From Candidatus Tyloplasma litorale (GTDB lineage: Bacteria > Bacillota_I > Bacilli_A > Mycoplasmatales > Hepatoplasmataceae): a stretch of 64,000 nt of DNA. Numbering within the stretch: the first letter of the stretch is position 1; every line of letters begins with the position of its first letter. Shown here piece after piece: positions 1-64,000 of the stretch. Under the pieces are notes generated by a model that saw only the letters and a list, made by a program, of their open reading frames with translations, ran no database searches and was not told the origin of the DNA. Where the stretch lies: positions 496,001 to 560,000 of the forward strand of contig AP027078.1 of the NCBI GenBank assembly GCA_027943885.1, written 5' to 3'. The position numbers and the translations under genes were made by a program.

Positions 1-73
1 CCATCACCATAGCAATCATTGAAAGTAAACCAAATTCTCTACTTGATTGTTTTGTTTGAGTTTTTTTGTTCAT
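1..73 (-). CDS. N-terminus of a membrane protein, possibly APC-type permease (cut by window edge)
   Basis: Only the first 24 codons are inside the window. The start ATG is at 71-73 on the minus strand and the frame runs off the left edge. The visible N-terminus is a polar, Lys/Gln-rich stretch followed by SREFGLLSMIAMVM, which looks like the short cytoplasmic tail and first membrane helix of an amino-acid permease (APC type). That identification rests on very few residues. It lies downstream of the ptsG terminator, so it is a separate transcription unit. Confidence 0.4.
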   Translation of the reverse strand, partial: MNKKTQTKQSSREFGLLSMIAMVM

Positions 74-106
74 AAATTAATTTTACTAAATTTTTTTATT
101 TTTTAA

Positions 107-149
107 ATAAAAAAACACCAATCATTAATAAACTAATGATTGGTGTTAA
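107..149 (-). terminator. Intrinsic terminator of the ptsG unit
   Basis: The minus strand carries ACACCAATCATTA, a 5-nt loop, then the complementary arm, followed directly by a run of seven T. It starts 12 nt after the ptsG stop codon. Confidence 0.9.
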
Positions 150-160
150 TTATAAAATAT

Positions 161-2101
161 TTAAGAGTTTTTTTGTTGATCTTGTTGATTTTGTTGACCT
201 TTTTTTTCTGCTCTCATTTTGATTAAAGCTGATTTAAATATATCGGCTTCCCCTCCAAAAATAACATGAAGTGAAGCTCCTTTAAAGATATTTCCATAAG
301 CACCAACTGCTGGTGATTTAAGGGCATCAACATCCACTTTTTTAGGATCAATCACAATTAATCTTAATCTTGAAGCACAAGCTGAAATAACAGATAGATT
401 TTCAACTCCACCAACAGCTTTTTCTAATGCCATTAATCTTGAATTAAATGCTGCTGATTTACCATCAGTTTTTTTAGCTTGATTAGTAGTAGTAGTTTTT
501 GTACCAGTTTTTTTAGCTTCTTTAGCTGCATCATAGTCAGCTCTTGAAACTAATTTAACTTCAGCACTTTCATCTCTACCTGGTGTTTTAATATCTTTTC
601 TAGTAATGTAGAAGTAGAACACAAAGTAGTAAATTGGCATATATATTATTCCTAAAGGAATTACTCAGAAGAAGTTACTTCCAAATCCTGTTGCTTGTGG
701 AATAATACCAAATAAAATCATATCAAATATTCCACCTGAGAATGTCATACCAATGTGAGTTCCTAGTAATTGTAATACTCAGAATGATAATCCAGCCATT
801 CAAACATGGAATCCATAGTATAGGAATGGTGCTAAGAATAAGAATGTAAATTCAATTGGTTCTGTAATTCCTGTTAAGAATGATGTTAAGGCTGCGGCAC
901 CAATAACTGACATTGCAACTTCTCTATTTTCTTTTTTAGCTGCCATTACCATAGCTGCCCCAGCGGCTGGTAATCCAAATATCATGAAAGTAAATTTACC
1001 TTGCATATATTCACCTGGATTCATATTTGCAGTTATTTCATAAACTGGGCTACCATTATTTAAAATAGTTCACATTCCATTTTCTTCAAAATAACTACCA
1101 TCTAAATTAGTTGCTATTGATCAAGTATTTGCTCCCATTTGAATTTCTCCACCACCAACAACTCCTGGAAGAATTGAGAATGGGATTCCTAGAGTTTGCA
1201 TTTCAAATCAAACACCTTGATCTCCTTGTCCTAAGATTTCACCATAATTAGCACCTTCTACATATGTAGTAAGAATTCCACCAGCTGATGTGTATCATAA
1301 TGGTGTATAGAAGGCATGGTGTAATCCAAATGGAATTAATGATCTTTCGATAAGTCCAAAGATAAGTGCGTTAATACCAATAGGTAAGCTAACTAAAGCA
1401 GCACCAAGTTTATCTAAACCAATCCCAAATAATGGTCAAATCATTAGGAAGAATATTCCTACCATTGGTGTTAATAGTAACACAATGATTGGAACAGATC
1501 TTGTTCCTGAGAAGAATCCTAAAACTTTAGGCATTTGGAATGTATGGAATTTGTTGTAAATATAAGCAACAAATAATCCTATTGTAATACCTCCAAACAC
1601 TGAAGTTTGCATTGAAGTAATTCCTACATTTGATGTAACAACAGATGCTGGAACAGATTCATATCAGAAAATATGATAATTATCACCATTTTCTCATATC
1701 ATTGTTGATTGAGTTGCATTAAATATAATTCATCCAACTAGAGCTGAGAATACAGCTACTCCTGCTTCTTCTGCAAAAGCAATTGCTACACCTAAACAAA
1801 ATAATGTAGGTAGGTTAGCAAATACCACATCTCCAATTGAAGATATAACACCAAACACAAATGATGCCTGTGTTATTTGATTTGCAAGATCAAGATTATC
1901 AGGATCATTTAAATCTAAGAAATCAGGATTCATAATTTGTGCAATTACGTTTTCCATACCTGCACCTATACCTAATAACAATCCAGCCATAGGAAGAAGT
2001 GCTATTGGTAACATTAATCCTCTAGATAATTTGGAGAAGAAATTCTTTATTGAACCCCCCTCTTTTGATGTTCTAGATTCTTTCATTATAGCTTTATCCA
2101 T
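161..2101 (-). CDS. ptsG: PTS system glucose-type EIICB component
   Basis: 646 residues when TGA is read as Trp; three open segments fall in one frame. It imports and phosphorylates a hexose, probably glucose, at the membrane. The IIC domain (about residues 1-480) has the family motifs [11 protein letters not shown] near residue 35, [10 protein letters not shown], and GITEPIEF at about 411. A Lys/Thr-rich linker leads to a IIB domain with the phosphorylated cysteine in SACASRLR at about residue 575. No IIA domain is attached, so phosphate must come from a separate EIIA. It is the second gene of a unit with the small membrane protein 18 nt upstream. N-acetylglucosamine specificity cannot be excluded. 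Confidence 0.9.
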
Positions 2102-2119
2102 TTTTATTAATAGACACTT

Positions 2120-2395
2120 CTATTCAACAGTTCACTTTGAAAAATAAAATCAAAGCATACCTGATGAAAAAACTAGAACAAATCATGGTATAAACCCACC
2201 ATATGCAGCAGCATTATAATTAAAATCATCTGGTTGTATACAAACAAATGATCCAACAATAGCTGCAATGATAGGTAAAACAACAATAATTAAAATCAAT
2301 GTCAATGATTTAAATAATTTTCTAAATTTATTTCCTTTAACAGGATCAACTTTAGCATCTAAAGCATTGACAAAATTTCCAATTTTTTTGAACAT
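2120..2395 (-). CDS. Small membrane protein co-transcribed with ptsG
   Basis: 91 residues with TGA as Trp. I do not recognise the family. The N-terminal third is basic and soluble (MFKKIGNFVNALDAKVDPVK), then comes one strongly hydrophobic helix (LTLILIIVVLPIIAAIVGSF), a short polar loop and a second hydrophobic helix rich in Phe and Trp. It ends 18 nt before ptsG, so it is probably the first gene of that operon and could be an accessory of the transporter; that role is inference from position only. A good ribosome-binding site (AAAGGAAAAG) precedes the ATG. Confidence 0.75.
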
Positions 2396-2423
2396 AGTTT
2401 TGTCTTTTCCTTTCTTTTAATAA

Positions 2424-2453
2424 ATATACTTAAAGTATAGTATTTAAGTATAT
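2424..2453. promoter_or_regulatory. Perfect 11-bp inverted repeat in front of the ptsG operon
   Basis: ATATACTTAAA and its complement are separated by 8 nt, and the sequence TATACT lies between them on the minus strand. It sits between the terminator of the upstream gene and the ribosome-binding site at about 2405. It could be an operator overlapping the -10 region or a 5' leader hairpin; no regulator is identified. Confidence 0.5.
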
Positions 2454-2499
2454 AAAAAAATAATTATTTGTATATGTGTATATACACAAATAATTATTT
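2454..2499 (-). terminator. Intrinsic terminator after the 2526-2882 gene
   Basis: 13-bp perfect arms (AAATAATTATTTG and complement, 2458-2470 and 2487-2499) with a self-complementary centre, followed on the minus strand by seven T. Confidence 0.8.
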
Positions 2500-2525
2500 C
2501 ATGTTTAATAATTTACATTATTATA

Positions 2526-2882
2526 TTAAAAACTAATTAAATAGAATTGATAATCTAATCCATTATCTGGTTCATAACCAAAAAATCCCATAAGCAAAAA
2601 TGAAATTAACAAAATTAAAAATACAATTGCAAGAAAAACTAAAATTGATGCCTTATATCTACCTCAAAATCCTACAAAAGATCCCGCTGAACGATGATTA
2701 GTACTATCTTTTAAATTTCTCATTTCCTGCTTATGTGTAAAGTAATATCATAATAATCAAATACATATAATTAAAAATATAAAGCCAATAACTAAATACA
2801 TTCAATCAGTTCAATCAGATGAACTAGAAGTAACTCCGCCAGATCTTGTTTGATATTCTAAAAAAGTTTTTGTAATATTCAT
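2526..2882 (-). CDS. Two-helix membrane protein of unknown function
   Basis: 118 residues with TGA as Trp. No family recognised. The N-terminus is short, Ser/Thr-rich (GGVTSSSSDWTDW), then comes a first hydrophobic helix (MYLVIGFIFLIICIWLLWYY), a basic cytoplasmic-looking loop with KQEMRNLKD, and a second long hydrophobic segment ending in a Tyr/Asp tail. It has its own terminator and is not obviously in an operon with either neighbour. The start ATG at 2880-2882 is the only one that includes the first helix. Confidence 0.65.
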
Positions 2883-2922
2883 AACAATTTAATTATATAT
2901 TTTGTAAAAAATAAATGCTTAA

Positions 2923-3642
2923 TTATTTATTATTCATTAATTTTATAATATCTTTTTTAAATATTTCTAAATCTTTTTGTTTAAAATGAATTTTTTTATT
3001 TTTTTCATCAAATTTAAAAGGTGATTTATATTCTTTTTTTGAATTTGAATATACATATTCAGATATTGTTTTATCTAAGTAATATATTTCGCTTCATTTA
3101 GAAGATAACTCATGATAGTTATATTCTTTTTTGGATTTATTTAAAATATTATTTATTGTTCTTAATAAATATGTTTTTAATAAAAATAATGTTCATTCAA
3201 ATAAAATTTCTTTTTCTTTTTCTTGTGAAGGAAAATCAAATTTTTTTAATTTTTTATAATATTCTTCAGAAATTTTCAAAGCATAACCTAATTTTTTATC
3301 TTCTTTAAAATTATCTAAATAATATATTTCTTTAATGTTTATTCCTGAATTTACTATTTTTTCAAAGCATTTTTGACATGGAAGTATAGTTATATAAAAA
3401 ATTCATTCATCATATTTAAATTTTGAATGTTTTTTCTTTATTTCTTCTATGATTAAAAATTCAGCATGAGAATTATGTTTATTTTCATTATTATTTTTTC
3501 CTAATTTTTTATTACTTTTATAAATAGTTATTTTTTCTTTTTTATTTATGGCAATTGTATTGACTGGAATACCTCTATTTTTCTTAGGTATTTTTTCATA
3601 TTTTTTATTTACCAAAATTAATTTATTATAAATATTTGACAT
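2923..3642 (-). CDS. Cytidine/dCMP/tRNA-adenosine deaminase-fold protein (TadA/ComEB-like)
   Basis: 239 residues. The zinc-deaminase core is clear: HAEF near residue 60 supplies the first ligand and catalytic Glu, and PCQKC near residue 90 supplies the two cysteines. The preceding segment (GIPVNTIAINKKEKI) matches the strand-loop where TadA has its PVGAVIV motif. The C-terminal 120 residues are Lys-rich and have no match I recognise; TadA and dCMP deaminase are normally only about 150-170 residues. A tRNA-Arg(ACG) gene at the right end of the window needs A34-to-inosine editing, so TadA activity is an attractive guess, but dCMP deaminase remains possible. Confidence 0.6.
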
Positions 3643-3663
3643 TTATTTATTTTATCATATAAA

Positions 3664-3697
3664 TTAAAAAAACCACTATTAAAAATAGTGATTTTAA
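3664..3697 (-). terminator. Intrinsic terminator of the YfcC-like gene
   Basis: CACTATT and AATAGTG arms with flanking A/T extension, and a T-run on the minus strand; located between the YfcC-like stop (3709) and the deaminase start (3642). Confidence 0.8.
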
Positions 3698-3708
3698 TTT
3701 AGTAACTT

Positions 3709-5469
3709 CTATAGTTTTGTTCCAACTTCAATAGCTAATAATGAAACAATTGATATGATTCCAACCACAAAGATCATTCCAGCATAACCAGCTAATCATG
3801 GCAATGCTTTTCCAAACCCAACTTTAGATTGTTCTGCTTGAACCACAACTAATCCAGTTGTTGGTGAGAATGCATTAACACAACCTTGAGCCAATGGATA
3901 AACCATTAGGATGGACACAATCATCAATTGTGTATGTGGTGCTCCTGGTTCTCCAGTTGCAGAAATTACACCTCCAATAATAGGAGCAGTAACTCCTGCT
4001 AATCCTGATGTTGAAGGAATAAAAAATGACATTAATGTAAAGATAAATAATCAAATTAATGCAAATGGAATAATTCCCACTTGTTGTAAATGATCGATAT
4101 CAACCATTGAATAAATCATTCCATATGTTAATCCAGAACTAGTTAAAATAATTGAAGTAGCTCTTGAGAAGGAAATAATTGTAATAACTCCAAACATTTC
4201 TTTTAAAGCTTGTCAAAAAATTAAAACAATTCTTTTTGATTCATATTTAAATAATTTTCCAATGATAAATGCACCTACAAAGAATAGAATTGCTAATTCA
4301 ACAAAGTATCATTCTCCTAGTAAAACTTTACCATAGAAAATTGATGAAAATATTAATCATCCTTGACTATCGGCTAAATTAGGAAATCATTCTGTTCATG
4401 GCATCAATGAAAAGATCATTCAAGCAAAGATCATTCCGAAAATACCTAAAGATCATTTTTGAGATTTTGACATAACTTCAAGTTCATGAATATCTCCAAT
4501 ATGTTCTTCTGCTCATTTTTTATTTTTTTCTATGTTTTCCACATCCATAGATTTTTGGTTGTTTTTTCTAACTCTTGCTCCATATCATGTTACAAAAGCT
4601 GTTCCAACAGCTGTATAAATAATGAATAATAATAATCTTTCAGCAACAGCTGTTCCAATACCTACATCTAAACCTGCAGCCATAACTCCAATTGAGAATG
4701 GATCAAGAACTGAAGCAGCAATCCCTGTTGTTGTACCAAGAATAGCTAACATCATTCCTGTTGCAGCATCAAAACCTGCAAGTATTAATACTGGAACAAT
4801 AACTGGAATTAATCCCAGTGTTTCTTCTTGCATCCCAAATAGTGTTCCACCTAATGAGAATAATATAAATAGAATTGGAATAAGTAGTAATTCTTTACCA
4901 CCTAATCCTTTTACTAATGAAGACACTCCATCTCTTAGCGTATGTGTTTCCATTAATAATAATACAACAGCATAAATACCAACTAAATAGAAGGCAACAT
5001 CTCATGCCATAAAGTATCCACCTAACATTGCTTTTAATGTATCAAAGATACCAAACATTGCAGTTGTACCATCTGCATATGGACTTAAAGTTCAAGGAAC
5101 ACTAGTATCAGTAATAAAACCAACGTCAGGTTCTCATTCTCCTTCCAATCCATAACTATCAATAATAGGTTGAACTTCATTTGTATCAAAATTTGCTATT
5201 CAATCACCTGAACTAAATTCTCCTAAATTACCATAAGTACTTGATAAAGAGTTATATATAATTCAGTTTTGTCATGCTCCCAATGACCCTGCCTGATAAA
5301 CAGTATCACCAATAGTAATTTCTGTTGCATCTCCTGCTCCATGCGGGATTCATGTCAGCACAGCTGCAAAGATAACAACACCAACTATTATTGCCAATGC
5401 CGATGGCATTTTTAATTTTTTCTTTTTTTTATTTTGTTTTGTCTCTAATGTTTTTACTTCATTTTCCAT
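3709..5469 (-). CDS. YfcC-family (C4-dicarboxylate/amino-acid carrier type) membrane transporter
   Basis: 586 residues with TGA as Trp. It is polytopic, with about 12 hydrophobic segments. A short Lys-rich N-terminus is followed by a first helix (ALAIIVGVVIFAAVLTWIP) and a large extracytoplasmic loop of about 110 residues rich in Asp, Gly and Trp. The conserved C-terminal region FFIPSTSGLAGVTAPIIGG and FSPTTGLVVVQAEQ fits YfcC/ArcD-like carriers. The substrate is unknown; arginine/ornithine or dicarboxylates are the usual suggestions for this family. The start at 5467-5469 gives a compact N-terminus; there is no clear ribosome-binding site. It has its own terminator. Confidence 0.75.
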
Positions 5470-5547
5470 AATTTTTTAATTATGTTTATATAATAACACT
5501 TATAAAAAAAATAAACACTGTAAAAGTGGTTATTTATAAAATTAATG

Positions 5548-6627
5548 TTATTTATCATACATTTTAAATTTAAATATTTTTTCTTGGAAAAATGTAAAAA
5601 TTGTTTTATTTGAAAATTTAGATAAAAAACTATTTGTAATACCAATTATTTCATTAAAAAGCATTAAATAATAATTAGGTTCAGTTGGTTTAATGAATGA
5701 ACATTTATTCATAGATTTAATACCTGTCATTAATATTTCATCTTCTATTTTCTCTCTAGGTAATATATACCCAAAATGCATTACTTCATTTCTTAATCTA
5801 TTTATTTTATTAAGTTCTTCTTTAAATTCTTTTATAAATTCTTTTCAATCTTGAGCACAAGAGTTTTTATATCAATTAATAAAATTTTCATTACCAATTA
5901 TGCTTTTAAAGATTTTTTCAGAATCACTATTTTTATTTAAATCTGTTAGTAAAATTATAAGATCATTAAATGTGCAATTATTCAAGATTTTTCAAGATTC
6001 TTTATGATTTTTTTGATAATTATTTTTTATTATTTCTTTTCATTTTTCATCTTTAGATTTATCATTTAGAAAATTTGGAAAGATTGTTTCAAAACTTTTG
6101 GTTTGCGATAATAAAAATGAAGCAACATTTTTTCTTAAGTTTTTTTCAAATCTCATAATAGATGAATAAATAATTTTACAAAAATCATCATTTAAGGCAC
6201 TAAAATAATTAAACATTTGAATATTATAAGTTCTATTTTCTACAGGTTTTAAAATTTCTTTTTTTATAATTTTTGAAACTTCTACATTATGAATTAAGAA
6301 GAAATTTCTGAAATTTAAAATTCTATCAAAATATTGAAATAATTTATCTTCTAAAATAAAATCAATAAATTTAAAGGAATCTAAATTCTTTTTAATTTTC
6401 TTTAAATCTAAAAGTAATTTTTCAAAATTAATATCTTCTTGTTTTGGAAAGAATAAATCATAAAATTGTTTATAATCATATGATTTAATATTCTTTATAA
6501 TTTCTTCCATATGTTTAATTAATTCTGAAATATCTTTTTTTCATTGTTCAATACTAAGATTTGAAAAATCCTTACTTAATTCTTTACTATTCTGTTGTCT
6601 TTTATTTATTTCATGTTCACCATTCAT
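5548..6627 (-). CDS. Abi (Abi_2/AbiD-F)-like HEPN protein
   Basis: 359 residues, Lys/Phe/Asn-rich, predicted cytosolic and alpha-helical. Two segments resemble the abortive-infection Abi_2 family: an N-terminal block ending MRFEKNLRKNVASFLL and a C-terminal block RLRNEVMHFGYIL, where R-N-E-V-M-H fits the HEPN ribonuclease motif R-x4-H. Such proteins in other bacteria stop phage growth by RNA cleavage. The match is by motif only. It is a single gene with its own -10 six bases before the ATG and no ribosome-binding site, and no antitoxin-like partner is adjacent. Confidence 0.5.
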
Positions 6628-6633
6628 AATAAA

Positions 6634-6639
6634 ATTATA
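6634..6639 (-). promoter_or_regulatory. -10 box (TATAAT) 6 nt before the Abi-like ATG
   Basis: TATAAT on the minus strand, ending 6 nt from the start codon at 6627. The transcript would begin at or next to the ATG, so a leaderless mRNA is likely. Confidence 0.5.
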
Positions 6640-6649
6640 TATATTTAAA

Positions 6650-6681
6650 TAAAAAAACAAAGAAACTAAGTTTCTTTGTTT
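6650..6681 (-). terminator. Intrinsic terminator of tuf
   Basis: Nine-bp arms CAAAGAAAC / GTTTCTTTG around a 3-nt loop, followed by seven T on the minus strand, 11 nt after the tuf stop. Confidence 0.95.
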
Positions 6682-6691
6682 ATTAGATCAA

Positions 6692-7876
6692 TTATTCAAT
6701 AATTTCAGTAACTGTTCCAGCACCAACTGTTCTTCCACCTTCTCTAATTGAGAATTTAGTGTTAAGTTCAATTGCAATTGGAGCAATTAATTCAACTGTT
6801 AATGAAACATTATCTCCAGGCATAACCATTTCTACACCTTCTGGTAATGCAATTTGTGCAGTTACATCAGTAGTTCTTAAGTAGATTTGTGGTCTATAAT
6901 TTGAGAAGAAAGGAGTATGTCTTCCACCCTCTTCTTTTGTTAAAGCATAAATTTCAGCTTTGAATTTTTTATGTGGAGTAATTGTTCCTGGTTTAACAAT
7001 AACTTGTCCTCTTTCGATTTGTGTTCTATCCACACCTCTTAATAAAAGTCCAACATTATCTCCAGCTTCTGCATAATCTAGAAGTTTTCTAAACATTTCA
7101 ATTCCAGTTACAGTTGTTTTTCTTGTGTCTTTAAGACCAACAATTTCAACTTCACTACCTTCTTTAATTTGTCCTCTTTCAACTCTACCTGTTGCAACAG
7201 TTCCTCTACCTGTAATTGTAAATACATCTTCAACTGGTAGTAAGAATGGTTTTTCAATATCTCTTTCAGGTACTGGGAAATATTCATCTGCTTGTTTCAT
7301 TAACTCATGAATTTTTTCCTCATAAGTAGGATCACCTTCAAGAGCTTTTAAAGCTGAACCTTTGATAACAGGAGTATTATCTCCATCAAAACCATATTGT
7401 GAAAGTAAATCTCTTACTTCCATTTCTACAAGTTCTAACATTTCTTCATCATCAACCATGTCACATTTATTAATGAAAACTATTAATTTTTTGATTCCAA
7501 CTTGTCTTGATAATAAGATGTGTTCTCTTGTTTGAGGCATAGGCCCATCAGTTGCTGAAACCACAATAATAGCTCCATCCATTTGTGCAGCACCTGTAAT
7601 CATGTTTTTAACATAATCAGCATGCCCTGGTGCATCTATATGTGCGTAATGTCTTTTTTCTGTTTCATATTCAACGTGAGCAGTATTAATTGTAATACCT
7701 CTCTCTTTTTCTTCAGGAGCAGCATCAATTGATGCATAATCCATTGCTTCTGCTCCACCAGCTTTTGCTAAAACTGTTGTAATAGCAGCAGTTAATGTTG
7801 TTTTACCATGATCAACGTGACCAATAGTTCCAATATTAACATGTTCTTTTGAACGGTCAAATTTTTCTTTTGCCAT
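6692..7876 (-). CDS. tuf: Translation elongation factor Tu
   Basis: 394 residues, the standard length. EF-Tu carries aminoacyl-tRNA to the ribosome as a GTP complex. G1 is GHVDHGKTT (residues 18-26), G2 is around [13 protein letters not shown]3 is DAPGHADY and G4 is NKCD. All three domains are intact to the C-terminal [13 protein letters not shown]. It forms a single-gene unit with its own promoter, a good ribosome-binding site (AAAGGAAATAGAT) and a strong terminator, as expected for one of the most abundant proteins. Codon use is less AT-extreme than in the glycan island. Confidence 0.99.
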
Positions 7877-7921
7877 ATCTATTTCCTTTCATGTGTTTTT
7901 TAAAAGTTTATATTTAGACTT

Positions 7922-7960
7922 ATTATAATATATTAAACAAATCTATATTACGTAATATAG
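7922..7960 (-). promoter_or_regulatory. tuf promoter with an 18-bp perfect palindrome over the -35 region
   Basis: A -10 box TATAAT lies at 7922-7927 on the minus strand. The position 17 bp upstream, where the -35 should be, falls inside the perfect palindrome CTATATTACGTAATATAG (7943-7960). The palindrome could be a repressor or activator site. Confidence 0.55.
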
Positions 7961-8023
7961 AACATACATATAAAAATATATGTCCATATATATTTTACTA
8001 TAAAAAATAATATTTTTATTCTA

Positions 8024-8716
8024 CTAAATATTTTTATTATACCAATTAATAAAGATTTCTTTTTCTTTTGTTAATATATTTGTATGTGAAAAATCTTCTG
8101 TAATAAATTTCTTATTTTTTTTACTTAAAATTTTTTTAATAGATTGAGTTTTAATAAATTCATCATTTTCAGCAAGTAAAAATATAATATTTTTTTCTTT
8201 TAAAAATTTACTTCTATAAGCTAATCTTAAATTATTAATAAAAATCGTAATTTTTAAAGCATGTTTTTCAAGAATTCGTTCCCTTTTACTTATTTCTCTT
8301 ATTCTTTTATATCTTTCTGAACCTAATTTTTTCTTAAGTCTTCTTTTAGCCTTATATGATTTTATTGCAACTGGTATTCATTTAGAAAATTTAATTTTAA
8401 TTGGTGGAACAATAGAAAATATCTTAACATTCTTACATTTAAGCTTTTCCTTAATCATAACTGCCACAATACTACCTGTTGAATAACCAATTATATCTAT
8501 TTGTGAATAATTTTCTTTATTTAATCTTTCACAAAAATCATCAACATATTTTCTAACATGTCTTTTATTTAAAGTTGATTTATCATATGTATCAAATCAA
8601 TCTTCATTGTAAATGTTTTCATAATCTAAAGTTTTAAAAAAATCATACAATTGTAAAAAATCATCAACTCCATTTTTTTTAAAACCATGTAAAAGTACTA
8701 GTGTCCTATTTTTCAT
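8024..8716 (-). CDS. Alpha/beta hydrolase
   Basis: 230 residues. It has the alpha/beta-hydrolase signature set: LVLLHGF (oxyanion strand, residues 6-12), the nucleophile elbow G-Y-S79-T-G, an acid in LLAENDEF and the catalytic His in FSHTNI near the C-terminus. A 50-residue Lys/Arg-rich cap lies between the nucleophile and the acid. The substrate is unknown; esterase or lipase activity is usual for such Mollicutes proteins. There is no signal peptide. GGAG lies immediately against the ATG, which is too close to be a normal ribosome-binding site; AGGG 14 nt upstream may serve instead. Confidence 0.8.
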
Positions 8717-8784
8717 CTCCTATTTTCCCTATTTAATAAATCAATTATATATACAATTAATTAAATAAAATTTATTTTAAAAAG

Positions 8785-8815
8785 AAAAAAGGATTTTAAA
8801 ATAAAGTCCTTTTTG
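8785..8815 (-). terminator. Intrinsic terminator after the PemK/MazF-like gene
   Basis: AAAAAGGA and TCCTTTTTT arms around an A/T-rich inner stem, with a T-run on the minus strand. It would end the recO-kinase-PemK-like run of genes. Confidence 0.7.
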
Positions 8816-8843
8816 TATTTATTAAATTTTATATTATTCAAAA

Positions 8844-9170
8844 TTATATTCATTCTGAAAATCTATATTCCAAAACTTCTATATCTTCATCATCAATACT
8901 TAAATCAGTAAGTCTTGAATATTTTATTCTTGCTTCATTGACAAAAATTGGTGAGTCAGATAAGTCTATTCAAGATCCACAAGCCAATCTATGTTGCATT
9001 CTATTGAGATCATTAGGTTTGTGTTTACTAGTTAATGGCACTACATAACCACAACCATCATCATCTAAAGAAATTATTAAACAAGGTCTTTCATTTTCAT
9101 GTCCAGAATCTATTCCTATCTCCCTATCTAATAAATAAATTATGTCAAATTGTTCTTTTAATTCCACCAT
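8844..9170 (-). CDS. PemK/MazF-like protein
   Basis: 108 residues. The order of segments fits the MazF/PemK beta-barrel fold: an N-terminal strand, then ENERPCLIISLDDDG (equivalent of the E-x-G-x-RP-hLV segment), YVVPLTSK (equivalent of VVPLTS), and a C-terminal SWIDLSDSPIFVNEARIKYS. MazF proteins are sequence-specific mRNA endonucleases. No antitoxin gene is adjacent; the upstream neighbour is the kinase, ending 18 nt earlier, so this may be a domesticated or non-toxic relative. I chose the ATG at 9168-9170 over a TTG two codons earlier. Confidence 0.55.
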
Positions 9171-9187
9171 AAGCAAATTATACTAAA

Positions 9188-9808
9188 TTATTGAATTAAA
9201 GAAATTATCTTTAAAGCAACATCCTTTTGTTTATTATTTAAATTTTTTACAACTTCAACCTTTGGAACAAATTTTTTACAATGATTAATTATTTCTTCAG
9301 AAGCATAAACTTCATCTATTTCTTCAAAATGATCAAGTTGTTTTTCAATAAATCTATTTCTTTTAATTCTTCTTTTTGCAGCATCACCTTTTTCATCTTC
9401 TGTTAAAATAATGATTAAATCATAATTAAAATTTTCACTTACTGATAAGTTTACAAAATTATTAAACAATGATTTATATTCTTCAAAATTTTTTTGTGAT
9501 ATTCAATTTTTTTGAAAAGCTTGTTTTGCATAAATGTAATCATCTATAAAGCTTCTATCAAAAATAATGGCATTTATATTTTCTAATTTTTCTTGATATG
9601 AATAATGTAATGTTCTTAATCTTAACATTAAAAAATCCATTTGCATAATAAATGATCATTTTTTCATATCTTTATAAGCTTTTTCTAAATAAGAATATTT
9701 TTCCTCTTCAACATTAAATTTTAGTTGATTGCCACATATTTTCTTTAATTCATTTAAAATAGTTGTCTTACCAATTCCAGGTGTGCCAATAATAGCTACT
9801 CTTTTCAT
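9188..9808 (-). CDS. Deoxynucleoside kinase (dNK family)
   Basis: 206 residues. It phosphorylates deoxynucleosides for salvage, essential in Mollicutes that cannot make nucleotides de novo. The P-loop is GTPGIGKTT (residues 8-16), the active-site DRS motif is IIFDRSFIDDYIYAK, and the lid arginines are KRRIKRNR. Substrate preference (dA, dG or dC) cannot be read from the sequence. A strong ribosome-binding site AAGGAG lies 8 nt before the ATG. It sits directly downstream of recO (17 nt gap) and is probably co-transcribed with it. Confidence 0.88.
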
Positions 9809-9825
9809 TTTTATTTCTCCTTTAT

Positions 9826-10545
9826 TTAAGTTTTTTCAATTAAAAATAAAGATATTCCTAATTGATTTTCAAAAAACATTTTATACATAGATTTTATTTT
9901 TAATATTTCATTTTGATTCAAATTTAAATTATTACAATATAACGGATCTTTTAATGTATTTATAGTAATTATTTTTCTAAGTGTGGATGGTTCAAGTTCA
10001 TATTTAATAGATTCCTCATGTTTATCACAAATTAATCCACCTTCATATATAGAAAAACCCTTTATATTTTGATTACTTTGACATAAAGCACATTTATCTA
10101 CAATAGGTTTATAACCATTTTGTCTAAGTTTAAGAATTAATAATTCAAAAATGAATTGAAAATTATAAAAATTATTTTCCAAAGAATTTTTTATTTTTTG
10201 AATTGATTTATAAATTTGATTGGAATTATTATTTTGTTGTAATAAAATATTTTTACAAAAATTTAATATATTTATTGAATTATAATTATTTTCATAAATA
10301 AATTCTTTTATTATTCTTGCTGTTTTTAGTCTTCCTGTGTTATTTCTAGAAAATTGGGAAGTAAAATATTCTATTTCTACTTCATTAAAAACACCTAAAG
10401 ACATTCTATTTTTTGAGGAATTTAAATCCAATCCTTTGGCTTTCAATGTAATAACATTGCCACCTTCGCTCAAAATTTTTACAAGATGCTCATCATTAAA
10501 AGAAATTTTTTCTAATACTATAGCTGTAACTATTTTTTCAATCAT
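9826..10545 (-). CDS. recO: DNA repair protein RecO
   Basis: 239 residues, the usual length. RecO binds single-stranded DNA and helps load RecA during gap repair. The N-terminal OB-fold region has the family start (VTAIVLEKISFNDEHLVKILSE), the helical domain follows, and the zinc site is visible as C-A-L-C ... C-D-K-H near residues 155-180. In Bacillus and many Mollicutes recO directly follows era; here era lies 13.9 kb away, beyond the glycan island. The gene is divergent from the UDP-glucose dehydrogenase gene. Confidence 0.92.
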   Translation of the reverse strand: MIEKIVTAIVLEKISFNDEHLVKILSEGGNVITLKAKGLDLNSSKNRMSLGVFNEVEIEYFTSQFSRNNTGRLKTARIIKEFIYENNYNSINILNFCKNILLQQNNNSNQIYKSIQKIKNSLENNFYNFQFIFELLILKLRQNGYKPIVDKCALCQSNQNIKGFSIYEGGLICDKHEESIKYELEPSTLRKIITINTLKDPLYCNNLNLNQNEILKIKSMYKMFFENQLGISLFLIEKT

Positions 10546-10628
10546 AATATTAAAATAATAATATATTATTTAAATTAAAGCATATGAAAATAAATTTACA
10601 TTATCATATATCTTCATAATAAATATAT

Positions 10629-10634
10629 TATAAT
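10629..10634 (+). promoter_or_regulatory. -10 box (TATAAT) for the UDP-glucose dehydrogenase gene
   Basis: TATAAT ends 7 nt before the ATG at 10642, so transcription would start at or next to that codon. Confidence 0.5.
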
Positions 10635-10641
10635 TTTTATT

Positions 10642-11892
10642 ATGTTTAAAGAAGAAGAAAATAATATGAATATTGCAATAGTGGGTGGTGGATATGTAGG
10701 ATTACATACAGCACTTAGATTAAAACAATCTAACAAAAATTGAAATATTGAAGTATTAGATATAGATAAAAATAAAGTTGAAAGATTCAATAAAGGTGAA
10801 TCACCTATTGATGATTTTTTTATGAAAGATTTTATTAAAAAAAATCCTTATAAAATTTCTGAAATAAAATATAAAATTCCCGATGGTGATTGAAATAAAT
10901 ATGATGTAATTTTTATAGGTTTATCAACAAACCCAGCAAATGAAAAAGAGCCAAGATTAAACACTGATTTAATTTTTAAAATTTCAAAAGAAATAAAAAA
11001 TGTGGATAAGAAAATTTCAATTGTTGTAAGATCAACAATTAATATTGATGATTTTCAAAAAATGGAAAATTTAGAAATAAATTATTGACCTGAATTTCTT
11101 TCACAAGGTATTAAAACAGAATTGAATATAAATCAAAATGTAAATGTAGTTGCAATAAATAAAAATGATAATGTTATTGAAAGTTTATTTGATGAAATTT
11201 TTATTAATAAAATTTTGATAAAAACAAATATAAAAGAAGCTATTTTTATTAAAGTTGTTCACAATAGTTTTGATGCCCATTTAATAAATTTAACTAATTT
11301 ATTCGCTAATATAGCAGAAGAAAATAAAATAAATTTTGATATTATTGGACCAGCTGTTGAAACTTTATTGTTAAAAAGAAGTAAGGTTAAAAGATCAGGA
11401 ATAGGATATGGTGGGTCTTGCTATCCAAAAGATTCATATTCTCTTATAGAAATAACTAAAAATAAAAATAATAAAAATTTAATTCAAGCATTAAATGATT
11501 TTAATGAAAATCAATCATTTGCTTTTTTAACAAATGAACCATTAATCAGAAATTCTAAAAAAATTGTTGTTCTTGGTATTTCCTTTAAAGGTGGAACAAA
11601 TGATATAACTAAAACACCAACTGTTTCTTTAAGAAAGTGATTGATGAGAAATAAAATTGATTATAAAATTTGAGAGCCAATGATTGATAAAAAATGAACT
11701 ATGGATTATGAAAAGATTTCTAATAATATTGAAAAGGATATTGAGGAAAGTGATTTAGTTATTGTTGCTTCTGATTGAATTGAATTCAATAACTTACTAA
11801 TTAATTATAGTAACAATGTAATAGATTTAAAATCCTTCATTAAAGAAAATGGAAAAATGAAAATTTATAAAGTAGGAAAAAGTAGAGATTAA
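10642..11892 (+). CDS. UDP-glucose 6-dehydrogenase family protein
   Basis: 416 residues with TGA as Trp, and one of only two + strand genes in the window. It oxidises UDP-glucose to UDP-glucuronate (or a related UDP-sugar) with NAD+. The N-terminal Rossmann motif is IAIVGGGYVGL, the substrate region contains EFLSQGIK, the catalytic cysteine is in GYGGSCYPKDS (about residue 260), and the C-terminal domain begins KIVVLGISFKGGTNDITKTP. The -10 box favours the ATG at 10642; an in-frame ATG at 10666, at the Rossmann strand itself, is the alternative. It converges on the GalE-fusion gene and marks the left border of the glycan island. Confidence 0.9.
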
Positions 11893-11907
11893 TTCTCTAC
11901 TTTTTTT
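11882..11907 (+). terminator. Intrinsic terminator of the UDP-glucose dehydrogenase gene
   Basis: GTAGAGA / TCTCTAC arms around 5 nt, followed by seven T on the + strand. The stem overlaps the stop codon at 11890-11892. Confidence 0.9.
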
Positions 11908-11909
11908 AT

Positions 11910-13958
11910 TTAATTTTTATTGATTTTTTTAAAATCAGATAATATCATTTCTTCTAATGAAAATTTAGGTTTTCAACCATATATTCTTCTTATCTTATCA
12001 GAAGAAGAATATAAAGCATCTGGATCACCTTTACGTCTATCTGCTATTTCTACTTTTATTCTTTTATTGTGAACTTTACAAGCAGCTTCATAAACTTCTT
12101 TTACTGAAAATCCTTTATCAGAAGAAATATTAAATATTTCTGAAGAAGTATTATTCTCAAATATTTTTTCAGTCAATAATAAATGTACATTAGATAAATC
12201 ACAAACATGAACATAGTCTCTTACACAAGTTCCATCTTTTGTTTTATAATCATTTCCAAAAATATAAAATTTTTTTTCATTAATAAAGGCATCATTAATT
12301 AAAGGAATTAAATGAGAAAAGTTTTCTTTAGGATTATATCTAGTTTCTTCAGAACAAGCCCCAGCAACATTAAAATATCTTAAAATAAAATATTTCATTC
12401 CTGAATTAATTATTTCTCTTTCGGCCATTAATTTAGATTTCCCATAAGGGTTTATTGGAGAAGTATTATGATTTTCATAAATTGGTAACTTTGTAGATAT
12501 TCCATATACTGCTGCAGTAGAAGAAAATATAATATTTTTAACATTATATTTTTTAGCTATTTTAATTAAATTTACAGTGCCATTATAATTAACATCAAAA
12601 TATTCTTCTTTTTTTAAAAAAGATTCTGGAACAGAGATCAAACCTGCAAGATGAATTATTAAATCAAATTTTATTTTAGAAAAAATTTCATTTAATTTTT
12701 TTTCATCTCTAATATCACAGGTAAATTTTCTAGAAAAAAATGAATTTTCTTTTTTGAAAGAATTGATATTATTATCTATACCAAAAATTTCATATTCATT
12801 AGTCATTATATAAGCTATATTAGTAGCTATATAACCATCACAACCTGTTATTAAAATTTTCTTTTTATTTGAGATTTGTTTATTATTAAAACATTCTTGT
12901 ATTTTTAAATTAATTAAATTTAAATCATATTCCAATGATTTTAAACTAGTTATTTTAAATAAATCTATTGCTGATTTTAATTCTTTGTTGTATATTTTTT
13001 TAAATGTTTTTTCTAAAATATTAATATAAAAATATCTAAGATAAGTAGTTCCTTCAATTAAGTTTTCTAAATATTGTTTATTTATAATTATTTCCATATT
13101 TTTAAATCTTTTTTCAAAATTATTTTTACTAATTATTTTACTAGAGTTAAATTCTTTAATTATAAGTGAGGAATTATTTCTATGAATATTTGCATTATTA
13201 ATTCTTTCTTTTATATTTGAATTTTTACTAAGAAAGGGATCAAAGAATTCCAATAAATGAGAAGAATCAGGAACAATAATTTCAATATTTAAATTATGAG
13301 AAATAACTAACATAATTATTGAAAAATGATCATAATATGAAGATGCTTGAATTGAATCTAATATTTTGTTCTTTCCTATTAACTTATAAACATTTTCATA
13401 TTCATTTATAAAATTTTTATAAAATATATTTGGAATTGTAAAAATACATTGATTAGTAAAAAATATTTCTTTGCCTTTAAAATTAATAAAATTTAAAATT
13501 TTTTTATCTATATTAGATAAAAAAGAATATTTTTTTCTTTGACCACCATGTAAAACAATTTTTGAATCACTTAATTCCAAATTATTATTAATTATTAAAT
13601 CATTTTCTAAAAAAGTTATAGTTTTATAAGTTTTTTCTTTTAAAATTTCAATTGGTTGATGAAATGAATTTAATATTCCAGTAAATCTAGAATTATTTAA
13701 TTTTATAATTTTCTCAAATAAATCATTTTTTTTATATTCTAAATAGACTATATTATTAACTTTTAATAATTTTTTTTCAATGTCCGATAATTTATCAATT
13801 GGACAATATAAAATCTTAGTAAATATATTTCCATTGGATTTTGTTAAAGAATTAAATGTACCTAATACACCAACTATTTCAGAAAAAACATTATAAAAAT
13901 CACCTAAACTTGATAATGAAATTATTGCTAAATGATTTTCTTTATTTTTTTTAAGCAT
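11910..13958 (-). CDS. Fusion: unknown glycan-locus domain + UDP-glucose 4-epimerase (GalE)
   Basis: 682 residues. Residues about 367-682 are a full short-chain epimerase: nucleotide-binding TGCDGYIATNIA, catalytic SSTAAVYG and Y-G-K-S-K near residue 504, and the GalE-specific RYFNVAGA and GTCVRDYVHVCDL segments. It would interconvert UDP-Glc and UDP-Gal. Residues 1-360 are a domain I do not recognise, with LAIISLSSLG, a FLENDLIIN segment and a Lys/Asn-rich helical tail. The gene 8 nt upstream encodes the same domain alone. GalE is normally a stand-alone protein of about 330 residues, so the fused domain is probably a sugar transferase that uses the product; this is inference. Confidence 0.85.
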
Positions 13959-13966
13959 GTTAAATT

Positions 13967-15040
13967 TTAAATTTGATTTTTAATTTCCTTTATTTTATCA
14001 TTAATTAATTTCAAATCATTTGATAAACAATTTAAACTTTTTTTCTTAAATTTTTTTATTTTAGAATCTAATTTTTTATAATGAGTTTTCTTTAATGGAT
14101 TTTCTAAATAATATATATATAAATTTCTAAGATAAATAGTTCCTTCAGATAACTTACTTAAATAATTTAAATTAGTATAATCTATAGAAATTTTAATTCT
14201 TTTTTCAAAATATTTTTTATCAATCAATTTATTAAAATTAAACTCTTTTAATAAAAGTCCAGAATTATTTCTATGAATGTTAAATTTTTTAATTTCTGTT
14301 GAAATATTTTCATTATTTTTTAAAAAAACATTAAAGTATAATAATAAATTTTCTTCATTTGGCTTTTCTAATTGTAAATTTATTTTACTAGATATTGAAT
14401 GCATAATAACTGAAAAATGATCATAATATGAAGATGGTTTAGAAAAATCTAAAATGTTAAGATTTATTAATCATTTATAAAGTTCTTCATATTCAATTAA
14501 AAATTTTTGATAAAAATTTCCAGGAATAGAAAAAATACATTGAGCAGTAAAAATTAATTTTTCTTCAATAATATTAAAATTTGACAATATTTTTCTATCT
14601 AATTCAGAAAATTTATCATATGATTTTAATCATCCTCCATGTAAAATAATTTTTGAATCACTTAATTCCAAATTATTATTAATTATTAAATCATTTTCTA
14701 AAAAAGTTATAGTTTTATAAGTTTTCTTTTTTAAAATTTCAACTGGTTGATGAAATGAATTTAATATTCCAGTAAATCTAGCATTATTTAATTTCATAAT
14801 TTTTTTGAATAAATCATTTTTTTTATATTCTAAATAAATTATATTATTAATTTTTAATAATTTTTTTTCAATCTTTGATAATTTTTCAATTGGACAATAT
14901 AAAATCTTAGTAAATATATTTCCATTGGATTCTGTTAAAGAATTAAATGTTCCAACTACACCAACTATTTCTGAAAAAGAATTTGCAAATAAACCTAAAG
15001 ATGATAAGGAAATTATTGCTAAATTATCTTTTTTATACAT
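13967..15040 (-). CDS. Stand-alone paralogue of the GalE-fused unknown domain
   Basis: 357 residues in one frame with TGA as Trp. The first 136 residues are nearly identical to the N-terminus of the downstream GalE fusion (shared FTKILYCPI and ITFLENDLIINNNLELSDSK). The rest is clearly homologous but much more diverged (SSYYDHFSVIMHSIS; NIHRNNSGLLLKEFN). I cannot assign a family. The acidic segment inside FLENDLII and the locus context are compatible with a glycosyltransferase. It sits between the GT2-GT8 gene (23 nt upstream) and the fusion gene (8 nt downstream), so all are co-transcribed. Confidence 0.7.
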
Positions 15041-15063
15041 AATATAATAAGTATACTATAAAT

Positions 15064-16779
15064 TTATTTTATATTTTCTTTATATAAAGAAAATTGATTA
15101 CTTCATTTTTTGTAATTTAAAAAATTATTTTCAAATTCTTTTTTTGTTAAATTTCCTTTTTTATTTTTATACATTAACTTCTTATTTTCTTCAATTGAAT
15201 TTCATGGTTTAGCAATTGATAAGAAATGATAAATTTTTAAATTATAATTTTTTGCAAATTCAAAATATTGCTTAGGTCATTTTTCTCTTGCAATATTAAA
15301 ATTAGATAAAAAATCATTTATTTCTAAAGATAGATTTATTATATCTTGATCAGCAAATGAAATATATTTTGAAAATTTATTATAAATTTCAATAAATTTT
15401 TTAGTTGATTCTTCTTCTCTCATTAGTTCTAAATCTAAAAATAAAACTCCTGCATTGTAATATTTACTTAAATTTATATTAGTTTTATTAAATAAATATT
15501 TAGTAATTTTTGAATTTGAATTTCATCTTTGACCATAATGCCCCCTTTCATTTCCTACAAATCTAAAAACTTCTGATATATCACCATCAATTAATAAATC
15601 ATTATCTAAATATAATGTTTTATTAACATATTTAGGTAATAAATCTGCTAAAAATAATCTTATATTAGTTGTTCAAGTAACATGTTTAAGATTAGATTTT
15701 AATTTAGGTAAATCTTTATTAGAAAAAGAAATAACTTCTAAATTTAAATTAGGATTTTTTAATTTTAGTTTTAACACTAAATTTTTTTTAAAATCATCAT
15801 ATTCATCAACAATTAATCAAAATTTTAATTCATTTTCACTATTGATATACATATTAAAAATATTGGAAAGCGCATATTCTATTTGATTATTATCAGTAAC
15901 AAGTGATATATTACAAATTTCATTATTAAATTTAGGATTAGAATAATCAATTGAATATTTAGAATACAATTCATTTCAAATTTTTTCTAATTCCTCATTA
16001 CGATTTTTGTTAAATTGATAATATCTAAATTTTAGACTTTTATAATATTTAAAATTTCCAGGTCAAAAAATAGGTGCCTTTCTTTTTGATTTTTTAACAA
16101 TATTTTCTTGTTCTTCTAAAGTTATTTTTAATTTTTTTAAATAATTAGGAAAATTTTCAACTTTAGATATTCCATATTCATGAATATAAAGATATCAAGA
16201 ATAATCATGATTCATTATTCTAAAATTATTAGCATAACAAATAATTCCTAAAATTTGATCTTCATTAACATCAATTCTTTTTCCTGAAAAAAAATTATCA
16301 TTAAAAATACCTTGAGTAGGCAATATTGTTCAAGATGTTCCTAATGAACTATATCTTTTTTTAGGTAAACTTAAAAATGCTAAATCAATTATTTTTTGAT
16401 TATTAAAAAATAAAAATTTTTTACTTTTAATTCTAATAGAATTCATTCTAATTATTTCTGGTTTTTCAGGCAGAGACATTTTTAATAAATTTTTTATAGA
16501 AATATAATCATCAGGATCCACTGTTTTAAAATACTTAGTTTTAACATTACCTTTTTTTATATGATTGTAAATTGTTAAAAATTTACCTAAATTTTTATCA
16601 TTTATAAATAAATCTTTTGATTCTATTTTATAGAAATTATCTTTTATTTTTGGATTATCTATCAAAAAATGAAATTCTATATTTTTCTTCTTTAATTCTT
16701 TATATGTTTTATATCAATATTTATATTCATTTTCATTAAAAATATAAAAGGTAATTAGCAATGTTATATTTTTATTCAT
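15064..16779 (-). CDS. Two-domain glycosyltransferase (GT2-like + GT8)
   Basis: 571 residues. The N-terminal part (about 1-200) has a GT-A start TLLITFYIFNENEY and a nucleotide-sugar DPDD motif, as in GT2 enzymes. The C-terminal part is a good GT8 match: TLYLDNDLLIDGDI (D-x-D), YYNAGVLFLDL, FADQDIINLSL and KIYHFLSIAKPW. GT8 enzymes often transfer galactose or glucose, fitting the GalE downstream. No membrane segment is visible; it would work at the cytoplasmic face. Its ATG overlaps the stop of the preceding membrane-protein gene by 8 nt, so translation is probably coupled. Confidence 0.82.
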
Positions 16780-19099
16780 CTTTACCCTTTTTTGTTTTTT
16801 CTTTTAATATTGTTCTTAAAATAACTCACATTGTAATTATAAATGAAATGATTATTGGAAGATACATATTGAAAAATCTAGTTGCAAATGAAGTTTGTGA
16901 AGATATATTTTGAATATATGGATCTTGTATAGACATTGAATGTTGAACTGAAAATAACAAGGCATAAACCTGTTTTAATCCAAATTCACTAAATCCTAAA
17001 CCTTTACCGGGTAAAACATTTATTATTGGAACATTATGTATATTGGTCGCCATTAATCTTAATCCAGAAATAGAAATAAAATTTCAATAAATATGTTGAC
17101 TTCAACCACTAGGATATTGATTATTATCTATTATTGCTGTTTCCATCATATTAACAAAAAACATTGATTCTAAAGCTTCAAAAATAATTGGACCTATAAC
17201 TAAAAGAGAAACTCTAAGTGCTCTATCTTTGCTTTTTTTAAAGGTTAATTTATTAGAATTTAAAGTTTTCATGTTGTGATAATTAGTTTCTAATATTATA
17301 GAAGCGTCATTTTTACCACGAATTTTTATTGTTCATTTTAAAAAAAGTATTTGTAAAATAGAAGAAAAAAGTAAAAAATAAACCCAAAAATTATGAATTA
17401 TTTCTCAAGCGAATCCTATTATTGACATAAAGAAAATCAAAATAATATTTCCTAAATTGCCTTCAGAATTAACTGATAAGATAATTAAATAAATAGATCC
17501 AAACATCATAAATATTCCACCAACAAATAGTAAAATAATACCTCTTATTATTGATATAGAACTTATTCCACCAACAATACTATAAGCTTTTACATTTGTA
17601 TTTTTATTTATATATCAACCTCAAATGAACATGGAAATGAAATAATTACCTGTAAAAAAACTAACTGTTTTTCTTAATTGTGATGATACAAAATAAACAA
17701 AAGTTGTTTTTAAATTTATTTTTTTTCTTTTAAAAATTATTTTTTCCATAAAAAAGGCAACAAAAACAGAATAAAAATATGAAAATAAAAAGTTAAGAAT
17801 TATAAAATATATTCAAGGATGATGAAAATTTTGTTTAGAGAAAATCATGTGAAATGACTCTGAAATTTCTTCTGTACCAAGAATATAATTAACTGTAAAA
17901 AATAACAAGAAAGTAAAAAGTAAAAAACCTAATAAAGTTTGAAATAATTTTAATTTATTTAATTTAGGGTTTTGCTGTTTTACTTGATTAATATGATTAA
18001 TAATGTTTTTTACTATTCCTTTTGAAAAAAAATATAAAGAATCCTCTTTATTACTAGATAAATTCATTATTACATTTAAACTATTGTTTGAATTATTAAA
18101 AATTCTTATTTCTCCATAATCTGTATTAATTGAAAATGTACCATCCAAATTATTTTTAGCATCTTGATATTTGATTCCATCAAGTTGATTTTTGTTAATT
18201 AATGCTTTTTTAAATAGTTCATAATAATGTTCATCTTTTAAATCAAATGAAAATTGTTTATATTCAAAAAATGAATTATTAAACATAAAATTTTTAATTA
18301 AAATATTATATTCTAATGATAAAATTTCTAATAATTTTTGATAAAAAATATCTGAACTTATATAATCTTTTTTATAAATAAGTTTTCCATCAATTATTTC
18401 CACAAAATTATTTTGAGAATTTGTTTTAGACAAAATAGTAGGTTTTAAACTATTTTCTATTTTTAATTCTTTTTTATTAATAGAATTAAAAAGTAATTCT
18501 GTTTTTTCAAAATTAACAATTCTAATATTGCCAGAAATTTTTAAAAAAACAGCAGTTGATCCATCTTTATTAATAATAATAGTTTTATCATATTTAAATA
18601 AATTTTTATCATTCTTGATGAATTTATCAATATTCTTAGTTAAACCACTAACATATGAATCAAATTCATATTTATATAATTTTTTTTCGATTGTATTCTT
18701 TATATCTTCATTTTCAAAAAAAATTGCAACTTGCTTTGTTTTTTTTGTTTTTACTTTATTAGAAATATATATTTTATTAATATTTAATTTTTTGGAATTT
18801 GCTATTTTTTTTATATCTGTATAAATAGCAGAAATTTTTTCTTTTTTAATTATTTCTAATATTTCATCCAAATCAACCTTATTTAAAAAATAATTATTAT
18901 TTATTTTTTCTTTTTTATTAGAAAATTTAATAAAAAATGAATTCTTATTATTTTTTATTTTTATTACTTCTTTATTTTCTAAAATTTTTTCATCAGAAAA
19001 TATAAATAATTTATTTTTAGTTGGGTATCCTATAGAATTAATTCTAAAAGGTGGAATAAATTCTTGAAATAAGTTAGTATTTTTTTCAAAAATTAACAT
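16772..19099 (-). CDS. LPG-synthase/YbhN-type membrane protein with large N-terminal domain
   Basis: 775 residues. From about residue 405 on it is a polytopic membrane protein with roughly eight helices; VLPGKGLGFSEFGLKQ near the C-terminus resembles the conserved P-G-G-x-G-x-x-E of the lysylphosphatidylglycerol-synthase transmembrane/YbhN family (flippase-like). The first 400 residues are soluble. Their last part (LDGTFSINTDYGEIRIFNNSNNSLNVIM) looks like the C-terminal domain of phosphohexomutases, and INKDGSTAVFLKISGNIRI could be a decayed version of their D-x-D-x-R metal loop; this is tentative. The likely role is moving or modifying a lipid-linked glycan. A TATAAT lies 6 nt before the ATG. 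Confidence 0.6.
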
Positions 19100-19105
19100 A
19101 TTTAA

Positions 19106-19111
19106 ATTATA
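19106..19111 (-). promoter_or_regulatory. -10-like TATAAT before the membrane-protein gene of the glycan locus
   Basis: TATAAT ends 6 nt before the ATG at 19099, with no ribosome-binding site in between. It could be an internal promoter within the glycan operon; it overlaps the end of the upstream GT2 gene. Confidence 0.35.
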
Positions 19112-19865
19112 TATTATTATTTTTTAAGTTAATTATTTTTAAAAACCTCATTTTATTAACTCTTGTAATTTTAAAACATCAGTTTTTCAAAATACTTTTA
19201 GAATTTAATTTTTTAAAATTTGTTTTTTTGTATATCTTAAAAGGTTCAGAAATATATTTAAGGCGATTATTTCTATTTGAACTAGATATCCCTATTCCAT
19301 AAGTATATTTGTAAAAAGGAAAATTTAAATAACCATTATTTTTAGGCTTAAGGAGAAATATCAATGATAAATCAGACATATAATTAAAAGGAATCTTATC
19401 CAAACTAGATATTAATTTTTTGTTTTTAAAAAATAATTCTGATTTTAAAATGCTATTTGGGTTAAAAACAAAATAAATTCTTTTTGATTTGATTAATTTA
19501 TATTTTTTAGAATTTTTCTTTTCATAAAATGAGTTAATAATTAAGTCTTCATCATTTAATATTAATTGACTATTTAATTTTTCTATTAATTGTCAATCAA
19601 TATTTTTTAATAAAATATCATCTGGATCAATAACTAAAAAATATTTGCTTCTAATTTTATCGAAGGCATCATAAATAGATCAAAATTTGCCTTTATTAAA
19701 AAGATTATTTAATATTTCAATATTTTCATAATTATTTTCAATTTTAAAGTCAACATTGTCATTAATCAAAACAATAAAAACATTACTTTTTTTTGGTAAT
19801 GTTTTAATTAAATTTATCATGTTTTCTTTATTCAAAAAAGTAGGAATAAATATTGTTAAATTCAT
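19107..19865 (-). CDS. Family 2 glycosyltransferase
   Basis: 252 residues with TGA as Trp. The start MNLTIFIPTFLNKENMINLI is the usual GT2 beginning (strand, T-F-N-x-E), VFIVLINDN follows at the second strand, and VIDPDDILL is the D-x-D metal motif. Acceptor and donor are unknown. Its ATG overlaps the licD stop codon by one base (TAATG), so the two are translationally coupled. It stops 7 nt before the next gene. Confidence 0.8.
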
Positions 19866-20722
19866 TATTTTATTAAAAATGGTTTTATTTTATAATTTAT
19901 ATTTTTCTTATTTGGAGTCAAAATTAAATTATGAGGAATTCTTTTTTCTTTGGAAGGCTTTGTTAAATAATTTTTTCCAAATCAAATTTGTAATTCTTTT
20001 TCATAATTATCTGGAACTCTTACATATGTATTTGCAAATTTTATTTTATTATTAAACATGTTTCTTTGATATTGAATTCCTTTATTATTGTAGTTATAGA
20101 ATAATGAATAATACTTACCATTTTTAGACTTTCTTTTTATATATCAATTTTGTAAATAAGGCATTCAAAACGTGGGTATAAATAATATTAATTTTGATAA
20201 AAAAACTAAAAAATTAGTAAATCAATTTATTTTTTTAGCTTTTCCATTCACTCATCCATAATAAGGTAAAATTCTATAAAAATTTCCATATATTCAAACA
20301 TATCTATTAAAAATTCATCATGTATTTCTTTTTATTTTAGTCATTTTTTTAGATTCTAAAGCCAACATTATATCAATAAAAATTGCTGTTATATATTCTT
20401 GACCATTGTATTCAACAATATATTTTTCTTTAGAAAAAATTCTAGCTATATCTAAACCTTTTCTTTTGTTAGGATTAAATAATTCCAAATTCAATTCAGA
20501 ACAAACTTTATTTATTTTATTAAGATTTTGAAAAAAATCAAAACCTATCATAGACATATCAATATCATCATCCCATTGAATTATATTTTGCTCTCTTATA
20601 GCTCCTAACAAAGTACCTGAATTAGCTCATCAAATGATATTTAATTTCTCAAATTTTTCATTTACTTTGTCATAAACATCAATAAGTTTTTTTTGATATT
20701 CTTCAAATGATATTTTTTTCAT
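19865..20722 (-). CDS. licD: LicD-family phosphotransferase
   Basis: 285 residues. LicD/fukutin-type enzymes move phosphocholine, phosphoribitol or phosphoglycerol from a CDP-alcohol onto a glycan. The family signature is strong: WWANSGTLLGAIREQNIIQW followed by DDDIDM near residues 30-55, with the conserved G-T/S-LLGA-R and the acidic D-D-D-I-D cluster. A basic, Trp-rich region follows, typical of the family tail. TagD-type cytidylyltransferase domains two genes upstream would make CDP-glycerol or a similar donor. Start and stop codons overlap those of both neighbours. Confidence 0.88.
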
Positions 20723-21807
20723 TATTTTACTAAAACTCCATTACAACCATATATAAAAAATGATCTATAAATTTTATTATGAAAAGTTTCTAACTTGTCT
20801 CTTCTTCCTCTAACTACATAATAATGTAAATTCATTTGCATTGAATGAGCACCAATAGAAATTCTAATTTTATTATGAGTATTATCTAAAATGAAATCAG
20901 GCTTAAATAAAGAATTGTTAATTATTCTAATTTTTTTTACATTATATATTTGTTTTAAAGTGTATGAAAGATTTTGATCTTTTTCAAATAAATAAATAAC
21001 TAAATCATTATTTTTATTTTCATTAGAAATAAAATTAAATAATTCTTTATTCAAAAAAGAACCTATTTTATTTTGAATATAAATTTTTTTTATATTTTGT
21101 TTTTTTATATTTTTTGTATTTATTCTATTTCAAAAAGTAATAAAATTTTCAATTCATGAAGGGGTTAAAATTGAAAATCTAGAAATAAATTGAATAAATT
21201 TCACAACAAAAATGCTATCAATCCAATTGATTTCATGCTTATGAACAAAATAACTTTTCACTCTTCTTTCATTTCATAAGCTTACTAAATTTCTATTTAA
21301 AATAGTTATACTATTTATGGTTTGTGTTTTTGATTTTTTAGAAAAATAAGGATACATTCTAAAAAATATTTCTGTTCACACAATATTTCCCAAAGGAAAA
21401 AAACAACATTTATCAATGGAATCATAATATTTTAAAACTTCCTTAAGAAAAATGTGATTAGGAACAGATGCAATAATACCCATTGATAAATTATTTTTAT
21501 ATTCATAACCTAAAAATAATTCATTTTCTAAAAGTTTTTCATCTAATTTTTCAAAAGGATCCATATCGGTATCTAAATAAATACCACCTTCTTTATATAA
21601 AATCTCCATTCTAAAGTAATCAGTTAAAAAACTTCATTTTTTTAATTTATATGCTCTTTTTACAAAATCATTTTTTTGAAAATCAAATGAACTTTCATCC
21701 CATATTTTTATCTCATAATCATTATATTTTTCCCAAATTTTTGATTCATATTTTCAATTAATTGGCATATCACCAAATCAAATTATATGTATTTTTTTAC
21801 TTATCAT
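20722..21807 (-). CDS. GT32-family glycosyltransferase with C-terminal extension
   Basis: 361 residues. The N-terminal 220 residues match the GT32 (OCH1-like, capsular) family: KKIHIIWFGDMPI start, ESKIWEKYNDYEIKIWDE, then the D-Y-F-R-M-E-I-L-Y-K-E-GG-IYLDTDMD core with the D-x-D motif, and SMGIIASVPNHIFLKEVL. The C-terminal 110 residues, after a Lys/Ile-rich joint, have no counterpart in the second GT32 gene of the locus. It starts inside the last codons of the TagD-like gene (11-nt overlap) and ends on the licD start (TAATG). Confidence 0.8.
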
Positions 21808-22702
21808 TTTCACTTATTTTCTTTTTTAAAATTGTAGAGGATATATTTTTGGTTCTTTCAATATAATGAACTTCAACAAATTCTTTTAGATAACAAAATT
21901 TATCTTTTCAATCCGTTCCCATAACAAATTTTTTAACTGAATATTTTTTAATATCATCTATTTTTTGTTCTCAACTATGCTCTGGAATAATTAATGTAAC
22001 AAATTCATTTTTAATTAAATTATTGAATCTTGTTTCATAATCATCATAAGATTTTTTGCCTTTTAAATTATTGAATTCATCTGTTGACAATCCTACAATT
22101 AAAAGATCTCCCATTTTTGCAGCTTTTTTTAAAATATTTATATGTCCATGATGAAGTAAATCAAAAGTTCCATAAGTTAAAACAATTTCTGGATTTTTAT
22201 TTTTTATTAAAGTACTTGATATTCTTGAAGTTCTTTCAAAGAACATAATTTTCATTTTTGAACCTTTTGGAGAAATTCTTTTATTTATATATTCTAAATT
22301 TTTAAAATGATCACCACCTTGAACAATTAAATCAACTTTGTATTCATCTCAAATTTCACCTCAAGATTCTTCGGGTTCATTATGATCTTCAAGTATTATT
22401 GTTGCTTTAGGATAGAATTTTTTAAGATTGTTTAATCTTACATCTTCATTTTCTGAACAAATTTTTCCTTTTCTAGAATTCCAACGATCAGAAGAAACAC
22501 CAATAATAACATTTTCCTCTAAACCAGTTAATTCAATGGCTTTATTTATTATATTTTTATGTCCATAATGAAATTTATCAAAAGTACCAAAAGTAATTAT
22601 TCTTTTACCTTTAAAATCCAAATAATTATGTTGTGAAGGTAAAATTCTTTGTTTTAAATTAGATTCTTGTTTTTCTAATTCAATTATCAAATTTTTATTC
22701 AT
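21797..22702 (-). CDS. Tandem two-domain TagD-type cytidylyltransferase
   Basis: 301 residues containing two consecutive nucleotidyltransferase domains. Domain 1: ITFGTFDKFHYGHKNII (about residue 36) and FERTSRISST at its end. Domain 2: LTYGTFDLLHHGHINIL (about residue 168) and IERTKNISSTIL at its end. Both keep the H-x-G-H and the R-T-x-x-I-S-S/T-T motifs of glycerol-3-phosphate cytidylyltransferase, so both look active. TagD is normally a 130-residue single-domain homodimer; here the dimer appears fused. The expected product is CDP-glycerol (or CDP-ribitol/choline), the donor class used by LicD. It has its own TATAAT 6 nt before the ATG. Confidence 0.88.
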
Positions 22703-22708
22703 AAGTTA

Positions 22709-22714
22709 ATTATA
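22709..22714 (-). promoter_or_regulatory. -10-like TATAAT before the double cytidylyltransferase gene
   Basis: TATAAT ends 6 nt before the ATG at 22702. There is no ribosome-binding site, and the preceding gene stops at 22732. Confidence 0.4.
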
Positions 22715-22731
22715 TATTAATATAAAAATAA

Positions 22732-23490
22732 TTAATTTTTATACATTTTATTAATGTAATTTTTCTTTAGTTGTAATTTAGGTCAAAAATAAAATATTCA
22801 ATAACCTTTATTTATGAAAGTTATTTTTTGACTTAAAAATATTACTAATCTTATTGGTTTTCTTAAATTTTTAGGAACTCAAGTAACTTGATGGTTATGA
22901 ATAAAATATTGATTATTTAATATTTTTGTTTTTTTTGATTCTTTTATTAAAGAAAATTTTTCATAATCATAAACAATATATTTATTATTTTCCTTGTATT
23001 TTCCATTTAATTTAAAATTAAATTGTTTTTTTGCAACATAATCTCAAATTATATTTCCAATTATAAAATTTCCCTTTTCATAATTTTCATAAATTTCTTT
23101 TAATTCTTTAAAAAATTTATTTTTAGGAACTGAAGCTGCAAAGCCCATTGATAATGTAACTGTATTTTCAAAACAAAGAATTAATTCTTTATTTTTATTA
23201 ATTAAATGATCAAGATTTTTTAAAATTTTCATATCATGATCAAGATAAATTCCACCCTCTTCATATAATATTTTTAATCTAATATAATCAGATAAAAAGG
23301 ATCATCTTTGTTCTTCATAAGCTTTTTTGACAAAGGGAATTTTATTTAATTCATCTCAATTAAAATCTTCTTCTTTTCAAATTTTTATATCATATTCTGG
23401 AGCAAACTTTTTCATTCTATTATCATCATAAATGAAATTTTCTTTTGTTCCAAATCATATAAAATGGATTTTTTTAGGGATTAAATTCAT
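22732..23490 (-). CDS. GT32-family glycosyltransferase
   Basis: 252 residues. It shares the same core as the second GT32 gene: PKKIHFIWFGT, DYIRLKILYEEGGIYLDHDM and TLSMGFAASVPKNKFF. The metal motif is D-H-D instead of D-T-D, still a D-x-D. It lacks the long C-terminal extension of its paralogue and ends with a basic, aromatic tail that could lie on the membrane. It is the first gene of the minus-strand glycan operon and has an extended -10 seven bases before its ATG. Confidence 0.82.
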
Positions 23491-23497
23491 AATTATA

Positions 23498-23506
23498 ATT
23501 ATACCA
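23498..23506 (-). promoter_or_regulatory. Extended -10 (TGGTATAAT) of the glycan operon
   Basis: TGGTATAAT on the minus strand, 7 nt from the ATG at 23490. This is the same nonamer as at trxB. A leaderless mRNA is likely. Confidence 0.6.
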
Positions 23507-23543
23507 AAAATCTAATTTGTAAAATTTTCTTCCATTTTAGAAT

Positions 23544-23576
23544 AAAAAAAACAAATCCCTGAATGAGAGATTTTGT
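23544..23576 (-). terminator. Intrinsic terminator after the second Abi-like gene
   Basis: A ten-bp stem with one bulged A (ACAAAATCTCT / AGGGATTTGT), a 5-nt loop, then eight T on the minus strand. It separates the era operon from the glycan operon. Confidence 0.85.
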
Positions 23577-23613
23577 ACTTACGTCCTACGACAATAATAT
23601 TATACATAAAAAA

Positions 23614-24435
23614 CTATTTTTCTAATAGAAAATTGATATTAAGTTCTTTTTTTAAAATTCCAAATGGAATTTCATCTTCTTTAAATTCACGTTCAATATA
23701 ATTTATAAGTTTATTTTTAAGATTAAAAAAATCAGCTTTATTTAAAAGAGTTGATATTTCATTAAATATTTCATCAACCATTTGACAAGTTGTTTTTTTA
23801 TCAAGATTAGAATTTATTCTTGGATTAATAGCAACTTCATATATTTTTATTCAAAATTCTTTATTAACAACCAATGAATTATGTGTAATAGAATTACGTA
23901 AATGTCTACATGTTTCAAGAAAATTAAAAAATTCTTCAGAGCTAGACATATTTGTATTTCCCTTTTTATTACTTAAAAATCAAGAAATATTTTCTTCAGA
24001 AATACATTTTAAAAGCATATATTTTTTTCCTAAAGTTCCTCTAATTAAATTTTGAGATAAACTTTTATCAAAATCAACAAAGCTTCTTCCATTTTTTAAA
24101 TTTTTTAATTTATTTTTAGATCCGGTTACATATTTTAAAAGATCTTCATCAGAAATTTTTGATAATTTTTTATTAAAATAAATATTATTTCTAGCTATTA
24201 TTTTAGCTCAAGTATCAATAATTGATTCAGCATTACTAGTTATATAAATTAAATATCTTTTAATTATAAAATTAATTTCTAGTAATCTCTTTAGGGATTC
24301 AGGTTTATGTTCATTCAATAAATCTGGTAGATGTAATGCAATATCCTCCTTAGGAATTAATACATCAATTATTTTATTAATGTAACCCTTTATTGCATTG
24401 TCGCCCTTATTTATAACTTCTTCTAATAACTTCAT
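23614..24435 (-). CDS. Second Abi-like HEPN protein
   Basis: 273 residues, helical, cytosolic. LLEINFIIKRYLIYITSNAE resembles the conserved helix of Abi_2 proteins, and the C-terminal segment TCRHLRNSITHNSLVVN contains R-N-S-I-T-H, a HEPN R-x4-H motif, as in the Abi-like protein at 5548-6627. The two proteins share layout but little sequence. It lies 11 nt after era, so it is probably expressed from the era operon rather than on its own. A role in phage defence is a family-level inference only. Confidence 0.5.
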
Positions 24436-24446
24436 AATGTTTTCCT

Positions 24447-25340
24447 TTAAATATTTTTAATAATTGAATCCTTATTTTTTCAATCCTTTTTAATTTTGAC
24501 AAATGTTTCAAGAAAAACTTTTTTTCCAAAATAATGCTCTAATTCTTCACGTGATTTTTCACCAATAATTTTTATTTTAGAACCATTTTTTCCTATAATT
24601 ATTCTTTTTAAATTATCTCGATCAATTATTATTTCTGCTCTAATAAAAACACTTCTCTTTTTGTTTTCGAATTCTTCAATTGAAACAAATAAATGATGAG
24701 GTATTTCGTTATTTAAATTAAATAAAGCTTTTTCTCTTATTATTTCGGCAGAATAAAATTGATCTGAAAATTCATGAAAACTATCACGATCATAATAAGC
24801 TACATCTTCTTTTAAATCCTTTTTAATTTCCTCCACTAAAACTTTAATATTTGTTTCTCTATAAGAAGAAATTGGTATTATTTTATCAAATAAATTTGTT
24901 TCATTGAATTTCTTAGCAATTTCTAACAATTCTGTTTTAGTTTTTGCTTTGTCAACTTTTGTTAAAAGTAAATATTTTTTAGCTGCTGTTTTTTCAGTTA
25001 TTTTAATAGTTTCCAAATATTCATTATCTAAATCTTTTCAAAAAGGAAGTAAATATAAAATAATATCAACACCTTTTATTGAATCAATAATTCTTTGATA
25101 CATATCTTCATCTAATTTAGTTTTAACATCTATAAATCCTGGAGTATCCATAAAAATTATTTGTGCATCTTCAGAATTCAATATCCCTTTAATTTGATTT
25201 CTAGTTGTGTTTTTTTTATGAGTAGCGATAGATATTTTATGCCCTATAATACAATTTAATAGAGTAGACTTACCAGAATTAGGTTTTCCAACAATTGAAA
25301 CGAAACCTGACTTAATTTTTTTATCATTTTCAATATTCAT
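24447..25340 (-). CDS. era: GTPase Era
   Basis: 297 residues. Era binds the 3' end of 16S rRNA during 30S assembly. G1 is GKPNSGKST (18-26), G3 is DTPGF, G4 lies in LLTKVDKAK, and the C-terminal KH domain contains IIGKNGSKIKIIG. It follows cdd directly (the cdd stop and era ATG touch), in the classical ybeY-dgkA-cdd-era order. RecO, the normal next gene, is missing here and found 13.9 kb further along. Confidence 0.96.
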
Positions 25341-25757
25341 TTATTTTTCAACACCTTCAAATGCCATTGGCAATAATTCTTGAATTAAATATTTTTTAAC
25401 TTCACCTTTTGAGTTATATAAAAATACTTTTGCTTTTCCATTAGAAACTTCATAAATAACTTGTCTACAAACACCACATGGTGGGGTAAATGAATTTTCA
25501 TTTATATTATTTAAATTTCTAGCAAAAACATGAACTTCTTCTAGATCACCAATCTTCATTGAATTTGTTATTGCAGTTGATATTGCATTTCTTTCTGCAC
25601 AAATACCATTTGTTGGTATTTGATATTCAACATTAACTCCTTGATATTCCTTTTTATTTTTGTCAATAACTATTGATGATACTAAAAAATTAGAAGATGA
25701 AGCTTCGGAATTTTTTATTAATTTTGTTAGTTTTTCAAAAATTGTTAATTTATGCAT
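25341..25757 (-). CDS. cdd: Cytidine deaminase
   Basis: 138 residues, normal length. It converts (deoxy)cytidine to (deoxy)uridine in pyrimidine salvage. The zinc ligands and catalytic Glu are in CAERNAIS and PPCGVCRQ. It is embedded in the ybeY-dgkA-cdd-era operon, 14 nt after dgkA. AAGTGAGAT upstream of the ATG serves as ribosome-binding site. Confidence 0.96.
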   Translation of the reverse strand: MHKLTIFEKLTKLIKNSEASSSNFLVSSIVIDKNKKEYQGVNVEYQIPTNGICAERNAISTAITNSMKIGDLEEVHVFARNLNNINENSFTPPCGVCRQVIYEVSNGKAKVFLYNSKGEVKKYLIQELLPMAFEGVEK

Positions 25758-25771
25758 TTTTATCTCACTTC

Positions 25772-26143
25772 CTAAGCAAATAATTCTGATATTTTAGGTA
25801 AAAAAATAATAAGTCCAATAATAATTGCTCCAATAGTAACAACTAAAGTTGCCATTGCTGCTACATCTTTTACTTTTTTTGCCTTAACATTATATTCAAA
25901 AGAAACAATATCCACAATATATTCTATTGCAGTATTAATTATTTCAAAACCTATTACTAATACTATTGAGAATATAATAGCTATTCATTCATAAGCTTCT
26001 ATATCAAAAACAATACCCATGATAATTACAAAAATAGTTGCAAAAAAATGTACTCATAATGATTTTTCTTCCCTAATCATTACAAGCATACCTTTCATAG
26101 CATTAATAAATTTTTTTGATGTTCTTTTAAATCAATTTATCAT
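25772..26143 (-). CDS. dgkA: Diacylglycerol/undecaprenol kinase family protein
   Basis: 123 residues with TGA as Trp. It is a small integral-membrane lipid kinase with three hydrophobic helices. The family signature is visible as IGFEIINTAIEYIVD, with the catalytic Glu and the N-T-A-I-E motif, and the amphipathic N-terminus FKRTSKKFINAMKGM is typical. In Gram-positives it phosphorylates undecaprenol or diacylglycerol; in a wall-less cell diacylglycerol is the likelier substrate. A truncated copy of its N-terminal half lies just upstream. Confidence 0.9.
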
Positions 26144-26201
26144 AATTTATCATTATTAGTTATATTATATAATAATATAAATTTAAATTATTAATTTCTA
26201 A

Positions 26202-26414
26202 TTAGTAAAATATTTTTCGTTGTTTAGAAATTATTGTTCTTTCTAATAAAATAGCTATTCATTCATAAGTTTCTATACCAAAAAAAATACCTATTATAAT
26301 TACAAAAATAGTTATAAGGGATATTCATAATTCCTTTTTATCTTTAATAATTACAAATGTGCTTTTCATAAAATTAATAAATTTTTTTGATATTCTTTTG
26401 AATCAATTTATCAT
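26202..26414 (-). pseudogene. Fossil hybrid: dgkA N-terminus joined to ybeY C-terminus
   Basis: A 70-codon open frame. Codons 1-55 clearly copy the start of dgkA (MINWFKRISKKFINFMK against MINWFKRTSKKFINAMK, and ETYEWIAI against EAYEWIAI). The last codons copy the end of ybeY (ERTIISKQRKIF against ERKMISKQQEIF), and the flanking intergenic bases also match. It lacks the catalytic centre of both parents. The simplest origin is a tandem duplication of ybeY-dgkA followed by a deletion joining dgkA' to 'ybeY. It remains open, so a short membrane peptide could still be made. Confidence 0.85.
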
Positions 26415-26438
26415 TATTGGGTATATTATAATATAAAA

Positions 26439-26900
26439 TTATCACTTTCTAATTTTTAGATTCTTAAATATTTCTTGTTGCTTAGAAATCATTTTTCTTT
26501 CTGCAGCAATATTGTTATGATCATAACCAATCAAATGAAGAATTCCATGCATTACCAAAAATTTTAATTCTATATAAGGATTGCTATTTATTTCTTTAGA
26601 TTGTTCTTCCAAAATATCTTCATTAATAAAGATATCACCAATATATAAATTTTTATTATCCAATTCATTATGAGGAAAAGATAAAACATCAGTTGATTTA
26701 TCAATATTTCTATGTTCATTATTTAATTTTCTCATTTTTTTACTATCACAAATATAAACAGACATTTCTAAAGGATTTTCAAAATCTTTTGAAACATATT
26801 TCAATATTCTTTTAATATCTTTTATTGCTGAAAAATATTTAAAATTTTTATTTAAAATTTGCTCATTTTTGTAAAAATTAATCACATTATTTTTAAACAT
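26439..26900 (-). CDS. ybeY: Endoribonuclease YbeY
   Basis: 153 residues: the TGA at 26442-26444 is read as Trp and the true stop is TAA at 26439-26441. YbeY takes part in 16S rRNA 3'-end maturation and ribosome quality control. The zinc site H-G-I-L-H-L-I-G-Y-D-H is intact, preceded by TDVLSFPH and GDIFI. It is the first gene of the ybeY-dgkA-cdd-era run, with TATAAT 11 nt before the ATG and no ribosome-binding site. Confidence 0.95.
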
Positions 26901-26918
26901 ATATTAGTTTAATTATAT

Positions 26919-26951
26919 AAAAAATGAAGAAGTTTATTCTTCTTCATTTTT
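26919..26951 (-). terminator. Intrinsic terminator of the helicase gene
   Basis: Twelve-bp perfect arms (AAAATGAAGAAG / CTTCTTCATTTT) around 6 nt; the stem overlaps the helicase stop codon. T-rich on both sides, so it could work in both directions. Confidence 0.88.
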
Positions 26952-29900
26952 ATTTTTCTTTTGCATAGCTAAAATTCTTTTTACTTTTAAATCTATTTTT
27001 TTAATTTCTTCATTTCTATTAATTCATCAATTTGGTGATCATATTTTATAAGTGAATCAACCTCTTGATTCTAAGAATTCTTTCATTAAATAATCTTTTT
27101 CTCTTGCTGAAGAATTACTTTCACTATTCTCAAATAAAATAGCTAAAATCTTTTTATCAGTTTTTTTATCAACTAAAACATAATTTATTTTATAACCAAT
27201 TGTTTCATAATTATGTATTAATTTTATATTATTCTTTAATGCATAATCCATTAAAGAATTATGAACTTCATTTTCAAAAAATGTCATATCTTTTTCATCA
27301 ACAATTTTTTCTTCTTTTGCTTCAAAATTTGATTCATTTATTCTTTTAGCAAATTGAATATATTCAATAAAGTCTTTTGGTCCTTGATGTAAAGAATTTG
27401 CAACTTTTATTGCTGCTTGTTCAAGATCAATAGATGAAACTACAATCATTTTTTTCTTAGCTCTAGTAATTGCAACATTAATTCTATTTGAACCTAAGGA
27501 TTGATTAATAGGTCCAAAATTAATTAATTGTTTACCATTAGTATCTGGTCCATAAGTTGTAGAAAAAATAATAATATCTCTTTCATCACCTTGAACATTT
27601 TCTATTGATTTAATAAAAGCATCATTGTTTTTTAATCATTCAAATAAATCATAACTTTCCATCATTATTTGATTTAGTATATATTCTTCTTGTTTTGAAT
27701 TGGTTGTAATGATTCCAATACTTGCATCAACATTTTTTTTGGTTAATTTTTTTAATATTTCAATTACTTTATTTGCTTCAACTTTATTTAAACCATCATC
27801 ATAATTAGAATTTTCAACAAAAATATACTCTAAAGGTTTTTTAATTTGATTATTCAATGTATCAATAAAATTTAACCCTCCTTCATAATATTTATTATTT
27901 GAAAATTGAATTAAATTTATATGTTGCGATCTATAGTGATTCTTTAACATTACCTCTGGCAACTTAGATTTTGAGTAAGTTAATAATGATTCATTTTGTT
28001 CAATTAAATCATCATCTTCATCAGAAGTTATTCTTCCTGCAAAGAAACTAGATGGTCCTAATTGTTTTTCATCTCCTAAAACAACTAACTTTTTAGCTCT
28101 TGCAATTGCAGGTATAGTTCTTTCTAAAAATATTTGTGAAGCTTCATCGAAAATAACCATATCAAATTTTTCATTTATTGAAAATAATGTTGGAACAACT
28201 TCAGGTTGCATCAATCAAACTTTAACAAAATTTTCCATTTCTAAATGATAATCTTTAATAAATTTTCTAATTGCAATTGGTCTTTTTCTTTCAGTTATTT
28301 TTTTAATACTATTTTCTCTTGAATTAAGACTTATTTTTCTTAAATTATTATTTAAAACCAATTTTAATTGATTTTCTGAAAATTTGAAAAATTCTTTATT
28401 TAATTTTTCAATATAAGTTAAATTCTTTTCATATTTTTTAATAAGATCTATTTTGTCTTTGAAGGAATGTGATTTTAATAATTTTTTAATAATATTTATT
28501 TTAATTGCTTCAATGGATTCTTCAATATTATTATCATCAATAAATTTAATTAAATTTTTATTTATTTTATTTATTTTCAAAAAATAATCAATATCAATTT
28601 TTGATTCTTCTAATTTTTCAATTTTATTAGAAAAATTTTCTTTTAATAATTCTTGTTTTTCAACTTGAATATCCAAAACTGAAAATAAAGTTCCCAATTT
28701 TAACTCTTTAAAATCAACACTATTTAAATCATATTTTTGTGTTAATTCTTTTTTAACTTTTAAATTTTTTAATATACGATAAAAATCAGAATGCTTTTCT
28801 CAAATTCTATTAATATCTTCTTTATTATTTAATATTTTTTTATTTTTATTTATTTCTTCAACTATTTTTTTAATTTTATTTAATATATTTTCAATTATTT
28901 CTGAGGTATTTTCAAATTTGGAATAATACTCATTTATAACTTCTTTAAGTAAAAGAAGCCTTTCTTTTGAATTTATTTTTTCTAAAAAATTAAATGTTAA
29001 ATTATATTGATCTAATGATAAATTATCAAATTTAAAAAACTCATGTTCAAAAGCTATTTTTTTAGATTGAGGAGTTTCTAAATATGGTTTTACAAAAATA
29101 CTTGAAATTTGTTCTAAAACATTTTTGTTATTAAATCCAAATTTTTTATAAATTAAATCTAAATCTTCATATTTATCTTTTAATTCTTCTCTAATATTTT
29201 TAGATATGTTTTCATCAATTTCATAAAAATCTTTATTTATCATTTTATTCAATTGATTATAAAATTGAAATTTATCTTTTGTATCTGAAATTAAAATTGA
29301 ATTGTTTTTTAAAATTTTTAATCTTTTTTTAATAACTTCTAAAGCAATTTGTTTTTCAGAAATAACAGCAACTTTTTTACCTTCAGCTACAGCATTTTCA
29401 ACAATAGAAATTATTGTTTCTGATTTACCAGTTCCTGGAGGACCTCAAATAGTTATTCCCTTAATGCTATTTTGATTAATCATTTTAAGTGCTCTTAATT
29501 GTTGATCATTTAATTTATTTGTATAAAAAAGTTTTGTATCATCATTAATTTCTTCCTCGATGATATTTTTAGTTTTTTTAATAGATTGTCTTGAATGGAA
29601 ATCTTCATTTGCTAAAAATTTGGTAAGCATAGGTGTTGAATCATTCATATAGATTAAATCATTAATTTCAGATTGGATATCATTACCAAAATCTGAAAAT
29701 AAACCTAGCAATAAATTATGTTTTATTGAATAATTTCCTATATTATATTCTCATTCATCATTTACAGTAACCTTTCTAAAAGGTTCTATTTCCATATGAT
29801 TATTAGATATTTTTTTATTCAATTTTGCAAAATTAGCAATATTTTCATTTAAAGTATTATTATATTCATAAATAAAAGAATCTTCTAAATTTAAAACATA

Positions 29901-30638
29901 CTCTTCTATAAATGAATTTACAAAAATATCCCTTGAGTGATCAACATTCAAAGTTCAATTATTTCTTTTTTTATCTAAATTTAATTCAACCGGAAAGAAA
30001 AACAAAGGAGTTCTAATTTTAATATCTTTATCTTGAATGTTCACTCTTCCTTCAAAAATAACAGGTGAAATATAAAGAATATTTTTACCTTTTTCCAATT
30101 TTTGTTTTTCATTTTCTCTATAAAGAGATTGAAATCAAGTAATTTCCTTTTTATTAATAAATTCTCTTTTTTCTTCAGATGTTTTATTTGTATTATTAAG
30201 TGTTTTTGCATACTTTCTTTTAATTACATCACTTGAGATAATCAAATTAAAAGTTTTTGTGGAATTAGGTGAAGAAAATATTTTGTAAATATCTTGTTTG
30301 GATTTTTTAGTTAATTTACTTAAATCTAATAACCTATTTTTAGTTTCCTTTGTATTTCAAATTATATTATTACGTTGTGAAATATTAGTAAGTCTATCTC
30401 TTAATGTTTGTAATTTTTCAACTATTTCATTACTTGCATTTATTCTATTTGTATATTTTTTATAATGTGCTTCTATTCTTTCAACATAAGGTCTTATTTT
30501 TTTATAAGTTGTATCACCAATACCATGAATAGATAAAAAATCTTCTTCAGTTTTTGGAGTTAACTCCTTAATTTTCTCTCAAACATCTTCATTAACTTCT
30601 AATTTTATTTGCTTATATAATTTGTAAATTTCATCCAT
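26934..30638 (-). CDS. Large SF1 helicase with HRDC-like N-terminus and decayed nuclease C-terminus
   Basis: 1234 residues; six open segments in one frame once TGA is Trp. Residues 10-60 resemble an HRDC domain (FLSIHGIGDTTYKKI). Walker A is GPPGTGKS near residue 400, Walker B is MVIFDEASQ near 830, as in Upf1-type SF1B helicases, with long coiled-coil-rich insertions between (470-800). The C-terminal 115 residues follow the plan of the MTES_1575-type restriction-endonuclease domain fused to such helicases (FENEVHNSLMDYAL ... EFLESRGWFTYKIWSPNWW), but the catalytic Asp/Glu positions read YKINYVL and AILFEN. It is a single-gene unit. Role: DNA or RNA remodelling, possibly defence. Confidence 0.8.
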
Positions 30639-30647
30639 ATTATTTTA

Positions 30648-30653
30648 ATTATA
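30648..30653 (-). promoter_or_regulatory. -10 box (TATAAT) of the helicase gene
   Basis: TATAAT ends 9 nt before the ATG at 30638; no ribosome-binding site. Confidence 0.5.
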
Positions 30654-30662
30654 CTTAGAATT

Positions 30663-31058
30663 TTAAATATTATTTTCTTTATTATCTACATTATTTAAAG
30701 ACTCATTTTCTTCTGAATGTTTTGAATTATTTTCTCTTAAAAAATATAAATAATATTCTCTGCTTTTATTCTCTTCAACTTGTAAACCTCTTTTTTGACA
30801 TTCTTTCATTAAAGCATTTTTACCCATTAATGTATATTCATCACCTTTAGTTTCAGTATTTACCATAATATTCTTAAAATCCAAAATAAAAGAAATGAAA
30901 ATAAAAATTAAAGAAAAAAATAAAAAACAATAACTTGGTATCTTATAAGATTCATTATTAGAAGCAAAATAATAACTTATAAATGAAATAGAAGAAATGA
31001 TTAATAAAATATCTAAAATGTAAATTCATTTTTTAATTGTTTTTTTATTTTTTTTCAT
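30663..31058 (-). CDS. Two-helix membrane protein with soluble tail, unknown
   Basis: 131 residues with TGA as Trp. The basic N-terminus MKKNKKTIKKW leads into two hydrophobic helices (about residues 12-30 and 42-60). A polar, Glu/Asn-rich tail includes GDEYTLMGKNALMKECQKRG, which could be a small helical domain similar to SAP- or LEM-like modules; this is weak. It ends 24 nt before the helicase start, so it may be expressed just ahead of it. Confidence 0.6.
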
Positions 31059-31077
31059 CACAAAAAAATTATACATA

Positions 31078-31106
31078 TAAAAAAAGTAATGTTTGTAAAC
31101 ATTACT
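31078..31106 (-). terminator. Intrinsic terminator of yebC
   Basis: GTAATGTTT / AAACATTAC arms with a 2-nt loop and seven T on the minus strand, immediately after the yebC stop. Confidence 0.92.
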
Positions 31107-31108
31107 CA

Positions 31109-31822
31109 CTACTTAACATTAGTATAAACATCTTGAACATCATCATTGTCTTCTAATTTATCAATAAGTTTATTTAATTTTTCTTGTGTTGCCTCATCTA
31201 TTTCGATTGTTGTTGATGCAACTTTTGTAACTTCACTAGAAACAAATTCATTTATATTATTTTTTTCTAAGAATTCTTTTGTTTCTATAAATTTAGATGG
31301 ATCTGTTTCAATTATTATAAATTCATCTTCTTCTTTAATATCAATAACTTCTGCTTCTAAAATTATTTCCATAATGTCATCAATGTTAAATTTTTCAGAA
31401 TCAATTACAATAATGCCCTTATTTTCAAATAAATAAGAAACTGAACCATTGGTTCCTAAATTACCATTTCCCTTATTAAAATCTGATTTTATAGATGCTG
31501 CCGTTCTATTTACATTATCTGTTAAACAATTAACCAAAACAGCAACTCCACCTGGTCCATAACCCTCATAAGTAATTTCATTTCAATTTGATGTATCCTT
31601 ATTGGCTTTAGATAATGCTCTTGAAATATTATCATTAGGCATATTAACAGATTTAGCTTTTTCAATTGATAATCTTAATCTTGGATTTGTTTCCGGATCT
31701 GTTCCACCTTGTTTAATTGCTATTTCAATTTCCTTTGTTATTTTTTGAAAGATTTTTCCTCTTTTTGCATCTTGGGCACCTTTTTTATGTTTTATATTTG
31801 CTCATTTAGAATGTCCTGCCAT
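31109..31822 (-). CDS. yebC: YebC/PmpR/TACO1-family protein
   Basis: 237 residues. The N-terminus [20 protein letters not shown] is diagnostic, and [12 protein letters not shown] and the three-domain layout are intact. Family members were described as DNA-binding regulators and more recently as translation factors that help ribosomes through difficult peptide stretches. A strong ribosome-binding site AGGAG precedes the ATG. It is a single-gene unit, divergent from the + strand gene at 31885. Confidence 0.95.
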
Positions 31823-31884
31823 ATTGTTCTTGTTATCTCCTTACTTTTAAAATTAGTACAAATATATTATATAATATAAGGGAA

Positions 31885-32283
31885 ATGATAAATTGAATAA
31901 ATAAATTATCAGTTGATATAAGTAATCGTGAATATGCATTAATTTATAATGGTAAAAAAATTAATTTTAATACAAAAAGAATTAAAAATATAAAAGATTA
32001 CTATAATTTTTTAATAAGAGATCCTAGAAACAATCAAGACTATTCATTTTTTTTATTCAATGAATATAATATTGCAACATTTGGATTATCACAAAAAATA
32101 GATGTTGTTTTTGTAAATTGAAATGGAAGCATAATAAATTTAGAAGAGAATTTTGAAACTAATAAAATTTCTAAAAAATATACAAATACAAAATTTATTT
32201 ATTTATTTCCAAGTGGAACAATTAAGAAAAAGAATTTTGAATTAAAAGGAGTTTTAAAACATGAATTCAGTAGAAAAAAATAG
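31885..32283 (+). CDS. Small conserved-looking protein, possibly DUF192-like
   Basis: 132 residues with TGA as Trp. The segment QKIDVVFVNWNGSIINLEEN followed 30 residues later by FIYLFPSGTIKK has the pattern of DUF192 proteins (F-x-x-x-DVVFVD-x-x-G ... LELPAG), but DUF192 proteins are usually exported and this one has no signal peptide. Function unknown. It has a GGAAATG context at the start (AGGG just before the ATG) and lies between the divergent yebC promoter region and the convergent MATE gene, 5 nt from the latter's stop. Confidence 0.6.
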
Positions 32284-32288
32284 AAATA

Positions 32289-33785
32289 TTAATTAGATAT
32301 TTGTGTTTTTTTAAACTCTTTTTTTTCTGTTGTAATGACAAATGTAAAAATACAAAGTACTATTATTATAGAAATTATTGAACTTGTTGGTGAGAAAAAT
32401 AGGAATTTTCATTCATTTCCCTCTGAATTAATAAATCCAAAATGAAAACATATTATTGAAATTGTATAGCCAAGAATTATCATAAGACCTTGTAACAGTG
32501 CAAAATTTTGTTTTTTTGTTGAAATATAATATGAAGTTGCAAGAAACATTATTTGTGTAAATAAAGAAATGGTAACTATGGTTTCATAAATTATTATGAT
32601 TTCCTTATTTGCTGTTATATTAAATAATCACATTATTTGACTTGGAATTGATAATAAAATTATTCATTGAGGTAATGCTAATAAAACCATATAAGTAAAC
32701 ATCACTAATATACCCTTATGTAATCTTTTTTCATTGCCTGCTCCATAGTTATATGCAAAAAATGCACCACCAGCTTGCATAATTGCTAAAGAAGGCAACC
32801 TAATAAGGGAAAGAGGTCTTGAAATACCTGTAAAAACAGATAATCAAGATTGGTGATCAATAGATGGAAGTTTACCAATCATAATGGTTGTTAATAAAAC
32901 AATATAAGTTCTCCCTATTTGAAGCACAAAAGGAACAACACCAATAGTAATCATTGTCATAAAGATTTTTTTATTAAATCCTCTTTTATATGAAAGGAAT
33001 TCAAAATTAGTCTCTTCCTTTTTATTTAAATATATTAAATATCCATAGGTAATTAAATAATTAATAATCATACCAATAAGAGTTGCTAAGGCAGCACCTA
33101 CAACATCCATGCCTGCACCTCAATCACTCATAAAGATAATGTCAAGTGCAATATTTAAAGGTATAGAAAATATTGGAATAAATGAAGCACTTTTAACATG
33201 ACCTTCACTTCTTATTTGTCTAGATTTTAATCCTTGAAATGAAGAAACAAAAAATGCCAATCCATAAACAATAGAAGTTTGATATGCATCATCTAAAATT
33301 TCGTTTCTCACATCACCTTGAATTTGATTGTTAATGATAAGTTCAGATAACATTCTACTGAAACAAACAATTAATAATAATGAAAAAATAGAAGTAAAAA
33401 TATTAAATATATGTGCTGTAGAAACACATTCCTTTGCTTCTTCATAATTTTTTGCACCTAATTTTTGTGAAAAAACCATACCAAAACCTGCAGAGGTTAA
33501 AGATATCATAGACATTACAATTAACATTCAAGGCATAATTAATGAAATAATATATGAACCAGGAATTATTATTCCATCACTTCCCTCTATTTCAAAAGTC
33601 ACCAATCTTGAAGCTATTATTGAATCCAAAATTTGGTAAGCAGCCATAATAAACATTAAGCAAACAACTGGGTAAGTTACTTTAAAAATTGATTTTCATA
33701 AATTACTTTCAGCATAAATTAAAGTTTTTCTATTTGCATTATCATTTTTTAAATTTATATTTTCTTTTTTTTGTATTTCGCTCAT
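32289..33785 (-). CDS. MATE-family efflux transporter
   Basis: 498 residues with TGA as Trp, with 12 hydrophobic helices. Family features include two halves, each starting with a helix followed by a G-x-x-x-Q/S-x-x-G-A pattern (SAGFGMVFSQKLGAKNYEEA in the first half), and VGAALATLIG in the second. It would export drugs or metabolites using Na+ or H+. The C-terminus is a short basic tail. It ends 5 nt from the + strand gene. No dedicated regulator is adjacent. Confidence 0.9.
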
Positions 33786-33820
33786 AATTAATTCTTTTAA
33801 TTATACTCTTTTAAAAAGAA

Positions 33821-33849
33821 AAAAATGATAATTATAAATTATCATTTTT
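33821..33849 (-). terminator. Intrinsic terminator of the superoxide dismutase gene
   Basis: Thirteen-bp perfect arms (AAAAATGATAATT / AATTATCATTTTT) with a 3-nt loop and T-rich flank, 8 nt after the stop. Confidence 0.9.
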
Positions 33850-33857
33850 CCTTAAAA

Positions 33858-34445
33858 TTATTTTACAATTGTTAAGTTAAAAATATTTTCAATATATGTT
33901 TTACGATCTGATTTATATTTTAAATAATAGGCATGTTCTCAAACATCAATTCCCATTATTATTTCTTGAAATCCATTCATAAATGGATTTTCTTGATTAG
34001 GTGTAGTAATTATTTTTATTTGTTCTTCTTCAATAACTGCTCAAACTCAACCTGAACCAAATATTGAAAGTCCTTTTTCAATCATTTTCTTTTTGAAATC
34101 TTCTTTTGAACCAAATTGTTTCACTATTTTTTTTAAATATTCTTTTTCAATTTTTGTTAAATCACGATCAACAACAAATTGATTTCAATAGATATTATGA
34201 TTAATTAGCCCACCACCAGCTGTTTTAGTAACATTAATTAATTCACTTGGAATTTCACTAAAATTTTTCATTACTTCTTCAATTGTTTCATAATTTTTTT
34301 CAATAACAGTGTTTTGTATTGCTGCATTAAATTTAGATTCATATCCAAAATGATGTTTTTCATAATGTGTTTTCACTGTTTCTTCATCAATATATGGTTC
34401 TAATGAATTGTATAAATATGGTAATTCTACTTTTTTAAATTTCAT
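33858..34445 (-). CDS. sodA: Superoxide dismutase (Mn/Fe type)
   Basis: 195 residues with TGA as Trp. It dismutates superoxide in the cytosol. All four metal ligands are present: His in THYEKHHFGY, His in GGGLINHNIYW, and Asp plus His in IDVWEHAYYLKY; the GSGWVWAV motif is also there. Mn and Fe types cannot be separated by eye. I chose the second ATG (34443-34445) because AGAGG stands 6 nt in front of it; the longer start adds two residues. It is a single-gene unit between two terminators. SOD is rare in Mollicutes. Confidence 0.93.
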
Positions 34446-34479
34446 TTTCATCCTCTACTAATATTATACATTTTATCAA

Positions 34480-34510
34480 AAAATAAAAGAATAGATAAAA
34501 TCTATTCTTC
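34480..34510 (-). terminator. Intrinsic terminator of pgi
   Basis: GAATAGAT / ATCTATTC arms plus flanking A/T pairs; the stem overlaps the pgi stop codon and is followed by a T-rich stretch on the minus strand. Confidence 0.8.
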
Positions 34511-35782
34511 TTTTAAATTTTGAAACATATTTTTTTTGTATAACTCCACACCTGGTTGATTAAATGGATTAACGCCATTTAAATAAGCTGACATTGTAAC
34601 CACAATAAAAAAGAAGTATCATAAATAACCTAAAGTTTCCTCTGATCTATCTTGAAGTTTAATAATGATATTTGGAGTTCCACCTTGTTCATGATGAGCT
34701 TTTAATACTCCATCAAAAGCCTTTTTATTTATTTCATGAAATGATTTACCAACTAGATAATTTAATCCATCAAGATTAGAATCATCTTTTTCAACTATGA
34801 TAGGATTTTCATCTTTATTAATTCAAATAGTTGTTTCAAAAAAGTTTTTAAATCCTTCTTGAATTATTTGTCCTAAAGAATGTAAATCTCTTGAATATGT
34901 AACAGAATTTGGCATTATTCCTTTACCATTTTTACCTTCAGATTCCCCAAAAAGTTGTTTTAATCATTCTGAAGTCATTTCTAAATCAAAATCATATGTA
35001 GTGAATATTTCTGCTACTTTTGAATATTTATTATTTAATAAATATCTTATTTGAGCATATTCATAGGCTGTGTTATCTTCCAATTTTGAAAAATCATGCA
35101 TAGCTTTTTCAGCGCCTTTTAAAACTTTTTTAATATCAATATCTGCAAAAAGCATTGGAAATAATCCAACTGGTGTTATTCCTGAAAATCTTCCACCAAT
35201 TCCATCTGGAACAACATATGTTGAATAACCTTTTGAATTAGACAATGTTTTTAAAGCCCCTTTATTACCATCAGTAATAGCAACAATGTAATCTTTTGCT
35301 TTAATACCTTCTTTTTTTTCTAATAATTTTTTAAAATATCTAAAAGATAAAGCAGGTTCTAAGGTAGTTCCTGATTTAGAAATTACACAAATACCTCATT
35401 TTTTATTTTGTAATTTTTGTTCAATTTGAACAATATGTGAAGAAGACATATTAATTCCAGCAAAAATTATTTCATCTTGCTTATTCATTTTTCCTTTAAT
35501 AAAATCTATTGCTGATTGAGCACCTAAAAAAGATCCTCCAATACCAATAACTAAAAGAGTTTCAATACCCTCTTTTTTCATTCAAGAAACTTTCCCAATC
35601 ATTTCTTGAACTTCTTTTTTATCATATTCCTTTGGTCAATTAAGTCAATCCATAAATTCATTGCCTTCACCAGTTCTATTTCTAATAGAATTATGAATAT
35701 CACTAATTCTATTTTTCAATACATCTTTTTCTTCATTAGTTATATTACTATAACTAAAATCTATATCTAAAATTTTATTCAT
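34502..35782 (-). CDS. pgi: Glucose-6-phosphate isomerase (internal start within the SufU frame)
   Basis: 426 residues from the ATG at 35780-35782, the normal length for Mollicutes PGI. It interconverts glucose-6-P and fructose-6-P after PTS uptake. Motifs: [68 protein letters not shown], a near-perfect ribosome-binding site, lies 10 nt before this ATG, inside the SufU coding region, so independent translation is likely. The same frame is open upstream into SufU. Confidence 0.9.
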
Positions 35783-36196
35783 TTTATTTTTTATCACCTT
35801 TCGAATTGTTTCTATTGGAATAGTTGCACATTTCACTCTTGATTTATGAGAATGTACAATTTTAAAAATATCTAAAATTTCATATCCTGTGGTAGAGATT
35901 TTAGAATTTAAAAATCCTTCATATACATTAATTATATTATTAATTTCATTTATTTCTTTACCTTCAATTAATTTTAACAAAATATCAACAGAAGATATTG
36001 AAATAGCACATCCCCCACCTTCAAATCTTGCTTTTGAAACAATATTATTTTCAATTTTAATATATATTTGAAAAAGATCATCACAATAATTATTTGAAGC
36101 TAATAATGATTTCTCTAATTCTTCCTTAGTTAATCCTTTTTGTTTTGGTTTACTTGCAGATTTCTGAAGGAGATCTCTTATTGAAAAGGGCTTCAA
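34502..36196 (-). CDS. SufU Fe-S scaffold read in frame into glucose-6-phosphate isomerase
   Basis: One open frame of 564 residues with no stop between two genes. Residues 1-138 are SufU: the three zinc/Fe-S cysteines are present in NNYCDD, GGGCAIS and RVKCATI. Normal SufU ends just after that point; here it continues through [13 protein letters not shown] into a complete phosphoglucose isomerase. The start is TTG at 36194-36196, 4 nt after a perfect GGAGGTGAT; the ATG at 36211 lies inside that ribosome-binding site. It overlaps the sufS end by 47 nt. Either a true fusion is made, or the internal pgi start is also used, or both. Confidence 0.75.
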
Positions 36197-37394
36197 GAAA
36201 ATCACCTCCATTTTTTAATGATTCATATAGTTTATCAATATCTTCTTTATTATTATAAATATGAAAAGAAGCACGAATTGCTTTATAAGGTTGATAATCA
36301 CCATAAGTTATTTTGACACATGAAGATCCTGTTCTTAATAAAATATTATCTTTTGATAAATGATATCCAACATCTTCTCCAGAAACACCTTTAATTTCAA
36401 AAAATAAATTTGAAGATTTAACATTTTTATTAATAATATTAACTTTCTTTAAGGAACCTATTTTTTTCTCAGCATATGCCTTTAAAGAATTATTATATTC
36501 TTCAATTTGTTCCATTCCAAATGATTCAATATATTCAATTGCATATTTAAATGCATATGCACCTGGTAAATCTATTGTGCCAGCTAAAAATTTAAATTTA
36601 TTAGTTTTATATATAACTTCATCTTCTGAATAATTTTGATCTGTGCCGCCACCATATTGAAATGGTTCTTCAATAGATTGTAAATTTTTAATATATGCAA
36701 AACCAATACCAAAAGAACCAAAGCATTTATGTGCGCCAAAGACATAATAGTCAACATCTGCTTCTTGAACATTAATTGGAATATGACCAATAGCTTGTGC
36801 TCCATCAACAAATAATTTAACTTTATTACCAATTATTTCTCTTATTTTTTTTAAATCATTTTTTGTTCCGACTGTATTAAAAACATGAGCAACAGCAATT
36901 ATTTTTGTTTTATCTGTAATTAGTTCTTTTAAATTTAAATAATCTATTTCCCAATTTTTTAAGTTATATCATTTAAAAACTATTTTTTTATTTAGCTCTT
37001 TAGCTATTTTCTTTCAAGTTAAAATATTTGCTGAATGCTCCATTTTACCTAAAATTATTTCATCACCATCATTTAAACTATTTATTAATTTAAAGGCTAT
37101 TCTATTTATTGAATAAGTTGTTCCATAAGTTAAGATAACATCTTCAATTGGTGCATTTATATGATTAGAAACAACATTAAATGTTTCACTAAGAATTTCT
37201 AAATTGTCCTTGGTATTCATTGAAGTTGTTCTAAAAACTAGTGATTCATTTTTTGAATACATTTCTAACATTTTATTAATAACAATACCTAATTTTAAGG
37301 AAGAGGAAGAGGAATTTAAAAAAATTGTCTCTTTATTATTTTGTAAAAAAGGGAAATCCTTTTTAATGGAAGCATCTATTTTTCTTTTATTCAC
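36150..37394 (-). CDS. sufS: Cysteine desulfurase SufS
   Basis: 414 residues with TGA as Trp. It takes sulfur from cysteine for Fe-S clusters (and tRNA thiolation), passing it to SufU. The PLP lysine lies in GAHKCFGSFGIG (about residue 220), the active-site cysteine in RTGSSCVK (about 359), and VDGAQAIGH binds the cofactor. No SufB, C or D is present in the window, as expected for the reduced Mollicutes pathway. It overlaps the HIT gene by 8 nt at its start and the SufU gene by 47 nt at its end, so HIT-sufS-sufU-pgi form one operon. Confidence 0.93.
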
Positions 37395-37764
37395 CTAAAA
37401 TCTCCTTTAAAGTTTCTACATTATTTATTTTTTCTTGTTCAATTTCATAATAAGGAATAAGATGTAAATGTGTATGAAAAACAACTTGTCCAGCAGATTT
37501 GCCATTATTTATAATCATTTTTATTCCTGTGGCATTTAATTTTTGTATTAAAATTTGTGCAATTTTACTACCTATTTTTAAGATATTTTCTTTAACAAAA
37601 TCAGAATCTTCAATAATATTTAATGATTTTTTCTTTGGGACAACCAATGTATGTCCCTTTTGTTTTGGGAATTTATCTAGAAAGGCAACAAAATTTTCAT
37701 CTTCATATATCTTTAGAGAAGGCAATTTTCCTTCAATAATCAATTCAAATATACTTTTATCCAT
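37387..37764 (-). CDS. hinT: HIT-family nucleotide-binding protein (HinT)
   Basis: 125 residues. The histidine triad is FHTHLHLIP, and FPKQKGHTLVVPKK is the standard upstream motif. HinT hydrolyses adenosine phosphoramidates and aminoacyl-AMP. In Mycoplasma hominis HinT binds the membrane proteins P60 and P80, and homologues of that arrangement lie just upstream here (37825-42649), beyond a terminator. It has its own TATAAT 9 nt before the ATG and is the first gene of the sufS-sufU-pgi operon. Confidence 0.95.
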   Translation of the reverse strand: MDKSIFELIIEGKLPSLKIYEDENFVAFLDKFPKQKGHTLVVPKKKSLNIIEDSDFVKENILKIGSKIAQILIQKLNATGIKMIINNGKSAGQVVFHTHLHLIPYYEIEQEKINNVETLKEILGE

Positions 37765-37773
37765 AATATGTAT

Positions 37774-37779
37774 ATTATA
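37774..37779 (-). promoter_or_regulatory. -10 box (TATAAT) of the hinT-suf-pgi operon
   Basis: TATAAT ends 9 nt before the hinT ATG; it lies just after the terminator of the upstream operon. Confidence 0.5.
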
Positions 37780-37783
37780 AAAT

Positions 37784-37814
37784 AAAAAACACTCCTTATA
37801 TTAAAGGAATGTTT
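37784..37814 (-). terminator. Intrinsic terminator of the P80-P60 operon
   Basis: AAACATTCCTT and AAGGAGTGTTT arms (one G-T pair) around 6 nt, then six T on the minus strand. Confidence 0.92.
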
Positions 37815-37824
37815 AAAATTGAAT

Positions 37825-38742
37825 TTAAAGTTCTACTTTATCAATAATTTCATCAAGTCAATCACTATAAACTTCATCATATTGAGCAATAGAATCTTCA
37901 TCATTTGAACTTGGAGTTGTTCAAGAATCAATCACAACTTCTAATTTATTACCTTCAAAAATCATTGTTGTTCCTGATTGAACATTTCAATCATCTGAAC
38001 TAGAAGAATCTTCTGTTGTTTCTGAGCCTGTTGTTAATTTAATATGCCTTGTATCCTCTTCAAAATTATCAGTAACAACTTCTAAATTGAAATTGTCGGC
38101 TGTTTGATCTTCGACTGTTGTGTTTTCTCCACCTTCTTCAAGTTTAGTACCAGCATCTAAGTTATCAATATATCAAGTTTCAACAAAAGAAGAATTATTT
38201 GCTCCACCTAAATATTCAAAATCATCATAAAAAACATATTCATCTTCAATTGTTGATTTAGTTGTAAATAATTCAGTTGTTAAATTATTATTATTTGGAA
38301 TTTGAATTCCATATCAAATTCAATTTTCATGTTCACTTTCCTTACTATATTCTTCCATAACTGCACCTAAAGGACCAGCACCATCTGTCCCTTCATCATA
38401 ATTAACATTATCTTTTAATAAATAATTTGCAGTAGAATCATCTTCTTCATAGAAAAATAAACCAATTCTTTCATCATCATTTTCATCATTTAATATTTCT
38501 TCTCTAACATCATTGATATCAGCATTCATTTCAACATTTGGAATTGAATATCCTGTTGGTTGAACTGAACGAACAATAAAGTAAATTGAAGTTCCAATTA
38601 TAATAAACAAAATTAAAAAAGCAACAAGCATTAGTGATATTTTTTTTCACTTACGTTTAACAATTCTTTCATCAATATCTCTAATTGTTGTTTGTTCACC
38701 TTCTGGTTTAGTTTGTAGATTATTTTTTTTATTTTTACCCAT
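37825..38742 (-). CDS. Single-pass surface protein, third gene of the P80-P60 operon
   Basis: 305 residues with TGA as Trp. The basic N-terminus (IVKRKWKK) is followed by one hydrophobic helix (LMLVAFLILFIIIGTSIYFIV, about 37-57) and a strongly acidic, Ser/Thr/Asp/Glu-rich outer domain of about 245 residues with few cysteines or motifs. The topology (short Lys-rich inside, long acidic outside) matches its two upstream neighbours. No catalytic signature is visible. It follows the P60-like gene by 13 nt with GAGG as ribosome-binding site. Confidence 0.65.
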
Positions 38743-38755
38743 AATTCTACCTCTT

Positions 38756-40393
38756 TTATTCATTATCATTGATTATTCAAGAAGGTAAAAATTGCAATAA
38801 TTCATCCTCTCATGTTCCAGAAAGCTCAATATAGAAACCTTTTTCTTTTCAATAATTTAAAGTTTTAGCTTCTAAATCTGTATCTTGTGCTATTAATGCT
38901 TCTGAAACATAAATCTCACCAAATATAGGTTGATTTGGAAATCACTCATCAAATATATATGTAAGATCTGAATCATTCATTTCTTCATCACTTAAAACAG
39001 GAGTATATTGATTATTATCTTTATCTTTATGAGCAAATAATGAGTAATATTCATCATTTAAGTTTCATAAATTAGTATTTGAAGATTCTGAAGTTTCCAT
39101 AAACATATAAGGATATAACTGATTATATGCATAAACTGTTTTTTGTCCTGGATCAGCAGCTGGATTAGGATCAGTAATATCTGAAGAAGTATTATAAATT
39201 AATCCACCTTTACCATCAGCGCCATTACTTGTATCAGCAATATATACATTAGCATTTGACATAATTGATTCATGAGTATAAACACTATTTTCAGTAATTG
39301 CTTCTCCTAAGTCAATCTCTTCTTCAGAATCTAAAAATTTTCATGTATTTGTTGCATCTGTTCAATCTGAAGAAATTCCTTCACCAGCAGAAGTACCAAA
39401 AACTATACCTTGAAATCCTCTGAATGTAGATGAAACATCTGATTGATCAAAAGTATTATCATATATAGTATCATCAATTAATGCAGATGTTTTAATTTGA
39501 CTTCCCATCAAGTCTTCCATCATTTGATTTCATTCTGAAGCTTGAACATTATTAGTTTTTGAATCTAGTGATTCTAAAGTTTGTTGTTGAGAAAGATAGT
39601 TATTTTGCAATATCTCTGAATCTAAAGTCATTGAAGCAACTATTGAAGGTCTTTCGTAAGCTAGTTCTTTTGTAAGATTATAATCATAAGCTTTTTGACT
39701 AGCACTTTGTCAAAGATAAGAATAAATCATCATATCTGATAAAACTTCATTTTGATAAGTAGAATCTTGTTTTAAAGTATCAAATATAATTGTTCTAGAA
39801 ATTTCATATTCAGATTTAGTTGCTAATTCAAGACCGGTAATTGTAATTCAATTTTCATCTGCACTTTCAGCATCTTCTTGAAGTTTTGTAAGAGCATAAA
39901 TTACTTTAAATGGATCATTAGAAGTAGTTGCTAAATTCAATAAATATTGAGCAACAGAAGAAGTTTGAGTATCATTTATAAATTTCATAACAAAAAAATC
40001 TTTAGTTAATTCTTGATTATTTGTTTCTTCTGAACTTAAAATATAAGGAACATTTCATTCTTGATTTGTTTTAAAAATATAATTGTATTCATCACTAGAA
40101 TCATTAATAGAATTTATATCTGTACTTCCAAATAAAGCTAATGAATAGAATGCATTTTCTAACAATAGAGCTCTTTCTTCATCACTTAGATCTTCATCAC
40201 TTCCCAAATCAATTTCTGAAGCATTATAAATTTGACCATTTAAATAAATTTGAATATAATCATAAGTAGGAGGATTAATAATACCAATTATTGCTCCAAT
40301 TCCCATAGAAACAATTAAAACTAAAATAACAAAAAATATTCAACTTTTTAATCAAAATTTATTTTTTTTATTATTCATTTTTTTAGTTTTCAT
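38756..40393 (-). CDS. P60-like single-pass surface protein
   Basis: 545 residues with TGA as Trp. The N-terminal basic tail (KTKKMNNKKNK) leads into one helix (SWIFFVILVLIVSMGIGAIIG), followed by a long extracellular domain rich in Ser, Asp and Glu. Unlike M. hominis P60, no lipobox cysteine is visible, so the anchor would be the helix itself. The P60 assignment rests on position (P80 - P60 - HinT order), size and topology, not on a confirmed alignment. The ATG touches the stop of the P80-like gene, with GAGAGG as ribosome-binding site. Confidence 0.6.
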
Positions 40394-42649
40394 CTAAAAT
40401 TCCTCTCTTAAATTGATTATTACTTTATTAATATTATTCAGTTCTTCTCAAGGTCATTGTCAATTTAAAATTAATTGATTAATAGGATTAGATTCTAAAT
40501 AAGTCATATATTGAGCTCCAATTTCATCATTAAATTTATTTAAATCTCATGTTTTAAAATTACTTTCATAAAATTCAGAAGTTTCAATATATTTATCAGA
40601 AATTTTTTGATTTTGATTAATTCAAATATTAGATACTATAGCATCAATTAAATATTTAGATTCTGGTTCATAATGTGAATCCAATTCACCATCATCATTT
40701 GTATCTTCAACATTTCTATATTCTAAATTTAACCCAATTTTTGGATAGTTATTTTCATCAAATCCAGAATAAGTAAATCAACCACTATCATCAACAGGAT
40801 CACTTAAATAATCAATAATAATAATGTAATTAAAAGCATTTTCAAATCAACTATTGAATGACTCAATAAAACCAACATCAATTGAATTAGGATTTTTATT
40901 TATATTATTTAATTGTTCTTCAACTATTTCTTTTCCTTCAAATTGAATTCCAATATTATGTAAACCATTTGTTGAAACAAATGAAACAGTTTGATTATCA
41001 ATTAAGCCAATTGTTGAAAAATTTCTATATTTTGTTGCTTCATTTCCATCATCCAATAAACCATTTTCAATTAGATCTTTTGATAATGCAGTTTCAAATG
41101 CAGTAACTTGTATTGAATTCATATTTGATATTTCTTCTGATGTTATATCATTTGCACCTTCATAATCACCTTCATAATCATCTAAACCTAAATTAGAAGA
41201 TGCAGCAAATGCAGTATCAATCATTGTATCTAGAGTTGTAGTTGCAACAGTATATTCACCTGCTAAGGCCATTTCAATTGCTGTATCTGCTTCTAAACCT
41301 AATGATTCACTTTCAAATGAAATATCATAAGTTGATTGAATATTTCCATAATTAGTTGCTGTTGGAGTATAACCATTACTTATTAAATCATAAAATGCCT
41401 TAGCAGAAGCGATATTATCATTAGTCATTGAAATATTACTTCCTGTAATATCTACTTCTGAATTTGAACTTCCTGCAACAGGTGTGAATGGTAAAAGAGT
41501 ATTATTAAATATTAATGGTCTATAAGTTAATAAATAAAGAGTTGTAAGATCTTGGGGTGTGAATGTTGTTACAAATGGATCATCTGAATCATCATTTTCA
41601 ACAGCACTATAATATATAGGCGATTGATTTTCAATAATTGTCTTTCTACCTCTTGACTCATTGGTTTCAGAAGAATAAATAGCAGAATCATTATCTGAAC
41701 TAACTGGAATAACTTGTGTTAAAGAGTTTTGAGAAGTATAAGTTGATTTAACTTTTGATTCAATAGAATCAGAAATTAGGGAATCCTTATATTCTTCTTC
41801 ACCATTTTCAGAAGCAATATGAAATCCCATTTCTTGTAAAGTATTATCTCATTCATCTTCATAAGAATCACCATATTGTTCTTGTAATGAATCTTTTTTA
41901 TTTTTTATTTGATCATCAGCATTATCTTCAGCTTCTTCAATATCATCATCATATTGAGTTTGAGTAATTCAACCTTCATTAACCATTTCTTCATAATGAT
42001 AAATGATTGCTTCATCTTTTAATCTAGATAATTCATTCATAGCATCAGAATAATTAGTGTCTTCATTATCAGGATTACCATTTCCTATAATAGTTGATTC
42101 ACCTTTATAACTAGCAAAATAACCTGTTGCTGCCATACCTGAAGGTATTGCTAATCCAATTAAAACAGCAGCAGAAACAAAAAAACTTAAAGTTTTACCT
42201 CTTCAATCACTTGTTCAACTTGTTTTTTTATTATCTATTGAAATTCTTTCATAAAATGAATTTCCTCCAGAACTCAATTCATTTTTATTATCTTTATTTT
42301 TATTATTTTTAATATCTTCCTTTTGAATTTCTTTATTTTTATTATTTAATTTTTGAGTTTTTTGATTGATATTTTCTTTTACTTTTTTATCTTCAATGTT
42401 TTTATTTTCTTTTTTATCTTCTAATATTAATATTGATGATTCTTCTTTAGCATTGTTTCTTTCAAAATCATTATCTTTTTTTTCATTAGTATTTTGAATT
42501 TTTCTTTTATCAAAATTGTTTTTTTCATCCACAGAAATAGAATTGTCAAAATTCAATTCCTTAGTAGTTCTTTCTTTTTTATTTTCTTTAGAATCGTTAT
42601 CTAATTCAATATCTATTCCAAATAAATCTTTTTTATTTTCTTCAGACAT
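40394..42649 (-). CDS. P80-like single-pass surface protein
   Basis: 751 residues with TGA as Trp. The first 150 residues are a charged, disordered cytoplasmic region (Lys/Glu/Asn/Asp-rich, with KNKNKDNKNE-type runs). One membrane helix follows (LSFFVSAAVLIGLAIPSGMAA, about 165-185), then a 560-residue acidic outer domain beginning with a coiled-coil-like segment (NELSRLKDEAIIYHYEEMV). Size, topology and its place ahead of the P60-like gene and HinT match P80 of the M. hominis HinT membrane complex. I start it at ATG 42649 because a TATAAT occupies 42662-42667. Confidence 0.6.
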
Positions 42650-42661
42650 AATAACACCATA

Positions 42662-42667
42662 ATTATA
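42662..42667 (-). promoter_or_regulatory. -10 box (TATAAT) of the P80-P60 operon
   Basis: TATAAT 12 nt before the ATG at 42649. A longer in-frame start (42670) would put the promoter inside the gene. Confidence 0.45.
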
Positions 42668-42707
42668 CATTATTTTAAATTAATAAAATTATTATAGATT
42701 TAGAATA

Positions 42708-43439
42708 TTAATCATTTTTTATGTTTAAAATTGTTTCAATAGTTTCTTCTATTTTAATTGAATTTTCTTTTGATTCATTTTCAAAATTTTTAATAATTTT
42801 TTTCTTAACAACCCTACTTAAAGATATATAGATAAGAATATTATCAAAATACCTAAAAAAGATATCTGGTTCATTTTCTATTTTTAATTGAATATAATAT
42901 GATTTTAATTTGATGCTTCTAATTTTTTTATAATTTATTATTTTTTGAATTTTCTTGTCAAAATGATCATATAAAACTATTTCTTTTTTAGTCATATATA
43001 TTTCACCAATGTATTTTTTTTCCAAAAAAGTAATTCCTTTTTCATAAGTCCTAATATTTTTATAAAAAAAGAATGCATCTTTTTGCAGATTATTTGTAAG
43101 AAGTTCTTTTTTGTAAGGAACTTCTATTGTTTTCATTGCTCTATGCTTTGTAAAATCACGAGGTTCAATATCATATAATTTATTTTCTTGATGATAACTT
43201 AAATTTATTGATAATCTTTTTTGTAATTTTCTTGCCTTTTTTAGAAAACCCAAATTATTTTCAATATTTTCATTAAATCATCTCATAAAAACAGAAGCTT
43301 TATAATATTCCAAATAATCATTTGGATACATTTTGCTTAAGAAATTTATTTTTTCAATACTAATTTCTTCAATATTTTTATAATTTAAAATTTTTTGGGC
43401 AGCTAAATACATTAGCAAATAATCTCTTTTTAAAATCAT
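42708..43439 (-). CDS. Protein with PH/GRAM-like segment, unknown
   Basis: 243 residues with TGA as Trp. The N-terminal 70 residues are helical (DYLLMYLAAQKILNYKNIEEI). The middle (about 110-190) has alternating strands typical of a PH/GRAM-type fold: KKYIGEIYMTKKEIVLYDHF, KIINYKKIRSIKLKSYYIQL, DIFFRYFDNILIYISL. Such domains often bind membranes or partner proteins. No enzymatic motif is present. It stands alone between the rpoC terminator and the P80-like gene, with TATAAT 12 nt before the ATG. Confidence 0.6.
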
Positions 43440-43470
43440 AATCTTATTTTAATTATACAAATATATAAAT

Positions 43471-43500
43471 AAAAAAATAGAAGTAACACTTCTATTTTAT
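43471..43500 (-). terminator. Intrinsic terminator of rpoBC
   Basis: Eleven-bp perfect arms (AAAATAGAAGT / ACTTCTATTTT) with a 3-nt loop and T-run on the minus strand, 8 nt after the rpoC stop. Confidence 0.95.
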
Positions 43501-43505
43501 TTTAA

Positions 43506-47474
<3,969 letters not shown>

Positions 47475-47493
47475 TTATTTTAGTTCTCCTTTA

Positions 47494-50400
47494 CTAAATA
47501 GTATTATCAATTTCAACAGCTTCATCTTCATCATTTAAGAAACCTAACTTCAATCCTAATCCTCTCATTTCATAGAATAAAACTCAGAACCCTTCTGGAA
47601 CAGAAGGTGTAGGCATTTTTGTACCTTTAGCAATTGAATTATATAATTCATTTCTTCCTTTAATATCATCTGATTTTAAAGTAATCATTTCTTGTAAAAG
47701 ATTTGATGCTCCATAAGCTTCAATAGCTCATGCTTCCATTTCTCCAAATCTTTGTCCACCATTATTAGCTTTACCTCTTAATGGTTGTTGTGTAATTAAT
47801 GAATAAGGACCAATTGATCTTCCATGCATTTTATCATCGATCATATGTGAAAGTTTAAGCATATACATAACCCCAACAGCTACATCTTCTTCAAATTTTT
47901 CACCATTAATTCCATCTGTTAGTCTAAATTTACCAGTTTCTTTCATTCCTGCTTTTTTAAACATTTCTTTAATATCTTCTTGATTTGCACCATCAAATAT
48001 TGGAGTAGCAACTTTTAAATTTAGTTTTTTTGCTGCCATTCCTAAATGAATTTCTAATACTTGACCAACATTCATACGTGAAGGTACACCTAATGGATTT
48101 AACATAACATCAACTGGTGTTCCATCTTCTAAGTAAGGCATGTCTTCTATAGGAAGAACTTTTGAAACAACACCTTTGTTTCCGTGACGTCCTGACATTT
48201 TGTCACCTTCTCTTAATTTTCTTTTTTGGGCAATATAAACTTTAATAATTTTTTCAACACCATCATTCAATTTATCACCATTAGCTCTTGATAAGATTTT
48301 GATATCTTGAACAATACCCTCAGCAAAATGAGGCACTCTCATTGAACTATCTCTAGTATTTTTAGTTTTATTACCTAATAATGTATCAAGTAATTTTTCT
48401 GCAGCTGATAAATCCTCATCACTTTTTGGTGTAACTTTACCAACAAGAACATCTCCAACTTTAACTTTAGAACCAACAATAATAATTCCATCTTTATCTA
48501 AATTTCTTAAAGATTCTTTTGAAGCATTTTGAATATCACGAGTAATTATTTCATCACCTAATTTTGTACTTCTTTGTTCAATTGTATGTTCTTCAATATG
48601 AATTGAAGTATAAACATCATCTTTTGAAAGTCTTTCAGAGATGATGATTGCATCTTCATAATTGTATCCTCTTCAAGTGGTAAAGGCTACAACTACATTT
48701 TTACCAATTGCTAATTCACCATTATCCACAGAAGGGCCATCAGCAATAATATCACCTTTATTTACAATATCACCTTTATTAACTTTAGGAATTTGATTAA
48801 TAGAAAATCCTTGATTTGATCTTTCAAATTTTCTTAGTTGGTAAGTTATTTTTGATTTTTTACCAACAATAACAATTCTTTTTGATGAAGCTTCATGAAC
48901 TTTTCCAGATTCCTTAGCAACAACTGTTGTAGGTGCTGCTTTACCTGAATATTGTTCAACACCAGTTGCAACAATTGGTGCTTCTGCTTTAATAAGTGGA
49001 ACAGCTTGTCTTTGCATATTAGAACCCATTAAAGCACGGTTAGCATCATCATTTTCTAAAAATGGGATGTGAGCTGTTGCTATTGAAACTGTTTGTTTTG
49101 TTGAAACATCAATATAATCAATTTCTTCTGGTGAAACTGTTAAGAAAGCACCATTTTTTCTAGCAATTATTTCCTTTTGAATAATAACTCCATCCTTTGT
49201 TTCAACATTAGCTGGAGAAATAACTTTTTTATCTTCTTGAGCTGCATTTAAATAAATAGGAGTTCTATTTATTTTTCCATTTTCAACTTTAAAATATGGA
49301 GTTTCTAATAATCCATATTTATTAACTCTTGAATAAATAGCTTGGTTTAATATAAGACCAATATTTGGTCCTTCAGGAGTTTCAATAGGACAAATTCTTC
49401 CATAATGAGTATCATGAATTCCACGAACAACTAATGAAGCTGTATCTCTTGATAATCCACCAGGACCTAATGAAGTTAATCTTCTTTTATTAGCAACTTC
49501 AGCAAGTGGATTAATTTGATCCATAAATTGTGAAAGTTGTGATGAATTAAAGAATTCCTTCAAAGCAGATTCCATTAATTTATGATTAGTAATAGATTTA
49601 ACTGTTACTGAACTAAGATCTTTTGCTTTGATTTTTTCTGAAAGATTTCTTTCAATTCTTGTAAGACCAATTCTAAATTGGTTTTTTAATAAATCATTAA
49701 TTGTTTTAATCATTCTATTTGATAATGAATCAATATCATCGTATGAACATAATTCATCTTCAACATTAAATAAATAACCAAATGATGCAAATAAATCAGA
49801 AAATGTTAAGAAATCATAATTACTAGGTGTATTCATAATAACATTACTAATATTTTTATTATCTTTTTCTACATTTTCAAAACTTTCAAAGTTTTTATTT
49901 GAATAAACCTTAATAATTGAAACTTGTGTAAATTCATCTTTTTTAGATGCATCTTTCGAAACAATTTCTTTCATTGGTCCATAAATTTCAGTATTTAAAT
50001 TTAATGAAGTTTTAGGAAGTTTATTCTTATAATAATAATTTTGAATTTCATTAGCTTTTGCATCTGAAATTAATTCTTTTTTTTCTAAAATAGTAACGCC
50101 ATCAATTATTAATTTATCAGCAGAATAATGTCCAACAATTCTTTTAAAAGGTGAAAGTTTTTCATTTATTTTAAATCTTCCTGTTTTTGATAAATCATAT
50201 CTTTTTTTATTAAAAAATAAATTTGCAAATCATCCATTTACTTGTTCTGTTCCAAGTCTATCACCAGAATTTAAAGTTTTAAAAATTAATTCTCTAGCAA
50301 CTTTAGGATTTTTTTTATCTTTTTCTATTTTAGCAATACATTCATTTAAAAGTTCATGATCACCATAAATATTTCTTAAATCTTCATCAGTGAAACCTAA

Positions 50401-51039
50401 TGAATAAAAAATAGATGCTGCTTTAATTCTTTTTGATTTATCAATTTTAACTTTAATATCAGAGGGATTAGTTCCTAAAAGTTTGTAATCTTTATAATCA
50501 AATTCTAATCATGCACCTCTTAAAGGTATAATAGTTGATAATTTAAAAACAGATGCTTCTGAAGCAGATTGAGTTCTTGAAGCCTTCATATTTTCAAAAT
50601 ATACTCCAGGTGATCTTACTATTTGTGAAATAATAACTCTTTCAGAACCATTAATAATAAATGATCCACCCTCTGTCATTAAAGGAACATTGGCAATAAA
50701 TGCATAATCTTCAGATCTTTTTTCACCTGTTTCATTGTTGATGATTCTAAATTTTGCTGTTAATTGAGCAGCATAATTAGAACCTTTATTTTTTGCTTCA
50801 ACAATAGCATCTTCAGGAATATTGACTTTTTTTAATTTAGATGAAATAAATTGAACTGTTAATTTTCTAGATTTAATTGGATATATTTCATTAAATACTT
50901 CATCAATTCCATTTTTTAAAAATTCAGCAAATGATTCTGTTTGAATTTTTAATAAATCTGGAACTTCTAAATCAAATTCTGTTTTTTGAAAATTAATACG
51001 TTCTGTATCAATACCATATTTTTTTAATTTGTATTCCAT
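47494..51039 (-). CDS. rpoB: DNA-directed RNA polymerase subunit beta
   Basis: 1181 residues with TGA as Trp, the compact Firmicutes-type length. The rifampicin pocket is [20 protein letters not shown] followed by [10 protein letters not shown]; the residue matching E. coli His526 is Asn (codon 49489-49491, residue 517) and that matching Ser531 is Thr. The C-terminal [11 protein letters not shown] and [18 protein letters not shown] active-site and anchor regions are intact. It lies 84 nt downstream of rplL, behind a strong hairpin, and directly upstream of rpoC. Confidence 0.98.
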
Positions 51040-51066
51040 TATTCTCCTTATGTTTTATTAGATAGC

Positions 51067-51108
51067 AAAAAAGAGCGATAAATATCATTCACTCATTTAT
51101 GCTCTTTT
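51067..51108 (-). terminator. Attenuator/terminator hairpin between rplL and rpoB
   Basis: AAAAGAGC / GCTCTTTT outer arms and ATAAAT / ATTTAT inner arms, then six T on the minus strand. Position and form fit partial termination that lowers rpoBC relative to the ribosomal proteins. Confidence 0.85.
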
Positions 51109-51123
51109 ATATTGTTTAAAAAT

Positions 51124-51483
51124 TTACTTAGCAACAACTTCTGCGCCAGCTGCTTTGAATTTTTCCATTAATTCTTCAGCTTCTTCAGGTGAAAGTCCTT
51201 CTTTAATTACACCACCATTATCTGCAACTTTTTTAGCATCCATTAATGCTAATCCCATTACTTCTCTAATAACTTTAATTACTGCAATTTTGTTTCCACC
51301 AGCTGAAACTAATTCAACATTAACTTCTGTTGGACCAGCTGCTTCTTCATCACTAGCCGCTGCTGCCATAGGTGCTGCTGCTGTAACACCAAATTCTTCT
51401 TCAATAGCTTTAACTAGTTCATTTAATTCTGAAACTTTCATTTCTTTTAATTCTTTTATAAAATCTTCAATTTTAATAGCCAT
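51124..51483 (-). CDS. rplL: Ribosomal protein bL12 (L7/L12)
   Basis: 119 residues. It has an N-terminal dimerisation helix (IEDFIKELKEMKVSELNELV), an Ala-rich hinge (AAAPMAAAASDEEAAGP) and a C-terminal factor-binding domain (VELVSAGGNKIAVIKVIREV ... LMDAKKVAD). It recruits translational GTPases such as EF-Tu to the ribosome. It follows rplJ by 9 nt with AAGGAGAAATT as ribosome-binding site, and is more GC-rich than its surroundings, as usual for highly expressed genes. Confidence 0.98.
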   Translation of the reverse strand: MAIKIEDFIKELKEMKVSELNELVKAIEEEFGVTAAAPMAAAASDEEAAGPTEVNVELVSAGGNKIAVIKVIREVMGLALMDAKKVADNGGVIKEGLSPEEAEELMEKFKAAGAEVVAK

Positions 51484-51492
51484 AATTTCTCC

Positions 51493-52026
51493 TTATGCTT
51501 CGTTAGAAGCTTCTTTTAATTTATCTGTAACATTTTCCTCAGATGCTTTTTCTGCAATCTGTGAAATTGAATATGCAAGATTTCTCATTGTTCCTTGTAA
51601 TGCTGATAAAAGCATTGATAATAAGTCATCTTTTGATGGTAATCCTGCTATTTCAGCAACACCATCTGCATCATAGAACTCTCCATTTATATATCCAGCT
51701 TTAAAGGAAACATTAGGGTTTCCCTTAATAAATTTATTTAACTCTGAAAGAGCTTTTGAACTTTCATCTTCTATAAATAAAAACGATGTTGGTCCTTTTA
51801 AGTGAGGTAAAATCTCACTTTTCTCAGCATTTTTAAATGCTATTTTTGCAATTCTATTTTTATATACTTTATTAATTGCATCTTCTTTTTTTATTATTGC
51901 TCTAATATCTGAAACTTCATGAGCATTTAAACCTAAATAATCTCAAGTGATAATGATATTTGATTTAGTGATTAAGTCACTTAATTCAGCAACATGAATT
52001 TCTTTTAATTTTCTTGTAATTGCCAT
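51493..52026 (-). CDS. rplJ: Ribosomal protein uL10
   Basis: 177 residues. The N-terminal rRNA-binding domain has AITRKLKEIHVAELSDLITK and NRIAKIAFK ... LKGPTSFLF; the C-terminal helix that holds the bL12 dimers is present. It follows rplA by 9 nt, so the usual L10-leader between rplA and rplJ has no room here. Confidence 0.96.
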
Positions 52027-52035
52027 AATTTCTCC

Positions 52036-52710
52036 TTAATCTACTTTAACCTTAATACCAGGTCCCATTGTTGTTGAAATAACTGTTGTGTAAATATATG
52101 TTCCTTTAACAACTGCAGGTCTTTTATTTTTAATAAGATTAAAAATTGTTTTAAAATTTTCAACTAATTCTTGATTGTTAAATGATTTTTTACCAAAAGG
52201 AACTGAAATAATACCCTCTTTATCAGTTTTATATTCAATTTGTCCCTTTTTAATATCACTAACAATTTTTTCAATGTTTTTTGTTACTGTTCCTAATTTT
52301 GGATTTGGCATTAGTCCTTTTGGTCCTAATAATCTTCCATATTTTGCTAATTTAGGCATAAACTCAGGTGTTGTAACAATAAAATCAAAATCAAATCAGT
52401 TTTCATTTTTAATTTTTTCAATTAATTCAATACCACCAACATAATCTGCTTTTGCATCTTTTGCTCTAGCAAAATCTACTGAATCAACAACAACTAAAAC
52501 TTTAGAATTTTTACCTGTTCCATGTGGAAGTACAAGTGAACCTCTTAATTGCTGATCAGCATGTGTTGTATTTAAATTTAAATTCATTGATAAATTAAAT
52601 GAAGGATCAAATTTTTCAAATGAGATTTCTTTTGCAAGCTTAATGGCTTCTTCAATAGAATATTCTTTATTTTCAACTTTTGCTAAAGCTGCTTTATAAT
52701 TTTTACTCAT
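52036..52710 (-). CDS. rplA: Ribosomal protein uL1
   Basis: 224 residues with one TGA Trp in the middle. Hallmarks: LGPKGLMPNPKLGTVT and the C-terminal KGTYIYTTVISTTMGPGIKV. It builds the L1 stalk and in many bacteria represses its own rplKA mRNA. Its start overlaps the end of rplK by 8 nt. Confidence 0.98.
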
Positions 52711-53164
52711 TTTTATCTCCCTTCATGTTTGTTTCAGATTGAGCAACTTGAGTTTCTTCTACAGAAATACCCATGTTTTTTGCAGTTCCTTTTAACATTG
52801 AAACTGCAGCTTCAATAGAATTAGTATTTAAATCATCTAATTTATATTCAGCTATCTCTTTTAATTGTTCTTCAGTTACTGAACCAACAATTTCTCCTGG
52901 AGCTTTTGAAGCACCTTTTTTAATTCCAGCTGCTTTTAATAGCATATTTGAAGCTGGTGAAGTTTTTAATACAAATGAATATGATCTATCACTGTATGCA
53001 GTTATAACAACTGGAACAATATCATCGCCTCTATCTCTAGTAGCATCATTAAATTCTCTTGTAAAACCAACCATATCAATTCCCAAACCAGCTAATTCTG
53101 GACCAGGCTTAGATTTCCCAGCTACAAATTGTAATTTTGCAACTCTTGTTAATTTTTTTGCCAT
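52703..53164 (-). CDS. rplK: Ribosomal protein uL11
   Basis: 153 residues. KLQFVAGKSKPGPELAGLGI (N-terminal domain) and KTSPASNMLLKAAGIKKGA (rRNA-binding domain) are intact. The last ten residues are a charged extension beyond the usual 141. AAAGGAAAC precedes the ATG. It is the first gene of rplK-rplA-rplJ-rplL, preceded by a 160-nt structured leader. Confidence 0.98.
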   Translation of the reverse strand: MAKKLTRVAKLQFVAGKSKPGPELAGLGIDMVGFTREFNDATRDRGDDIVPVVITAYSDRSYSFVLKTSPASNMLLKAAGIKKGASKAPGEIVGSVTEEQLKEIAEYKLDDLNTNSIEAAVSMLKGTAKNMGISVEETQVAQSETNMKGDKNE

Positions 53165-53328
53165 ATTTGCTCTGTTTCCTTTCTTGATTTTGTAATAAAA
53201 GATGTACTGGATAATAATTAAACTACCAATACATCTTTAAAAAATAACAAAAATAAAATAATTGTTAATGTTTTAAACCTCGGCAGCACAATTTAAGTTC
53301 TATGACAGCTACTATCTTAAGTTATTAC
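53165..53328 (-). promoter_or_regulatory. Structured 5' leader of the rplK operon
   Basis: About 160 nt without a gene. It contains a 5' part with TAGTAGCTGTC and GTGCTGCCGAGG elements, a weak hairpin followed by six T (TAACAA / TTGTTA, 53245-53267), and a strong 13-bp hairpin (53198-53210 with 53226-53238), then the rplK ribosome-binding site. This arrangement suggests attenuation or binding by a ribosomal protein. Confidence 0.6.
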
Positions 53329-53334
53329 TTTTTA

Positions 53335-53343
53335 ATTATAACA
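53335..53343 (-). promoter_or_regulatory. Extended -10 (TGTTATAAT) of the rplK operon
   Basis: Lies just after the nusG terminator; predicted start of transcription near 53328. Confidence 0.6.
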
Positions 53344-53348
53344 AAATT

Positions 53349-53372
53349 AAAAAATGATTTTAATCATTTTTT
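53349..53372 (-). terminator. Intrinsic terminator of nusG
   Basis: Eleven-bp perfect arms (AAAAAATGATT / AATCATTTTTT) with a 2-nt loop; overlaps the nusG stop codon. Confidence 0.88.
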
Positions 53373-53940
53373 ATATTTTTTCTATTAAAGAAATTCCAAC
53401 TTCTATTTGTGTTAATCTACCAAAAAACTCAATTTCAACAGTTGCTTTTTGAGTCTCTATAGAAATATCAATGACTTTTCCTTTTTGAGCTGCAAACTCA
53501 CCTTCTTTTATTTTCACAGAATCATTAATTTCAAATGGAACATCAAGAATTATATTTTGATTTTTATTTCCAATTTTAATATTTTTAATTTTTAATTGTT
53601 CCTCTTTAGCTTTTTCTTTTATTCTTTGAATTTCATCAGGTCTAATTGGTGTAGGTTTTGTTCTTTGTCCTGATGAACCAACAATACCTGTTACATAATT
53701 AGTATTTCTAATAATAAATCAAGATTCATCAGTCATTTCTACATTAACATATAAATAACCAGGAAACATTGATTTTGATTTAATATTACCTGATTTTGTT
53801 GTATGCATTTTTAATGGTAAAAAAATCTCTTGAATAGTAGTTTTATCAAAATCTCTATTTTCTAAATCCTCTTTAACCTTTTGTTCATAACCTGTTACAA
53901 CTTGAACAATATATCATTTATGATTATCTAAATTTTCCAT
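53371..53940 (-). CDS. nusG: Transcription termination/antitermination factor NusG
   Basis: 189 residues with TGA as Trp. The NGN domain starts WYIVQVVTGYEQKVKEDL and includes FPGYLYVNVEM and IRNTNYVTGIVG. The C-terminal KOW domain starts FEINDSVKIKEGEFAAQKGKV. It binds RNA polymerase and links it to Rho or ribosomes. It is part of the conserved secE-nusG pair, 30 nt after secE. Confidence 0.97.
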
Positions 53941-53970
53941 AATTTAATACCTTTCTTTAACAAAATAAAA

Positions 53971-54135
53971 TTAAGCTAAATTCATTATTGAAACAATTCC
54001 TCAAGAAAATAAGGAAATGATTATAACAAATAAAAAAATTGTTATTATAGTAGAAATAAAAACCTTGGTAGTTTTTCTACCATTAGATCACTTTATCTTT
54101 CTTCTTTCTTCATTAACACCTTTTAAAATACCCAT
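53971..54135 (-). CDS. secE: Preprotein translocase subunit SecE
   Basis: 54 residues with two TGA Trp, which hides it in a standard-code search. A charged amphipathic N-terminus (EERRKIKWSNGRKTTKVF) is followed by a single membrane helix (ISTIITIFLFVIIISLFSW). It clamps SecY in the translocon. It sits between rpmG and nusG, the universal position. Confidence 0.92.
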
Positions 54136-54142
54136 TTTATTT

Positions 54143-54292
54143 TTATCTTGTTTCCTTATGAATTGTGTGTTTTCCACAATTTGCACAATATTTTTTTAAT
54201 TCAATTTTCTTATCTGAATTAGGAGATTTAAAATATGAATAATTACGTGATAAACATTGATCACATAATAATATAACTTTTTTTCTTTCCAT
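54143..54292 (-). CDS. rpmG: Ribosomal protein bL33
   Basis: 49 residues. It is the zinc-binding form with two C-x-x-C pairs (LLCDQCLS and YCANCGKH). It starts with MERKKVI and ends KETR. It precedes secE by 7 nt. Confidence 0.93.
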   Translation of the reverse strand: MERKKVILLCDQCLSRNYSYFKSPNSDKKIELKKYCANCGKHTIHKETR

Positions 54293-54336
54293 ATTTTTTA
54301 TTATCTCCTTTTAAAATGTACAAAATTATTATACTA

Positions 54337-54915
54337 TTAATTATCAATGATTTTCCTTAATTTATTAATAGCATTTCTTTTAATATAATTAATAGATTGT
54401 TTTGTAACTCCTTTTTTCAAAGCAATTTTTTCAATAGTTAATCCATTTTTAAGAAAATTTAGAACTTCCTTTTCCTTTTGGGATAATTTTGCATATGAAA
54501 TATAACAATCAATTTCATCAATGGCTATTTTTGATTTATCTAAAGTGAAGCAAGATAACTCTTTCATTTCTTCATCAATAATAGAAACATAATTTAAAGT
54601 TCGATGTTTTAAATTAGTATAAGTTCTTAAATGATTTATTCCTTTAAATCTTAAAAACTTCTTTATATAAGAAGGAAAACTCATTCCCTTTTTAGGATCA
54701 TAATTTTTTACTAAATCATAAAAATCAGCAGATAATAAATTTTTTAAATCTTCTGCTTCAATAGGCATATGTGGGCATTGATAAATCAATCCAAAAGATA
54801 AACTCTTTATCAATGGCTCATACATTTTTAGTAATTTATTAAAATTTTTATTTTGATAATTTTGTTTAATTTTTTTAATTAGTATTTCTTGTTCATCAAG
54901 ATTTTTTAAACTCAC
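54337..54915 (-). CDS. sigH: SigH-type alternative sigma factor
   Basis: 192 residues. Region 2 can be followed through YDLVKNYDPKKGMSFPSYIK, KFLRFKGINHLRTY (core and -10 recognition). Region 4 is an intact helix-turn-helix: LSQKEKEVLNFLKNGLTIEK, VTKQSINYIKRNAINKLRK. Regions 1 and 3 are absent, as in SigH/ECF-size factors. The identification as SigH rests on position: cysS-rlmB-sigH-rpmG-secE-nusG is the Bacillus order. The start is a GTG within AAAGGTGAGT, with the ribosome-binding site overlapping it. In other Mollicutes a small sigma-like factor controls recombination genes; the role here is unknown. Confidence 0.82.
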   Translation of the reverse strand: MSLKNLDEQEILIKKIKQNYQNKNFNKLLKMYEPLIKSLSFGLIYQCPHMPIEAEDLKNLLSADFYDLVKNYDPKKGMSFPSYIKKFLRFKGINHLRTYTNLKHRTLNYVSIIDEEMKELSCFTLDKSKIAIDEIDCYISYAKLSQKEKEVLNFLKNGLTIEKIALKKGVTKQSINYIKRNAINKLRKIIDN

Positions 54916-54920
54916 CTTTA

Positions 54921-55631
54921 TTAAAATAAATAGTGAAGAATAATAGCTGAAGCTGAAGCAACATTTAGTGACTCAACTTCTTGGTTCATGTTTATTTTAA
55001 TTTTAAAATCTGATTTTTCATTAAGAGTTTTTCTAACTCCCTTTCCTTCATTACCTAATATTATTGCTTTAGGTTGATTTATATTTTTTATTTCTTCAAA
55101 AGAAGTTTTTCCTTCTAATGAAGTGCTTATTATTCAATAATAATTTTTTTTCAATGTATCAACAACTTGATTTAATGAATTAGTTTCACATAAATTAACT
55201 CTCATTCAATTTCCTGCTGATGCTTTCATAACTGTAGAATTTAATTTAGCAGAATTTCTAGAAGGATAAATAACTCCATCAATATCAAAGGCGGCTGCAT
55301 TTCTTAAAATGGCTCCAAAATTTTGTGGATCTTCTATTTGATCCAAAATTAAAAATTTAGGACTTTCCTTACCAATATTTAGCTCTATTAATTCCTTTAA
55401 AGAATAAATTTTAGGTTCTTCAATTAAAGCAATAATTCCTTGAAAGTTTTCATGACTAGAAAAACCATTTTTTCTAAAATTAAAAACTTTAAAATCATTT
55501 ATTTCAATTCCCTTATTTTTTAAATCATTAAAAAATGATTGATGTCTTTTTTTATCAATTCATATTTTTTTTATTAATTTAAAATCCTTATCAAATAAAT
55601 CCTTTATTGGATTTTTTCCATATATAAACAC
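54921..55631 (-). CDS. rlmB: 23S rRNA (guanosine-2'-O-)-methyltransferase RlmB / TrmH family
   Basis: 236 residues. It is a SPOUT methyltransferase with an N-terminal substrate domain (FIYGKNPIKDLF) and the knotted catalytic domain: LDQIEDPQNFGAILRNAAAF (motif 1), ILGNEGKGVRK (motif 2), NMNQEVESLNVASASAI (motif 3). The start is GTG at 55629-55631, directly after the cysS stop, with GGTGA as ribosome-binding site. Bacillus has the same cysS-rlmB linkage. Confidence 0.92.
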
Positions 55632-56912
55632 TTAATTCACCAATCTCTCTCTTAATTCATCTAATTTATTATAGTCCTTTTTGAGACTACTTTCCCTTAT
55701 TTCATTTTTTAATTCATTATATAAAATATTAAATTTAATTCCTAATAGAGAAAAATTAGCTATTATTTCCTCAACTATTTTCTCCTTATTGACTTTATTT
55801 TTATCTATGTTTAATATTTTTATTTGGTTTAAAATAAATGTAATTGCATTAGGAGTTTCCAAATTATTTGATAATATATCAACAAATTTTTTTGTTGGTT
55901 TTACATTAGATAATTTTCTCCTGTTTTTTTCCTTGGCAAGATTAATTAATGTTTTTCTTAATGTGTTTTTAACTTTATTTAACAAATTTTTTGCATTATT
56001 TATAACTTCCTCTGTTAAATTTATAGGCTTAGAATAACTTGTTAATAAATTAATAATTCTTAAAGTATTTGCTCCATATTCATTAATAAAATCAGTTGCT
56101 TTTATAAAATTTCCCTCTGATTTAGACATTTTTTTAGAATTAATATTTAATTGTCCTACATAAATTCATGATTTAGAAGTTTCTGAAAAATTGTAATAAG
56201 CTTCATATTGAGCCATTTCATTTATATGATGCGGAAATTTTAAATCAATACCTCCACCATGAATATCTAATTTTTTATCTCCAAAAAATTTTTTAATAAA
56301 ATAAGAACACTCAGTATGTCATCCAGGTCTACCTTTTGATCAAGGAGAATTTCAATTAATACCAATATTTGTCTTTTTTCAAATTACAAAATCTTCTCCA
56401 TGTTCTTTATCATTTAGAAAACTTTTTTTAATTAATTCACCAATATTAATTTCACCCAATTTACCATAATTTTTGAATTTTTTTATTGAAAAATAAACAG
56501 ATCCATTACTTTCATATGCATAATCTTTTTCAATTAAATCATTAATGAATTCAATCATGCCTTCAATATGTTCGGATACTTTAGGTAAATAAGTTGGTTT
56601 TTTTATATTTAACTTTTCTAATAAATCTAAATATATTTCAAAATTTTTATTTGTAAGTGTTATTTCTGGAATGTTTAATTCTAAAGAGCGATTTATTATT
56701 TTATCATCAACATCTGTTATATTATGAATAAATTCCACATTTTGTTTCAATGAAAGAACCTTATTCAAAACATCAAAAATTATAATTGGTCTCATATTGC
56801 CAATATGAGGTTCATCATAAACGGTAGGACCACAAAGATAAATTTTGACATTTCCTTTAAAATTTATTTCTTTTTTTGTATAAAAATCCAATAGATTCAT
56901 TTTAATTTCCAT
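55632..56912 (-). CDS. cysS: Cysteinyl-tRNA synthetase
   Basis: 426 residues with TGA as Trp. HIGH-type motif PHIGNMRP, zinc ligands at [14 protein letters not shown] and FPHHINE, and KMSKSEGN are all present; the helical anticodon domain follows. A downstream in-frame ATG (56900) giving [10 protein letters not shown], closer to the family start, is possible. It lies 6 nt after the OppF-like gene and directly before rlmB. Confidence 0.96.
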
Positions 56913-56918
56913 TCTATT

Positions 56919-59189
56919 TTATTTAGTTATTCATTTCTCAAAATCTCTACTTGATGAGTAAACTAAATGATGCTTTTCTGCTTCCCTTAATTTTAAATCT
57001 GTATATTGATTATAATAAAGGTTTTTATATAAATAATTATTGACTAAATTATTTTCTGTTTCTTCAATTAGATTTAAAGGTTTTTTTATTGCCTCTTTAG
57101 TAAAAGGATGTAATGGATTACATAATATTTTTTTTAAATTTCCAGATTCAATATTTGTACCCTTACTTATTATGTTGACGTTTTTTGCAAAATTTACAAC
57201 TGATCTAATATCTGTAGTTAATATTATGAACATTATTTTATATTTTTTAGACATTTTTCTAATAAATTTTTTAACTATTTCTGATTCTGGATCATTTGGA
57301 TTTGGATTGCTAGTTATTATTATTTTATCATTTTCAATAATGCCTTTCATTATTAACAAAATATGAATTTGAGAATAAGAAAGAGAATTTAAAGTTGTTT
57401 TTTCAAAATCATTTTTTAAATTTGAATCAATTTTTAAATCTTCTAATAATTTTTTCAAATTAAACCCAACAACAAAATTTAATTTATTTTTAATTTGCTT
57501 TAATTTTGATTTTTGTTCTTTTAATTTTTTTAATATTTCATTTTTAGCATTTATTTTTTCTTCAATTTGTAAAGGTGTTAAATTTCTAAAATTTATTTCC
57601 TTAATTTTTTTAGAGATGATTTTATCAACATTTATATCTAAAATATCATTATATTCCTTAAAGGATAATTGATTTTGATTTATTCTTTTAATTTCTTGTT
57701 TAGCAACTTCAATTTTCTTTTTCATTGCTAAAATTCTTGTCTTTTTTTCTAATTTAAGAGACATGTTTTTTCTATTTAATCTTCATTTATTTAAAGATAA
57801 ATCAATTTCTAAAAATTTATCTTCATATTCTTTATAAATATCAAAATATTCTGAAATGTTTTCATAATTATGAGTTCGTGTTGCTAAAATAAACTTATTT
57901 TTATATTGCTCTGTTATTTCTAATTTTTCTCTATAAATTTGTTTTTGAAATCTAAGAGAAATTGTTTCAAATTCTCATAATTTTCTCATATTATTATCTT
58001 TTTCTAATTTATCCATTGAAACAATTTCTTGAGCTTTTTTTTCTAAATCTTCAATAAATATTTTAAAATATTTAATTTTTTCATTTAAATCATCTTTAAT
58101 AAAAAATTCAACTTCTTTAAATTTAGGATTGTTTATCAATGAATATGGATCTATCAAATCATTTAAATATTTTATTCAAATATTTAAATTTAATTTAACT
58201 TCTTTAGGAGAATTTTGATCTAAATCAACATTATCAAAAATTCTTATGATATTTTTTAAAATAAAAATAAATTTATCTAAATTTGTTTTTTCTAAATTTA
58301 ATTTATCTTTTAATCTATTTAACTTAGTCAAATTATTTTTAGATAAATTTAGAAAATGCTCTTCATTTAAATTGATAAATCTTAAAAAAGCAAAAGCTTC
58401 TTTTAAAATTGTTTTTAAAGAAGATTTATGTATTTCTTCATTTTTAGAAAATAAATCAGAAGGAACACTTAATATTTGTTCTTCTTCCATTTTTAATTTT
58501 TCAATTAAAAATAATTTAGATTTAATTTGCTTTTTAATTAAATGATCTTTAGATAAAGTTTCAATAAAAAATAATTCTTTTGAATCAGCAATTTCCCTTT
58601 TTATTATTTTTATTTCATTTTTTGATTCCTTAATTATTGAATTAAATTTATTTATTTGATTTTGATTTTTTGTATAAATTTTTAATTCTTTAATATTTTT
58701 TGAAACATTATTTTTTTCAATTGAAATTTGATGACCGATTCATCATTTTTTATATTTATTATTAGATTTAAAATATTTAAGTTCAGAAATTAATTTAGAA
58801 ATTTCATTTTTTGTCTCTGAAATAACATCTTCATAAAATTTTTTTTGTAATTTACGATCTTTAATTCCTTCCAATAAGAAATTTTCCATAGTCATTTTAG
58901 ATGACAATAAATTTTCAATATTATTATTTTGAATATATGTTGTTCTATTTCTAGTGAATTTACCTTCAGCTTTAAAATACTCACCATTAAATTCAATTTT
59001 TCCATAATAATTATGATTCTTTTTTTGAATTAATTCAACTATAGTTTTAAATTCTAAAGCACTTTCAGAAACAATTGCAGAAATATCATTTTCATTAAAC
59101 TCTAAACTTAAAGATTTTAAAATCTTTAAGTTTGTTTTTAAATTTTTTTTAAAAACATTAACATCAATAAATTTAATTTGTTTTTCCAT
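56919..59189 (-). CDS. Degenerate OppF-like ABC protein with ~500-residue coiled-coil insert
   Basis: 756 residues with TGA as Trp. The two ends match an oligopeptide ABC ATPase: LSLEFNENDISAIVSES then GKIEFNGEYF at the start, and SLSYSQIHILLIMKG, IIITSNPNPNDPESEIV, IMFIILTTDI and CNPLHPFTKEAI (the C-terminal oligo-HPY region) at the end. But Walker A is SESALEFKT, Walker B has SN in place of DE, the signature GG is lost, and the switch His is Thr, so ATP hydrolysis is very unlikely. About 500 Lys/Glu/Ile-rich residues, predicted long coiled coils, separate the halves. It follows a 57-residue membrane protein by 4 nt. Confidence 0.75.
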
Positions 59190-59193
59190 AATT

Positions 59194-59367
59194 TTATGAA
59201 CCACCTAACATTACAATAAGAATTATTGATATTGATATCAAAAAAATGAATAAAAAAACGAAAAAAATATATTTGAATATTTTTCATTTTACTCTTAAAG
59301 GATCATATTTTTTTTGTGTAATGATCATTTTTTCTATTGCTTTTGGATAATCTTTATATTTTGGCAT
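59194..59367 (-). CDS. 57-residue single-pass membrane protein
   Basis: Hidden by a TGA Trp codon. A charged N-terminal half (YKDYPKAIEKMIITQKKYDP) is followed by a single helix (IFKYIFFVFLFIFLISISII, about 32-53) and a GGS end. The layout resembles SecE, but a genuine secE is at 53971. It starts 1 nt after the ECF S-component stop and ends 4 nt before the OppF-like gene, so it may anchor that protein at the membrane; this is inference. Confidence 0.7.
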
Positions 59368-59368
59368 T

Positions 59369-60262
59369 TTATCTTTGAGTGTTTTTCATTGCGAATTGTG
59401 TAAGTCTAATTAATAAAAAAGAAATAATTGCGACTAAAGGTATTAAATAAGTTGATCTTAAAATTCTTGTATAAAGAGCTAATAAGTAAGATTTTTCATA
59501 ACCTGAAAAATATTGAGTAAAAGGCCTTATCACTAATTCCATCATTCTTTCAGAAAATGAAACACATAAAATTAACATTAATAAAATTATTTCTTTTCCA
59601 TTTAATTTGTAATATCTTATGTATAACATCATTAACTCAATAAAAATAAATGATGTTATTGAAAAAAATAAAGCTTTTTGAAATTCCTCTTCACTTATTG
59701 AATTACCATTTATATTTACATTGGTTAAAAAAATTTCTAAAGGAATCATAATAAATAAAAGTGAAATTGCTATAACTTGAAAAATTAAAATTGATTTTCA
59801 AATAGGAATGTCTTGAACTTTTTTATAAATTACACCAAATAAACCAGATATTAAACCAATCATAGGAAACATTAATGAAGGCAATACTTCATAACTTCAT
59901 CCATGAATTAAGGTATTAAGTGAATCAGCTATTCAACCAAATAATATGCCTTCTAATGGTCCAAAAATAAATCCAACAACTATTGTTGTAACACTATCAA
60001 CAGATGGTAAAAAAGGAATATCTGCTGTTATTTTTGTTAAAAAAGCTTGAACAAGAAATATTGCTAAAAAAGTTGCTAAAATTGTTATTTTTTTTATTGT
60101 TAAAAATTTTTTATTATATTTTCTATAAAAAAATATTGAGATTATTATACTAGAAATTAAAATTAAAAGCATAATAGAAGTTAAAACACCCCAAATTATT
60201 CATGTTGTAGGGTTATGATTATTATTTATTGTATATGAAATAATATTATTTGTTTTTTTCAC
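59369..60262 (-). CDS. ECF transporter S component (vitamin uptake)
   Basis: 297 residues with TGA as Trp. It is an integral membrane protein with about seven or eight helices. The S-component signature is in ITILATFLAIFLVQAF, DIPFLPSVDSVTTIVVGFIF and GPLEGILFGWIADSLNTLI. S components bind a vitamin (folate and riboflavin types are common in Mollicutes) and work with the EcfA/A'/T module, not present in this window. At nearly 300 residues it is longer than the usual 170-200, with an extra N-terminal helix and a longer C-terminal half. The start is GTG at 60260-60262 (a second GTG follows), overlapping whiA by 17 nt. Confidence 0.78.
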
Positions 60263-61148
60263 CACCTGTATCTTGATTTGCTAAATCAACCATAATTTTT
60301 AATCAATTACTTATTGTAGATTTTGATAATTCTAATTTATATTTTTCTTCATATTTTATCATTAAAGAAGAAAATGAAGAAGAAGGATTTTCTACTCTTA
60401 ATTCAGCAAGTCATTTTTGTTTTTCATTTAATTCTAAAAATTTTTTATTTTTCTTTATTGCTTTGATTGCTTTTATTTGCAATTTAGATGTCTCATTGGA
60501 CTTCTTAATATTATGATACTCTATTGAGTCCATTTTTTTTAATGTAGATATAAAATCTCTATTTATTCTTTGATCTTCAAAAAACATAACTGATTGTGAA
60601 GCATTCATTAATTTTAAAACATTTGCAATATCTGTTGATTTTTTTATATATGTAAAATACCATTTATTTTTTTGAATTGTCAAAGTTTTGATTCCAACAC
60701 CCTCAAATATTTCTTGAATATCTAAAGAATGATATAAATTTCTAACTCTTACTTCAAAATGAAATGAAGTAGATTTCGGATTTGAAATTCAACCTTTAGC
60801 AATGAATAAACCTGATATATATGCTTTATGATCATCTCTTGTTTTTGCAACTAAATTTCCCAATCTTTTTGTAAATTTAATTAAAAATTCAGGATCATAA
60901 ATTTCATATTTTATTAATTTTTTAGTTTTAATTGCCTTAGGTGAAATATTAAAAAATTCTTGAAACATCTTATTAAAGAAATGTTCTCATTCTTTTAATG
61001 AACTTTTAACAATATATCCTCCACCAGAATAATTTCCATTTGCTCTTAAAAATGAATAAAATAGAACTTTTAATTGTTTATTTTCCCATTTATATTCTAA
61101 AATTTCATTTTTTACAAAATTAGAAAAAGAATTTCCATATTCTTCCAT
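60246..61148 (-). CDS. whiA: DNA-binding protein WhiA
   Basis: 300 residues. It has an N-terminal LAGLIDADG-derived domain (NEILEYKWENKQLKVLFYSF, then FIAKGWISNP) and a C-terminal helix-turn-helix (WLAELRVENPSSSFSSLMIK, then LSKSTISNWLKIM), the standard WhiA end. In Gram-positives it affects division and chromosome behaviour. It lies 4 nt after trxB and overlaps the ECF gene. Sequence conservation is weak, as usual for Mollicutes WhiA. Confidence 0.85.
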
Positions 61149-61152
61149 TATT

Positions 61153-62091
61153 TTATATCTTTAAATTGTTAATATAATTAACAGCTGATAAAGCAGCAAC
61201 TGTACCCTCTGAAGCAGCAACTGTTACTTGTCTAAATTTTTTAGGTGTTATATCACCCGCTGCAAAAACACCTGGTATTTTTGTTTCTCCAGTGGAAAGA
61301 TCAATAGTTATCATTTTATTTTTGTCAAGTAATTTATTATTCTTTAAAAATTGAATTTCAGGATTTCAACCCACATATGTAAATACACCTTGAACATCTA
61401 ATGTTTCTTCTTTGTTAGTTATTCTATTTTTAACAACAAGTCCATTTACTTTACCATTTTCTCCTAATATTTCCAATGTTTCATAATTATGCATAGGAAC
61501 AATTTTATCTAATGTTGCTAATTTATCAAGTGTTGCTTTTTCTGCTTTAAATTCAGAAAAATAATTAATTATATATGCTTTGTTAACAAATTTAGCTGCA
61601 AATAGTGATTCTTCAGTTGCAGAATTACCACCACCAATTATTGCTATGTTTTTGTTTCTATAAAAAGCTCCATCACAAACAACACAAGTTGAAACACCTT
61701 TTCCAAAATATTCATCATATCCAGGCACTTCTAATTTTTTTGGTTTTAATCCTGTAGCAATAATTATTGCTTTTCCAAAATATTTTTTTTCATTAGATAA
61801 TTCAATTGTTTTTTCATTAGAAGATTTTAAATTATCTATTGAAACAACTTCACCACCAATTAATTTTGAACCAAAATTTTGAGCTTGTTCTAAAAATGAA
61901 TGTGAATATTCTCAACCTGCTTTACCTTCCATTCCAGGATAATTATCAATTTTATGAGTATTATTCATTTTTCCACCAGGAGCAGATTTTTCAAAAATAG
62001 CAACCTTCAAACCTGCTCTAGATGCATATATTCCAGCAGTTAATCCTGCAGGACCAGCACCAATTATTAATAAATCATATTTCTCTTCCAT
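61153..62091 (-). CDS. trxB: Thioredoxin reductase
   Basis: 312 residues with TGA as Trp. FAD site IIGAGPAGLTAGIYASRAG (residues 9-27), redox pair C-V-V-C in GVSTCVVCDGAF, NADPH site IIGGGNSATEES and the C-terminal FAD motif VFAAGDIT. It supplies electrons to thioredoxin; with SOD it forms the oxidative-stress set in the window. It is the first gene of trxB-whiA-ECF-...-cysS, with an extended -10 nine bases before the ATG and no ribosome-binding site. Confidence 0.96.
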
Positions 62092-62100
62092 AATATTAAT

Positions 62101-62109
62101 ATTATACCA
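62101..62109 (-). promoter_or_regulatory. Extended -10 (TGGTATAAT) of the trxB operon
   Basis: TGGTATAAT, with TATAAT ending 9 nt before the trxB ATG. Transcription would start about 2 nt before or at the ATG. Confidence 0.65.
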
Positions 62110-62149
62110 CTTAATCAGTGTGTTATTTTTTTAAAAAACAAGATTCCTT

Positions 62150-63031
62150 TTAAATAAATTTAATAAATTTCTTAATTTTGTCACCTCATTGTAAGTAAAT
62201 AATAAAGAAAAAAGAAACGAAAACCAAAATTAGTGCTGTAATAAATGAAGTTGGAATATGAATATTTCAATTTGCACCTCAGGACATTTGAAATTGAGAA
62301 TCTCTAAGTAATTCTGTTGAAGATCTTACAATTCCATATAAAAATATATATGAAAATCCCATAGTTCCTCTTTTTCAATAATTATTTGTTTTAAATATTA
62401 AAATAATAATTAAAAGTGATCCTAAATCAGCAAATGATTCATATAAGAACAAGGGATTTCTTCATTCAGCACCAGAATCATCAATAATAAACATATTATT
62501 TTTCAATCATATTGGTAATCAATTTAATTTATCAGGATCAACAATATCACCATAAACTTGATGATTAACAAAATTACCCCATCTTCCTATTGCTTGACCA
62601 ATTAAAATGGATGGTAATAAAACATCAAATATTTCTAGAGTGTTATTATCTGGGCCCCAATACTTTTGTCAAATTCAAATTCCTATGGGAACAAAAATGA
62701 CAGTTCCAATTATCGATCTACCAAATGCAGGTATACAAAATAAAATAATAACATCCAAAACATCATTAACACCACTAAATGCATTAATAGGATCGAAAAT
62801 TAAATATCATAATTTTGCACCATACAATGCAAAAATAGAGGTAAAAGAAACACAAAAAATAAAATCTCAATTTCTATATTTTTTATTATTTCATCCTATA
62901 TATGCATAACCACATGATAATCCAAATCCAATGAAAATTAAAACACCATAAAGAGGCAATACACCAAATAAGGCTGGTGCTTTATTAGCGATATAAGCAC
63001 CTGTCTCTTGATCTATCAATTCATTTCACAT
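62150..63031 (-). CDS. lgt: Prolipoprotein diacylglyceryl transferase
   Basis: 293 residues with many TGA Trp codons, so it is almost invisible under the standard code. It adds diacylglycerol to the lipobox cysteine of lipoproteins, a key surface pathway in wall-less bacteria. Signature [17 protein letters not shown] and the [10 protein letters not shown] motif are intact; about seven membrane helices. I start it at ATG 63029-63031 (MWNELIDQ); there is no good ribosome-binding site. It lies between the tRNA cluster terminator and the trxB promoter. Confidence 0.93.
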
Positions 63032-63064
63032 ATATGAATTATACTTTTAAAATAATCAATAGAA

Positions 63065-63092
63065 AAGAGAAGTGAATAATATTCACTTCTCT
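63065..63092 (-). terminator. Intrinsic terminator after the tRNA cluster
   Basis: Twelve-bp perfect arms (AGAGAAGTGAAT / ATTCACTTCTCT) with a 3-nt loop, 56 nt after the tRNA-Phe CCA; the T-run is short. Confidence 0.7.
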
Positions 63093-63107
63093 AATAATTT
63101 ATAAATA

Positions 63108-63150
63108 CCATTAATAAATAAGATTAAAAAATAATTTAATTTATTAATGG
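63108..63150. repeat. 12-bp inverted repeat at the 3' end of tRNA-Phe
   Basis: CCATTAATAAAT and ATTTATTAATGG flank 19 nt. One arm begins with the encoded CCA of tRNA-Phe. It could form a 3' trailer hairpin that guides processing; there is no T-run. Confidence 0.5.
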
Positions 63151-63223
63151 TGGTCCGGGGCAGAATCGAACTGCCGACACTGTGAGCTTCAATCACATGC
63201 TCTACCGACTGAGCTACCGGACC
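63148..63223 (-). tRNA. tRNA-Phe(GAA)
   Basis: 76 nt, cloverleaf intact, anticodon loop TTGAAGC, encoded CCA. Last gene of the nine-tRNA cluster. Confidence 0.97.
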
Positions 63224-63231
63224 ATAATAAA

Positions 63232-63307
63232 TGGCGGTTCTGACGGGATTTGAACCCGCGATCTCCTCTGTGACAGAGAGGCATGATAACCACTTCACTA
63301 CAGAACC
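63232..63307 (-). tRNA. tRNA-Asp(GTC)
   Basis: 76 nt, anticodon loop CTGTCAC, discriminator G, encoded CCA. Confidence 0.97.
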
Positions 63308-63309
63308 AT

Positions 63310-63386
63310 TGGTTGCGGAGATAGGATTTGAACCTATGACCTTCGGGTTATGAGCCCAACGAGCTACCAGACTGCTCCACTCCGCG
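63310..63386 (-). tRNA. Initiator tRNA-fMet(CAT)
   Basis: 77 nt. The unpaired first position (C1 against A72) and the three G-C pairs GGG/CCC next to the anticodon loop identify the initiator. Encoded CCA. Confidence 0.97.
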
Positions 63387-63396
63387 ATAAAATAAA

Positions 63397-63489
63397 TGGC
63401 GGAGATTGAGGGATTCGAACCCCCGCGCAGCTTTCGCCACCTCTCGGTTTTCAAGACCGACCCCTTCAACCAGACTTGGGTAAATCTCC
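63397..63489 (-). tRNA. tRNA-Ser(TGA)
   Basis: 93 nt with the long variable arm (class II). Anticodon loop CTTGAAA, encoded CCA. Confidence 0.96.
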
Positions 63490-63535
63490 ATAATTGCCAT
63501 ATATACATATATCATTAATTTATTTAGTTTTTTAA

Positions 63536-63612
63536 TGGTGGTTCTTGCTGGACTCGAACCAGCGACCAATCGGTTATGAGCCGACGGCTCTAACCAACTG
63601 AGCTAAAGAACC
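63536..63612 (-). tRNA. tRNA-Ile2(CAT, lysidine-modified type)
   Basis: 77 nt, anticodon CAT within CGGCTCATAACCG. The body (GCTCAGTTGGTTAGAGC, CTCATAA loop) matches the tRNA-Ile with modified CAU that reads AUA, not elongator Met, whose loop region in the next gene is GGTTCATACCC. Its function requires TilS. Confidence 0.85.
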
Positions 63613-63656
63613 ATCTTTATTATTAATACCCAATTTTAAAAGAATATTAAATTTAT

Positions 63657-63733
63657 TGGTAGCGAGGGAGGGAGTCGAACCCACGGCCTTCTGGGTATGA
63701 ACCAGACGCTCTAACCAACTGAGCTACCTCGCC
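63657..63733 (-). tRNA. Elongator tRNA-Met(CAT)
   Basis: 77 nt, anticodon region GGTTCATACCC typical of elongator Met, encoded CCA. Confidence 0.93.
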
Positions 63734-63737
63734 TTAA

Positions 63738-63813
63738 TGGTGGAGATGATCGGAGTCGAACCGACGACCTCTTGAATGCAAATCAAGTGCTCTACCAATT
63801 GAGCTACACCCCC
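63738..63813 (-). tRNA. tRNA-Ala(TGC)
   Basis: 76 nt, anticodon loop TTTGCAT. The G3-U70 pair that defines alanine tRNA is present. Encoded CCA. Confidence 0.97.
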
Positions 63814-63820
63814 ATTATAA

Positions 63821-63897
63821 TGGTCGGAGAGACAGGACTTGAACCTGCGACCCCTGCGTCCCAAACGCAGTGCTCTGCCAAACTGAGCTACTCTCCG
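63821..63897 (-). tRNA. tRNA-Pro(TGG)
   Basis: 77 nt, anticodon loop TTTGGGA, encoded CCA. Confidence 0.97.
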
Positions 63898-63902
63898 AAT
63901 AA

Positions 63903-63979
63903 TGGTGCGCCTGACAGGAGTCGAACCCACAACCTTTTGAGCCGTAATCAAACGCTCTATCCAATTGAGCTACAGACGC
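63903..63979 (-). tRNA. tRNA-Arg(ACG)
   Basis: 77 nt, anticodon loop TTACGGC, encoded CCA. The A34 needs deamination to inosine by a TadA-type enzyme to read CGC and CGA. First complete gene of the cluster in this window. Confidence 0.97.
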
Positions 63980-64000
63980 AAATAATTGCCTATGTTCTAA

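Follow-up and report, generated by a model that had tools for sequence, protein, structure and literature searches.

A UDP-glucose 4-epimerase joined to an orphan N-terminal domain in a glycan gene run of Candidatus Tyloplasma litorale

GalE fusions and related systems elsewhere

The α-1,4-galactosyltransferase LgtC, a member of family GT8 (structures 1g9r and 1ga8), uses UDP-Gal as donor. The yeast epimerase-mutarotase GAL10 (1z45), an enzyme of galactose metabolism, carries GalE and a second domain, as does the protein of Candidatus Tyloplasma litorale considered here; in GAL10, however, GalE occupies the N-terminus, its partner is an aldose 1-epimerase and the pathway is galactose catabolism. 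A mutarotase partner of this kind was rejected for the present protein, as its residues 1–363 gave no Pfam match for aldose 1-epimerase. The capsule pathways of Mycoplasma comprise GalU, GalE and Glf together with a membrane GT2 synthase (PMC11658790). Like the present locus, these pathways concern wall-less bacteria, a surface polysaccharide and the step from UDP-Glc to UDP-galactose, but they use separate proteins, with Glf for galactan, whereas here GalE is fused and Glf is absent.

Fusions of GalE to a glycosyltransferase also exist. In G007, a genome from another genus of the same family, a 650 aa protein (L042:5996-7948) consists of GalE followed by a GT2 domain (PF00535, 3.4e-7, over the cut-off), and on a plasmid of Gloeothece verrucosa PCC 7822 a 714 aa ORF (L048:2471-4615) comprises GalE and then a GT2-like half. 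In both cases, as here, GalE and a glycan-related domain share one polypeptide and have glycan or UDP-galactose genes as neighbours (glf, galU and pgm in G007); GalE is N-terminal there and its partner is a recognizable GT2, whereas here GalE is C-terminal and the partner unrecognized. GalE–transferase fusions have probably arisen more than once, and a transferase is therefore the most likely partner here. An earlier note on this DNA had stated that its author knew of no standard family so built. For this particular N-terminal domain the statement stands, and no description of its combination with GalE was found in the literature, but it is too broad for GalE fusions in general, given the two GalE–glycosyltransferase proteins and GAL10. 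The pairing is new, whilst epimerase–transferase fusions as a kind are already known.

In the PLSDB table only the second half of the Gloeothece verrucosa ORF is listed, the GalE half having no listed gene. The G007 fusion lies in one run (L042:5996-12526) with a GalU-type gene, glf, pgm and a gene for a membrane-like protein, forming a candidate compact galactofuranose transfer operon. The same genome encodes a 630 aa protein (L041:13202-15094) with an apparent LicD-like half, seen by eye, and a GT8 domain (PF01501 match); the Hepatoplasmataceae seem to join glycan enzymes often.

The fusion gene, its GalE half and the glycan gene run

Candidatus Tyloplasma litorale Fukuoka2020 (AP027078.1) lives in symbiosis with the isopod Tylos granuliferus (PMC10928387). 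This wall-less bacterium of a beach isopod has a tiny genome, a single contig of 615,622 bases, in whose genes TGA encodes Trp. Positions given below are those of the window, the whole stretch of 64,000 nucleotides that was analysed, which spans 496,001–560,000 of this contig, and the features at and around the fusion gene are as follows.

10642–11892, plus strand: nucleotide-sugar (UDP-glucose type) dehydrogenase (TIGR03026, over cut-off), convergent with the operon
11875–11907, no strand assigned: hairpin resembling a two-way terminator, between the fusion gene and the dehydrogenase gene that faces it
11910–13958, minus strand: fusion gene, 682 aa, an ORF under table 4 with one TGA, at codon 662
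11931–12860, minus strand: GalE domain, residues 367–676 (TIGR01179, 302 bits; GalE structures in the PDB)
12870–13958, minus strand: orphan N-domain, residues 1–363, without family match and with a homologue in the adjoining gene only
13967–15040, minus strand: stand-alone N-domain copy, 357 aa, with 62 % identity to the N-domain of the fusion
15064–16779, minus strand: 571 aa protein with a GT8 domain at its end (PF01501, 7.6e-14)
16772–19099, minus strand: 775 aa protein without significant family match in Pfam and NCBIfam scans
19107–19865, minus strand: GT2-like protein, just below the Pfam cut-off (PF00535, 1.2e-4)
19865–20722, minus strand: LicD family protein (PF04991, 1.2e-14)
20722–21813, minus strand: Gly_transf_sug glycosyltransferase (PF04488, 5.6e-11)
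21797–22702, minus strand: double glycerol-3-phosphate cytidylyltransferase-type protein (TIGR01518, over cut-off in two stretches)
22732–23490, minus strand: Gly_transf_sug glycosyltransferase, with which the run begins (PF04488, 1e-12)

Under table 11, with TGA read as a stop, the reading frame of the fusion gene ends at codon 662. The GalE half exceeds the curated equivalog cut-off of NCBIfam TIGR01179 (262 bits), and the solved structures closest to it are UDP-glucose 4-epimerases (7k3p, 2.6e-61). Its catalytic triad SxT...YxxxK is complete (SST 479–481, Y505 and K509, the last two in YGKSK 505–509). The glycine-rich NAD motif reads GCDGYIA against GxxGxxG, with the third Gly changed to Ala; variants of this kind are known in the SDR superfamily. 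Identity to the GalE proteins of three relatives was 43–45 %. The fusion carries the sole GalE of the genome, in which GalU was also found, with a score just at its cut-off. By the known pathway the product of the GalE half should be UDP-galactopyranose; galactofuranose was rejected as a product for this genome because Glf, which was sought in the genome, was not found. Leu649 appears at a position which we take to be equivalent to Tyr299 of E. coli GalE, so that conversion of UDP-GlcNAc to UDP-GalNAc is possibly a second reaction of the enzyme.

The junction between the two halves contains no in-frame ATG or GTG. TTG 342 is the one start-like codon in frame within codons 331–380, with no AGGA-type, Shine–Dalgarno-like site nearby, so that translation of GalE apart from the N-domain is unlikely. 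The earlier note's description of the gene proved accurate: an intact GalE forms the C-terminal half of a 682-residue protein, the N-terminal half is unrecognized, and that half also occurs alone in the adjoining gene. There was no sign of separate production of the halves, which the note had named as a finding that would refute its reading.

The fusion is the last of nine minus-strand genes that run from 23490 to 11910 with intergenic spacings of −17 to 29 bp, most of them of glycosyltransferase, LicD or CDP-glycerol type. The two tandem cytidylyltransferase domains of 21797–22702 form one protein that adjoins LicD, from which glycan decoration of the CDP-glycerol type is likely. The first 280 residues of the protein at 15064–16779 are GT2-like by eye (DPDD motif) without a profile match, and its C-terminal half is GT8; to the eye it looks like a second transferase fusion in the operon. 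The 775 aa protein has hydrophobic stretches, and in relatives long unmatched proteins also adjoin GT8 or other glycan genes (L041:8613-10511, L044:2404-3798 and L045:14819-16933). No Rfam elements were found in 9000–26000.

The N-terminal domain and its twin

Residues 1–363 gave no match in Pfam, NCBIfam or PHROGs. Cutting the domain into pieces produced nothing significant in Pfam, PF00535 (GT2) was found neither in the whole domain nor in the pieces, and PDB sequences gave no meaningful match. No credible relatives were found among the genomes searched from the family (10) and the order (320), in samples of the class (395 genomes) and phylum (392), or in plasmids, phages or IMG/VR, and pattern scans over genome and viral contigs were empty. 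Two loci from the class and phylum samples (L018 and L019) gave partial matches with E 0.01–0.03. Other weak matches were rejected, one (L017) as an ORF that overlaps the terminal part of an ATP synthase gene and three (L024–L026) as asparaginyl-tRNA synthetase-like ORFs, all named by sequence.

The stand-alone copy lies upstream of the fusion in the order of transcription, with a gap of 8 bp. The DNA identity of the two copies is 78–95 % over codons 1–140 and 52–78 % beyond, dropping abruptly around codon 140, and the G+C content over the copies falls to 16 %. On the simplest reading of this drop in identity, the 5' part was likely subject to gene conversion or a module was exchanged. The stand-alone protein ends where the fusion enters GalE, so that the fusion would arise if the stop codon separating a tandem N-domain copy from galE were lost. 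Since a single lost stop suffices between genes a few bases apart, and the fusion has been seen in just one genome, it might have arisen by chance as genes decayed in this very small genome, leaving the halves uncoupled, GalE acting alone and the N-domain a passenger or engaged in an unrelated job. Such an accident is very improbable in our view: the N-domain reading frame stays open for 363 codons, its sequence is clearly conserved between the twins, and the independent GalE–transferase fusions elsewhere suggest an advantage.

Four positions of the N-domain bear on its possible function.

13182–13184, minus strand: H259 in the run NIHRNNS, a candidate third metal ligand (motif test; copy comparison)
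13326–13334, minus strand: Y209-D210-H211 in the run SSYYDHFS, kept in the diverged half (copy comparison)
13539–13958, minus strand: codons 1–140, near-identical in DNA to the stand-alone copy, likely by gene conversion
13599–13607, minus strand: E118-N119-D120, a candidate metal/donor motif (ExD; sequence and motif test)

As expected of GT8, the acidic-x-Asp motif (ITFLEND, with E118 and D120) follows a strand and stands about 100 residues from the start of the domain; by itself such a motif arises in about 5 % of shuffles. From ExD the distances to DH and to the His are 90 and 139 residues in the N-domain and 83 and 139 in LgtC (D105 to D188 and D105 to H244, numbered from the alignment), and the GT8 His ligand lies about 125–140 residues after DxD. 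The acidic-x-Asp, Asp-Gln/His and His positions thus occur in the same order and with similar spacing as in LgtC, but the N-domain has ExD for DxD, lacks KPW after H259 and has no similarity to LgtC at profile level. Of 160 local proteins, only the two N-domain copies and two stand-alone GT8 proteins carried the combined ExD...DH...H pattern, which was composed after inspection of the sequences; for either copy, 5000 shuffles did not yield it once. SSYYDHFS and NIHRNNS are the sole identical runs of ≥ 5 residues in the diverged half of the copies, two runs of such length being found in about 6 % of shuffles. Conservation of ExD between the copies says little because it falls in the gene-converted part. 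Taken as a whole, the layout (ExD, D210-H211 and H259) is suggestively LgtC-like and partly kept between the diverged halves. Membership of GT8 is not claimed, as the profile tests failed: the N-domain, whole or in pieces, did not match PF01501, hhalign against GT8 gave E 0.11 on 30 unrelated columns, and alignment to the GT8 profile carried no signal relative to shuffles (Z 0.4).

Two AlphaFold runs with two-row alignments gave models of too low confidence to decide the fold (pLDDT 44.3 and 39.9); their secondary structure suggests an N-terminal part of alpha/beta type and, towards the C-terminus, a helical part with long helices. Foldseek and VIA-align matches to such models (translation-factor fragments, PII-like proteins and helical bundles) are not meaningful, and the absence of a glycosyltransferase among the structural matches listed is uninformative at this pLDDT. 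The secondary structure, the place of the domain in the glycan gene run and the missing GT-A profile match would suit a transferase of the glycan pathway that is not GT-A (GT-B-like, phospho-, acyl- or other) and uses or modifies the galactosylated product. We consider such an enzyme unlikely, given the LgtC-like motif layout with its conserved His run and the fact that relatives join GalE to GT2, a GT-A family. The long C-terminal helices of an otherwise poor model and the failure to match any enzyme family would also fit a non-enzymatic domain that, by binding the acceptor, the membrane or partner proteins, holds GalE in place within a complex for glycan synthesis, the twin serving another enzyme likewise; this seems quite improbable, as the best-kept runs of the diverged half (YYDH and NIHRNN) are polar, acidic and His-rich and resemble an active site more than a scaffold.

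Proposed function and setting of the cluster

Our best guess, held with slightly more belief than doubt, is that the fusion is a bifunctional surface-glycan enzyme in which GalE is combined with a diverged GT-A-type galactosyltransferase. GalU, encoded elsewhere in the genome, would supply UDP-Glc, which the C-terminal GalE would convert to UDP-Gal; the N-domain, as a very diverged GT-A-type glycosyltransferase with a motif layout closest to that of LgtC/GT8, would then transfer galactose onto an acceptor, either a glycan or a glycolipid. The stand-alone copy would share this donor but serve another acceptor, because the two copies have a common donor-side half with ExD and differ elsewhere. 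The fusion, the identity of its GalE as the sole one of the genome, GalU without Glf, the tandem copy and the gene run are observed, and from them we infer transferase activity, galactose as the sugar, a local supply of UDP-Gal or its channelling from GalE to the N-domain, and the roles of the two halves.

The transferase role itself is proposed with moderate confidence. For the bifunctional enzyme as a whole speak the GalE match with its catalytic residues, the single GalE of the genome with GalU present and Glf absent, the nine-gene run, the GalE–GT2 fusions, the LgtC-like layout with its two conserved runs and the missing internal start for GalE; against it speak the lack of any significant resemblance to glycosyltransferases in profile or sequence comparisons, the GT8 Z-score of 0.4, the poor AlphaFold models, the composition of the motif pattern after inspection, the place of ExD in the gene-converted part and the missing KPW. 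The ‘probable transferase’ of the earlier note is plausible by motif spacing, glycan operon and the GalE–GT2 fusion of a relative, but no significant profile backs it and the structure models are of low confidence. A more tentative idea, possible though somewhat doubtful, is that the N-domain is the founding member of a new family of glycosyltransferases, to date seen in Tyloplasma litorale only and fused to the epimerase supplying its donor; gene conversion would keep the donor halves of the tandem copies similar, and the acceptor halves would diverge.

If the proposed function is correct, a transferase family that current profiles miss would be added, and very small genomes would repeatedly couple the synthesis of UDP-galactose to its use. 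The surface-glycan genes of mollicute symbionts would be under-annotated, since half of the fusion and the whole of its twin would count as hypothetical. The fusion would also permit a direct test of donor channelling, with the halves joined or separated.

The genes era and recO-like are neighbours in three relatives (G009, G007 and G004; L038, L039 and L040), whereas here they are 13.9 kb apart (10546–24446), the glycan cluster between them having been either inserted here or lost in the three relatives. By eye, the proteins of 5548–6786 and 23614–24435 resemble Abi/HEPN proteins in their RLRNEVMHF-like and RHLRNSITHN-like stretches.

Follow-up and report, generated by a model that had tools for sequence, protein, structure and literature searches.

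A dgkA'-'ybeY hybrid frame in 'Candidatus Tyloplasma litorale': probable relic of a small tandem duplication

Mosaic ORFans, short frames built from pieces of adjacent genes, were reportedly described by Amiri and colleagues in the reduced genome of Rickettsia; the frame considered here is like them in being short, in consisting of neighboring-gene pieces, and in lying in a reduced genome. A second parallel comes from Staphylococcus aureus, in which nusG'-'sigH and rplK'-'sigH hybrids arose by short-junction tandem duplication, the parental genes remaining intact on both sides (PMC3486894). The locus between ybeY and dgkA of 'Candidatus Tyloplasma litorale' appears comparable, in that a single tandem duplication with its ends inside two neighboring genes would have left an in-frame hybrid of the downstream'-'upstream type at the junction, with both parents intact. 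The two systems differ in scale: the S. aureus units are 1210 or 1888 bp long with flanking repeats of 7–8 bp, whereas the putative unit at ybeY–dgkA measures ~255–275 bp and shows no resolvable junction repeat. They also differ in state, the S. aureus duplication being fresh and its hybrid selected, expressed, and active, whereas the duplication described here is old (17% diverged) and its hybrid looks neutral. The architecture of such a junction hybrid is already known from nusG'-'sigH (PMC3486894).

Layout of the ybeY–dgkA locus

The window analyzed is a stretch of 64,000 nucleotides (positions 496,001–560,000) from the 615,622-bp genome AP027078.1. On its minus strand, read with genetic code 4, ybeY is followed by a 70-codon frame and dgkA (table 1), and then by a cytidine-deaminase-like gene and era. 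The dgkA product scores above the gathering threshold of its family and retains GFEIINTAIE, a catalytic segment of DgkA. The hybrid alone stays under that threshold (E 0.05, 13.9 bits against 22.3) and lacks the segment, its frame ending upstream of it.

Table 1.— Features of the ybeY–dgkA locus, in window coordinates.
Feature	Position	Strand	Evidence
ybeY (rRNA maturation RNase YbeY), intact, 153 aa	26439–26900	minus	Pfam PF02130 E 1.9e-35; TIGR00043 124 bits (cut-off 45)
dgkA'-'ybeY hybrid frame, 70 codons, 70 aa	26202–26414	minus	codons 1–56 identical to dgkA at 139/168 nt; last 44 bases identical to ybeY tail at 34/44 nt; dN/dS 0.77
dgkA (DgkA/undecaprenol-kinase family), intact, 123 aa	25772–26143	minus	Pfam PF01219 (DAGK_prokar) E 2.8e-29, 101.4 bits (cut-off 22.3)
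Copy 1: ybeY tail, intergenic stretch, first 56 hybrid codons (dgkA-derived)	26245–26502	minus	self-BLAST match to 25971–26244
Copy 2: ybeY tail remnant, intergenic stretch with insertions, first 57 dgkA codons	25971–26244	minus	self-BLAST match to 26245–26502
Approximate junction of dgkA part and ybeY part, in frame with ybeY	26240–26250	minus	pairwise alignments and self-BLAST
10-bp direct repeat ATGATAAATT ATGATAAATT at dgkA start; single copy in hybrid leader	26134–26153	minus	leader comparison, 10-base alignment gap

The hybrid aligned with dgkA at a local score of 587, whereas none of 500 shuffles scored above 246; for its tail and ybeY the score was 143, and 1000 shuffles reached no more than 107. 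Both ends of the frame thus have the parentage that an earlier note on this DNA had proposed, and the coordinates given there for ybeY, the hybrid, and dgkA are correct. The frame contains three TGA codons read as Trp; the claim in the same note that it is still open under this reading holds for all 70 codons, but only up to a TAA that stops it 8 residues short of the parental ybeY end. In the dgkA-derived part the sole indel is a loss of 3 bases, or one codon, which falls at dgkA codon 32 in the codon alignment and at codon 35 in the protein alignment, giving 29 and 30 differences, respectively, with the same conclusion.

Self-BLAST of the window recovered the two copies as abutting direct repeats of 76% identity and 201 bits. 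Eleven near direct repeats were returned for the window, among which this pair ranks second, and the same search on ten composition-matched random windows gave at most 46.4 bits. The pair is absent from the output of Tandem Repeats Finder, for which the copies have probably diverged too far. Copy 1 begins in the last ~64 bases of ybeY. As had been proposed, the intergenic stretches on either side of the hybrid align as copies of each other, the one next to dgkA carrying extra bases that include the 10-bp repeat of table 1. Judged by eye, the junction alignment has no clear shared repeat (microhomology) at the unit ends, where divergence may have erased one. Through this 10-bp repeat an ATG occurs twice at the dgkA start, at a spacing of 10 bases, and the second ATG alone is in frame.

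Several other features of the window were recorded, the protein genes and the tRNA-like cluster among them lying on the minus strand. A second, larger tandem duplication (11910–15040; offset 1091 bp, 76% DNA identity) pairs a 357-aa protein (13967–15040, no Pfam match), which had no match in the nine other family genomes, with the N-terminal half of the gene after it (11910–13958), which encodes a sugar-nucleotide epimerase in its C-terminal half; this duplication may have split or made a fusion gene. Repeats at 63300–64000 are probably due to a dense cluster of tRNA-like genes, as judged by eye. Positions 26107–26200 also match 22655–22741 (55.4 bits; best of ten random windows 46.4), a match in which the two gene starts, by coordinates, are out of register. 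The 301-aa protein at 21797–22702 combines two cytidylyltransferase-like stretches in one chain, and 26934–30638 encodes a helicase-like protein of 1234 aa that carries AAA_11/AAA_12 domains and, at its C terminus, a nuclease-like domain (MTES_1575); its top NCBIfam matches, the anti-phage ProA and Hhe, are far under their cut-offs.

Origin and age of the duplication

The copies abut head to tail, the hybrid joins the 5' part of the downstream gene to the 3' part of the upstream gene, and both parents are intact. We consider it highly probable that one tandem duplication of ~255–275 bp was followed by near-neutral decay of the hybrid into non-functional DNA. A segment with its ends 20-odd codons ahead of the ybeY stop and near dgkA codon 57 would have been duplicated once in the Tyloplasma lineage, leaving ybeY and dgkA complete and forming the in-frame hybrid at the junction between them. 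The predicted product of such a step (complete ybeY, first intergenic copy, dgkA'-'ybeY, second intergenic copy, complete dgkA) is the order observed; alignment and order are read directly from the DNA, and parsimony suggests the single event.

The earlier note had instead called for a tandem duplication of the whole ybeY–dgkA pair and an internal deletion joining the first dgkA copy to the second ybeY copy. Its tandem origin and its dgkA'-'ybeY order stand, but the full two-gene duplication and the deletion are unneeded where one short duplication suffices. Both routes leave the same final sequence, in gene order as in alignment, so the longer one is less simple and still compatible with the data; we regard it as unlikely, as it takes two events where one is enough and as none of the nine other family genomes has two dgkA copies (two of the nine being without any dgkA match). 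An assembly artefact has next to no chance of being the explanation and was rejected, since the copies differ by 17–24%, beyond read or assembly error, and nothing was found in its favor; the metagenome-assembled genome, published as Fukuoka2020, is described as an ONT assembly with Illumina polishing (PMC10928387).

To place the duplication in time, we turned to the relatives. A DgkA search of 59 genomes gave a match in 17, with two matches only in the 'Ca. T. litorale' genome. Within the family, dgkA is present once each in seven of the nine other genomes; of the remaining two, G001 and G003, the former is also without a ybeY match and is 78% complete. Directly upstream of dgkA lies ybeY in six of these seven relatives, the distance between the genes ranging from −8 to +1 bases, and no ybeY was seen upstream at the dgkA locus of the seventh, G009. 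The hybrid was found in none of the seven, and when the hybrid region served as a DNA query against the family, the only matches outside its own genome were the dgkA of G009 and short pieces of up to about 95 bases. The hybrid is 83% identical to its own dgkA, whereas that dgkA is 76% identical to the dgkA of the congener G002; since the hybrid is the nearer of the two, the duplication probably postdates the split from G002, gene conversion aside. The comparison covers one strain of the species.

Constraint on the hybrid frame

After its formation the hybrid would have drifted under little or no constraint, with the loss of one codon, of residues conserved in DgkA, and of 8 residues at the end of the parental fusion. 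Over 56 codons, hybrid and dgkA differ with a dS of 0.24, a dN of 0.19, and a dN/dS of 0.77, compared with a dN/dS of 0.29 between G002 and dgkA over the first 57 codons; from this small sample, purifying selection on the hybrid is not supported. The differences are flat over codon positions 1, 2, and 3 (11, 8, and 10), and 22–23 of the 29 are nonsynonymous, a number that fits an omega of 1 (P(X<=22) = 0.29) and fits an omega of 0.29 poorly (P = 0.007–0.021). Polarized by seven family outgroups, 21 derived changes fall on the hybrid and 8 on dgkA, with one tie (P = 0.024); with G002 as the lone outgroup the counts are 19 and 6, with 4 unresolved. Among 18 DgkA sequences, 12 columns reach a conservation of 70% or more, and the hybrid departs from the conserved residue in four of them: A15 (18 of 18 sequences), G18 (18), E25 (17), and E26 (18). 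Simulated neutral evolution left the frame open as far as codon 67 in 47% of runs at 15 substitutions, falling to 18% at 40; the simulations count substitutions alone, and the true figure is lower with indels.

The suggestion that the frame is either recent or kept does not agree with its 17% divergence, the near-neutral pattern, the lost conserved residues, and this neutral survival of 18–47%. Against neutrality stand the 70 open codons, the 3-base size of the indel, and the survival of all three Trp codons, a combination that is mildly unlikely if the frame is neutral; with few differences (29), weak constraint on the hybrid may still apply. On these same features one could propose a new small membrane protein under selection, perhaps binding DgkA, whose dgkA part would be the amphipathic helix and first transmembrane segment of DgkA. 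This is very unlikely, as dN/dS and codon positions, the faster evolution of the hybrid relative to dgkA, and the loss of the four conserved residues all speak against it, and as chance alone keeps the frame open in a fair share of the simulations; selection for a hybrid peptide is thus unsupported. That the copied segment instead owes its retention to a role at the DNA or RNA level, such as that of a leader with a promoter or start site for dgkA, seems scarcely probable. The duplicated intergenic stretch does immediately precede the dgkA start and holds promoter-like matches on the minus strand (26200–26172 and 26181–26152), but over the region such matches are at chance level (19 vs. 14.8 ± 4.3 in shuffles), on which ground this role was rejected, and in six of the seven family relatives with dgkA the two genes touch or overlap without any leader. 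It would be more speculative still, and we give it little credence, to see a young gene at birth, a 70-residue putative membrane peptide of DgkA N-terminal helix, first transmembrane segment, and YbeY-derived tail, under weak selection and perhaps tuning the DgkA oligomer.

Near-neutral decay after a single short duplication thus being our preferred reading, the hybrid is most likely without a protein function and would persist as DNA between two genes on the same strand; judged by its sequence, it looks like a minor evolutionary fossil, without good evidence for function. As such it offers a clean natural case of one small tandem duplication giving an in-frame hybrid of two neighbors, and of the decay of a junction product whose frame has by chance stayed open, in a symbiont genome that is reduced and AT-rich. 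It also advises caution: where TGA codes for Trp, 70 open codons in a row are weak grounds for calling a gene.

Follow-up and report, generated by a model that had tools for sequence, protein, structure and literature searches.

Can the gene for a transporter ATPase be retained after both the transporter and the motifs for ATP handling have gone, and what could it then be doing? This question is raised by a 756-aa open reading frame (ORF) in the genome (AP027078.1) of Candidatus Tyloplasma litorale Fukuoka2020, which lives as a symbiont in the gut of the isopod Tylos granuliferus (PMC10928387, Table 2). The window analyzed here is the whole 64,000-nucleotide stretch from position 496,001 to 560,000 of that contig. 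The ORF starts with ATG and, read with code 4, contains six TGA codons for tryptophan; at this composition, a stop-free run of 756 codons would arise by chance with a log10 P of approximately −33. The gene order in the window, all on the minus strand, is lgt, trxB, whiA, an ECF S-like gene (ECF_S), a gene for a 57-aa protein, the 756-aa ORF, cysS, and a trmH-like gene. From whiA to trmH, neighboring genes overlap or are separated by a few bases, which gives the stretch an operon-like layout. The features of the locus, in window coordinates, were as follows.

60246–61148, minus strand: whiA, the upstream anchor of the locus (profile matches, synteny)
59369–60265, minus strand: ECF transporter S-component-like protein, ECF_S (folT family profile, E = 3e-6)
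59194–59367, minus strand: 57-aa single-pass membrane protein, in the same orientation as the 756-aa ORF and 4 nt upstream of it
56919–59189, minus strand: dead OppF remnant, 756 aa (ORF and translation, motifs, hhalign against live family OppF)
58908–59189, minus strand: N-terminal ABC lobe, residues 1–94 (alignment boundaries; LolD profile at 10–92)
59046–59069, minus strand: Walker A position, reading SESALEFK (motif alignment)
57429–58907, minus strand: long helical, partly coiled-coil insert, residues 95–587 (alignment to live family OppF; heptad patches)
57693–58031, minus strand: best conserved section of the insert, residues 387–499 (window z-scores)
56922–57428, minus strand: C-terminal ABC lobe with oligo-HPY-like tail, residues 588–756 (NCBIfam, motif alignment)
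57099–57110, minus strand: HPFT
56931–56969, minus strand: H-x-V-Y...W tail motif
55632–56912, minus strand: cysS (tRNA-synt_1e, 6e-98), 6 nt downstream of the 756-aa ORF

Profile searches placed both ends of the protein among ABC ATPases. In NCBIfam, the N-terminal part matched LolD at residues 10–92 (5.9e-6), while the C-terminal part matched NikD (E = 7.7e-9, best stretch 639–702), CntF (602–707, 2.1e-6), and the mollicute OppF family NF043078 (642–752, E = 5.8e-6). The sole PDB match below E = 0.001 was the peptide-transporter ATPase 4fwi (2.8e-6). Against the live, catalytically intact OppF of the same family, P = 2e-9 was obtained for the N-lobe and P = 2e-22 for the C-lobe, and both lobes were homologous to ABC_tran. 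The Pfam search with E up to 1 placed neither end: PF00005 gave no match, and the sole match was V-SNARE_C at 0.048. An earlier note, made from the letters alone, had recognized N- and C-terminal ABC segments with an oligo-HPY tail, and the NCBIfam, PDB, and profile–profile searches bear it out; the profiles, Pfam apart, did not fail on the termini.

None of the five catalytic motifs was present in the protein. Walker A has changed from GESGSGKT to SESALEFK, the Q-loop from FQNP to QNNN, the signature from FSGGQ to LSYSQ, Walker B from FIVADEP to IIITSNP, and the switch from ISHD to LTTD; still recognizable were HPYT, as HPFT, and the C-tail H-x-V-Y...W. The motif alignment included 14 live OppFs from the order, and in all of them Walker A, signature, and Walker B were intact (G006 lacked the switch His). 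All 23 dead proteins aligned were without any catalytic motif, and they kept the tail H and mostly the W. The loss of Walker A, signature, Walker B, and switch His, proposed earlier, was thus confirmed by the alignment, with the Q-loop gone as well. Against the NF043078 equivalog profile, the protein scored 25.2 bits with a cut-off of 800, below which the live relatives of the family also fall. Descent from oppF was evident from synteny and from an end-to-end profile alignment, and nothing near the cut-offs for OppB, OppC, or OppD was encoded in the 615,622-bp single-contig genome. The 756-aa ORF derives from oppF, and it has been retained with its ATP-handling motifs lost.

Comparison with relatives revealed what has happened around the gene. 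In G004, a relative of the same family, the order is lgt-trxB-whiA-ECF_S-oppA-oppB-oppC-oppD-oppF-cysS, and in G003 and G006 oppABCDF likewise adjoins cysS. The flanks in the window are identical in order to those of G004; oppA to oppD are missing, and the dead ORF occupies the oppF slot. The whole genome gave 85.5 bits (cut-off 740) and 71.7 bits (cut-off 800) as the best scores for OppD and OppF profiles, and had just four BPD permease domains at two loci, both of which look like phosphate systems judging by PhoU- and PstB-like sequence. In each of these phosphate-type transporters, one ORF holds the two permease domains (L089:4335-6530, 731 aa; L090:4046-6142, 698 aa). Judged by synteny, the 756-aa ORF is the remnant of oppF at the ancestral opp locus after the loss of oppA–D. 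The earlier note was right about a full-length frame beside essential genes, here 756 aa within an operon, but it missed that this frame sits in the oppABCDF slot of relatives.

Between the lobes lies an insert of 493 aa (residues ~95–587) with 1.5% Pro+Gly. Heptad patches were found at residues 123–154, 173–207, 287–322, 483–524, and 546–575, and heptad-positive windows made up 7% compared to 2 ± 2% in shuffled sequences. The insert is predicted to be helical with discontinuous coiled-coil stretches, not a single continuous coiled coil; of the coiled coil of about 500 residues suggested earlier, the helical insert of that size stands, but its heptads are patchy. Single-sequence AlphaFold2, run without an alignment, gave pLDDT of 39 and 36, too low for the models to be of use. 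Residues 387–499 were the best conserved, with z-scores per window reaching 7.4 against G002, a genome of the same genus, and 3.7 against the live OppF of G004; the rest of the insert was poorly conserved.

The layout with an arm between two ABC half-domains is shared with SMC and Rad50, and the protein could be imagined as an independent machine of that type made from OppF, with heptad patches near both ends of the insert and an SMC-like position of the insert between the N- and C-terminal lobes. SMC heads, however, bind and hydrolyze ATP and the arm carries a hinge or hook, whereas the window protein has no ATP motifs, hence no ATP-dependent head, and no recognized hinge. No match to SMC_N/SMC profiles was obtained for the 756-aa protein at E up to 1 in Pfam, and none appeared among the NCBIfam families listed. 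Moreover, a long insert separates the Q-loop from the signature in all live OppFs of the order (676–897 aa), and in the catalytically intact OppFs of the own family it measures 391–457 aa at the same place. By hhalign, the dead pair of the window and G002 aligned with four live Hepatoplasmataceae-like OppFs with a score of 254 over 694 columns (residues 5–755); aligned alone, the insert matched only the live insert of its own family, and weakly (P = 9e-4). Working transporter OppFs already having the insert, the SMC-like layout was inherited and not newly assembled, so the earlier proposal that an SMC/Rad50 plan had been built here falls, and an SMC-like machine is scarcely credible.

The remnant was compared with G002, which encodes a dead homologue of 750 aa that is 27% identical along its entire length (BLASTP 1e-32). 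The locus there runs whiA-ECF_S, with oppA–D deleted too, followed by the dead protein and then a permease-like gene in place of cysS. At the position of the 57-aa protein, G002 has a homologous single-pass protein of 59 aa (score 60 compared to 30 ± 5 for shuffled sequences; N-terminal halves alone, p = 0.0015). One pairwise match of the 57-aa protein to OppB of G006 was seen (55 compared to 29 ± 5), and reading it as a stump of OppB or OppC found no support in profile–profile comparison (P = 0.001 over 13 columns). A small membrane protein of 150–180 aa often follows live mollicute oppF genes (L132:3255-3803, L135:5759-6220, L228:8852-9316).

With every catalytic motif gone, the gene could be a pseudogene in slow decay, in which oppABCD were deleted, oppF is drifting, and stops have not yet been acquired. 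The 27% identity to the G002 homologue is the lowest among the neighboring genes compared, and broken copies exist elsewhere, e.g., at L140:3098-5346 (G204), where a dead OppF before valS is split into two ORFs of 502 and 191 aa and gives a picture of decay without constraint. Yet third codon positions have come close to saturation between the two species (excess identity 0.11), and both still have approximately 750 codons open where, at this composition, about one codon in ten would be expected to be a stop; dead forms are also full length in dozens of species of a second family (f8) and lie within a ValS polypeptide in one genus. In a codon-position test for purifying selection, codon-shuffled controls were nearly equal (27% compared to 28% identity); since the test failed its control, the case for selection rests on the open frames and the recurrence. 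Searching genome contigs with the single protein returned nothing, and an alignment query returned generic ABC ATPases. The two open frames and the dozens of f8 species point to retention under selection, and the decay reading is judged improbable.

The recurrence extends to f8. The dead OppFs of this family make up the NCBIfam family NF045976, "MAG1360 family OppF-related", which exceeded its cut-off in 58 of the 298 genomes of the order. The ancestral arrangement, ECF_S-oppABCDF-153aa-valS, is seen in G073; among the 42 f8 loci read, ECF_S preceded the dead OppF in 26 and valS followed it in 11. One genus (g12) carries a dead OppF in 24 of 24 genomes, and in all eight of its loci read the dead OppF runs in frame into ValS (ValS profile, 957 bits); in seven of these the locus contains the entire ORF, and there the ValS part is complete (~840 residues). 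The fusions, 1615–1646 aa where complete and downstream of an ECF S-like gene, were located as follows.

L125:2322-7262, dead OppF–ValS fusion
L126:189-5054, dead OppF–ValS fusion
L127:2766-7625, dead OppF–ValS fusion
L128:192-5081, dead OppF–ValS fusion
L129:2497-7344, dead OppF–ValS fusion
L130:1-4424, dead OppF–ValS fusion, running off the locus
L131:2815-7683, dead OppF–ValS fusion
L226:1114-5982, dead OppF–ValS fusion

The ECF S-like gene upstream of a dead OppF at L104:463-1494 also matched NF009461 (aspartyl/glutamyl-tRNA amidotransferase subunit C-like protein, E = 4.8e-8), and an ORF resembling the GatB C-terminus, judged by eye, lies nearby in g12. Together, these two may represent a recurrent tRNA-aminoacylation context around dead OppF.

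The window protein resembles the MAG1360 proteins as a catalytically dead OppF with a large insert and a conserved tail, and an ECF S-like gene often precedes the MAG1360 genes too. The MAG1360 proteins appear to have arisen independently, since they come nearest to live OppF from their own family; at the 200-bit cut-off of NF045976, no match was found in the window genome, and G002 reached 58.2 bits. The window protein stands as a distinct example of this kind of remnant. The g12 fusions likewise have an insert-bearing dead OppF preceded by an ECF S-like gene, but they continue in frame into a complete valyl-tRNA synthetase. Compared with mollicute OppF (NF043078, MMSYN1_0168; live in G003, G004, and G009), the window protein has the same two lobes, insert, HPY, and C-tail, the same slot between ECF_S and cysS, and a profile alignment from end to end, whereas the five catalytic motifs of mollicute OppF are absent and no OppA–D was found in its genome.

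A further instance occurs in Hepatoplasma-like genomes. In G005, G007, and G008, ECF_S is followed by an OppD-like protein of 300–301 aa and an OppF-like protein of 745–748 aa, oppA–C are gone, and Walker A is absent from both proteins. The dead pairs after ECF_S were found at the following loci.

L245:3567-6728, dead OppD-like and OppF-like pair
L246:3188-6342, dead OppD-like and OppF-like pair
L248:3101-6254, dead OppD-like and OppF-like pair

The OppD-like proteins scored 144 over 283 columns against the live OppD of the family, and the OppF-like proteins scored 85 against live family OppF and at most 33, not significant, against the window protein. G009, of the same genus, has kept oppB, C, D, and F, with no oppA seen at the locus (L247:596-5898); its OppF has an intact Walker A together with a degenerate signature (FPNSI) and switch (TND), and may represent an intermediate stage of decay.

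These cases could derive from a single ancient dead OppF paralogue that predated both families and gave rise to the window protein as well as to MAG1360. All dead proteins fell on one side of an unrooted tree (98/98 with motif columns, 69/53 without), and the families are probably sisters, Hepatoplasmataceae being reported as sister to Metamycoplasmataceae (PMC10928387). Nevertheless, the dead pair of the window and G002 scored 254 (694 columns) against the live OppF of its own family compared to 164 (169 columns) against live f8 OppF, and the dead f8 sets scored 287 and 265 against their own family and 150 and 154 against the other. A clade of live and dead Hepatoplasmataceae-like OppF was not rejected in the tree without motif columns (p-AU 0.417), and live oppF occupies the same slot in both families. 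A common dead ancestor is disfavored and quite unlikely. For each dead group the best match along the whole protein was the live OppF from within its family, which argues for separate losses, at least three by these comparisons; the tree without motif columns neither favored nor rejected this.

The association with ECF_S suggested another role, that of a silent regulatory nucleotide-binding domain (NBD) that partners a second ABC ATPase or is seated beneath an ECF S component. In the window, G002, G005, G007, G008, and the 26 f8 loci mentioned above, ECF_S is the next gene upstream or is separated by one small gene, and a dead OppD and a dead OppF are both kept in the Hepatoplasma-like genomes, as if they were still dimerizing. 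However, ECF modules normally use EcfA1/A2/T, and ECF_S also stands beside complete live opp operons, so its adjacency predates the decay and may be inherited rather than functional. It was present in 10 of 10 genomes of the family and in every genus, live or dead, and hence shows no signal of co-loss with dead OppF. A silent NBD is considered unlikely.

The reading that we prefer, at a probability of about one half, is that the protein is a decayed but selected oppF remnant serving as an ATP-independent coiled-coil scaffold or tether. Once oppA–D were lost and oppF remained at the ancestral locus, the insert and C-tail of mollicute OppF, which may already have had a role without ATP, would have been left with that role alone. 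The two ABC lobes would form an inert head and the insert an arm, with the conserved tip (387–499) and the C-tail binding partners. The protein would then be a cytosolic, membrane-proximal scaffold or tether, which the 57-aa single-pass protein may anchor at the membrane. Candidate partners are the ECF S-component-like neighbor and, in view of the dead OppF–ValS fusion in one f8 genus, the translation apparatus. Against this reading, the insert is poorly conserved outside 387–499, the adjacency of ECF_S may be inherited, and the neighboring aminoacyl-tRNA synthetase gene is not constant: it is cysS in one family and valS in f8, and G002 has none next to the remnant. Full-length survival and independent repeats in related mycoplasmas make it probable that the helical arm performs a task in its own right. 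Recruitment as a scaffold had been suggested in the earlier note; a non-catalytic role is indeed judged probable, and its particular function is what we infer. More tentatively, the insert and tail of mollicute OppF may hold a second, ATP-independent function that has survived loss of the transporter at least three times, with a link to translation through ValS.

Peptide-transporter ATPases with inserts are already known, and NCBIfam already names the f8 remnant family (MAG1360) without giving a function. No paper on the MAG1360 family was found, and among open-licence papers none was found on dead OppF, the dead OppD–OppF pair, the recurrent pattern, or the ValS fusion. The Tyloplasma genome paper, in the part consulted, reports at least five ABC systems with substrates undetermined, and no statement on the 756-aa gene was found there (PMC10928387).

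The repeated retention draws attention to the large, unexplained insert of mollicute OppF as a candidate module with a function, and a comparative set is at hand, comprising live OppFs, dead OppFs, a dead pair, and a dead OppF–ValS fusion. It also calls for caution, in that an "OppF" annotation in a mollicute does not guarantee peptide import. A transporter motor that has repeatedly outlived both its channel and its catalysis is a natural experiment, indicating that part of the protein is worth keeping in some of the tiniest known genomes.
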